Shown here: positions 1-28,643 of the stretch, one piece after another
How the letters are laid out: each line of letters opens with the position of its first letter
How positions within the stretch are numbered: position 1 is the stretch's first letter
IMG/VR virus record: IMGVR_UViG_3300005613_004103
Span: 1 to 28,643 of that record
DNA length: 28,643 bases
Source of the DNA: a virus
Strand: one strand, 5' to 3'
The notes under the pieces: generated by a model
Seen by the model: only the letters and a program-made list of their open reading frames with translations
What the model was told of the DNA's origin: nothing
Database searches by the model: none
Translations under genes and position numbers: made by a program

Positions 1-2114
1 GTATAATTGTTTCCAAAGGACTTAATATTGGATCTTACACGAGCAGTATGTTGTTTATTGCTCATACGACGGGAATCTTCACCCACAAACTCTTCATTCT
101 TTACTTTCTTTCTAGGATCATTTTTTTCACCTCTTTCATAATCTGCTTTGGTGTATGGTCTAAAATCATCACGCCCACCTTGGCTGGTATCACTAGCACC
201 ATAACGCTGCTGTCTTCTCTTAGCAGCTCTTTCTCTCATCTTAGCAACAGAATCCGCTTCATCAAGTTGCTCTTCATTTACATTATATTCTTTATAAGTT
301 CCTGCTCTTCTTGCTGCTTTATTTCCACTTCCTCTATCACCTGCACCAAAATCACTTTCACCACCTCTACCACCTCTTGTGGCACGCTTTGCTGGGTCTG
401 CACTTACCTTACGACTATATGCCATTCCGCCTGGTTTTTTCATTACTTTCTTGTAACGCTCACCAGTCAGTGCTTCATCAAGTTGCTCTTCACCAAGAAT
501 AATATCAATCGCTTCTTCATCAATCAGATTAGCCATCATCCACTCTGCTTCTTCCAGAGTATCTACATATCCTTCTACATAAAGGAACTCAAGAATTGTA
601 TCAAAGAGGTCAAACTCTTCGTTCTTCATTCCTGCTTTAAACTCAGCATCTCTTCTCTTCTTTTTGGTATCCATAATAGCACCCTTACCATACTTAGCCA
701 TAATGTCTGCCTTGACTTTGGCTAGGGCATCGCCACCACTCTTCTTAGCTCCATCAGTTCTGCCTTGCTTAGGGGCTTTACTATAGTCGGCACGAGCAGC
801 ATGACCGCCGCGCTCTAGGTGACTATCCTTTTCCTTGTCTGACTCCTCTTCAGAGAATACGGATAGGTATGCTTTTGATAGAGAATCCATCTCTTCCTTC
901 TTCATTCCTGCTTTAAACTCTGCGTCTCTTCTTGCTTTTTGTTGAGCAGGAGTCAGTGAATAGTCATGACCAAAGTCGTTTCCAGCTGCGGTAGTACCTT
1001 CACGCTTTCTTTGTGCAGCAAGACGCTTTTCTCTTCTTGCCTGCATTGCAGCAAGTGAATCTGCTTCATTTACAAACTCTTCGTTTCTAGGATCTCTATT
1101 TCCTCTCAATGGTTCTTGTCCAGCACGACGACGTGCTTTATTTCCTGCACCTTGATCACCATATCCAGCATATCTTGCACCCTTACCACCAGTGGTCTTT
1201 TTCTCATAACCAGGAGTTCCAGGACCATCACCACGAATTGCAATATTGAAAAGATTTGCTTTATCTTTATAATTTCCACCACCCTTTTTATATTGCTGAT
1301 TATGATATTTGTCAATCATTCTATCTTTACGAGGACTAGACATCATTGCTTCATCAAGCTTCTCATCATCCTCTCTCTTTTTACCCCTCTTCTTCATAGA
1401 CTTACCAATAGCCTTTCTTCTTTTCTTCAGATATTCATCAGATTCATCAGAATCTCCATCATTATCAATGTCATCATCTTCTTCACCTACTGGATCAAGA
1501 GCTTCGCCAATACCCATTGATCTTCTAGCAGCTCCGACCATATCCTTGTGAGCTTTAGTGGTCTTCATATCAGCAAGAGCCTTTTCATTATTTTTTGCTC
1601 TCTTTTTCATATCAGTTTCAAGATATGAATCATCCTTTTCCTCGATCATGAGAATTAGAAGTTCTTTTGTAGAAGCAATCTCTTCTGCAACTAATCTATT
1701 ATGTACTCTTTCAACTCTTTTATCCTGATTAAATCTTGCAGACCAGGACTCTTGAAGTTTCTTTGAATTTCTATATTTACCAAACTCTTCAACAGCAGTA
1801 TTTGAAGCCTTTGAAGTCAGTTCTCTAAAAGCCGTTTGGAATGCTTCCTGAAGTCTATCAATCTTTTGTTGTCTACCAGTAATATTTGACTTAGTGAAGA
1901 GAGAACCTACAATCTGTTGACTTTCTTTGATTGAAATACCAGAAGAAAGCATAATCTCCACAACCTCTTCAGCAATCTCAACCAAGTCTGACTTGGTAAG
2001 ATTACAAATTTGCATTTCACTGATATAATCTCTTTGAGAATCAAGGTCTTCTCTTACGTCTTGATTATAAACAGCAGAATAAGCTTCCAGTAAATTATAC
2101 ATTGATGAAGACAT
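1..2114 (-). CDS. Large repeat-bearing phage protein, probably virion or internal head protein (partial)
   Basis: An uninterrupted minus-strand frame starts at ATG 2114 (MSSSMYNLLEAYSAVYN) and is still open at the left edge: 704 codons with no stop. The N-terminal third (about residues 1-220) is helical and charged. The rest is low-complexity Lys/Arg/Gly/Glu-rich sequence with recurring modules: RRDAEFKAGMK(K/N)EE twice, GxGNKAxRRAG twice, and EExxxEADSxAxMxxR twice. A predicted helical segment containing LYVEGYVDTLEEAEWMM lies between repeats. LDEA and VNEA tetrapeptides recur and resemble the LxE/IxE sites cut by T4-type prohead proteases. I recall similar proteins in cyanomyoviruses as structural proteins, but that assignment is from memory. 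The C5 methyltransferase gene ends 49 bases upstream. A leader TTAGGTAAAAAG resembles the one before gp23 (TTAGGTAAAAGC), consistent with late expression. The coding call is firm; the role is inference. Confidence 0.8.
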   Translation of the reverse strand, partial: MSSSMYNLLEAYSAVYNQDVREDLDSQRDYISEMQICNLTKSDLVEIAEEVVEIMLSSGISIKESQQIVGSLFTKSNITGRQQKIDRLQEAFQTAFRELTSKASNTAVEEFGKYRNSKKLQESWSARFNQDKRVERVHNRLVAEEIASTKELLILMIEEKDDSYLETDMKKRAKNNEKALADMKTTKAHKDMVGAARRSMGIGEALDPVGEEDDDIDNDGDSDESDEYLKKRRKAIGKSMKKRGKKREDDEKLDEAMMSSPRKDRMIDKYHNQQYKKGGGNYKDKANLFNIAIRGDGPGTPGYEKKTTGGKGARYAGYGDQGAGNKARRRAGQEPLRGNRDPRNEEFVNEADSLAAMQARREKRLAAQRKREGTTAAGNDFGHDYSLTPAQQKARRDAEFKAGMKKEEMDSLSKAYLSVFSEEESDKEKDSHLERGGHAARADYSKAPKQGRTDGAKKSGGDALAKVKADIMAKYGKGAIMDTKKKRRDAEFKAGMKNEEFDLFDTILEFLYVEGYVDTLEEAEWMMANLIDEEAIDIILGEEQLDEALTGERYKKVMKKPGGMAYSRKVSADPAKRATRGGRGGESDFGAGDRGSGNKAARRAGTYKEYNVNEEQLDEADSVAKMRERAAKRRQQRYGASDTSQGGRDDFRPYTKADYERGEKNDPRKKVKNEEFVGEDSRRMSNKQHTARVRSNIKSFGNNY
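622..656 (-). repeat. Intragenic direct repeat, copy B
   Basis: This 35-base segment repeats the one at 898-932 with only a few mismatches and in the same reading frame. It encodes RRDAEFKAGMKNEE. Near-identity at the nucleotide level suggests recent internal duplication or gene conversion in the large structural-type gene. Confidence 0.85.
898..932 (-). repeat. Intragenic direct repeat, copy A
   Basis: Partner of the repeat at 622-656. It encodes RRDAEFKAGMKKEE in the same frame, 276 bases away (92 codons). Confidence 0.85.
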
Positions 2115-2163
2115 TTTGGCTACAAATACTTTTTACCTAAATCTATTTAGTTATTTTCTTAAC

Positions 2164-3282
2164 TCAAAGTTTAGATAAAACTTCCTTGTATATACTTTCA
2201 GCTATGGCTTTCATCATTAAAGGAGGAACCATTCTTCCAACTCTTTCTGTTTGTTGTGAATGTGTACCAGTCAAAATAAAATCATCTGGTAAAGATTGAA
2301 TTCTTTTGAGTTCTGGTATTGTCATTACTCGATCTTCTTTCCAATGAATCAGACCACCACTAGCTGTAAGTGTCGGAGAAGGTTGATACAAAGAAGCTCT
2401 TTTTGTATTAAAACAATGTCCTTTATCATGATAATTAGCACCCGTCAAAACTTTTTTCGGATTTTTAGGCATCTTTTTTACAACTTTTTCATATAGACCA
2501 CTCTTTAACATGTGATCAGTAAGTGACTTAACAATTTCTGGATCATTTTGAACACCATCAATAATGTCACTAATTGTTGTGGATTTATAAGTTGGTTGAG
2601 GAAATACTGTTGAGATTGTAAGTACATTCAACCCAACCTTTTCTGCAATATCTGAACGTACTGCAATGAAAATAAGTCTTTCTCTTCCTTGTCCAACTCC
2701 GTAGTTTGATGCTTTCATGACTCTTGATGTTACAAGATAACCAATATCTTCAAAGGCATTGGTGATCTTAGCATAATAAGTTTTAGCTTCACCAACAGTC
2801 AATCCTTTGACATTTTCACCAACAATAACTTTTGGTTGAATTTCACTAGCAACACGAATGAATTCAAAAAATAAATCTTCAATATTTTCTACTTTTTTAC
2901 CATCAGAATAATTTTTAGTCTTACCCCACCCATCCGAGTGTTTAGCACCTTCACCACGACACATTGATCCTGCAACAGAAAAAGCAGAACATGGAGGTGA
3001 TCCGTCAAATATATCTAACTCACCGACTTCAAGACCTACTTGATTTAAAAAATCCTTTCCTGTTAAAGTTTTAATATCATTAGGAAAAATATACGTTGAA
3101 GGATAATTTTGAGAATAAGTATTTCTTGCCTCTTCTACAAATTCGTTGATACAAAGAATTTTACCACCAGCAAGACGATAACCAGTAGAGGAACCACCTC
3201 CACCAGCAAATGTAGAAATGACAGTGAACTTTTTTTGAGCTTCACCATCATAAACATCTTGTAAATTATATGGAAATTTCAT
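2164..3282 (-). CDS. Cytosine-C5 DNA methyltransferase, candidate carboxymethyltransferase
   Basis: 372 aa with the C5-methyltransferase motifs in order: motif I STFAGGGGSSTGY (23-35), motif IV GSPPCS with catalytic Cys98, motif VI GENVKG (155-160), motif VIII QGRER (198-202), then a target-recognition region, motif IX RASLYQPSPTLTASGG (295-310) and motif X RVGRMVPPLMMKAIA (347-361). It should flip out and modify cytosine in double-stranded DNA. The odd feature is Arg350: motif X normally reads GN(A/S)V, and the Asn is nearly invariant, but here it is GRMV. From memory, changing this Asn to Lys in M.MpeI (N374K) lets that enzyme use carboxy-S-adenosylmethionine. The start overlaps the stop of the AsnB-like gene (ATGA, 3279-3282), and a CmoA-like gene lies just before that. 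No restriction endonuclease is adjacent. The methyltransferase fold is certain; carboxymethyl transfer is inference. Confidence 0.93.
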   Translation of the reverse strand: MKFPYNLQDVYDGEAQKKFTVISTFAGGGGSSTGYRLAGGKILCINEFVEEARNTYSQNYPSTYIFPNDIKTLTGKDFLNQVGLEVGELDIFDGSPPCSAFSVAGSMCRGEGAKHSDGWGKTKNYSDGKKVENIEDLFFEFIRVASEIQPKVIVGENVKGLTVGEAKTYYAKITNAFEDIGYLVTSRVMKASNYGVGQGRERLIFIAVRSDIAEKVGLNVLTISTVFPQPTYKSTTISDIIDGVQNDPEIVKSLTDHMLKSGLYEKVVKKMPKNPKKVLTGANYHDKGHCFNTKRASLYQPSPTLTASGGLIHWKEDRVMTIPELKRIQSLPDDFILTGTHSQQTERVGRMVPPLMMKAIAESIYKEVLSKL

Positions 3283-4094
3283 AATGGAAGTATACCTCGT
3301 CCAGTAGATGCATAGTCGGAAGCCAGATCCATGACTCTCTTCCTACCACGATTATTTAGCATTTTATCGTCCAACAATTTTTCAAACAAGTGATCTATAT
3401 TAGATCCTAATTGCAAATTAATATGTTCTTTTACATTGGTTATTCTAGAAAACTCTTCTTTAAACGCTTCTCTAACAACTTGTTTTTGTTTTGGTTTATT
3501 CAATTGATACCAATCATATTCAAAAAAATATTCACTTACTTGCTCATGATAGATATATGGATGTACTAGTTTTATATTTTTTTCTTTTGCTAGTTGTTCA
3601 ATCTGACGAAATCCAGTTACGTTATATGGCATGAAATATCTTTTTCTAAATCCATCAAATAATTCTTTTGGTTCCTTAAAATGAAGTATGGCCTTTTTAC
3701 TAACTCCATAATAACCATCGGCACCAATACCACTTAGAAGATATGACTCTTTAACATGAGGAAAAACATAAAGAAAGGGAAAAGTACATTCAAAATGTGT
3801 TTTTTTCCCACAATCATAATCCTTGACTAAACGAATAAAATCATCCCTAAGATTATTTGTAGGAACAACGATAGTATTACATTCCCATCCAAATTCTTTA
3901 CTCACTTCCTCAGCTTTGTTTGCATCATAAGACTTGTCACCTTCAAGATGAAATGTATATGCCTTAATCTTTTTACCAAGACGATGAGCAGAAAAACCAA
4001 GACTTAAACTGTCAACACCTCCAGACAACAAAATCCCCACATCATTTGTGGGGACTTCATTTTCAATAATGTTTGTCAGAATCTGATCGATCAT
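3279..4094 (-). CDS. AsnB-like PP-loop synthetase (amide-forming), no glutaminase domain
   Basis: 271 aa from ATG 4094, which overlaps the CmoA-like stop as ATGA; an upstream in-frame ATG at 4190 would overlap that gene by 100 bases and is less likely. The PP-loop LSGGVDS (residues 23-29) and the later LSGIGADGYYG motif match the synthetase domain of asparagine synthetase B, where the second motif is typically GEGSDExFGGY. Family members adenylate a carboxylate with ATP and displace AMP with an amine; beta-lactam synthetase relatives show that substrates vary. The N-terminal class II glutaminase domain of AsnB is absent, so the amine donor may be free ammonia or another amine. The gene sits between a CmoA-like enzyme and a C5 methyltransferase with overlapping ends on both sides. 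I infer a carboxymethyl group on a base as substrate. Housekeeping Asn synthesis is less likely for so reduced a protein. Confidence 0.85.
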   Translation of the reverse strand: MIDQILTNIIENEVPTNDVGILLSGGVDSLSLGFSAHRLGKKIKAYTFHLEGDKSYDANKAEEVSKEFGWECNTIVVPTNNLRDDFIRLVKDYDCGKKTHFECTFPFLYVFPHVKESYLLSGIGADGYYGVSKKAILHFKEPKELFDGFRKRYFMPYNVTGFRQIEQLAKEKNIKLVHPYIYHEQVSEYFFEYDWYQLNKPKQKQVVREAFKEEFSRITNVKEHINLQLGSNIDHLFEKLLDDKMLNNRGRKRVMDLASDYASTGRGILPL

Positions 4095-4786
4095 TTGATT
4101 GCAATCACACCAACAAACTGATGATTTCTCCAGAAGATCTGACAATCTTTGAAACCAGAACACCATATCATGGATTTTAATTCGTCCCAAGTATTTGGTT
4201 TCAGCATATCACGAAGTTCTTTTTCTTTATCCATAATTTGTTCAGCTGTAAATGTCTTCCTCTTGTAATCATAATGATTGAAAGTTAGAAGTTCTTGGAA
4301 AAACGCATTTTCACACATCAACTTCTCTGCAAAAATAAATGCACCACCTTCATTCAGACCTTCATAGATTTTATTGATTGTATCTTGACGAGTAGTCTTA
4401 GGCATGAACTGAAGAGTGAATAGTGAAGTAACTAAAGAACAGTTTTTAAACTCATAATTAGTCACATTACCTCTTACCCACTCAAGAAGAGCCCACGAAT
4501 AATCTTTACGAATTTCAGTATAACGTTCCTCTAAACTGTCATAAAAACTACCAGCAAGTTCAACACCAACGTACTGTGCATACTTACGATTTGGATTATT
4601 CTCAATAATCATTTTAGTAAGTTTACCAGTAGAACAACCTACATCAACAACTTTGGTGTGATCTTCTACAAAGTATCGAGAGAAAGAGACCGTATCTTCC
4701 AAGAGGTTAGAGTAACCTCTGATGGAACTATCAATATGATTGTCAAATCCTTCTGGAGAGTGAGCAAAAGAAAAATCGTATGTCAT
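4091..4786 (-). CDS. CmoA-like SAM-binding enzyme, candidate carboxy-SAM synthase
   Basis: 231 aa. The closest family I recognise is CmoA, which makes carboxy-SAM from SAM and prephenate. Matching blocks in order: RGYSNL (E. coli PGYSNI), VVDVGCSTGKLT as motif I (E. coli VYDLGCSLGAAT), SLFTLQFMPKTTRQDTINKI (E. coli NFTLQFLEPSERQALLDKI), YEGLNEGGAFIFAEK, YDYKRK (E. coli HDFKRA), and a C-terminal FVGVIAIK. By an ungapped alignment from memory, the E. coli Arg199 that holds the carboxylate of carboxy-SAM falls on Glu in DKEKELRD, with Lys and Arg close by, so the activity is not guaranteed. It starts three bases after the mazG stop, with AGGAGA about 11 bases upstream of ATG. It overlaps the AsnB-like gene by four bases. 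No CmoB-like tRNA transferase is in the window. Confidence 0.85.
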   Translation of the reverse strand: MTYDFSFAHSPEGFDNHIDSSIRGYSNLLEDTVSFSRYFVEDHTKVVDVGCSTGKLTKMIIENNPNRKYAQYVGVELAGSFYDSLEERYTEIRKDYSWALLEWVRGNVTNYEFKNCSLVTSLFTLQFMPKTTRQDTINKIYEGLNEGGAFIFAEKLMCENAFFQELLTFNHYDYKRKTFTAEQIMDKEKELRDMLKPNTWDELKSMIWCSGFKDCQIFWRNHQFVGVIAIK

Positions 4787-4789
4787 CTA

Positions 4790-5257
4790 TTAAAGATCTC
4801 CTACTTTACGATTCTCTGAATAATAGACAGAAAAAGATCCTTCAGGATAACGAGCACTCAACTTATCAACATTAATTTTCATCAATTCATTAAAATCAGT
4901 ATCCAATGCAATACATGCTTGAGCCATATACCACATAATATCTCCAAGTTCCTTTTTCATGTGGAGAATGTTTTCTTCATTATATGGCTTTCCTTGAAGA
5001 AAGATCTTCTTTACGATTTCAGCAAACTCACCAGCTTCAGCTGTGATACCAAGAGCTGCTGTGGTCAGTTTAGGAACATTTGCATCCTGAACTTCAAGTT
5101 CAGAAAGACGAAGCATGAGTTTATCAAAATAAGTGCTGGGATCACTTGTTGTTTTTTCTACAAACTCAATATATTTTTTAGGATCGATTTTCTTTTCTTC
5201 AGTCATTGTAAATTTAGTGCCTTCGGGAGTTTCTTCTTTTGAAATCGAAATGGTCAT
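4790..5257 (-). CDS. mazG: MazG-like nucleotide pyrophosphohydrolase
   Basis: 155 aa of the all-alpha MazG/NTP-PPase type. The two metal-binding motifs are visible as EAGEFAEIVKK (ExxE) and ELGDIMWYMAQA (ExxD) in the second half. The family hydrolyses (d)NTPs or alarmone-like nucleotides to monophosphates, and mazG is characteristic of cyanomyoviruses. The start at 5257 has TTGGAG about 12 bases upstream. It follows gp41 by 25 bases and precedes the CmoA-like gene by 3, so it is probably co-transcribed with the replication genes. The first 30 residues are polar and have no clear counterpart in the core fold; a downstream Met in MTEEKK could be an alternative start. Confidence 0.92.
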   Translation of the reverse strand: MTISISKEETPEGTKFTMTEEKKIDPKKYIEFVEKTTSDPSTYFDKLMLRLSELEVQDANVPKLTTAALGITAEAGEFAEIVKKIFLQGKPYNEENILHMKKELGDIMWYMAQACIALDTDFNELMKINVDKLSARYPEGSFSVYYSENRKVGDL

Positions 5258-5282
5258 AAACTATTTTTCTCCAATTTAATTT

Positions 5283-6449
5283 TTAAAACTTAAATCCCTC
5301 AAATGATTTTTTGGGTTTTTCATGATAATTATACTCTTCCTCTTGTCCAGAGTCAAGTATATCATCTTGTGCAGATTGTTCACAATCATATAATCTCATC
5401 TTTGCTCTATCAATACCAATGATGAATCTCTTATAAGTGGTTGGATCATTATAACGATTTTTAAGTTGTTTGACCATAATTTGTCCAAGTTCTTCAAGTT
5501 CATCTGTTTTGATAAGAGCAAACATAAGGTCGGCAGTAGCAGGAAGACCAAAGGATTCAGATGTATCAGTTAATTCAACATCAGATGAACCAAATCCACT
5601 TCTAGTCGTTTGTGTCGCGCTGACAATAGGAACATTTGCTTCAACAGCCAATCCACGAAGTTCTTCAGCAATAGCTTTAATGTAACTATATGAATTAACT
5701 GTACTGTTTCCACGATACCTTGATGATGCACAAATATTAAGATAGTCAATGAAAATAATATCAGGTCTGAAGGATTTCTTAAGAGCAAGTTCATTCAGAA
5801 GTGACTTGAAATGTCCAGAGTGAGCTGAAGCAGTTGGATACTCTTTGATGATTAAAGTACCTTGTGTCTTCTGAGAAAGATTATTAACTTTAGTCTCAAA
5901 TGTAGTTTTTGGTAACTCAATGATATCATGAATATTGACATTTAAAAGATTTGCATCAATACGTTCTGCAATCTTTTCTTCAGCCATCTCTAATGTAATG
6001 TATAGAACATTCTTATTTTGAAGAAGACAAGAAGACGCTACATGACACATAAACAAACTTTTGCCAACACCAGTATTATGAGAAGAAACTTGATTAGTAT
6101 AATACCTATGATTTGGATGATTTACATTAATATCAACAATAGGTATTTGTTTTCCAGTTTTAAACACACTACCAAGTTTATAACCATTCTTCGTTAGGAA
6201 ATGATTTGTCTTATATTTTTCATAAAGATGTGATGCTTTCATCCATCCAAAAGATGTTTCAAATAAATGATCGGCATTACATCTCACAGGTTCTCCACCA
6301 TCAACCTTTAAAATGTATTCATCATACATTCCTTTGTTGATAAAGAAATTAACTGGAACATATCCATCGGGCGAATCAACTTCTACTTCATATCCATTAT
6401 CAAGTAATGTTTTGATTTCAGCAATTGATGTTTCTTTTTCAATCCACAT
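5283..6449 (-). CDS. gp41 (C-half): Replicative helicase gp41, C-terminal half, with split-intein C-fragment
   Basis: 388 aa. Residues 1-125 are an intein C-fragment (block B-like CNADHLF, block F-like NHRYYTNQ, terminal VSSHN). Residues 126-388 are the DnaB-family helicase from TGVGKS onwards. Walker A Lys130, Walker B FIDYLN and a TQTTRSG motif lie in the helicase part. The N-half at 7136-7768 ends its extein with LNIALAG, so splicing would restore AG-TGVGKS exactly, with Thr as the +1 residue. The joined helicase would be about 457 aa, close to T4 gp41. The start lacks a good Shine-Dalgarno. No minus-strand promoter is obvious between it and the HNH gene, so transcription probably reads through from upstream. 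Without splicing neither half has a complete nucleotide-binding loop. Confidence 0.93.
   Translation of the reverse strand: MWIEKETSIAEIKTLLDNGYEVEVDSPDGYVPVNFFINKGMYDEYILKVDGGEPVRCNADHLFETSFGWMKASHLYEKYKTNHFLTKNGYKLGSVFKTGKQIPIVDINVNHPNHRYYTNQVSSHNTGVGKSLFMCHVASSCLLQNKNVLYITLEMAEEKIAERIDANLLNVNIHDIIELPKTTFETKVNNLSQKTQGTLIIKEYPTASAHSGHFKSLLNELALKKSFRPDIIFIDYLNICASSRYRGNSTVNSYSYIKAIAEELRGLAVEANVPIVSATQTTRSGFGSSDVELTDTSESFGLPATADLMFALIKTDELEELGQIMVKQLKNRYNDPTTYKRFIIGIDRAKMRLYDCEQSAQDDILDSGQEEEYNYHEKPKKSFEGFKF
6075..6449 (-). other. Split intein C-fragment, 125 residues
   Basis: This is codons 1-125 of the gp41 C-half, ending His124-Asn125 before Thr126. It carries block B (GEPVRCNADHLF) as well as the C-terminal blocks, which in canonical split inteins lie on separate fragments. 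The fragment is therefore much longer than the usual 35-45 residue C-piece and matches the rare atypical split class, in which the N-piece is about 16-25 residues. Confidence 0.88.
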
Positions 6450-6453
6450 TTTA

Positions 6454-6461
6454 TATAAATA
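6454..6461 (+). promoter_or_regulatory. T4-type late promoter for the HNH endonuclease
   Basis: Exact octamer TATAAATA, the sequence read by gp55-type late sigma factors, 22 bases before the HNH ATG on the plus strand. AGGGA lies about 8 bases before the ATG. The octamer is expected several times by chance in DNA this AT-rich, so placement is the main support. Confidence 0.6.
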
Positions 6462-6483
6462 ATCAGTAACAGGGACAGGGAAA

Positions 6484-7152
6484 ATGTTTAGTCAAATCTA
6501 TTCTAACCTATGCGAGAATAATAAGTCAAGGAAAGACGACTATAAAAAATATTCAGGACTACACGAACATCATATTGTTCCTAAACATATGGGAGGAACA
6601 GATGAAGATTGCAACCTTACATACTTGAATATTAGAGAACACATTATAGCACATTATTTACTTTGGAAAATTTATAAAAATCCAAATGATTTAAGATCTA
6701 TGAAAATGTTAGGAGCAAACTTGTCTCCACAACACAGAAAAATAACAGGAGAGTTTTGTAGGGATAATCAGATTGGTATATTTTCAATTCCAATAGAAGA
6801 AAGAAAAGAATGGATGTCTAAAGGAATAGAAACTCAAAAACAAGAATACTTACATAACAACACTAAAAACTTTTATTATTGGAGCACAGAGGAAGGAAGA
6901 AAAGAAAGAGCATCTCTTGGAGGAAAGAAGAGAGCATCAAAAGAATTTAATTACTGGGCATCAAATCAAGGAAGAAAGGAAAGAGCATCACTTGGAGGAA
7001 AAGCACACAAAGGTAAGAAGGTAATGCACTTACCAGGAACAAAAGGATGGAAAAGAATACTTCCAGAAGATGTTGATACTAAACTAGATGAAGGTTGGAA
7101 ATTTGGAACTGGAGAACCAGCACCAAACTCCAAAATCAAGAAATCTTCCTAA
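6484..7152 (+). CDS. HNH homing endonuclease inside fractured gp41
   Basis: 222 aa, and the only plus-strand gene in the window. The HNH signature is in residues 27-57 (HEHHIVPKHMGG, Asn44, then REHIIAHYLL). Two adjacent copies of YWxxxxGRKERASLGGK follow (about residues 131-173), probably DNA-binding elements. The C-terminus LPGTKGWKRILPEDVDTKLD resembles the DNA-contact tails of other phage HNH enzymes. It lies between the two parts of gp41. Its last 17 bases overlap the end of the gp41 N-half tail to tail, and its start is 34 bases from the divergent start of the C-half. It has its own late promoter octamer and Shine-Dalgarno. By family it should cut intein-less or intact gp41 alleles and spread the fractured locus; activity is inference. 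Confidence 0.9.
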   Translation: MFSQIYSNLCENNKSRKDDYKKYSGLHEHHIVPKHMGGTDEDCNLTYLNIREHIIAHYLLWKIYKNPNDLRSMKMLGANLSPQHRKITGEFCRDNQIGIFSIPIEERKEWMSKGIETQKQEYLHNNTKNFYYWSTEEGRKERASLGGKKRASKEFNYWASNQGRKERASLGGKAHKGKKVMHLPGTKGWKRILPEDVDTKLDEGWKFGTGEPAPNSKIKKSS

Positions 7153-7768
7153 ACCTAATTCTAACTTTAGTTTCTGGATGAACACAACCAGCAAGTGCGA
7201 TATTCAATGTCTTATTCGGAAGACCACCTTTAGTAATCTTATTGAAATAATCTAAGTCAAACTCAATTCTAGATTCTTTCTTATGATAAATCTCATATCG
7301 TGCTTCATAATCTAAAAGATAATCATGACCAACATGATTATCAAAACTTACACCAAGTGCTTCAGAAAGAATTGAGGGAATGGCATCAGGTGTTTTCTTA
7401 CTATCTTGACCATCTGCAATTTGAATCGACTCCATAAGAGCCAAATAAATTGCACGTTCTCGACACCACTTTTCAGTAGTATCAAGTAACCATTCATATT
7501 CAGAAGGTTGGTCATCAAGACAACTAATAAGATGAACTACTTCTTTGAAGTTACTCTCATTGATGTCATTTCTTTTTTCTACTTCAATTGAAAGAATTTC
7601 TTGGGTTGGTACTTCATTATACTGAGTAACAAATTCTAAGATTTCCTCAAAAACTATCTTTTGATTTCTATCTTGAAAATAATCAGATTTGATAAAAGGA
7701 ATAGATTTTCTTAAATATTCTTCATTATGTAATAGATTCTTAAGAACAAGAAATTCAACTTTCTCCAT
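7136..7768 (-). CDS. gp41 (N-half): Replicative helicase gp41, N-terminal half, with 16-residue intein N-fragment
   Basis: 210 aa from ATG 7768 (MEKVEFLVLKNLL); an in-frame TTG-type start 21 bases upstream is less likely. Residues 1-194 are the N-terminal domain and linker of a DnaB-family helicase and end in GGLPNKTLNIALAG, just at the beginning of the P-loop. Residues 195-210 are CVHPETKVRIRFRKIS followed by TGA, an intein N-terminus with catalytic Cys195. The start overlaps the uvsX stop by 14 bases, so translation may be coupled. The 3' end overlaps the HNH gene on the other strand by 17 bases. It must associate with the C-half and trans-splice to give an active helicase. Confidence 0.93.
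   Translation of the reverse strand: MEKVEFLVLKNLLHNEEYLRKSIPFIKSDYFQDRNQKIVFEEILEFVTQYNEVPTQEILSIEVEKRNDINESNFKEVVHLISCLDDQPSEYEWLLDTTEKWCRERAIYLALMESIQIADGQDSKKTPDAIPSILSEALGVSFDNHVGHDYLLDYEARYEIYHKKESRIEFDLDYFNKITKGGLPNKTLNIALAGCVHPETKVRIRFRKIS
7139..7186 (-). other. Split intein N-fragment, 16 residues
   Basis: Sixteen codons from Cys (7184-7186) to the stop. Cys1 with HPETKV fits intein block A. Block B is missing and is instead encoded on the other half. This short length matches the atypical split inteins reported from T4-like helicase and UvsX genes in Antarctic lake metagenomes (from memory, 16-residue N-parts). Confidence 0.88.
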
Positions 7769-8765
7769 AACTAAATTCTTTGCGTGCAATTTGGTCTAAT
7801 TGATCCATGACTTCTGGGGTGAAGTATGTTTCTGGTTCTTTCAAAATCTGTTTAGCGTAAATCTTTTTACCATCTATCTCATATCTACCAGCAACGTTTT
7901 TCCAAAGTCCCCCAATCTCACCGAGTTCAAGAAGACCATAATATCGATCGAGACCACGCTCATCATAATACAAACGAATTTGAACTTCTTTATTTTCTTT
8001 ACTTAATCTTGATTTTTGAGTTTTAGCACGAATAATATTTCCAACGACTTCTGTTCCATCCTTTTCTTTAGATTTGGAAAGATAAATTATTGTTGAAGAT
8101 GCATATTGCAATCCACTCCCACCACTCATTTGCTTTCCACCATAAAGACTCATGCTCTCGTAAGTATGATTAGTCACAATCATTGGAATTTTTGCTTGAC
8201 CCAACTTCAATGTTAACATTCTAAAGGCACCTTTAATAAGTTGTGCTTTTGTCATATCTCTAGAATCTTTTTCGGCAAGAGCATCACCAATTTCTTTATT
8301 TGTAGATAACATACCTAAGGAGTCTAACACAAGCATACAAGGTTTGCGTTCATCTACAGGTTTCTTTAGATAAATATCTACTGCTTTCAGTGCTTTACTA
8401 CGAAACTCTTCGATCGTTACGACATTGACAACAACAGTTCTTGATGTATCAACTCCACGACTTTCTAGAAGAGATTTAGTGATGGCAGCCTCTGTATCAA
8501 AGTAAAGACAGTAACCATCTGGGTTACTATCAAGAAAATTTTGTACAACAGCGAGAGAGAAGAAAGTTTTACCAGTAGAAGATTCACCAGCAATGGCAGT
8601 AATCTTATTCCCAGATACACCGCCAAATATACTACCCGAAACCAATGCATTAAAAATGTACGAACCTGTGCCAACATAAGTTTCAGTCTCATCTATTTTA
8701 GAAGCAAGTTGAGTATACTCACCGCCAATTTCTTTTACAATGTCCTGTAAGAAGTCCATAGTCAT
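7755..8765 (-). CDS. uvsX: UvsX, RecA-like recombinase
   Basis: 336 aa RecA/UvsX family protein. Walker A is GESSTGKT (about residues 60-67), Walker B is MLVLDSLGML, and GGSGLQYASS fits the DNA-binding loop region. UvsX forms filaments on ssDNA and drives strand invasion in recombination-dependent replication with UvsY (25902-26336) as mediator. The ATG follows the gp43 C-half stop directly (TAAATG), and its own stop overlaps the gp41 start. No intein is present here, although UvsX is a known intein host. Confidence 0.97.
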   Translation of the reverse strand: MTMDFLQDIVKEIGGEYTQLASKIDETETYVGTGSYIFNALVSGSIFGGVSGNKITAIAGESSTGKTFFSLAVVQNFLDSNPDGYCLYFDTEAAITKSLLESRGVDTSRTVVVNVVTIEEFRSKALKAVDIYLKKPVDERKPCMLVLDSLGMLSTNKEIGDALAEKDSRDMTKAQLIKGAFRMLTLKLGQAKIPMIVTNHTYESMSLYGGKQMSGGSGLQYASSTIIYLSKSKEKDGTEVVGNIIRAKTQKSRLSKENKEVQIRLYYDERGLDRYYGLLELGEIGGLWKNVAGRYEIDGKKIYAKQILKEPETYFTPEVMDQLDQIARKEFSYGES

Positions 8766-9869
8766 TTAAGCAAAAAATAATTCTAAGTTTACGGTCTTTT
8801 CAACATTCCATCCAATAGCATCGAGGATTACTTTGAGTGGTTCTAAAAATGCCTTCTCAAATTGTAAGTCATAGTCAATGTACTTGTCAATACCTATCTC
8901 CTTAGGAAAGTCAGATATAAATGAAATTACATTTTCCCTGATTGGATTTGCCTTTTTGAGATAGATAAATTTAATCTTCTCACCATTATTAATAATGGAA
9001 TATTTATTAGTCAGTCCTTTCTCTCTGATATAGTGATTATAAAGAAGAGCTCCTCTTACATGTATAGGTGAACCCTTTGAATAAATGGTAGATGAATTCT
9101 TATGTTTAGTAACATCGGAAACAGTTCTAGGAAATGAAACTTCCTCAGGAGTCATTTTCTTAAATTGCGTTCTCGCATTATCAATGAACTTAATCACATC
9201 ATCTTCTGTTCCAGTCATCATCAACTTTAGAGCATCCTTAATCATCTTTCGACATGGTGCTGGAGTTGAGGACTTGACTGCCTCAATACCCATAATCTTC
9301 AACTTCGGTTCTTCGTAGCGAACACCTTCACTATCCCATACATTAAGAATATAACGCTTTTTCGCAGTCCAAATACCACGATCAGCAATATTCTCACGTT
9401 TCATACTCATTTTTTGAGAATACGCATTAACGAATGAAGCCAACTCTTGATACGAATTCTCGATAAATGGTTCAAATTTTTCCTTACAGATCTTATCAAG
9501 TAAATTAACAATTGCTGTTTTATGGTTAGACTTACTACTAAAAAATTTATCAACAAGAGGTCCAAGATTAAGATAAATTGAGTCAGTGTCAGATGCAATG
9601 ACATAATCTACGTCCTTCGTAGATAATATTTTATTTAGATATTGATTCATTTTATCCTCAATCCAACGAATTGAGAGTTGACCAGAAAGAGTAATTGCTT
9701 CTGCATTTGCTAGTTTGTAATACCTGAAGTATTGATTACCAATAGCACCGTACAAACTATTAAGTTGTACCTTTCTAGCCATTTGATTATTTGTGTATTT
9801 AGATATTTCTTTTTTAGTATTTTTCCGAAGTGAAATAAGTTCTCTATCGGACATTTCACCCAAATTCAT
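8766..9869 (-). CDS. gp43 (C-part): DNA polymerase gp43, C-terminal part (split gene)
   Basis: 367 aa from ATG 9869. This start has AGGAG at 9877-9881 with a 7-base spacer; ATG 9854, immediately after the endonuclease stop, is a weaker alternative. It carries family B motif B (NQMARKVQLNSLYGAIGN, with NSLYG at 37-41), motif C (ASDTDSIY, DTD at 94-96), KKRY in the thumb-proximal region, and a C-terminal LELFFA that should bind the gp45 clamp. The first five residues (MNLGE) come from the inserted DNA; the native frame resumes at MSDREL. It must pair with the N-part at 10604-12073, which carries the exonuclease and motif A, to make an active enzyme. No intein sequence is present, so assembly should be non-covalent, as described for split gp43 of Aeromonas phages. 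Confidence 0.92.
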   Translation of the reverse strand: MNLGEMSDRELISLRKNTKKEISKYTNNQMARKVQLNSLYGAIGNQYFRYYKLANAEAITLSGQLSIRWIEDKMNQYLNKILSTKDVDYVIASDTDSIYLNLGPLVDKFFSSKSNHKTAIVNLLDKICKEKFEPFIENSYQELASFVNAYSQKMSMKRENIADRGIWTAKKRYILNVWDSEGVRYEEPKLKIMGIEAVKSSTPAPCRKMIKDALKLMMTGTEDDVIKFIDNARTQFKKMTPEEVSFPRTVSDVTKHKNSSTIYSKGSPIHVRGALLYNHYIREKGLTNKYSIINNGEKIKFIYLKKANPIRENVISFISDFPKEIGIDKYIDYDLQFEKAFLEPLKVILDAIGWNVEKTVNLELFFA

Positions 9870-10575
9870 TAAAAATCTCCTCAATAATTTTTTTATTCTT
9901 CTTAATTTGCTTATCAGTAATTCTAACTATATTATAACCAAGTTCCACAGATCTTTCTATTTGCTCCAAATCTTTCACTTTTTGATGTGGTAAATTGTGG
10001 TAATATTCACCATCCATCTCAACCAATAAATTATATTTCTGAATATAAAAATCATATTGATGTCCGTATTTTTCTATTGAATATTGCCTCTTATATGAAA
10101 TGTCAAGTCTTTCACATTCTTCAATAAAAAAATTTTCAATAGATGTTGATCGATATTTCCAATTTTCATTTCTAAAAACACCAACAACTCCAGTGTTAGC
10201 TAACATTCTAAAATGTTCTCTTCTACTATCATTCCAATACCTACTTTGCCCAACAGATTTCACATCAATACCATATTGTTTCATTTTTTTACAAACTAGT
10301 GCTTTAGAAACTTCATAAAATTCAGCAATTTCTCTTTGACCCAATCCATCCTCAAAAAAGAGTTTTTCAAGACTTTCTTTTGTCGGATTAAATTTGATAG
10401 AATTTTTTTGTGCTTGTTTTGCTCTTACAGATTTTCCATTATTTTTCCTAGAAATTAAATCTGGAAAATTTTCTCTAATGTAAAGATACAGTTTTCGATA
10501 AGAAACATTATTAACTTCGCAATAATGTAGAAGAGATGTATTTGATTTTATAAAATCATTCACATATTTTTCCAT
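9856..10575 (-). CDS. Vsr-like (EDxHD-type) homing endonuclease inside split gp43
   Basis: 239 aa. A helix-turn-helix segment, LGQREIAEFYEVSKALVCKK, lies at residues 78-97. The C-terminal nuclease domain has IENFFIEECERLDISYKRQY (about 146-165), YDFYI with Asp175, LLVEMDGEYYH with Glu186, Asp188 and His193, and Asp202. This is the pattern of very-short-patch-repair-like homing endonucleases. The gene sits between the two polymerase parts, 28 bases after the N-part stop. Its last codons contain the Shine-Dalgarno and start of the C-part. It probably cuts intact polymerase genes and is copied in by repair. A Vsr-like nuclease between gene halves fits the fractured-gene pattern described in marine metagenomes. 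The start lacks a strong Shine-Dalgarno. Confidence 0.88.
   Translation of the reverse strand: MEKYVNDFIKSNTSLLHYCEVNNVSYRKLYLYIRENFPDLISRKNNGKSVRAKQAQKNSIKFNPTKESLEKLFFEDGLGQREIAEFYEVSKALVCKKMKQYGIDVKSVGQSRYWNDSRREHFRMLANTGVVGVFRNENWKYRSTSIENFFIEECERLDISYKRQYSIEKYGHQYDFYIQKYNLLVEMDGEYYHNLPHQKVKDLEQIERSVELGYNIVRITDKQIKKNKKIIEEIFNEFG
9877..9881 (-). promoter_or_regulatory. Ribosome binding site deciding the gp43 C-part start
   Basis: AGGAG on the minus strand, seven bases before ATG 9869. It lies inside the end of the endonuclease gene, so the invading element supplies the translation signal for the second half of the polymerase. Confidence 0.75.
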
Positions 10576-10600
10576 GAAGAGTTAAATTAAATCTTACAAC

Positions 10601-10608
10601 TATTTATA
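10601..10608 (-). promoter_or_regulatory. T4-type late promoter for the Vsr-like endonuclease
   Basis: Exact TATAAATA on the minus strand, overlapping the stop codon of the polymerase N-part and ending 25 bases before the endonuclease ATG. It would place the endonuclease, and the polymerase C-part behind it, under late transcription as well as read-through. Confidence 0.55.
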
Positions 10609-12073
10609 AAATACCTCTACACCTCATTTCATTTTCAATTTCTTCTAATTTGATCTTTTCCTTTAACATTTCTTTTTTAAAATACTGTCTATCATTAAAA
10701 ATTTTTTCTACAAGTTCGGGGAATATTCCTTTTTTTGTCGTATCATACATACACCCATTAGCAGATACACATTTTCCCTCAACATTCTCAATAACGACTT
10801 CTTTATTCAATAATTTATCAACACTTATACCAGGATATTTTTCATCAAGAAGAGTTTCAGGTGACACATTATATTGCATAATAAGAGATGGATATAGGGA
10901 TGTTAAATCCAAAGATAAAATCCAATCATAGACTCCTGGTTTTGGTTCTTTAACATATGCTCCAGCATACTTTTCACTTTTATCACTTTTATCTTTTGGA
11001 GGAATTACAATATTTCTTTTTTTCAAATAATTGTAGATAATAGTATCCCACATTCTAACTTGAAACATTACATCCACAAAGTTAACTTTTGCAGTATAAG
11101 CCATTGTTAGAGCAAGTTCAATTAATTTCATCTTGTCTTCCAAACGGTCAACAAGTTCTACGTCAATAATATTGTAATCTACAAATTTTTTCCAATCCTT
11201 AGTATAGAATTCCTTAAATGTATCAAACTCTGAGTGATCAAGTTTTTTCTGACCTAATTCTACTTGAGCAATATAATCTAATCGATAGGATTCTTGATTT
11301 GTATAAGTAAATTTTTTATAAAGTTCAAGATAATCAAGTGTTGTCGTTCCAGCAATGTCATAAACATTGAACTTTCTTCCGTTAATAAAAATCTCCTCAT
11401 TAGTCACAAGCCCCCATGGAGACAGTAACTTGAGTGTTTTAAGACCCATGATTCTGTCTATTCTTCCACAAAGATATGGAATATCATAAAGACGACAATT
11501 CCAACCAGTTACAACTTCTGGAGGATTCTTGTTCCAATGATAGATGAAATTGTTAAGCATATCAATTTCATCTTCAAAATAATGATAGGTTACATTATCT
11601 TGAGATGGTGTATATGGCTTTCTTCCCCAAGTTGTAATTTTCTTTGTAGCATAATCCTGTATGGAGATAGTTAACATCTCTTCAGAACATGAATCAGGAT
11701 CAGGGAATCCTTCCTCAGATTTAACCTCAATATCAATTGTTACAAGATTGATTTTTTTAATATCAAACTTTACTTCATCTTCAGGATATTTTTCTGAGAT
11801 ATATTGAAAGACATATCGATCATTTCCATATATCTTAAATCCTTCCACATCTTCATATTTTTTATAAAATTCTCTACAGTCCTTTACTGTTCCTGGTTGA
11901 ATAGGTTCTACATTTTCACCTTCAAGAGTTTTGTACTTTGTTTCTTTATTTGATTTTACAAAAAGAGTGGGAGAAAATTCTTCCTTAAAAATAACACTCT
12001 TTCCATTTTCATAACCACGAACCAGAAAGTTGTTTCCAACCATCTGAACATTTGTATAGAACCTCAAACTCAT
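10604..12073 (-). CDS. gp43 (N-part): DNA polymerase gp43, N-terminal part (split gene)
   Basis: 489 aa of family B polymerase. Exonuclease motifs are visible: LVTIDIEV (Exo I), VTGWNCRLYDIPYL (Exo II) and YNIIDVELVD (Exo III). Motif A, DLTSLYPSLI, starts at Asp389. The native sequence runs to IENEM at residue 483, then six foreign residues (RCRGIL) and a stop. The rest of the fingers and motifs B and C are on the C-part at 8766-9869. Joining at the shared GAAATG would give about 844 aa, a normal length for a cyanophage gp43. The ATG overlaps the stop of the preceding Sm-like gene (ATGA), with GAAGGA just upstream. The product should keep the proofreading domain but cannot polymerise alone. 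Confidence 0.94.
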   Translation of the reverse strand: MSLRFYTNVQMVGNNFLVRGYENGKSVIFKEEFSPTLFVKSNKETKYKTLEGENVEPIQPGTVKDCREFYKKYEDVEGFKIYGNDRYVFQYISEKYPEDEVKFDIKKINLVTIDIEVKSEEGFPDPDSCSEEMLTISIQDYATKKITTWGRKPYTPSQDNVTYHYFEDEIDMLNNFIYHWNKNPPEVVTGWNCRLYDIPYLCGRIDRIMGLKTLKLLSPWGLVTNEEIFINGRKFNVYDIAGTTTLDYLELYKKFTYTNQESYRLDYIAQVELGQKKLDHSEFDTFKEFYTKDWKKFVDYNIIDVELVDRLEDKMKLIELALTMAYTAKVNFVDVMFQVRMWDTIIYNYLKKRNIVIPPKDKSDKSEKYAGAYVKEPKPGVYDWILSLDLTSLYPSLIMQYNVSPETLLDEKYPGISVDKLLNKEVVIENVEGKCVSANGCMYDTTKKGIFPELVEKIFNDRQYFKKEMLKEKIKLEEIENEMRCRGIL

Positions 12074-12336
12074 TCCTTCACCAAACTCAGATACTTGTCT
12101 TTTAGTTTACTATTAGGGTCAGCAATAGTCAAGATTTTGTCGGAATGAATCATGAAAGTATTTTGATTTGTAAAATCGACAAGGTATGGAGATAATGTAA
12201 TATTTTCCTGGTTTAAAATATATGGTTCAATCAATTTACAATCAGGCTCTCCAAGATCTGTGGAAACCTCTTCAATTTGAGTTAATAAAATTTGATTATT
12301 CGTTAGAATTAGTAGTTTCAGATTCTCTTGCTTCAT
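12070..12336 (-). CDS. Small Sm/SH3-like phage protein, paralogue B
   Basis: 88 aa, unknown function. It shows the same pattern as the proteins at 12296-12631 and 24012-24398: a strand block (LKLLILTNNQILLTQIEEV), a central Pro (LIEPYIL), a second block ITLSPYL, then HSDKILTIADPxxKLxxKYLSLV. This looks like a small beta-barrel of Sm or SH3 type plus a C-terminal helix, which is inference. It starts 41 bases inside the end of paralogue A, with GGAG nine bases upstream of the ATG, and overlaps the gp43 N-part start by four bases. The position suggests a role near replication or mRNA control, without further evidence. Confidence 0.8.
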   Translation of the reverse strand: MKQENLKLLILTNNQILLTQIEEVSTDLGEPDCKLIEPYILNQENITLSPYLVDFTNQNTFMIHSDKILTIADPNSKLKDKYLSLVKE

Positions 12337-12631
12337 ATTGATCTACTCCATCTTGATACATTTTTTTAAGTTGTTCTACTGGTTCTGTCAATGTAACCAC
12401 CCAATCAGCAACCACAGGTATTAGTTTTTCCTTACTTAAAGGCATCCAAGGTTGAAGATGAATCTTTGAGGGAACTCTTTGACTACCATCAGTTTGAGAA
12501 AGGTCACTTACAAGTTTTGCTCGACAGGGATATTTAAGATAATATCCAACTACTTTCTCATCTACAACCATTTCTTGGACATCTGCGACGACATCCTCTC
12601 CAGATTTCAAAAGTAAAAGTTTTACACTCAT
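12296..12631 (-). CDS. Small Sm/SH3-like phage protein, paralogue A
   Basis: 111 aa, unknown function. Blocks: KLLLLKSGEDVVADVQEM (residues 4-21), YYLKYPCRAKLV, KIHLQPWMPLSKEKLIPV, and WVVTLTEPVEQLKKMYQDGV, followed by a polar tail. The LxSGxxVxAxV start and the LxPWxPLS segment recall short proteins common in T4-like cyanophages. It is the first gene after a near-consensus sigma70 promoter (12656-12684) and so the first gene of the polymerase operon. Confidence 0.85.
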   Translation of the reverse strand: MSVKLLLLKSGEDVVADVQEMVVDEKVVGYYLKYPCRAKLVSDLSQTDGSQRVPSKIHLQPWMPLSKEKLIPVVADWVVTLTEPVEQLKKMYQDGVDQYEARESETTNSNE

Positions 12632-12655
12632 TTTTCCTACAAGTTTTCTAATAGA

Positions 12656-12684
12656 AGTATAACATTAAAAAAGGGAGATGTCAA
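12656..12684 (-). promoter_or_regulatory. Sigma70-type early promoter of the gp43 operon
   Basis: On the minus strand: TTGACA, 17 bases, TATACT, with TG three bases before the -10 element. The -35 box is consensus and the -10 differs at one position. It ends 24 bases before the ATG of the Sm-like gene at 12631. The -35 lies in the 3' arm of the hsp20 terminator and the T-run is in the spacer, so terminator and promoter share the same DNA. Confidence 0.8.
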
Positions 12685-12706
12685 TGGATTTGGCCATTGA
12701 TCTCCC
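12667..12706 (-). terminator. Rho-independent terminator after hsp20
   Basis: Minus-strand hairpin with GGGAGAT-CAATGG pairing to CCATTG-ATCTCCC, with a two-base bulge and a short AT-rich loop, followed by TTTTTT. It lies 34 bases after the hsp20 stop codon. Confidence 0.85.
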
Positions 12707-12714
12707 AGACGACG

Positions 12715-12736
12715 ATATTTGGGATAACCCAAATAT
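12715..12736 (-). other. Perfect hairpin at the hsp20 3' end
   Basis: Nine-base perfect inverted repeat, ATATTTGGG and CCCAAATAT, with a four-base loop. It starts four bases after the hsp20 stop and precedes the terminator hairpin. No T-run follows, so it may protect the 3' end or help termination. Confidence 0.75.
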
Positions 12737-12739
12737 TAT

Positions 12740-13165
12740 TTATAGATAATCTTTACGTTGATGATGCTCAGGAACAATCTTGGTCAGGGTAATTGACAGA
12801 AGTCCGTCTTCAAATACGACGTTGGAGACCTCTGTGTCGTCAGCGAGGGTCCAGGATCTCTCAAAGTTTCTCTGAGCCAATCCCTTGTGGATAAATGTTC
12901 CCTCTTCATTAGATACTTCTTTTTCCCCCCTGACAAAAAGTTTTCCATACTCGGTGTAAGCATGAACTTGTTCCTTCTTAAATCCAGCTAATGCAATTTC
13001 TAGACGTGTTTCACCAGTATTTACCTGAATTACATTATATGGTGGATAATTGTGATTTGATACACTAAAAATTCTATCAAAGTATTCATCCATTCCGATA
13101 GAATTTTTAGTAATTCTATCCATCAACTGATCCAAATTAGCAGCATTGTACTTTGTAAGTGTCAT
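12740..13165 (-). CDS. hsp20: Small heat-shock protein Hsp20
   Basis: 141 aa from ATG 13165, chosen because AAGGAG lies eight bases upstream; the open frame extends to 13216 but without a comparable signal. The alpha-crystallin domain is clear: PPYNVIQVNTGETRLEIALAGF, then LFVRGEKE, and near the end FEDGLLSITLTKIVPE. The family binds unfolding proteins without ATP. Hsp20 is a hallmark of T4-like cyanophages and is usually found, as here, near regA and gp43. The gene stands alone, with a terminator on each side. Confidence 0.95.
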   Translation of the reverse strand: MTLTKYNAANLDQLMDRITKNSIGMDEYFDRIFSVSNHNYPPYNVIQVNTGETRLEIALAGFKKEQVHAYTEYGKLFVRGEKEVSNEEGTFIHKGLAQRNFERSWTLADDTEVSNVVFEDGLLSITLTKIVPEHHQRKDYL

Positions 13166-13242
13166 TTGTACTTCTCCTTTTAAAGCGAGATTTGATTGTG
13201 TGGACCCTTTCGGCATCCACTAATATATATTATCAAAAATAC

Positions 13243-13269
13243 AAAAAAAGGGGAATGTTGAAATCCCCC
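13243..13269 (-). terminator. Rho-independent terminator after regA
   Basis: Minus-strand stem GGGGGAT with ATTCCCC (one G-U pair) around a six-base loop, followed by a run of seven T. It begins a few bases after the regA stop and closes the clamp-loader operon. Confidence 0.85.
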
Positions 13270-13274
13270 CATTT

Positions 13275-13712
13275 TTATTCGGTTTCTTCGGTCTTTCCTC
13301 TTTTACCAATATTATACTTCTGTTCTAATGTCCAATCACTTTTATCTTTATAAGAAAGGACTTTAATTTGATTCAATGGTGCAATATCAAGAATCGAATC
13401 TTCATTGATGATTGTAATCAGTCCCCAATCAGCAAGAAGTTTGGTAATACGATTGCGACGTTGAACATCATTAATGGTAAGATTTGCATACTTACCATCA
13501 AGAGCAAACAACTCCTTAAAATGAACAATATAATACTTACCTTGTTTATGTAGAATATGACAAGATTGATATAACTTTTTTTCTTTTCTAGAAGCTACAC
13601 CGATACGAGTCAGAGTCTCACGCACTTTAAGAAAATCATCGGGTTCATTTAATCGGATCTCAATCATTTTATCTTGAGACCAATTAACCTGAGGTTCAGT
13701 TGTTTGAGTCAT
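13275..13712 (-). CDS. regA: RegA translational repressor
   Basis: 145 aa. From residue 16 the sequence follows T4 RegA closely (MIEIRLNEPDDFLKVRETLTRIG, then LYQSCHILHKQGKYYIVHFKELF). RegA binds start regions of early phage mRNAs and blocks translation. The frame begins with 15 extra residues (MTQTTEPQVNWSQDK). I kept the long start because its ATG overlaps the gp62 stop (ATGA) and the internal Met16 has no Shine-Dalgarno. Gene order gp44-gp62-regA is as in T4. Confidence 0.95.
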   Translation of the reverse strand: MTQTTEPQVNWSQDKMIEIRLNEPDDFLKVRETLTRIGVASRKEKKLYQSCHILHKQGKYYIVHFKELFALDGKYANLTINDVQRRNRITKLLADWGLITIINEDSILDIAPLNQIKVLSYKDKSDWTLEQKYNIGKRGKTEETE

Positions 13713-14089
13713 TTTGTTCCACCAGTTTCAAGTCGTTGTTTGATAAATTCAATTTGCTCATTGGATAGAATTTTCAGAGCTTGAGATGCCTTTTCATTAT
13801 TATATTGATAATAACGTTTTACATACTCTAAATCTGATACTTTCTCTTTTTTAAGCCAAGGAGAAAATCTTTTTCTTTTTCTCACAATATTTATATAAAA
13901 GTTATACTGCATATCTTTATCTAAGAAATGATACTTGTTCATTTCATTAGCAAATAAAATACAGTCAAGATGACCCGAGAGACATCGATTTATAATAAAA
14001 GGAGGATATTCCTTCGATAGAGTCGGATCATCTATAAGTAGATTTTCTTTTGTAAAGTTAATTGAATTTAACCAGTCTTTGAGTTCCAT
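13709..14089 (-). CDS. gp62: Clamp loader small subunit gp62
   Basis: 126 aa, shorter than the roughly 187 aa T4 protein, as I recall is usual in cyanophages. Recognisable segments are YPPFIINRCLSGHLDCILFA, NFYINIVRKRKRFSPWLKKE and the C-terminal LETGGTK. With four gp44 subunits it should load the gp45 clamp. It begins two bases after the gp44 stop and overlaps regA by four bases. Confidence 0.93.
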   Translation of the reverse strand: MELKDWLNSINFTKENLLIDDPTLSKEYPPFIINRCLSGHLDCILFANEMNKYHFLDKDMQYNFYINIVRKRKRFSPWLKKEKVSDLEYVKRYYQYNNEKASQALKILSNEQIEFIKQRLETGGTK

Positions 14090-14091
14090 AA

Positions 14092-15039
14092 TTACTTAAA
14101 TGAGCATTCAACCATAATCTCAGTGAGACATGCCAACATATTTATTTCTTGGTCTGCGACAAAAGAACTTTGATACTGATACTTAGCAATAATAAGAACT
14201 GCGGCAGCAATACCAGAACCCTCTAAGTGTGTGTATATCGAGTCATAAACACTACGAAGAAGGACACTAGGATCATTGTCAAGATTATCGACCACCCATT
14301 TACGAACCTTCGCAAATTCCTTTTCCTTGAGACTTTTAAAGAGATCATCTGTTTTTACGTTACTAAATGCTGCGAGAATACCAGTATCGATTTTTCCACT
14401 GACAGAATATCGTTGAAGTTCATTCAAAACTCTCCGCCAATCAGGAAAGTGTTTATTGATCAGTTCGGCAAGAACCTTTTGATCATATTCGATACTTTCT
14501 TTCTCAAGAATAGTCCTGAGACGCTGGAAGAATTTTGCTGCAAGTTGTTGTTTGTCCTTTCCTTTGATCGTAAAGTCAACGACTGCACATCTTGAATGAA
14601 GCGGTTCAATGATTTTGTTTTTGTAGTTGCAAGTGAAGATGAATCTGCAGTTACCAATAAACTCCTCAGTAAACGCCCGTAGACAGAGTTGAACATCTGG
14701 CGTTGAGTTGTCTGCTTCATCAATGATGATGACTTTGTGTTTAGCAGTTGACGAAAGCGATACGGTGGAAGCGAAGTTTTTCGCATTGTTTCGGACAGTA
14801 TCGAGGAATCTACCTTCGTCGGATCCATTGATGACATAATAATCTACTCCAAGTTCATAACATAGTGCTTTAGCTACAGTTGTCTTTCCACATCCTGGTG
14901 GACCAGAAAGAAGAAGATTTGGAACTTCACCCTTTTCTACAAATTGCTTAAATGTATTTTTAATCCCATCAGGAAGAATACATTCTTCAATGGTTTGAGG
15001 TCTATAACACTCGGTCCAAATAAATTCATCACGACTCAT
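14092..15039 (-). CDS. gp44: Clamp loader large subunit gp44 (AAA+ ATPase)
   Basis: 315 aa. Walker A is LLSGPPGCGKTT (about residues 42-53), Walker B is VIIIDEADN, and the SRC motif PLHSRCAVVDF supplies the arginine finger. The C-terminal collar is helical. It should drive ATP-dependent loading of gp45 with gp62. It starts three bases after the preceding unknown gene. Confidence 0.97.
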   Translation of the reverse strand: MSRDEFIWTECYRPQTIEECILPDGIKNTFKQFVEKGEVPNLLLSGPPGCGKTTVAKALCYELGVDYYVINGSDEGRFLDTVRNNAKNFASTVSLSSTAKHKVIIIDEADNSTPDVQLCLRAFTEEFIGNCRFIFTCNYKNKIIEPLHSRCAVVDFTIKGKDKQQLAAKFFQRLRTILEKESIEYDQKVLAELINKHFPDWRRVLNELQRYSVSGKIDTGILAAFSNVKTDDLFKSLKEKEFAKVRKWVVDNLDNDPSVLLRSVYDSIYTHLEGSGIAAAVLIIAKYQYQSSFVADQEINMLACLTEIMVECSFK

Positions 15040-15042
15040 AAT

Positions 15043-15555
15043 TTATACCCAGTCAGGTTTACGATATGGTAGGCGAAGATAATTATCTTTCACCCAAGGT
15101 TTAGAAGCAATATACATTTTGTATGCAGTAAATGTATCAATGCTTGTATCAAGTTTATATTCTTCAGGCATAGCTCTGACGAATGGTGTGTGATTACTAT
15201 AGTTCACATTTGGAAAGATTTCATGTGCAGCAAGAAGTGTATGAAAGCAGGTATGAGTTTTTTCATATCTTGCAGCATACTCTTGACACAATGCAAATCC
15301 ATGAACTAGCAACCATCGTGCATTTTCTTCAGATTCGCTTGCCCACTTAGTGCAGGGATGATTGCGAAAGGCACCCTTCTCAGTGGCATAGGGAGTACCG
15401 TCTGCCTTGGGAAGAGTGCCGTATCCATGTCCCCATTTGTCTGATGCCACGATAGAGAGCATTTGACAGGTCTCTAGGGGCATCTTCACGATGTGCTTAT
15501 CAGGGAGAACCTGAGCAGATTTTGTTGGACAAGGTGATGTAGCAAAAATATTCAT
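15043..15555 (-). CDS. Conserved phage protein of unknown function
   Basis: 170 aa. I recognise the pattern from many phages but know no function: a start MNIFATSP, then DKHIVKMPLETCQML (19-33), a later HPCTKWASESEENARWLL (about 66-83), CQEYAARYEKTHTCFHTLL, AMPEEYK, and an ending RKPDW. The conserved His, Asp, Lys and Trp residues suggest an enzyme or nucleic-acid binder. It lies between speD and gp44, with its ATG overlapping the speD stop by four bases, so it is translated with the clamp block. Confidence 0.85.
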   Translation of the reverse strand: MNIFATSPCPTKSAQVLPDKHIVKMPLETCQMLSIVASDKWGHGYGTLPKADGTPYATEKGAFRNHPCTKWASESEENARWLLVHGFALCQEYAARYEKTHTCFHTLLAAHEIFPNVNYSNHTPFVRAMPEEYKLDTSIDTFTAYKMYIASKPWVKDNYLRLPYRKPDWV

Positions 15556-15887
15556 TCCAAAGGTCTCTCAAATTCATTAATAACGATATCAGAAGCGTTC
15601 AATTCCGACTTCATATATTCTACAGCATCCATAGGTTTTGTGTGATCCCCACATGTAAATACGTCACAAATTGCCATACCCTTTTCTGGCCAGGTATGAA
15701 TACTGATATGACTTTCAGCAAGAAGAACAATAGCAGTGACACCTTGAGGAGAAAACTTATGAGAATGCAATTTGATTAATGTAGAATTTGCACGCATAGA
15801 TGCTTGATACATAATGTCCCTGATAAAATCTTCATCGTTTAATTCATCAGGTAGACACCCATTCAATGTAAAGAGTATATGTTTCAT
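15552..15887 (-). CDS. speD: S-adenosylmethionine decarboxylase proenzyme
   Basis: 111 aa of the short prokaryotic SpeD class. The self-cleavage site is LLAES-H, where the Ser becomes the pyruvoyl group. It is followed by ISIHTWPEKGMAICDVFTCGD with the catalytic His and Cys. The enzyme makes decarboxylated SAM for spermidine synthesis and is a known cyanophage auxiliary metabolic gene. It overlaps the ends of gp45 and the next gene by four bases each, an unusual site for a metabolic gene between the clamp and clamp loader. Confidence 0.95.
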   Translation of the reverse strand: MKHILFTLNGCLPDELNDEDFIRDIMYQASMRANSTLIKLHSHKFSPQGVTAIVLLAESHISIHTWPEKGMAICDVFTCGDHTKPMDAVEYMKSELNASDIVINEFERPLE

Positions 15888-16552
15888 TCACCAAAAGTAG
15901 AATCTGGTTCCATAGCAATGTAATAAGTGACATCAATATTCTGATTACTAAAACGAGACAAAAGTTTAGAAGAAATAACTACATCATAGTTACCAGGAAC
16001 AATCTTAAGATTCTCCTCTTTAAAATTAAATACAAACTCTTGATCTGTTTCTCCAACAATAATAGAGAAATCATTAGAAGTATCATTCTTCTTGTCACGA
16101 ACAACAAGTTTAACAACACCATTTTCACCAATTGCAGAAATATCAGGAAGTTGATATACCGATGCAGCTTTCTTCAGTTTCTCAAGTTGTTGAGAAGTTA
16201 GAATAAAACACACATCTTCAGAGGGAAGAGTAATTTCTTTTTCTGGTGGTGCAACAATCACTGAAGGATCAGCAAAGAAATACTTAGAACGCGACTTACC
16301 TTCTTTGATTACGACATATTGATCATTCTCAAAATCTAGATCAGGAGAAGAATGAAGAGAAAGACCATTCAGAAATTGGTTAAGATCATAGATACCAAAG
16401 TCTTTGGGAAATGTTTCTGATACATTTGCTTCCACCAAAATATTTTTCATAACCGAAATGGTGCGAAGCTTATTTCCCTCCTTAAAAAGAAGAGATTGAT
16501 TGATAGAAGAAAAGTTTTTCAGAAGACTGACGGTGGATTCAGAAAGTTTCAT
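15884..16552 (-). CDS. gp45: Sliding clamp gp45
   Basis: 222 aa from ATG 16552; the frame can extend two codons to a TTG at 16558. Sequence features of the T4-type clamp are the N-terminal MKLSESTVSLLKNFSSINQS, LNQFLNGLSLH in the middle and a C-terminal VTYYIAMEPDSTF. It is expected to form a trimeric ring that tethers gp43 and, in T4, also activates gp55-dependent late transcription. The start is two bases after the preceding gene's stop. Confidence 0.95.
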   Translation of the reverse strand: MKLSESTVSLLKNFSSINQSLLFKEGNKLRTISVMKNILVEANVSETFPKDFGIYDLNQFLNGLSLHSSPDLDFENDQYVVIKEGKSRSKYFFADPSVIVAPPEKEITLPSEDVCFILTSQQLEKLKKAASVYQLPDISAIGENGVVKLVVRDKKNDTSNDFSIIVGETDQEFVFNFKEENLKIVPGNYDVVISSKLLSRFSNQNIDVTYYIAMEPDSTFGE

Positions 16553-16554
16553 AA

Positions 16555-16965
16555 TCAAAAGTTATAGTGGTTTTGTTGTTTGTGAAGACCAGCAAAGTGG
16601 TAGAGAAGAATACAATAATGAATTGCTTTCAGAATGTCAAGTTTTGATTTACCATTTTTCTTACCAAATCGTGAGAGATATTTGATGGCATTAGAACGAG
16701 TAAAGGCTTCTGCATCACCAATACTTTCAATCAAATCAAGAGTTTGAGTCTTGGATTCTTTAGATGTGTAGTGAGATGAATAAGTTCCAGATATATAATC
16801 TTTAATTTCCTTCATAGTCAAATCTTCTTCATATTTCCAGAAATTATTATCTGGATGAAGATTTAAATTAAGTTCATTTTCATTCATGTTTGATAAACAC
16901 TCATTATTAGATTGATTTCTGAGGGGAGTCCATTCGACTCCCCATTCAGGGAAAGAGTTAGTCAT
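16555..16965 (-). CDS. DUF3310 (SaV-like) protein
   Basis: 136 aa. The C-terminal part has the DUF3310 pattern: TLDLIESIGDAEAFTRSNAIKYLSR, then FGKKNGKSKLDILKAIHYCILLYH. The N-terminal 60 residues are polar and probably disordered. The family is widespread in phages and often labelled nucleotide-kinase-like, but I know of no demonstrated activity. It precedes the clamp gene directly and lies 32 bases after the CobS-like gene. Confidence 0.85.
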   Translation of the reverse strand: MTNSFPEWGVEWTPLRNQSNNECLSNMNENELNLNLHPDNNFWKYEEDLTMKEIKDYISGTYSSHYTSKESKTQTLDLIESIGDAEAFTRSNAIKYLSRFGKKNGKSKLDILKAIHYCILLYHFAGLHKQQNHYNF

Positions 16966-16997
16966 TTAAAAATAACAAACACATATAGTCAATTATA

Positions 16998-18089
16998 TCA
17001 GTTTTGTGATTGTTCGTCAATAGGCATTTGGAAATCTGCATCAACTTTATCATAAAGTTCCAAGAAAGAGGATTTAACTTCTTCATCAAATCGGTTAGTA
17101 CAGACTTCAATAGCCTTTGACTTATCATCAAAAATACTATATGCGCGAATGATATGAACCAAACGACGAGTACTAATGATTTCTTCAATACCTCCATCGT
17201 AGAAAGTCTTACGAATAATGTCTGCCCAATCTACAAGATGCTTACAGAATTGCGAATCATTTACACCCAATTCTGAAGAGATCTTTTCAAGAATCTTCTG
17301 TTCGACATTAGGAGAAGGATACATCTGCTCAAAAGTTACACAGAACCTTTCAAGAAATGCTTCGTTCAGAACATTTGTGCCAATGAAACGACCATCGTCA
17401 GAACCTTTACCTTTAGTGTTTGCAGTGGCGACTACATTAAATCCATCAGCAGGTTTAATAAACTTACCAATCTTCTTCAGAAAGACACCTTTACCTTCCA
17501 GAATAGATTGAAGACATAGAATCTTATTAGAAGCAAGATCAATTTCATCTAGAAGCAACACAGCTCCACGTTCCAAAGCTTCGATGACAGGACCATTATG
17601 CCAAACAGTTTCACCATGAATAAGACGAAAACCACCAATAAGATCATCTTCATCAGTTTCGATGGTAATGTTGACACGAATTAGCTCCCTTTTAAGCTGA
17701 GCACAAGCTTGTTCAACCAGAAACGTTTTACCGTTACCCGACAGACCCGTAATGAACGCAGGATAAAAGAGACGGGACTGAATAATTTTTTTAATATCAC
17801 CAAAGTTACCAAACTTGACGAAGGTATCATCTTTATCAGGAATAAGGTTTTGTTCCACAGAAGGAAGAGCAGCAGGAGCTTGATAAGTGCGTTCAATTTC
17901 TTCTACCTTTTGAGTAGTTACTTCAAGATTCCATTTGCCACGACCGATTTTATAGTCTTCAAGTTTTTTCGTGATGGTTTGATAGTTGTTATCATTCATA
18001 GTGCACCAGGCACGAATATCACCAGAAGTAACACTGTTACCATAAAGTGCTTGAAGAGAAGAAATAACGTATTCAGTAGAGATTGTCAT
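16998..18089 (-). CDS. cobS: CobS/MoxR-like AAA+ ATPase
   Basis: 363 aa from ATG 18089; a TTG seven codons upstream is possible. Walker A is GLSGNGKTFL, Walker B is VLLLDEIDLAS, sensor 1 is VVATANTKGKGSDDG, and an arginine region is FLERFCVTFEQ. It resembles the CobS subunit of aerobic cobaltochelatase and is called CobS in cyanophages. MoxR-type ATPases of this kind work with vWA-domain partners, and the preceding gene (18174-20303) has a vWA domain. No other cobalamin genes are here, so a remodelling role with that partner is at least as likely as B12 synthesis. Confidence 0.88.
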   Translation of the reverse strand: MTISTEYVISSLQALYGNSVTSGDIRAWCTMNDNNYQTITKKLEDYKIGRGKWNLEVTTQKVEEIERTYQAPAALPSVEQNLIPDKDDTFVKFGNFGDIKKIIQSRLFYPAFITGLSGNGKTFLVEQACAQLKRELIRVNITIETDEDDLIGGFRLIHGETVWHNGPVIEALERGAVLLLDEIDLASNKILCLQSILEGKGVFLKKIGKFIKPADGFNVVATANTKGKGSDDGRFIGTNVLNEAFLERFCVTFEQMYPSPNVEQKILEKISSELGVNDSQFCKHLVDWADIIRKTFYDGGIEEIISTRRLVHIIRAYSIFDDKSKAIEVCTNRFDEEVKSSFLELYDKVDADFQMPIDEQSQN

Positions 18090-18129
18090 GATGAAAGAAG
18101 ATTTGTTCAACAGTTATAGTATAGAGGAA

Positions 18130-18153
18130 AGCCATCTCCTGTGGGAGATGGCT
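18130..18153 (-). terminator. Hairpin after the HExxH/vWA gene, possible terminator
   Basis: Ten-base perfect stem AGCCATCTCC with GGAGATGGCT around a four-base loop. On the minus strand it is followed only by TTCCTCT, so termination may be partial and the CobS-like gene may be reached by read-through. Confidence 0.65.
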
Positions 18154-18154
18154 G

Positions 18155-18172
18155 GGACAGTTTTTAAATTGG
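18155..18172 (-). repeat. Conserved 3'-UTR motif, copy 2
   Basis: Minus-strand CCAATTTAAAAACTGTCC, identical at 15 of 18 positions to 20364-20381. In both places it lies one or two bases after a stop codon and just before a hairpin. Confidence 0.75.
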
Positions 18173-18173
18173 A

Positions 18174-20303
18174 TCAACTGATCAGATCCATGAATTGACT
18201 TAACACCTTTTTATTTAGAGCCTTTGATCGAAGATTTTTAACAAAAGCCGATTTGATTTTTGCTTTAGAAGCACCTTCATCAACACAGAACTCAGTTTCA
18301 CTACTAAGTGCAGAATCAATCATACCAAAATAAGAATTATACCCAGAATTTTTGATTACACAAAACTTATTTTGTCGAAAAGTTTTGTATTGATTATCAG
18401 TAATATTAGGCATATATTTTGTAATGAAAGATTTAAAATCACTTCCAGATGTGAGACGAATTCCAATAAAGTTCACATTTGTAAACTGTTGTCTTAGATT
18501 TTTTAATAGAATTTCAGTAAATTTGAAATAATCATACTCAATTTTGTAAGTAAAACCTGTTTTACGATTACGAAGATAATCTCCACCAGATGCTCTCACA
18601 ACTCCAAATTTTTCACCTGTACCAAGCCAATTTCTATACTGAAGAATTGGAAGAGAATTTGCTTCACCATCAGTCAGAATAAAAACATTGACTTTTTGAA
18701 CTCGATTCTTTTTCTGAAAATATGGAATAATTTCATGTAGACATACAATAGCCTCATTTAAGGGAGTTCCCGATAAAGAAAAATTACCTGGAAATTCATA
18801 GTTACAATACTTTCGCATTGAAAATACAATTCTCCAAAGAGAAAGCATTTGTTTTTCCAGTTGTGATTTCTTCACATCACTTGTAAGAAAATGAATTAAC
18901 CTAAAATATGGATCAATCAAAAAGTTATTATTGTTTACTTCTTGATGTTCAAGTTCTCCCCAATCACTGGTTCTGTATTGATTAGGATTTTCAATATAGC
19001 TATTTGTAAATGCATATACATCAAATGGGATGTTTACTTTGTTACAAAACCATACAAGATTGTATAGTTGTTTAATTGTATCAAGAATACAATTTCCCAT
19101 TGAACCAGACCAATCAAGAATGAAAATGAGGCCGTGATTTTTTCCGTCAGGAATTACACTCACTTTCTTAAATAGATCTTCATTGTACTTATAAGTATGA
19201 AGTTTAGTACAATCAAGAACACCAGTTCGTGAAGTCATAGAACGAGAGTAAGCATCTGCAGACTTCTTACACTCAAATTCTTTTACCATATAGTTAACTT
19301 CTTTTTGAGTTGATTGTTTGAAACTTTTATATTCATTATCAGGATAAGAGAAATCGCAAGGTTTAGTTTGCAGATACTTTTTTGTATATGGATCCCAATA
19401 AGTTTCTACTAGAGACTGTTTAGCCCAAGATGCATCAAGTTCATCGTGAACTTTTTGATTTGAAACAATCAGTTGATTAATGTCAACTTTAGGAATCTCA
19501 CAATACTTTGGTTCAAAAGTATTTGAATTATTATTAAGATCTTGAGTACCTTCTTCAAAAGTTTGATCAGTTTGAACTTCTGGTTCAACATCACCAGAAC
19601 TTTCACTTTCAATATATTCGGAATGGTTATTTGTAGTCTCATTGGTATCACCAATGACTTCTTCACTACTGAAACTTTCTTTCCGATCACCCTGTTCAGA
19701 AGAATTGATGGAATCTACATTAATATCTTGTTGAACATTCTGATCTTGTTCATTATTCTTTTGTTCATCCTTACAGTATTTGTAAAGTTCTTCTGCAGCA
19801 ACAATTGCATCAGCAAATGTTTCAGTCACAGAAATCATATTGACAATATCTTGCTCCTTATCTGTAAAAGGAACATCAACAAAGTTACCAATCTTGAACC
19901 ACAGATTGACCCTATCAGCAAGATTCATTTTACTGAGATCTTGATTTTCAAGTTGAAAGAAATCCTTCTCAGCAAGTTCCTTATATCCACGATAGAAAGA
20001 CTTTGAGATTCCTGGATATCGACGTTTCATCAGTTTTTCAATACGAGCGTCTTCAACAACATTGACAAACTGTTTGGGAATCTTACCCTCAAAAGACCAA
20101 TCATTAGGAGTGTAAAGAGCATGGCCTACCTCATGACCCACAAGCATGTCATATACACTCTCACTGGCAAGTTTCCACATCGGAAGAGTCAAGACACGCG
20201 TCTCAACATTAAACTGTGCTGTATCCACATTACGATTCTCGACCACCAAATCTTCAGTAGCAAGAAGTTTAGCGAGTTGTGACTTGATCTCGTAATTAAT
20301 CAT
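18174..20303 (-). CDS. HExxH metallopeptidase-like protein with vWA domain (CobT-like)
   Basis: 709 aa. The N-terminal domain has VGHEVGHALYTP, with His57, Glu58 and His61 as a zincin-type HExxH, followed by NVVEDARIEK with Glu84 as a possible third zinc ligand. Residues about 175-265 form an acidic Asn/Gln/Ser-rich linker. The C-terminal half is a von Willebrand A domain with the MIDAS sequence DWSGSMGN and a later ILTDGEAN. The layout recalls CobT and VWA partners of MoxR ATPases, and the CobS-like ATPase is next. Whether the HExxH site cuts peptides is unknown; no signal peptide or membrane segment is visible. Hairpins with the same leader motif flank the gene on both sides. Confidence 0.87.
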   Translation of the reverse strand: MINYEIKSQLAKLLATEDLVVENRNVDTAQFNVETRVLTLPMWKLASESVYDMLVGHEVGHALYTPNDWSFEGKIPKQFVNVVEDARIEKLMKRRYPGISKSFYRGYKELAEKDFFQLENQDLSKMNLADRVNLWFKIGNFVDVPFTDKEQDIVNMISVTETFADAIVAAEELYKYCKDEQKNNEQDQNVQQDINVDSINSSEQGDRKESFSSEEVIGDTNETTNNHSEYIESESSGDVEPEVQTDQTFEEGTQDLNNNSNTFEPKYCEIPKVDINQLIVSNQKVHDELDASWAKQSLVETYWDPYTKKYLQTKPCDFSYPDNEYKSFKQSTQKEVNYMVKEFECKKSADAYSRSMTSRTGVLDCTKLHTYKYNEDLFKKVSVIPDGKNHGLIFILDWSGSMGNCILDTIKQLYNLVWFCNKVNIPFDVYAFTNSYIENPNQYRTSDWGELEHQEVNNNNFLIDPYFRLIHFLTSDVKKSQLEKQMLSLWRIVFSMRKYCNYEFPGNFSLSGTPLNEAIVCLHEIIPYFQKKNRVQKVNVFILTDGEANSLPILQYRNWLGTGEKFGVVRASGGDYLRNRKTGFTYKIEYDYFKFTEILLKNLRQQFTNVNFIGIRLTSGSDFKSFITKYMPNITDNQYKTFRQNKFCVIKNSGYNSYFGMIDSALSSETEFCVDEGASKAKIKSAFVKNLRSKALNKKVLSQFMDLIS

Positions 20304-20334
20304 AGGAATTTGATTTCGATACAGCTATCATATA

Positions 20335-20360
20335 CAAAAAATCCACCCATTACTGGATGG
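20335..20360 (-). terminator. Rho-independent terminator after gp46
   Basis: Minus-strand stem CCATCCA with TGGGTGG (one T-G pair), loop GTAA, followed by ATTTTTTG. It closes the gp55-gp47-gp46 operon. Confidence 0.8.
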
Positions 20361-20363
20361 ACT

Positions 20364-20381
20364 GGACAGTTTGATAATTGG
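20364..20381 (-). repeat. Conserved 3'-UTR motif, copy 1
   Basis: Minus-strand CCAATTATCAAACTGTCC, two bases after the gp46 stop and directly before the terminator hairpin. Partner of 18155-18172. Confidence 0.75.
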
Positions 20382-20383
20382 CA

Positions 20384-22096
20384 CTAGATAACCTTTCTTG
20401 AGAATCCTTTATGTTTTTCAAATTTAACTAAATCATCAAACTTATCTTCCATTCCTGTTTTATGGCTAATCACAAATATATTAGCATCCTTCACAATATA
20501 TCGAATAATTTTTAAAAACTCATCCGTCCCAAATCCATCCAGAGAAGAATCAAAAACTTCATCCATAATTAATAAATTTGTATTGACAGAATTTTTAACT
20601 CTTGCAATTTCTCTCCAAGTAAAAAGAAGAGATAAATCAATTCTCATCTTCTCACCTTCACTAAAAGAAGTGTAAGAAAAATCTTCATGAATAGGAGTTT
20701 CTACAGTTTCATTAAACTCTTCATCGAGTTTAAAATTAATATAGAAATCCATCAACTGAAGATACTTATTTACTTGTTGATTGATAAGTGGTAGATATTT
20801 TTTAATAATTTTAGCTTTAACACCACCATCTTTCAAAAGATTATAGATGAAGTCATGATAAGAAATATTTTCCTTTTTCTTAGCTAATTCATCATAAGTG
20901 TTTTCTAAACTAACTCTTAAGTCTTCTAATTTTTCATGTTCAGAATTTCGATTTTCGATCTGACTGGTAATAGTTTGAATTTCTGATTCCAGTCTACTGA
21001 TCTGTCTTTGACATCCAGAAATTTGAACATTGAAAGAAGAAATGTCATTTAATAGTTTACTAATGTCTGTTGATAGTTGTTTGAATTTAGATTCTCTTTG
21101 TTCTTCATTTTTAATTGCTAGTTGAAGTTTTTCAAACCCTTCACGCAACTCTTTTGCTTTATCTTGAGAATCATTGATTCTATTTAATCTAAAGGATTCT
21201 TCAATATTTTGATTGCAGGTAGGACAAACCGTATTTTCGGTAAAAAATTTGTGTTCTTTTACGAGAGTAGAAATTTTCTGGGAGATTTTACCCTTAACAT
21301 TTCCATACTCAATTAACTTATTCTGACTTCCCTCAAATTGGTTTAATTCATCTCTAAGTTTTGAGAGTTCATCTTCCTTCTTTAAAGAATCACCAAAGTA
21401 TTTCTCAATCTCTTCATTAAGATTTTTGATTGTATTTTGTTTTGATTCAATATCTGTTTTACTTTGATTTTCAATCTTTTGAATGAAAGTTTTTTGCATT
21501 TCAACTTTATCCTTAAAAGATTCTTTTTTCAATTCTAATGTTTTTACTTCTTCCTTAATCAATCGAATCTTTGATTTGATCAAATCATTCATAGAAGAGA
21601 AGATCTTAATATCCAAAAGATCTTCTACAACTTCTCTTCTACTTGTTGTGGGAAGTTGCATAAAAGGAACAAATGTGCTGGAACCTAAAATTACAATCTG
21701 AGTAAAACTCTTGTAATTCATTTTAAGAACATTTTGTTCTAACCACTTTTGCTGATCTAATGCTGAATGTGATTGATCCAACTCTTGACCGTTCTTATGT
21801 ATTTTAAAGATTGCTGGTTTAATTCCTCGCTCAATTTTCCAATCAACCGAATTTACACTAAACTCAATTTCAACTAAACAGTTCTTTTCATTAGTTGAAT
21901 TGACAAGTTGTACTTTATTAATTTTTCTAAATGACTTTCCATAAAGAACAAAAGTCAATGCATCAAGTATCGTTGACTTTCCTGCACCATTCGATCCAAC
22001 AATCAATGTTGTTGGATTTTGATTAAGAGTCACTTCAGTTTTATGATTACCTGTTGAAAGAAAATTACACCAGGATATCTTTTTAAAAATTATCAT
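20384..22096 (-). CDS. gp46: Recombination endonuclease subunit gp46 (SMC/Rad50-like)
   Basis: 570 aa ABC-type ATPase. Walker A is GSNGAGKST (34-42). A long coiled coil surrounds a zinc-hook motif, CPTC. The signature is SFSEGEKMRIDLSLLF, and Walker B with D-loop is LLIMDEVFDSSLDGFG. With gp47 it should resect DNA ends to make 3' ssDNA for UvsX. The ATG lies 14 bases inside the end of the preceding 90-aa gene. The protein ends with a normal C-terminus before a terminator. Confidence 0.97.
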   Translation of the reverse strand: MIIFKKISWCNFLSTGNHKTEVTLNQNPTTLIVGSNGAGKSTILDALTFVLYGKSFRKINKVQLVNSTNEKNCLVEIEFSVNSVDWKIERGIKPAIFKIHKNGQELDQSHSALDQQKWLEQNVLKMNYKSFTQIVILGSSTFVPFMQLPTTSRREVVEDLLDIKIFSSMNDLIKSKIRLIKEEVKTLELKKESFKDKVEMQKTFIQKIENQSKTDIESKQNTIKNLNEEIEKYFGDSLKKEDELSKLRDELNQFEGSQNKLIEYGNVKGKISQKISTLVKEHKFFTENTVCPTCNQNIEESFRLNRINDSQDKAKELREGFEKLQLAIKNEEQRESKFKQLSTDISKLLNDISSFNVQISGCQRQISRLESEIQTITSQIENRNSEHEKLEDLRVSLENTYDELAKKKENISYHDFIYNLLKDGGVKAKIIKKYLPLINQQVNKYLQLMDFYINFKLDEEFNETVETPIHEDFSYTSFSEGEKMRIDLSLLFTWREIARVKNSVNTNLLIMDEVFDSSLDGFGTDEFLKIIRYIVKDANIFVISHKTGMEDKFDDLVKFEKHKGFSRKVI

Positions 22097-22355
22097 GTTC
22101 TGTATCTGGAGGAATCACAACGTCATTGGGAGTAATAATAGTATACCTGTGATCGTGCATTTCACAAGTCTTAATCATCAATTCATCATTTACTTCAAGT
22201 ACATTCATTTCAGGGTAATCCATTTCTTCAAGTTGCATAGAGTATCTGACAGCATCATCTTCACCCATAAAGATATAAAGAACTTGTTCTCCATCTTGAT
22301 CAATGACAGAATATGCTCCCTCTCGTTCTCGACCAGCAACAGTAATAATAAACAT
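22083..22355 (-). CDS. DUF3110-like small protein
   Basis: 90 aa. The pattern GREREGAYSVIDxDGEQVLYIFMGEDDAVRYSMQLE followed by YPEMNVLEVN resembles DUF3110, which I associate with cyanobacteria, plants and their phages. Function unknown. It is wedged between gp47 (one-base overlap, TAATG) and gp46 (14-base overlap), so it is made with the two nuclease subunits and may act with them. It is one of the better clues to a cyanobacterial host. Confidence 0.82.
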   Translation of the reverse strand: MFIITVAGREREGAYSVIDQDGEQVLYIFMGEDDAVRYSMQLEEMDYPEMNVLEVNDELMIKTCEMHDHRYTIITPNDVVIPPDTEHDNF

Positions 22356-23395
22356 TATACAACCTCACATGCCTCCTGATATATTTCTTTAATGAGAGAC
22401 TGAATGACTGTTTTATTTAACTCAGTTTCAGATTCATCAATATATCTTTTTAGAATAGACATTGTATCTTCAGATTCTTCTGCTTCAAATTCTTCAGATT
22501 CAGTAAGCTGAAAGTTTTCAACAATCTTGAGATCAGCAACTCCAGAAGAATAAAGTTTATCAATAAATTTTTCAAACTTCTTTGAGTCGGATTTATGTTT
22601 AACAACAACTTTTACAATTTTATCCTCATACTCTGAACTATTAAATTTTTGAGGATCATTATCGTCGTAGTAAATATTATAGAATAATCTGTAAGGATTA
22701 TTTACCGATTCATGTTCAAGGGTTTCTGTATCAAAAAGAGTGAAACCTCTGGGATCTTTGACATCTGACCAGAACATTTCATAGGGATTACCGAGATAAT
22801 ATATGGTTCCATTGTCTGATCGAGTGTGATAGTGTCCTGAAAAGACTTTTTCAAATTTATTGAAGATTTTACTGTCCAAACCTTCTTCCATAAGTATTTG
22901 ATTGTTGACCTTAAATCCATTGAGTTCGAGGTGTCCCATTGCACAAGAACATTTTGTTTTCTCAATAAGTTTAAGAGTTTGTTTCTCATTCTCTTCATTA
23001 ATCCAAGGAATGAAGAGAACATTGAGATTATCCAAAGATACTTCTGTAGCAGAAGAATACACCTTAACATTATCATATTCTTTTAAAAGAAGATCAACTG
23101 CGTTAACATCATTTGTATTTTTATAGTAAGCGTCATGATTTCCTACCATTAAGTGCACTTGAATATCTCTTTCCTTCAAAGGATCAAATACAACTCTTTT
23201 TGCCCACTTAAGAGATTTGAATTCGATACCCTTACGACTATCAAAAGCATCTCCCATATGAACAACTGTTTTAATATTTTCTCTATCTAAAGTTGGAAAG
23301 AAGATATTGTTATAAAACTTCTCAAAGTAATCATGAAAGAGTTTAGAACCCTTTCTCGCACCATAATGAGTATCGCTGATAATACCAAGCTTCAT
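22355..23395 (-). CDS. gp47: Recombination endonuclease subunit gp47 (Mre11-like)
   Basis: 346 aa calcineurin-type phosphoesterase. Metal-binding motifs appear in order: SDTHYGAR (7-14), HMGDAFDSR, VGNHDAYY, GHLELNG and SGHYHTRS. It is the nuclease partner of gp46. The ATG overlaps the gp55 stop by one base (TGATG). Confidence 0.97.
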   Translation of the reverse strand: MKLGIISDTHYGARKGSKLFHDYFEKFYNNIFFPTLDRENIKTVVHMGDAFDSRKGIEFKSLKWAKRVVFDPLKERDIQVHLMVGNHDAYYKNTNDVNAVDLLLKEYDNVKVYSSATEVSLDNLNVLFIPWINEENEKQTLKLIEKTKCSCAMGHLELNGFKVNNQILMEEGLDSKIFNKFEKVFSGHYHTRSDNGTIYYLGNPYEMFWSDVKDPRGFTLFDTETLEHESVNNPYRLFYNIYYDDNDPQKFNSSEYEDKIVKVVVKHKSDSKKFEKFIDKLYSSGVADLKIVENFQLTESEEFEAEESEDTMSILKRYIDESETELNKTVIQSLIKEIYQEACEVV

Positions 23396-23871
23396 CAGTT
23401 TCTCAGTTTTTGATGTACTGCGTCTTTGATGCTGTTATAGTCGGAATAGTTAACACTGTCAAGATCATTTGAGTCAAAGACTTCATCAAAGTTAGTCTTC
23501 TCCAAAATTTTATTTTTAATTTCTAGTTGTTTTTTCTCCTGAGAAATTCTTCTCAGAAAAGCATAATAGATGATCTGAGTAAAATATGCAAAAGGATTCT
23601 TAGATTTCTCAGGATTAAAATTATGAATATATCTTACACAATTTTCAATACCATCACAAATCATATCATCTTTAAACATATAGTTCACAAAGTTAGGTTT
23701 ATATGATAAATGATTTGCGATCTTCAAAAAGCACTCACCAATATACCTAGGAATTTCTGGTTTTGGTTGATCATTAAGTTTTGCTTTCTCTACTCTTGCA
23801 AAATAATTCTCAAGTGCATTCAGAAATTCTTTATTGTTTACATAGTGTTCTGTATTTTTAGGTCTAGGCAT
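23395..23871 (-). CDS. gp55: Late-transcription sigma factor gp55
   Basis: 158 aa. The core EIPRYIGECFLKIANHLSYK, followed by NYMFKDDMICDGIENC and NPFAYFTQIIYYAFLRRI, matches the sigma region 2-like part of T4 gp55. It should direct host RNA polymerase to TATAAATA-type late promoters, several of which occur in this window. It is the first gene after a sigma70-like promoter at 23914-23942, consistent with early synthesis. Confidence 0.96.
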   Translation of the reverse strand: MPRPKNTEHYVNNKEFLNALENYFARVEKAKLNDQPKPEIPRYIGECFLKIANHLSYKPNFVNYMFKDDMICDGIENCVRYIHNFNPEKSKNPFAYFTQIIYYAFLRRISQEKKQLEIKNKILEKTNFDEVFDSNDLDSVNYSDYNSIKDAVHQKLRN

Positions 23872-23913
23872 AATGGTTCCAAAGTGTTTAACATCAATAA
23901 ATTGATAGTAATT

Positions 23914-23942
23914 ATTTTAACAGATCTTGATTTATTTGACAA
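23914..23942 (-). promoter_or_regulatory. Sigma70-type promoter of the gp55-gp46 operon
   Basis: Minus-strand TTGTCA, 17 bases, TAAAAT; each box differs from consensus at one position. The expected start site is about 35 bases before the gp55 ATG. Confidence 0.7.
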
Positions 23943-23955
23943 GTGTTGACAAGTA
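23936..23955. repeat. Tandem 10-base repeat at the -35 box
   Basis: TTGACAAGTG followed by TTGACAAGTA on the plus strand. One copy contains the -35 element of the gp55 promoter. The 10-base period, about one helical turn, could suit an operator. Confidence 0.65.
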
Positions 23956-23958
23956 TTC

Positions 23959-23977
23959 AAAAACCCAGTAGACTAGG
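23959..23977 (-). terminator. Weak terminator after the 128-aa gene
   Basis: Minus-strand CCTAG with CTGGG (one T-G pair), loop TCTA, followed by five T. The stem is short; the position between two transcription units supports it. Confidence 0.45.
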
Positions 23978-24011
23978 CTTGTCCAGGATGATAGATAAGT
24001 TATAGGTTCTA

Positions 24012-24398
24012 TTAGCTAGCATTAAAGAGTTTCTCTAGAACTTCTTTAGTATCATGAACATTTCCAAGATATCCCATCTTCCTATCTAACTTAGAATAAT
24101 TAGTCTTATTCATCTTTCTTATATAATCTTGATAGTTAACTATCATTTCAATGTTCTCTGATTCAGACATTGTAAGTACATCTTCTAGATCGATTAAGAA
24201 CAAATCTTCATCAGAAGTTTTAAGCCAAGGTTCAAATTTATAACCAGAGATATAACCTCTTGTAACTACTGGTTCTACAACAATTGGATTTGATAGAAGT
24301 AACATTGTTCTGTTTCCTTCATCTGATGCTGCTACTTTTGCAAAGAGTTCGTCACCACATTTAAGTTTAATTGTGGCAAAAAAATCATCTTCAATCAT
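24012..24398 (-). CDS. Small Sm/SH3-like phage protein, paralogue C
   Basis: 128 aa, unknown function. Blocks TIKLKCGDELFAKVA, LLLSNPIVVEPV, YKFEPWLKTSDEDLFLIDLEDVLTM and IEMIVNYQDYIRK line up with the two small proteins before gp43 (12070-12336 and 12296-12631). It has an extra basic and helical tail of about 35 residues. The ATG has AAGGAG eight bases upstream. It is the last gene of the uvsY-uvsW unit. Confidence 0.85.
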   Translation of the reverse strand: MIEDDFFATIKLKCGDELFAKVAASDEGNRTMLLLSNPIVVEPVVTRGYISGYKFEPWLKTSDEDLFLIDLEDVLTMSESENIEMIVNYQDYIRKMNKTNYSKLDRKMGYLGNVHDTKEVLEKLFNAS

Positions 24399-24412
24399 AT
24401 ACTCTCCTTTTT

Positions 24413-25876
24413 CTAGTCTTTGATATCAATTGTTAATATTTCATAGTTAAACTGTTCTGAAACGTAAATTTTAATACGTTCAATAAAATGATTCAATGTA
24501 TAATTTTTTCTTGATCCTATTGTCAGATCATCTGCAATATCATAAAGTTTTGCACTCACTTTATCTTTGCCTTTTCTGAGGACTCTACCTATACTCTGTA
24601 AATTACGAATACGAGATTTAGATGGAGAGGCAAAAATTACATTATGAAGATTTTTAATATTAATTCCAGTACTAAAAGTTCCGTATGATGCAACAATGAT
24701 AGCGTCTTTTTCTTTTTCAGTAATTTCTCTTACTTGTTCTCTATCTTTTGCATCTACTCCACCATGAATAAAGAATACTTTTCTATCTTCACTTACCTTT
24801 TTATTTATTAAATCAAATAGAACAGCTCCATGAGATTCAACTCGACTAAAAAGAATCAAACTGTTTCCTTTTAAATCATTCGCAAGATTCATAATAAATC
24901 TATTTCTTTTTTCATGTGAAATGAGATATTGAATTTCATCTTCATAAGTATCAAATTTTTTAGGTTTGTACTTTAAAACAAGACATTGAATATCTAATGT
25001 TGCTAAATACCCTTCTTCAATGAGTTTCTTTGTTTGAGTAACTTTATATGATGGTCCAAACAGTCCCTCTAAGACCCATTTATGAGTCTGTGTGCCGTCT
25101 AAAGTACCTGTGAACCCATATCGGTACTTAGCATGATGCAACTTGCCCATAATCCCGATAAGAGACTTACTCTTAAACAAATGAGCTTCATCTCCAATGA
25201 TAACATTATACTCTTCAAAGAAAGATCTTTCTAACTGATAAACTGATTGCCAAGTTGTAATTGTGACATCATAAGTGTTTACTCTTTCTTTTCCAGAATA
25301 AATTCGATGACAATACTCTTCAGCATTCCATCCATAATCTTGAAAGTCTTTAAACATTTGTTCTACCAATGATGTTGTTGGTACAACAAGTAATATCTTT
25401 TGATTTCGAGCTACAAAATATCTGACAATTGTGTAAATCATAAATGACTTACCAGAAGCAGTTGGTGATATAAGAAGTTTTCTATGATATCTTAATGCAT
25501 CATAAACTGCATCAATCTGATAATCTCTTGGTTCAAGATGAGTAATTGATTTCATATAGTCTTTGACACCTTCTAACGAGACCAACTCGTTAACTTCAAA
25601 GGGTGGACCATAAAATTTATTATTCTCAAATTTATATGAGTATCCTGATGATTCACAAAATGCTACAACTTTATCTAGCAATCCACAATATATACGTTTT
25701 GTCTTTATATTATATAAGTGTACATATCCATCCCAATACTTACTACGGTATTGAGGCATGAATTTTTTATTGGGAACCTCAAATGTAAATCTGTCTCTGA
25801 GTTCGTATTCAATATGAGGTTCAGTTGTAATTTTTAAATATACTTCATTTACTTTTTCGATGATCAAATCAGACAT
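24413..25876 (-). CDS. uvsW: UvsW, DNA/RNA helicase
   Basis: 487 aa SF2 helicase. An N-terminal DNA-binding part precedes RDYQIDAVYDAL (Q-motif-like), Walker A SPTASGKSF, DEAHLF (motif II), GFTGTLDGT (motif III region), SLILFSRVESHG (motif IV) and a motif VI QSIGRVLRKG. UvsW unwinds R-loops and branched DNA and helps shift T4 replication to recombination-dependent initiation. The ATG follows a hairpin and T-run directly, with no strong Shine-Dalgarno. Confidence 0.96.
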   Translation of the reverse strand: MSDLIIEKVNEVYLKITTEPHIEYELRDRFTFEVPNKKFMPQYRSKYWDGYVHLYNIKTKRIYCGLLDKVVAFCESSGYSYKFENNKFYGPPFEVNELVSLEGVKDYMKSITHLEPRDYQIDAVYDALRYHRKLLISPTASGKSFMIYTIVRYFVARNQKILLVVPTTSLVEQMFKDFQDYGWNAEEYCHRIYSGKERVNTYDVTITTWQSVYQLERSFFEEYNVIIGDEAHLFKSKSLIGIMGKLHHAKYRYGFTGTLDGTQTHKWVLEGLFGPSYKVTQTKKLIEEGYLATLDIQCLVLKYKPKKFDTYEDEIQYLISHEKRNRFIMNLANDLKGNSLILFSRVESHGAVLFDLINKKVSEDRKVFFIHGGVDAKDREQVREITEKEKDAIIVASYGTFSTGINIKNLHNVIFASPSKSRIRNLQSIGRVLRKGKDKVSAKLYDIADDLTIGSRKNYTLNHFIERIKIYVSEQFNYEILTIDIKD

Positions 25877-25877
25877 A

Positions 25878-25920
25878 AAAAAATCTCATCTGAAGTATTT
25901 ATTACCCCAGTCCAGATGAG
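25878..25920 (-). terminator. Hairpin and T-run between uvsY and uvsW, possible attenuator
   Basis: Perfect eight-base stem, CTCATCTG at 25913-25920 with CAGATGAG at 25885-25892, a 20-base loop and then ATTTTTTT up to the uvsW ATG. The 5' arm is inside the end of uvsY and the stop codon is in the loop. Confidence 0.65.
25896..25903 (-). promoter_or_regulatory. Candidate late promoter of uvsW
   Basis: Minus-strand AATAAATA (NATAAATA type) in the loop of the uvsY/uvsW hairpin. A start site six bases after it would fall near 25890, within the 3' arm, giving a short leader that lacks the 5' arm. Confidence 0.45.
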
Positions 25921-26336
25921 AAACGCATAAAATCAATACTATTTTTAATTTGATATGTGCGATTTGATATTTGCTTAAGTATTTCTTCAATATATTTTAG
26001 CATTACATCATAGTACTCAAGCTTCATATTTACGTGAGATAGCTTCTCATCAGCATCAAGATATTTTTGCATCGTATCTTTATCTCTGATTTTTTTAGGA
26101 AAAGGATTCTCAACATAAACATCAGGATCAGCCTTTCCAGAATAATATTCGTATCTTTCGTGTCTAATATTTTTCTTTTGTTGTTCTGCTTTTTTTCTTA
26201 ACAACATTAAGTTATTGTATAAATCATAATATTTTGAATGAAGAATAGGAATATTTAAAGATTCAGTATGAAGATTATCAATATCAATTTTAGAATCCTC
26301 TTCCCACATTTTTTGGATTCCAGTAAGATCAATCAT
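25902..26336 (-). CDS. uvsY: UvsY, recombination mediator
   Basis: 144 aa from ATG 26336, which overlaps the preceding stop (ATGA); a start three codons upstream is possible. Matches to T4 UvsY include LHSKYYDLYNNL, RYEYYSGKADPDVY and the C-terminal helix KQISNRTYQIKNSIDF. It loads UvsX onto gp32-covered ssDNA. Confidence 0.93.
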   Translation of the reverse strand: MIDLTGIQKMWEEDSKIDIDNLHTESLNIPILHSKYYDLYNNLMLLRKKAEQQKKNIRHERYEYYSGKADPDVYVENPFPKKIRDKDTMQKYLDADEKLSHVNMKLEYYDVMLKYIEEILKQISNRTYQIKNSIDFMRFSSGLG

Positions 26337-26884
26337 GGACAACAAACAACATCGGTGATATTATACATAGAATACTTAAACCTGACATCAGCTGTCAAGT
26401 ACTCAACTTCAGTTGTCTGAGAATTAAATGAAATATCAGATAAAGATATAGGAAACATATCTTTAAAGTTAACATTAAAAATAGGTCTGTTGATACCACT
26501 CAGTATTTGAAGTGTTCCGTCAGAATATAAGTTTAATTCGTTTTTATGAGTATTTTTTATTGGACCATCTTTTTGGAAATCATATATTTGATCTAAACTT
26601 TCTGGAAATCCAATTCCCCGCATCCAATTTTGTATTTCCATATAATTCTCAAGACCTTCATCAATTAAAAATCTTAATCTTAGATCATTAAAATCTAAAA
26701 TTTCTCCTGGTCTAGGAATCATTTTTAGGTATGATGGTTGTTCCACTACACCTAAGGTAAATCCAGGAACATTAATTGCATTTCCAAAAAAACTTATCTT
26801 TGGAGCTCTTTGAATGGCAAAAGAAAATCCTGCAGCCTGTAAAAAGTTTCTGTCAGTTATTTGACCTGATAAGGGTTTAGCCAT
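26333..26884 (-). CDS. gp3: Tail completion / sheath stabiliser protein (gp3-like)
   Basis: 183 aa. The stretch VPGFTLGVVEQPSYLKMIPR, then DFNDLRLRFLIDEGLENYME and WMRGIGFP, is typical of a tail-tube-fold family in T4-like marine phages. The place directly after gp23 and before uvsY/uvsW is where cyanophage genomes carry gp3, so I favour that name. Another tube-fold protein such as a gp54- or gp19-like protein cannot be excluded. Confidence 0.7.
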   Translation of the reverse strand: MAKPLSGQITDRNFLQAAGFSFAIQRAPKISFFGNAINVPGFTLGVVEQPSYLKMIPRPGEILDFNDLRLRFLIDEGLENYMEIQNWMRGIGFPESLDQIYDFQKDGPIKNTHKNELNLYSDGTLQILSGINRPIFNVNFKDMFPISLSDISFNSQTTEVEYLTADVRFKYSMYNITDVVCCP

Positions 26885-26899
26885 TATAGTTTTTTTAGA

Positions 26900-26907
26900 T
26901 ATTTATC
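26900..26907 (-). promoter_or_regulatory. Candidate late promoter of the gp3-like gene
   Basis: Minus-strand GATAAATA just after the gp23 terminator and 15 bases before the gp3-like ATG. The leader would be only about ten bases and lacks a Shine-Dalgarno. Confidence 0.4.
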
Positions 26908-26913
26908 TGAAGA

Positions 26914-26941
26914 CATAAAAAAGGAGACCCGAAGGTCTCCT
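26914..26941 (-). terminator. Rho-independent terminator after gp23
   Basis: Minus-strand eight-base stem AGGAGACC with GGTCTCCT around a UUCG tetraloop, followed by TTTTTTAT. It starts about 20 bases after the capsid gene stop. Confidence 0.93.
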
Positions 26942-26961
26942 CTAAAATATATGAGTATAAC

Positions 26962-28386
26962 TCACATTAAGTTTTTGACTGCAACTCTTCTGTAGTAACG
27001 GTTAGAGTTAATACGAAGTCTGCCAAGACCTTGTGTAGTGCCTTCAGCGAAAGGATTAGCAACAAGACCATAACGAGTCTTAAAGCCGATTTTTGGCTGG
27101 AAGGTGTTCTCACCAACGGCACGAACCATTTGGAGAGGAACATAAGGACAGTAGAACAGACCTGCGTCATAAGGTGAAGAACCCTTATAACCAACAACAT
27201 AGTACTGATTACCACCAGATGCGTTAGCAGCTGTCAGGTTTGCAGAATATGGGTCGATGTAAACTCTGAACTTACCATTAATGGTTCCAGCAAAAGTATT
27301 GCCGGTGTCATCAACGTTCAGGTTTGCATTCAGTGCTGGAGTATAGTCGAGGATACCAGCCATGGTTAGTGCGGAAGCAACGTCTGCGGAACACAGAACC
27401 ATGTTACCCTTTCCTCTACGAGTTCTTTGTGCGATTGCGTTCGCATCACGCTCGATTTGGAACAGAAGTCCTTTGAACTTCTCAACAGACCAACGACCGT
27501 TAGAGTCGATATCAAGGTCAAATACACCCGCAGTTGCAGTATTAGAAACAGCACCTTGTTCAGCAACCTTATAGATGGTTCTGATAACTTCTCTGTTGAT
27601 TTCAGCAAGAATCTCAGTGGAGAGAATGTTAGCAAGTTCTGCTTCTGCATTCAGACCATGAATTGCCTTCAGGTCTTGTGCAAGTTCAAGGCTGTACTCA
27701 GCTTTCAGTGCTCTGGACTTCGCAGTTACAGTAACTTTCTCGATCGAGAAAGCCATCTGATTGAACTGATCACCTGCAGTGTTGCCAAGGTTCTCAGCAT
27801 CACCAGTGACCATACCTTCACCGACATTATAGCCAGTTGAAGATGCGGTACCAACTGGGTTCAGAACTGAAGGGTTAGTACCAGACTGTGAAGTTGTACC
27901 CAGACCAACATTAGCGTCTGCAAATCCAGCGGTAAGATTGAATCCGTCATCCTGACCAGAGAATGCGGTATCTGCTTCGTTGAACAGTGCTTCTGAACCA
28001 GACTGGTTTTCATATGTGGAACGCATTGCAAAGATCAGTCCAGTAGGACCATTCATTGGTTGAACACCTGCCAGGTCATATGCAACCAGGTTAGGCATTG
28101 CACGTCTGATCAGAGAGATCAGAACGGGATCGAAACCAGCAACAGGACCAGCAGCAGCTGCGCTACCACTGAAACCACCTGATGCACCAGCAGCATTAGC
28201 TGCATTGGTTGGGGTTTCCATCAGGTTGATACCCTGACTAAATGCTTGCTCCTCACGGAGGAATTTTTCTTGATTTTCCAGCAGGACAGCGGTTACTGCT
28301 CTTCTGTGGGAATCTTTGATAGGATCAAGACCCTCATAGTCGAGAAGTGGACTCCACTTTTCCTGCAGATGCTCTGATTGAAACAT
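26962..28386 (-). CDS. gp23: Major capsid protein gp23
   Basis: 474 aa HK97-fold T4-type capsid protein. The N-terminal pro-segment contains HRRAVTAVLLENQEKFL. A likely prohead protease site is LME at residues 55-57, before the Ala/Gly-rich stretch NAANAAGASGG. Core segments include VLISLIRRAMPNLVAYDLAG, GVQPMNGPTGLIFAMR, AEYSLELAQDLKAIHGLNAE and the C-terminal RYGLVANPF. It has AGGTAA a few bases before the ATG. It lies 46 bases after the scaffold gene. Codon use is richer in GC-ending codons than in the replication genes, as expected for a highly expressed protein. Confidence 0.97.
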   Translation of the reverse strand: MFQSEHLQEKWSPLLDYEGLDPIKDSHRRAVTAVLLENQEKFLREEQAFSQGINLMETPTNAANAAGASGGFSGSAAAAGPVAGFDPVLISLIRRAMPNLVAYDLAGVQPMNGPTGLIFAMRSTYENQSGSEALFNEADTAFSGQDDGFNLTAGFADANVGLGTTSQSGTNPSVLNPVGTASSTGYNVGEGMVTGDAENLGNTAGDQFNQMAFSIEKVTVTAKSRALKAEYSLELAQDLKAIHGLNAEAELANILSTEILAEINREVIRTIYKVAEQGAVSNTATAGVFDLDIDSNGRWSVEKFKGLLFQIERDANAIAQRTRRGKGNMVLCSADVASALTMAGILDYTPALNANLNVDDTGNTFAGTINGKFRVYIDPYSANLTAANASGGNQYYVVGYKGSSPYDAGLFYCPYVPLQMVRAVGENTFQPKIGFKTRYGLVANPFAEGTTQGLGRLRINSNRYYRRVAVKNLM

Positions 28387-28432
28387 TTGCTTTTACCTAA
28401 TAGTTAGTGACTTGTTTGAATGAATATTAAAT

Positions 28433-28643
28433 TCAATTTTTGAATGCACTCAATGTTCTGAGATATGCGTCCATACTGTTAGTAATAGGGGCAGGAGTTG
28501 AATCAACTCCCTCAGAAAGTGTTTGTGGTGCTTCAGACTTAGTAGTAGAAGTTCTGGAGAAATATGATTCCTTCAGAGTCTCCAACTTCTCACGATATTC
28601 TTCTTCACTTTCAAACTCAACACTTTCGGCAAGTGAAGCGAGC
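28433..28643 (-). CDS. gp22: Prohead core scaffold protein gp22, C-terminal end (partial)
   Basis: Seventy codons open at the right edge: an acidic coiled segment (SVEFESEEEYREKLETLKES), a Ser/Thr/Pro-rich linker, then SMDAYLRTLSAFKN and TGA at 28433-28435. A short conserved final helix just before gp23 is what the T4-type scaffold gene gp22 should show. T4 gp22 forms the prohead core and is digested by gp21. Confidence 0.8.
   Translation of the reverse strand, partial: LASLAESVEFESEEEYREKLETLKESYFSRTSTTKSEAPQTLSEGVDSTPAPITNSMDAYLRTLSAFKN

Follow-up and report, generated by a model that had tools for sequence, protein, structure and literature searches.

A putative cytosine carboxymethylation and glycine ligation cassette in an uncultivated cyanophage-like virus, and apparent exchange of the ligase gene among related viruses

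Phage S-B43 hypermodifies its DNA with three enzymes, CmoA, CmoX, and CmoY, as described in the main text of Yang et al. 2025 (December 2025, PMC12783734). CmoA produces carboxy-SAM (Cx-SAM). CmoX, with an active site around Cys98 and Arg350, forms 5-carboxymethylcytosine at a GC motif, and the wild-type enzyme takes Cx-SAM only and refuses SAM. CmoY performs an ATP-dependent glycine ligation for which glycine was needed in vitro. Virion DNA of S-B43 holds 5gcxmdC and no 5cxmdC, with modification estimated at 10% of C and 75% of GC sequences, and carboxymethylated DNA is resistant to the restriction enzyme HhaI. The same paper describes M.MpeI N374K, a C5 methyltransferase that shares with CmoX a basic residue permitting use of Cx-SAM; unlike CmoX, it is engineered and prefers CG sites. 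It also notes a cluster of glutaminase-bearing ligases, for which glutamine-derived ammonia was suggested and soluble enzyme was not obtained.

The window analyzed here is a whole IMG/VR record of 28,643 bases, from a virus known solely as a metagenomic contig. The virus is marine and cyanophage-like. Window bases 1–25,000 have DNA matches to 174 phage records, named as Synechococcus (109), Cyanophage (48), Prochlorococcus (12), or Marine (5) phages, and the best-matching named records are those of Synechococcus phages RN05-S and RB11-B. T4-like replication genes in the window encode a polymerase, a clamp loader, UvsX, a DnaB-like helicase, and an SbcC-like subunit.

The window encodes cmoA, cmoY, and cmoX (Table 1) as separate genes with no fusion, and a MazG-like gene ends 3 bases ahead of the cmoA start. 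An initial annotation of this DNA had described CmoA-like, AsnB-like, and C5 methyltransferase genes joined by two ATGA overlaps, and both junctions were confirmed. The overlaps suggest translational coupling of the trio. Phage S-B43 (MN018232; its CmoX is PDB 8YF3) carries orthologs of the three genes with the same order, ATGA overlaps, lengths, and catalytic residues. DNA identity to S-B43 across the cassette (positions 2,164–4,786) is 78.8%, and 10% of CmoA, 20% of CmoY, and 18% of CmoX residues differ. The surroundings are less alike. In S-B43 a small hypothetical gene separates the pyrophosphatase gene from cmoA, whereas in the window the MazG-like gene adjoins cmoA, and the genes 3′ of cmoX form another set. 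The trio is found in phages S-B43, S-B05, and RB11-B, and the annotated overlaps of S-B43 and RB11-B are those of the window, so neither the trio nor its overlaps can be attributed to chance.

Table 1. Features of the gene cassette in the 28,643-base window
Feature	Position	Strand	Basis
cmoA, carboxy-SAM synthase homolog, 231 aa	4091..4786	-	TIGR00740; PDB 4gek; S-B43 ortholog
cmoY, putative AMP-forming amide ligase, AsnB synthetase domain only, 271 aa	3279..4094	-	Pfam Asn_synthase; S-B43 ortholog
cmoX, putative DNA cytosine C5-carboxymethyltransferase, 372 aa	2164..3282	-	Pfam DNA_methylase; S-B43 ortholog
ATGA overlap cmoA/cmoY	4091..4094	-	sequence; also in S-B43
ATGA overlap cmoY/cmoX	3279..3282	-	sequence; also in S-B43

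The cassette very probably functions as the ortholog of S-B43 CmoA-CmoX-CmoY, with 5-glycylcarboxymethylcytosine as its predicted product. The initial annotation overestimated the novelty of the pathway: the system is already published, and the window is a further member of it in an uncultivated marine virus. An experimentally proven DNA hypermodification pathway is hereby extended to such a virus, and most of that pathway had been reached from sequence alone.

The CmoA reading frame matches TIGR00740 (E 2.8e-31, 109 bits) and PRK15451 (E 6.9e-27, 94.5 bits), in both cases below the curated cut-off (193.3 and 285 bits), and the protein matches PDB 4gek (E 1.7e-25). It is identical to S-B43 CmoA at 208 of 231 residues (90.0%) and has the same length. 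According to PMC3663124, Arg199 of Escherichia coli CmoA binds the Cx-SAM carboxylate. Glu188 of the window protein aligns with this arginine, and the CmoAs of S-B43, RN05-S, and S-CRM01 also have Glu in that column. Doubts about the window CmoA for lack of Arg199 were dropped. S-B43 CmoA has Glu yet is active, so the absence of Arg199 is no argument against Cx-SAM synthesis. The substitution suggests a mode of carboxylate binding unlike that of E. coli CmoA. Perhaps Lys187 or Lys189 takes this role; Lys187 is invariant among five phage CmoAs compared.

The open reading frame list starts the ligase at a TTG at position 4,190. This start was rejected as over-extended, with a 100-base overlap with cmoA and 32 additional residues encoded inside cmoA. 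The ATG at position 4,094 was preferred because the S-B43 gene, annotated with 271 aa, starts at an ATG overlapping the cmoA stop. Domain, PDB sequence, and phage-record searches were performed with the 303-aa TTG version. Pfam Asn_synthase matches the ligase (E 2.1e-14) at residues 50–162 of that version, within the 271-aa part. No Pfam match to a glutaminase (GATase) domain was found in the window ligase, and the 271-aa CmoY lacks the N-terminal class II glutaminase of asparagine synthetase B, as the initial annotation had read it. Carbapenam synthetase CarA was the sole PDB sequence match up to E 1 (E 0.008). For a predicted CmoY model with a mean pLDDT of 74.8 (under 50 at residues 125–137, 155–158, 224–231, and 267–271), the 21 best PDB matches were asparagine, beta-lactam, and carbapenam synthetases.

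CmoY of the window and of S-B43 have the same length and are identical at 217 of 271 residues (80.1%). The window protein also agrees at 175 of the 177 columns that show no variation across 19 other ligases of this type (type I), among them that of S-B43, and departs at the other two by I114V and D209E. Because of this identity to a glycine-ligating enzyme and the agreement with type I columns, a glycine product is likelier than a plain carboxamide. The same pathway could end with CmoY joining another amine or amino acid, as its 20% divergence from S-B43 CmoY might allow, but its almost full match to the type I consensus makes this improbable. Use of free ammonia, giving 5-carbamoylmethylcytosine, is slightly less probable still: CmoY is an AsnB-type synthetase domain, and the related ligase type that occupies this slot in other contigs carries a glutaminase domain, which makes ammonia its probable substrate, but the window CmoY has no glutaminase match and closely resembles a ligase that needs glycine in vitro. 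The initial annotation had proposed a route from carboxy-SAM through 5-carboxymethylcytosine to 5-carbamoylmethylcytosine "or another amide". The route has been demonstrated for the S-B43 orthologs (PMC12783734, main text). The plain carbamoyl end product is probably wrong here, since the 80% identical S-B43 CmoY ligates glycine, and the broader wording stands.

Pfam DNA_methylase matches the window CmoX (E 1.8e-52), and the nearest solved chain by sequence is 8YF3, CmoX of S-B43 (E 9.5e-211). The two proteins have the same length and are identical at 306 of 372 residues (82.3%). Nine residues were checked (F25, E47, F48, D69, S95-P96-P97-C98, and R350), and all are kept. C98 and R350 are kept in all 69 aligned full-length CmoX rows, comprising the window, three named phages, and 65 rows from fetched contigs. 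Raw numbering gives Lys at position 350 of S-CRM01; this reading was rejected, as alignment that allows for the longer sequence gives Arg. Arg350 stands where HhaI has Asn304, and the window CmoX differs in this from an ordinary 5mC methyltransferase of the HhaI type. Such an ordinary enzyme beside a CmoA serving host tRNA modification is hardly credible: bacterial CmoA does serve tRNA wobble modification (PMC12783734, main text) and generic C5 methyltransferase models match CmoX, but the window protein keeps R350 and SPPC, S-B43 CmoX accepts Cx-SAM and not SAM (same source), and 68 of 80 related contigs have cmoX 3′ of cmoA, with the remaining 12 too short beyond cmoA to show it. CmoX residues 210–315, which presumably cover target recognition, show the lowest conservation relative to S-B43 (70% identity, against 86% and 91% in the rest). 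Because of this lower identity a GC site is not assured, and the target of the window CmoX could differ from GC.

In the favored pathway, with glycine as the amine, CmoA would convert SAM and prephenate to carboxy-SAM. Cys98 of CmoX would attack C6 of cytosine, Arg350 would hold the carboxylate of the carboxymethyl group, and the group would be transferred to C5 (at GC sites in S-B43). CmoY would adenylate the carboxylate with ATP and then join glycine, the mechanism proposed by the authors of PMC12783734. By analogy with S-B43, the window virus would use the same chemistry, amine, and GC site. The resulting 5-glycylcarboxymethylcytosine in phage DNA would probably protect against host nucleases in nature. 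That the modification could block restriction had been suggested in the initial annotation and is in keeping with the HhaI resistance reported for the S-B43 system.

Related loci were collected from IMG/VR, in which 279 stretches matched the search pattern and 275 of these encode CmoA relatives; the best 80 of the 275 were kept. The slot 3′ of cmoA holds a type I ligase (CmoY) in 19 loci, a type II ligase in 48, and no ligase in 5, and the contig ends there in 8; the loci were chosen by likeness to the window CmoA, some are near-copies, and these counts are not population frequencies. Absence of the trio from relatives had been named in the initial annotation as evidence against the pathway, an objection that the related loci do not bear out. 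A ligase gene was found 3′ of cmoA in 67 of 72 typable loci, with cmoX directly after cmoA in the other five. A cmoX match was found 3′ of cmoA in 68 of the 80 loci, and the remaining 12 contigs end 2 to 1,442 bases past cmoA. Another gene intervenes between cmoA and the ligase gene in 5 of the 19 type I loci. The cmoA/cmoY ATGA overlap is present in 8 of the 19, and the cmoY/cmoX overlap in all 17 type I loci that have a cmoX match. Whichever ligase is present, per-class median identity to the window is 89.4–90.9% for CmoA and 81.7–85.2% for CmoX.

Type II ligases are longer AsnB-like proteins, mostly of 463–465 aa, with 21.6–25.1% identity to the window CmoY across the matched part. They were first assigned from this weak match, and a protein start of MCGI near the cmoA end was then found in all 48. 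The one type II protein scanned contains GATase_6, GATase_7, and Asn_synthase domains. Type II shares with the window CmoY the slot between cmoA and cmoX and differs by its class II glutaminase. It resembles the A0A7T0Q3R0 cluster, going by the description of that cluster in the main text of PMC12783734. Its predicted product is a plain amide, 5-carbamoylmethylcytosine. The carbamoylmethylcytosine of the initial annotation fits this ligase, found in 48 of the 80 best of 275 related contigs. In Synechococcus phages RN05-S and S-CRM01, cmoA is followed by cmoX with R350 kept and no ligase between, and neither ligase type was found in their records at E 1e-5. The predicted end point in these phages is 5cxmC, unless an unrecognized enzyme takes the place of the ligase.

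The distribution of ligase types indicates repeated change. On the cmoA tree (76 rows), no fewer than 14 changes of slot state are required, and well-supported branches force 8 or more for type I and 8 or more for type II. On the cmoX tree (66 rows) the minimum is 13 changes, and the corresponding forced minima are 10 (type I) and 8 (type II). The trees were built with a quick method, and these counts could be too high if the flanking genes have recombined internally. Shuffled labels need more changes, on average 24.4 on the cmoA tree and 22.9 on the cmoX tree, which points to partial inheritance of the slot state as well.

Eight pairs of loci with unlike slot states, picked after the tree was seen, were compared; a ninth pair, with type I ligases in both members, served for a comparison of inserts. 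In all eight, alignment breaks off no more than 13 bases from the last sense codon of cmoA and picks up again no more than 2 bases from the start of cmoX. The cleanest pair is L060 (type I) and L050 (type II), with 99.4% identity along the 5,061 bases that precede the slot and 98.2% along the 3,370 bases that follow. L028 (type I) and L025 (type II) are 99.7% identical over 2,560 bases before and 92.1% over 1,138 bases after. RB11-B (type I) and RN05-S (no ligase), whose recorded host is Synechococcus MW02 in both cases, are 95.8% identical over 6,697 bases and 91.9% over 3,317 bases. Chimeric assembly was considered as the source of the ligase swap and could account for any single contig, but the pattern recurs in every one of the eight pairs, chosen as stated, and one of them consists of two named phages, RB11-B and RN05-S. 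In seven of the eight pairs identity is lower on the cmoX side (88.5–94.5%) than on the cmoA side (95.2–99.7%), with a gap of more than 2 points, and in pair L070/L051 identity is back to 99.4% only past cmoX. For these reasons the cmoX sequence, or part of it, may move along with the ligase. The lower identity on the cmoX side weakens a swap of the ligase only.

The gene swap in the slot is seen directly in the aligned sequences. We infer, with moderate confidence, that closely related marine phages rapidly exchange the gene between cmoA and cmoX, so that this slot acts as a "cap" locus: the carboxymethyl handle is kept and the glycine ligase is swapped for a glutamine-dependent amidotransferase or lost. 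The final base would then switch among 5-glycylcarboxymethyl-, 5-carbamoylmethyl-, and bare 5-carboxymethylcytosine. Such switching would plausibly be under selection by host enzymes that recognize a given cap. Repeated ligase exchange is apparently the new part of this system. A literature search that covered few subscription journals found no report of it, and titles and abstract beginnings gave no second paper on natural 5-carboxymethylcytosine besides PMC12783734. The main text of that paper does not contain the words "swap" or "horizontal", and "exchange" and "recombination" concern methods there. L060 and L050 form a natural near-matched pair, differing over the compared stretch mainly by the capping gene. 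Such pairs would allow a test of whether evasion of particular host defenses depends on the cap itself and not on the carboxymethyl mark.

Among 50,697 phage records, the window CmoA matches 69 and the ligase (303-aa version) 57. CmoX matches 347, of which 341 are under 60% identity, a count that takes carboxymethyl- and ordinary methyltransferases together. The genes also occur outside cyanophages. In Erwinia phage pEa_SNUABM_5, cmoA adjoins cmoY, and the CmoX match lies at positions 30,172–32,106 of the record. In Streptomyces phage TurkishDelight, two ParB-like genes are followed by cmoX, a type II ligase gene, and cmoA, in that order.

In the window, the gene for the gp41-type DnaB helicase is divided within the Walker A motif into two parts, and an ORF resembling homing endonucleases sits between them on the opposite strand (Table). 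The first piece ends in ALAG followed by a 16-residue tail with a Cys at its start, and the second carries 125 leading residues that end in SSHN, followed by TGVGKS. The arrangement looks like a putative split intein of an atypical kind, in which the N part would be very short. Synechococcus phages RN05-S and RB11-B, the best-matching named records by DNA, encode the helicase as one gene. The helicase gene of S-B43, a Synechococcus phage with an orthologous modification cassette, has no insert at the window's split point, but its annotated reading frame is without the N-terminal part. Among the papers listed by literature searches, none dealt with the window's split-helicase case. The DNA polymerase gene of the window is likewise in two pieces; RN05-S and RB11-B each carry it undivided.

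Coordinates of split genes and cassette-related features
Feature	Record	Position	Strand	Matches
gp41-type DnaB helicase, first piece	window	7789-7136	minus	
gp41-type DnaB helicase, second piece	window	6449-5283	minus	
Homing-endonuclease-like ORF	window	6484-7152	plus	phrog_655, E 2e-16
DNA polymerase, pieces either side of ORF	window	12073-10604 and 9884-8766	minus	
ORF between polymerase pieces	window	10575-9856	minus	DUF559; weak HNH and homing endonuclease family
448-aa ORF	L028	5801-7147		weak HNH endonuclease
Trio in window order	L005 (Staphylococcus phage vB-SscS-F1)	4950-7468		

In the cassette, the column of the carboxylate-binding Arg199 of E. coli CmoA is Glu in phage CmoA (window 4091-4786; loci L001, L002, and L003), and the Asn132 column is Leu in the window CmoA. 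The S-B43 CmoA is an active synthase despite Glu at the Arg199 column, according to PMC12783734. Five loci (L016, L030, L040, L064, and L090) encode a ~315-aa protein with weak ParB-like and SbnI-like matches directly 5′ of the ligase gene cmoY, and it lies between cmoA and cmoY wherever their contigs include cmoA. ParBc proteins near CmoX are mentioned in PMC12783734. In L028, the 448-aa ORF occupies this position in the cmoA-cmoY gap. Loci L095, L096, L097, and L098 encode CmoY homologues ~50% identical to that of the window, and neither cmoA nor cmoX matches were found within their 4.3-6.8 kb stretches.

The L005 C5 enzyme is 22% identical to the window CmoX and, in alignment with it, has Gly at the R350 column and no SPPC. 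This enzyme would be missed by an R350-based rule, or else makes a different product. Loci L067, L069, and L075 encode a type II ligase followed by a tandem pair of cmoX paralogues. The L067 paralogues are 81% and 70% identical to the window CmoX and diverge most at residues 210-315 (70% versus 50%). These tandem paralogues perhaps serve two target sites.

Follow-up and report, generated by a model that had tools for sequence, protein, structure and literature searches.

The window analysed here, the whole 28,643-nucleotide stretch of IMG/VR record IMGVR_UViG_3300005613_004103, encodes its DNA polymerase, gp43, as two separate genes with a putative homing endonuclease gene between them (Table 1). 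The sequence-only reading had described a polymerase split in this manner, and the arrangement is real; the open reading frames lie where it had placed them.

Table 1. Features of the split gp43 locus, in window coordinates
Feature	Position	Strand	Remarks
gp43 N-part, 489 aa	10604..12073	(-)	3'-5' exonuclease, palm start, motif A, first fingers helix
gp43 C-part, 367 aa	8766..9869	(-)	second fingers helix, motifs B and C, thumb
Putative homing endonuclease, EDxHD/Vsr-type, 239 aa, between the gp43 halves	9856..10575	(-)	Pfam DUF559
Predicted helical DNA-binding modules of endonuclease	residues 1-100		
Endonuclease C-terminal nuclease domain	residues ~143-239, window 9856-10149	(-)	
Shine-Dalgarno GAGGAG of C-part	9877..9882	(-)	read from sequence; within endonuclease ORF
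TATAAATA, T4-type late-promoter motif overlapping N-part stop codon	10601..10608	(-)	exact match
Possible RNA hairpin covering endonuclease start codon, late-promoter sequence inside	10574..10627	(-)	fold z-scores, weak
TGAAATG copy 1	9852..9858	(-)	judged chance match
TGAAATG copy 2	10625..10631	(-)	judged chance match
Left border of acquired module, just upstream of motif A	10923..10931	(-)	L005-like before, L084-like after
Right border of acquired module, end of motif B	9738..9750	(-)	L002-like before, L005-like after

Taken together, the two halves make up a family B polymerase of the T4 type with every motif present. On the Pfam DNA_pol_B profile the N-part covers positions 19-143 and the C-part 142-237, with no stretch of the profile lost between them. 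The N-part carries the exonuclease (Pfam DNA_pol_B_exo1) and motif A (DLTSLYPS, residue 389, 10886-10909), and the C-part carries motif B (NSLYG, residue 37, 9747-9761) and motif C (DTDS, residue 94), a division of motifs that the earlier reading had given correctly. The N-part terminates in ...IENEMRCRGIL* and the C-part begins MNLGEMSDREL; the Shine-Dalgarno sequence of the latter is also kept in contig L002 and, as AGGAG, in L164. PHROG 2062 corresponds approximately to the N-part (3-501/502) and PHROG 1918 to the C-part (13-380/382), and both families already contain such separate gp43 halves. The nearest cultured relatives of the N-part are T4-like phages of Synechococcus and Prochlorococcus (80% identity to RB11-B and S-B43), in keeping with the virus having been called a probable cyanophage; the gp43 of RB11-B is a single uninterrupted CDS. 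With dN/dS of 0.12-0.26 across the N-part, the endonuclease, and the C-part, all three are under purifying selection. Moreover, the same arrangement of split and endonuclease recurs on the independent contigs L002 and L164, with a remnant in L003 and L004, and is therefore no accident of assembly.

The N-part aligns with gp43 of the T4/RB69 type up to about residue 497, and the C-part from about residues 531-547. We also modelled gp43 of L008, a cyanophage gene without interruption. The model is poor overall (pLDDT 49.8), and its fingers hairpin alone was used, where blocks between residues 461 and 500 reach a pLDDT of 76-83; here two helices form a hairpin that turns at residues 483-487 (NREDP). 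Split N-parts terminate at the place matching the turn (...EMKKRGL*, ...EMRCRGIL*), and 43A of Aeromonas phage 25 terminates at the homologous position (...KKILASRGIKTDH, against ...EIENEMRCRGIL in the window). The break in gp43 coincides with the hairpin turn that joins both long fingers helices; alignments and modelled hairpin bear out the earlier placement in the fingers, and the parallel drawn with the split gp43 of Aeromonas T4-like phages extends to the site itself.

The type member of the EDxHD homing endonucleases is I-Bth0305I, and it is this enzyme that the window endonuclease most resembles. The protein matches Pfam DUF559 (2.5e-7), and its sole match among PDB sequences is 3r3p (I-Bth0305I; E 0.043). 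A low-confidence AlphaFold model (mean pLDDT 58.8) predicts N-terminal helical modules and a C-terminal alpha-beta-beta-beta-alpha-beta-alpha domain; its top Foldseek matches are 3r3p_B and 3r3p_A (E 5e-4 and 7e-4, probability 1.00), with Vsr lower. By sequence, and by fold so far as such a model can be read, the nuclease domain is thus homologous to that of I-Bth0305I, which is intron-borne, whereas the window gene is free-standing within a split polymerase gene. Residues D175, E186, D188, H193, and D202, candidates for the acidic and His catalytic residues, are identical in all four homologues, although these sequences are too few and too close to single out an active site. We regard the protein as a putative EDxHD/Vsr-like homing enzyme; the earlier label of Vsr-like fits the class, with Vsr itself the weaker match.

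We found only three full-length members of this EDxHD subfamily, namely those of the window, L002, and L164 (the last two 82% and 79% identical to the first); a profile search yielded one further full-length relative only, and a search of phage records gave no match. The dN/dS of the endonuclease is 0.13-0.16. Its dS is 0.60 between the window and L002, versus 1.14-1.58 for the gp43 halves, and 0.10 between L002 and L164, versus 0.9-1.0, as would be expected if the gene had moved between lineages more recently than their backbones diverged.

The endonuclease may also bring its own expression signals. The T4-type late-promoter motif TATAAATA lies right after the N-part stop in 10 of 10 endonuclease inserts tested at this site, which belong to three unrelated families, and its chance of occurring is about 0.6% per 60 nt. 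The same motif is present ahead of the HNH gene in gp41 of the window (6454-6461), and after the N-part at a second split site (L112, L114, and L128). With tight flanks, the possible hairpin over the endonuclease start has a z-score of -1.9 in the window (9/200 shuffles) and, in the same fold, -3.8 in L002 (0/200); with longer flanks the window value is about 0 and not significant. Start-covering hairpins occur in most endonuclease inserts: a strong one in the first HNH family (z -7.0 and -4.4) holds the late-promoter sequence in its loop, and elsewhere the values are -3.3 (L079) and 0.1 (L021). No clear Shine-Dalgarno sequence was found for the endonuclease. In I-TevI, segB, and mobE, a late promoter is combined with a hairpin that hides the start on early transcripts and leaves it open on late ones (PMC2988022). 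By analogy, the start of the window endonuclease, with its motif and weak hairpin, could be hidden early and open late, although those systems involve a different host gene and a different endonuclease family.

The limits of the added DNA differ from those first proposed. An insertion at 9852-10624 had been delimited by a 7-base direct repeat, TGAAATG, both copies of which are indeed present at the positions given. However, TGAAATG is no more frequent in the window than chance predicts (13 copies, 13.7 expected), some shared 7-mer turns up in 8-30% of random placements at the same spacing of 773 bases, and the 3'-side copy is absent from both full-length siblings, L002 and L164. Further, the RCRGIL that separates the repeat from the stop codon is a native end of split N-parts, seen as KHRGIL* in L113 and KRRGIL* in L131, both split genes without an insert; the stop codon, rather than a point 18 bases before it, therefore marks the approximate start of the added DNA, which spans about 10603 to 9870. 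We reject TGAAATG as the junction.

Contigs retrieved with both gp43 halves as queries show a range of alleles at this site. Some have uninterrupted fingers, in three tip lengths. Others are split but free of any insert (22 loci on about 20 contigs), many with a TAATG stop/start overlap and a C-part beginning MGYLIGGAGE.... Still others are split and carry small ORFs (L034, L094, L119, and Synechococcus phage ACG-2014f), an HNH endonuclease akin to T-even homing endonucleases (L029, L058, L069, L084), a second, HNH-like and CapR-related endonuclease (L021, L023, L024, L079, L082), or the EDxHD endonuclease, complete in the window, L002, and L164 and reduced to its last 91 residues in L003 and L004. 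Three endonuclease families thus occupy the gp43 split site. About 45 ACG-2014f genome records have the split C-part, and in the two examined fully the N-part, two small ORFs, and the C-part are separate genes; as these isolates have no endonuclease, propagated phages stably maintain the split without one.

These alleles bear on the order of events. The CapR-related gene is inserted exactly inside the TAATG overlap, as seen on comparing L021 with the near-identical L006, and L079 with L085; by sequence, the split preceded the insert in this family. The homology of the RGIL* end suggests that the split likely came first for the EDxHD insert as well, and the endonuclease was probably not the creator of the split. 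The earlier statement that gp43 was split by the endonuclease is doubtful, because endonuclease-free splits are common, other families occupy the same site, and the allele was acquired as a module running from motif A to motif B and not by clean insertion into the resident sequence.

The evidence for that acquisition comes from a sister contig, L005, with 93-98% DNA identity to the window over most flanking segments and 89% over one. Its fingers region is uninterrupted, and it has neither the gp43 insert nor the gp41 insert; a 118-base frameshifting gap elsewhere in its gp43 (window 8904-9021) is perhaps an assembly fault, and the gene therefore counts as uninterrupted in the fingers only. Along the window gp43, similarity runs from L005-like to L084-like (motif A to the insert), to L002-like after the insert, and back to L005-like. 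Informative sites divide 318:17 versus 5:94 at the left border (p 1.7e-70) and 14:0 versus 13:194 at the right (p 4e-15). Between L002 and L164, identity is 68% before N-part residue 387 and 94% after it (the window border is at 381-384), and 98% up to about C-part residue 43 and then 76%, the same border as in the window. L003 has no clear breakpoints. In a backbone tree from which the module was left out, the window falls among L007-like phages (support 98), and in a tree of the module it falls among split alleles only (L084, L003, L058, and L002); the backbone tree needs at least eight changes between split and intact on well supported branches. From the alleles compared, a phage whose sister has uninterrupted fingers evidently acquired the segment comprising motif A, the split fingers, and motif B. 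The fingers-tip DNA of the window is only about 30-60% identical to that of L005, and the cleavage site of the endonuclease may therefore lie outside the tip.

Several other explanations need to be considered. An assembly artefact might be suspected because the metagenomic contig comes without reads and the module borders coincide with conserved motifs, at which chimeras may arise. But the stretches of identical bases at the borders, about 7 between L005 and L084 on the left and about 11 between L005 and L002 on the right, are too short for an assembler to switch, making a chimera unlikely, and independent contigs repeat the borders. A dead polymerase gene agrees poorly with dN/dS values well below 1 and with the existence of isolates whose gp43 is split, and we give almost no credence to artefact or dead gene. 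Also extremely improbable is a scheme in which an undetected intron, trans-splicing, or ribosomal bypassing would yield one continuous chain. Ribosomes can skip a gap inserted in a phage gene, as in T4 gene 60, but here the stop codon is conserved, the C-part has its own ribosome-binding site and start, and endonuclease-free alleles have stop/start overlaps. Moreover, an Rfam search found no intron match in the window, L002, L084, or L021, the ends of both gp43 halves are free of intein sequence such as a split intein would leave, and the insert has fewer than 50 non-coding bases and no group I ribozyme core, all in agreement with the original view that there is no intein and no room for a group I intron. 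The gp41 gene of the window does carry intein sequence.

The two remaining alternatives concern how the window came by its split. Insertion of the endonuclease into an intact gp43 at TGAAATG, making the split in the window lineage and duplicating 7 bases, would account for the in-frame IENEM-SDREL obtained by joining at the repeat and for L005-like sisters with uninterrupted fingers. In addition to the evidence against the repeat, however, the flanks of the insert are not L005-like, which points to an imported allele, and split alleles without an endonuclease exist; this reading is already largely refuted and seems very improbable. A stronger competitor is ordinary homologous recombination between co-infecting phages, which could spread the split module with the endonuclease as a passenger or inactive. 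The location of the borders in conserved motifs A and B would be expected in this case, the endonuclease-free split alleles are scattered over the backbone tree as well, and L003 and L004 retain just the end of the gene. Nevertheless, the low dN/dS of the endonuclease, its conserved nuclease-domain residues, and the retention of its own promoter motif argue against a mere passenger, and we consider this unlikely.

Thus, we favor, with a probability of about 78%, a permanent split of gp43 at the fingers turn, in which the predicted homing endonuclease rides a mobile split-fingers module and the halves presumably assemble. Pairing of the two chains via both fingers helices would yield a single functional polymerase. 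Translation of the endonuclease, from its own promoter, would be confined to the late phase; in mixed infections the enzyme would cut gp43 alleles lacking its gene, and repair would copy the module in, with the copied tract ending in motifs A and B, conserved stretches over which the two alleles still match. The split would have come first, as the endonuclease-free alleles and overlapping stop/start codons suggest, and would have offered a harmless seat for endonucleases.

Elements of this scheme have precedents. Dassa et al. 2009 reportedly described fractured genes with stand-alone Vsr-like (EDxHD) inserts in marine-phage-like DNA; in these, an EDxHD gene reportedly breaks a gene of DNA synthesis and brings control elements along, as in the window, but gp43 here lacks a split intein. 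The closest parallel is 43A/43B of Aeromonas phages 25 and 44RR (PMC2988022; NC_008208), a T4-type gp43 split at the homologous fingers-turn residue. A free-standing homing endonuclease (seg43(25)) lies between the halves in phage 25, as in the window gap, and none in another form; the phage 25 enzyme is seg-type rather than EDxHD, a group I intron is present in its 43B, whereas none was found in the window, and the phage family and hosts differ. The phage 25 halves can be purified together and have polymerase activity (PMC2988022). Likewise, mobE interrupts the essential gene nrdA of phage Aeh1, and the two parts of its product assemble (PMC2988022); by analogy those of the window gp43 could do the same.

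The alleles also show that the fingers turn of a family B polymerase tolerates a break, which is useful for engineering split polymerases. In cyanophages the gp43 fingers, from motif A to motif B, may behave as a mobile module, split or intact, in which endonuclease-free splits persist since the break removes the homing target and so confers immunity to homing endonucleases, although this is a tentative and rather doubtful suggestion. For Aeromonas phage 25, reviewers could not decide if the endonuclease had caused the break or had entered a gene that was already in two parts (PMC2988022), and our literature search found no description of split gp43 in cyanophages. What is new here are the intermediate alleles, the evidence for split first, the near before/after pair provided by L005, and the module from motif A to motif B, whose borders nearly coincide in two comparisons. 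At the homologous site, cyanophages have uninterrupted genes, splits without inserts, and splits that hold small ORFs, one of three endonuclease families, or an endonuclease in decay; these intermediates, with the near before/after pair, favor a split that came first and make the question testable.

The Walker A loop of a gp41-like helicase in the window is interrupted by an atypically split intein (5283-7789). The gp41 N-part ends in ALAG/CVHPETKVRIRFRKIS and a stop, leaving an intein N-fragment of only about 16 residues, and a long intein C-fragment opens the gp41 C-part and ends VSSHN/TGVGKS. Comparison with the sister contig L005 shows that the whole gp41 insert (window 6075-7187) is absent there. 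The gp43 (DNA polymerase) gene of L005 is uninterrupted except for a frameshifting 118-base gap near L005 position 4579, which is either a real deletion or an assembly fault.

Features of the window in and near the replication genes
Feature	Position	Strand	Context
C5 cytosine DNA methylase gene	2164-3282		within replication gene region
TATAAATA (T4-type late-promoter motif)	6454-6461		with HNH gene in gp41 insert
HNH gene (PHROG homing endonuclease)	6484-7152	opposite	between gp41 parts

Among related contigs split at the fingers, three (L021, L079 and L082) have lost the ATG of the gp43 C-part after insertion of a CapR-related endonuclease. Their C-parts open with ATT instead, and GGAGG lies about 7 bases 5' of that codon. 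In propagated isolates of Synechococcus phage ACG-2014f (L152), two small conserved ORFs with no assigned function lie between the split gp43 halves, and in some ACG-2014f records the true C-part start is unannotated.

Cyanophage gp43 is also split at a second site, between motif A and the fingers, in L112 (about 1467-2142), L114 and L128, where a different endonuclease-like ORF is present and TATAAATA lies 3' of the N-part stop. Both the N-part and the C-part have acquired helical extensions (ELNRRISELESML; MSPQEIKEELEALKKVRELSS), which could serve in docking of the two halves.
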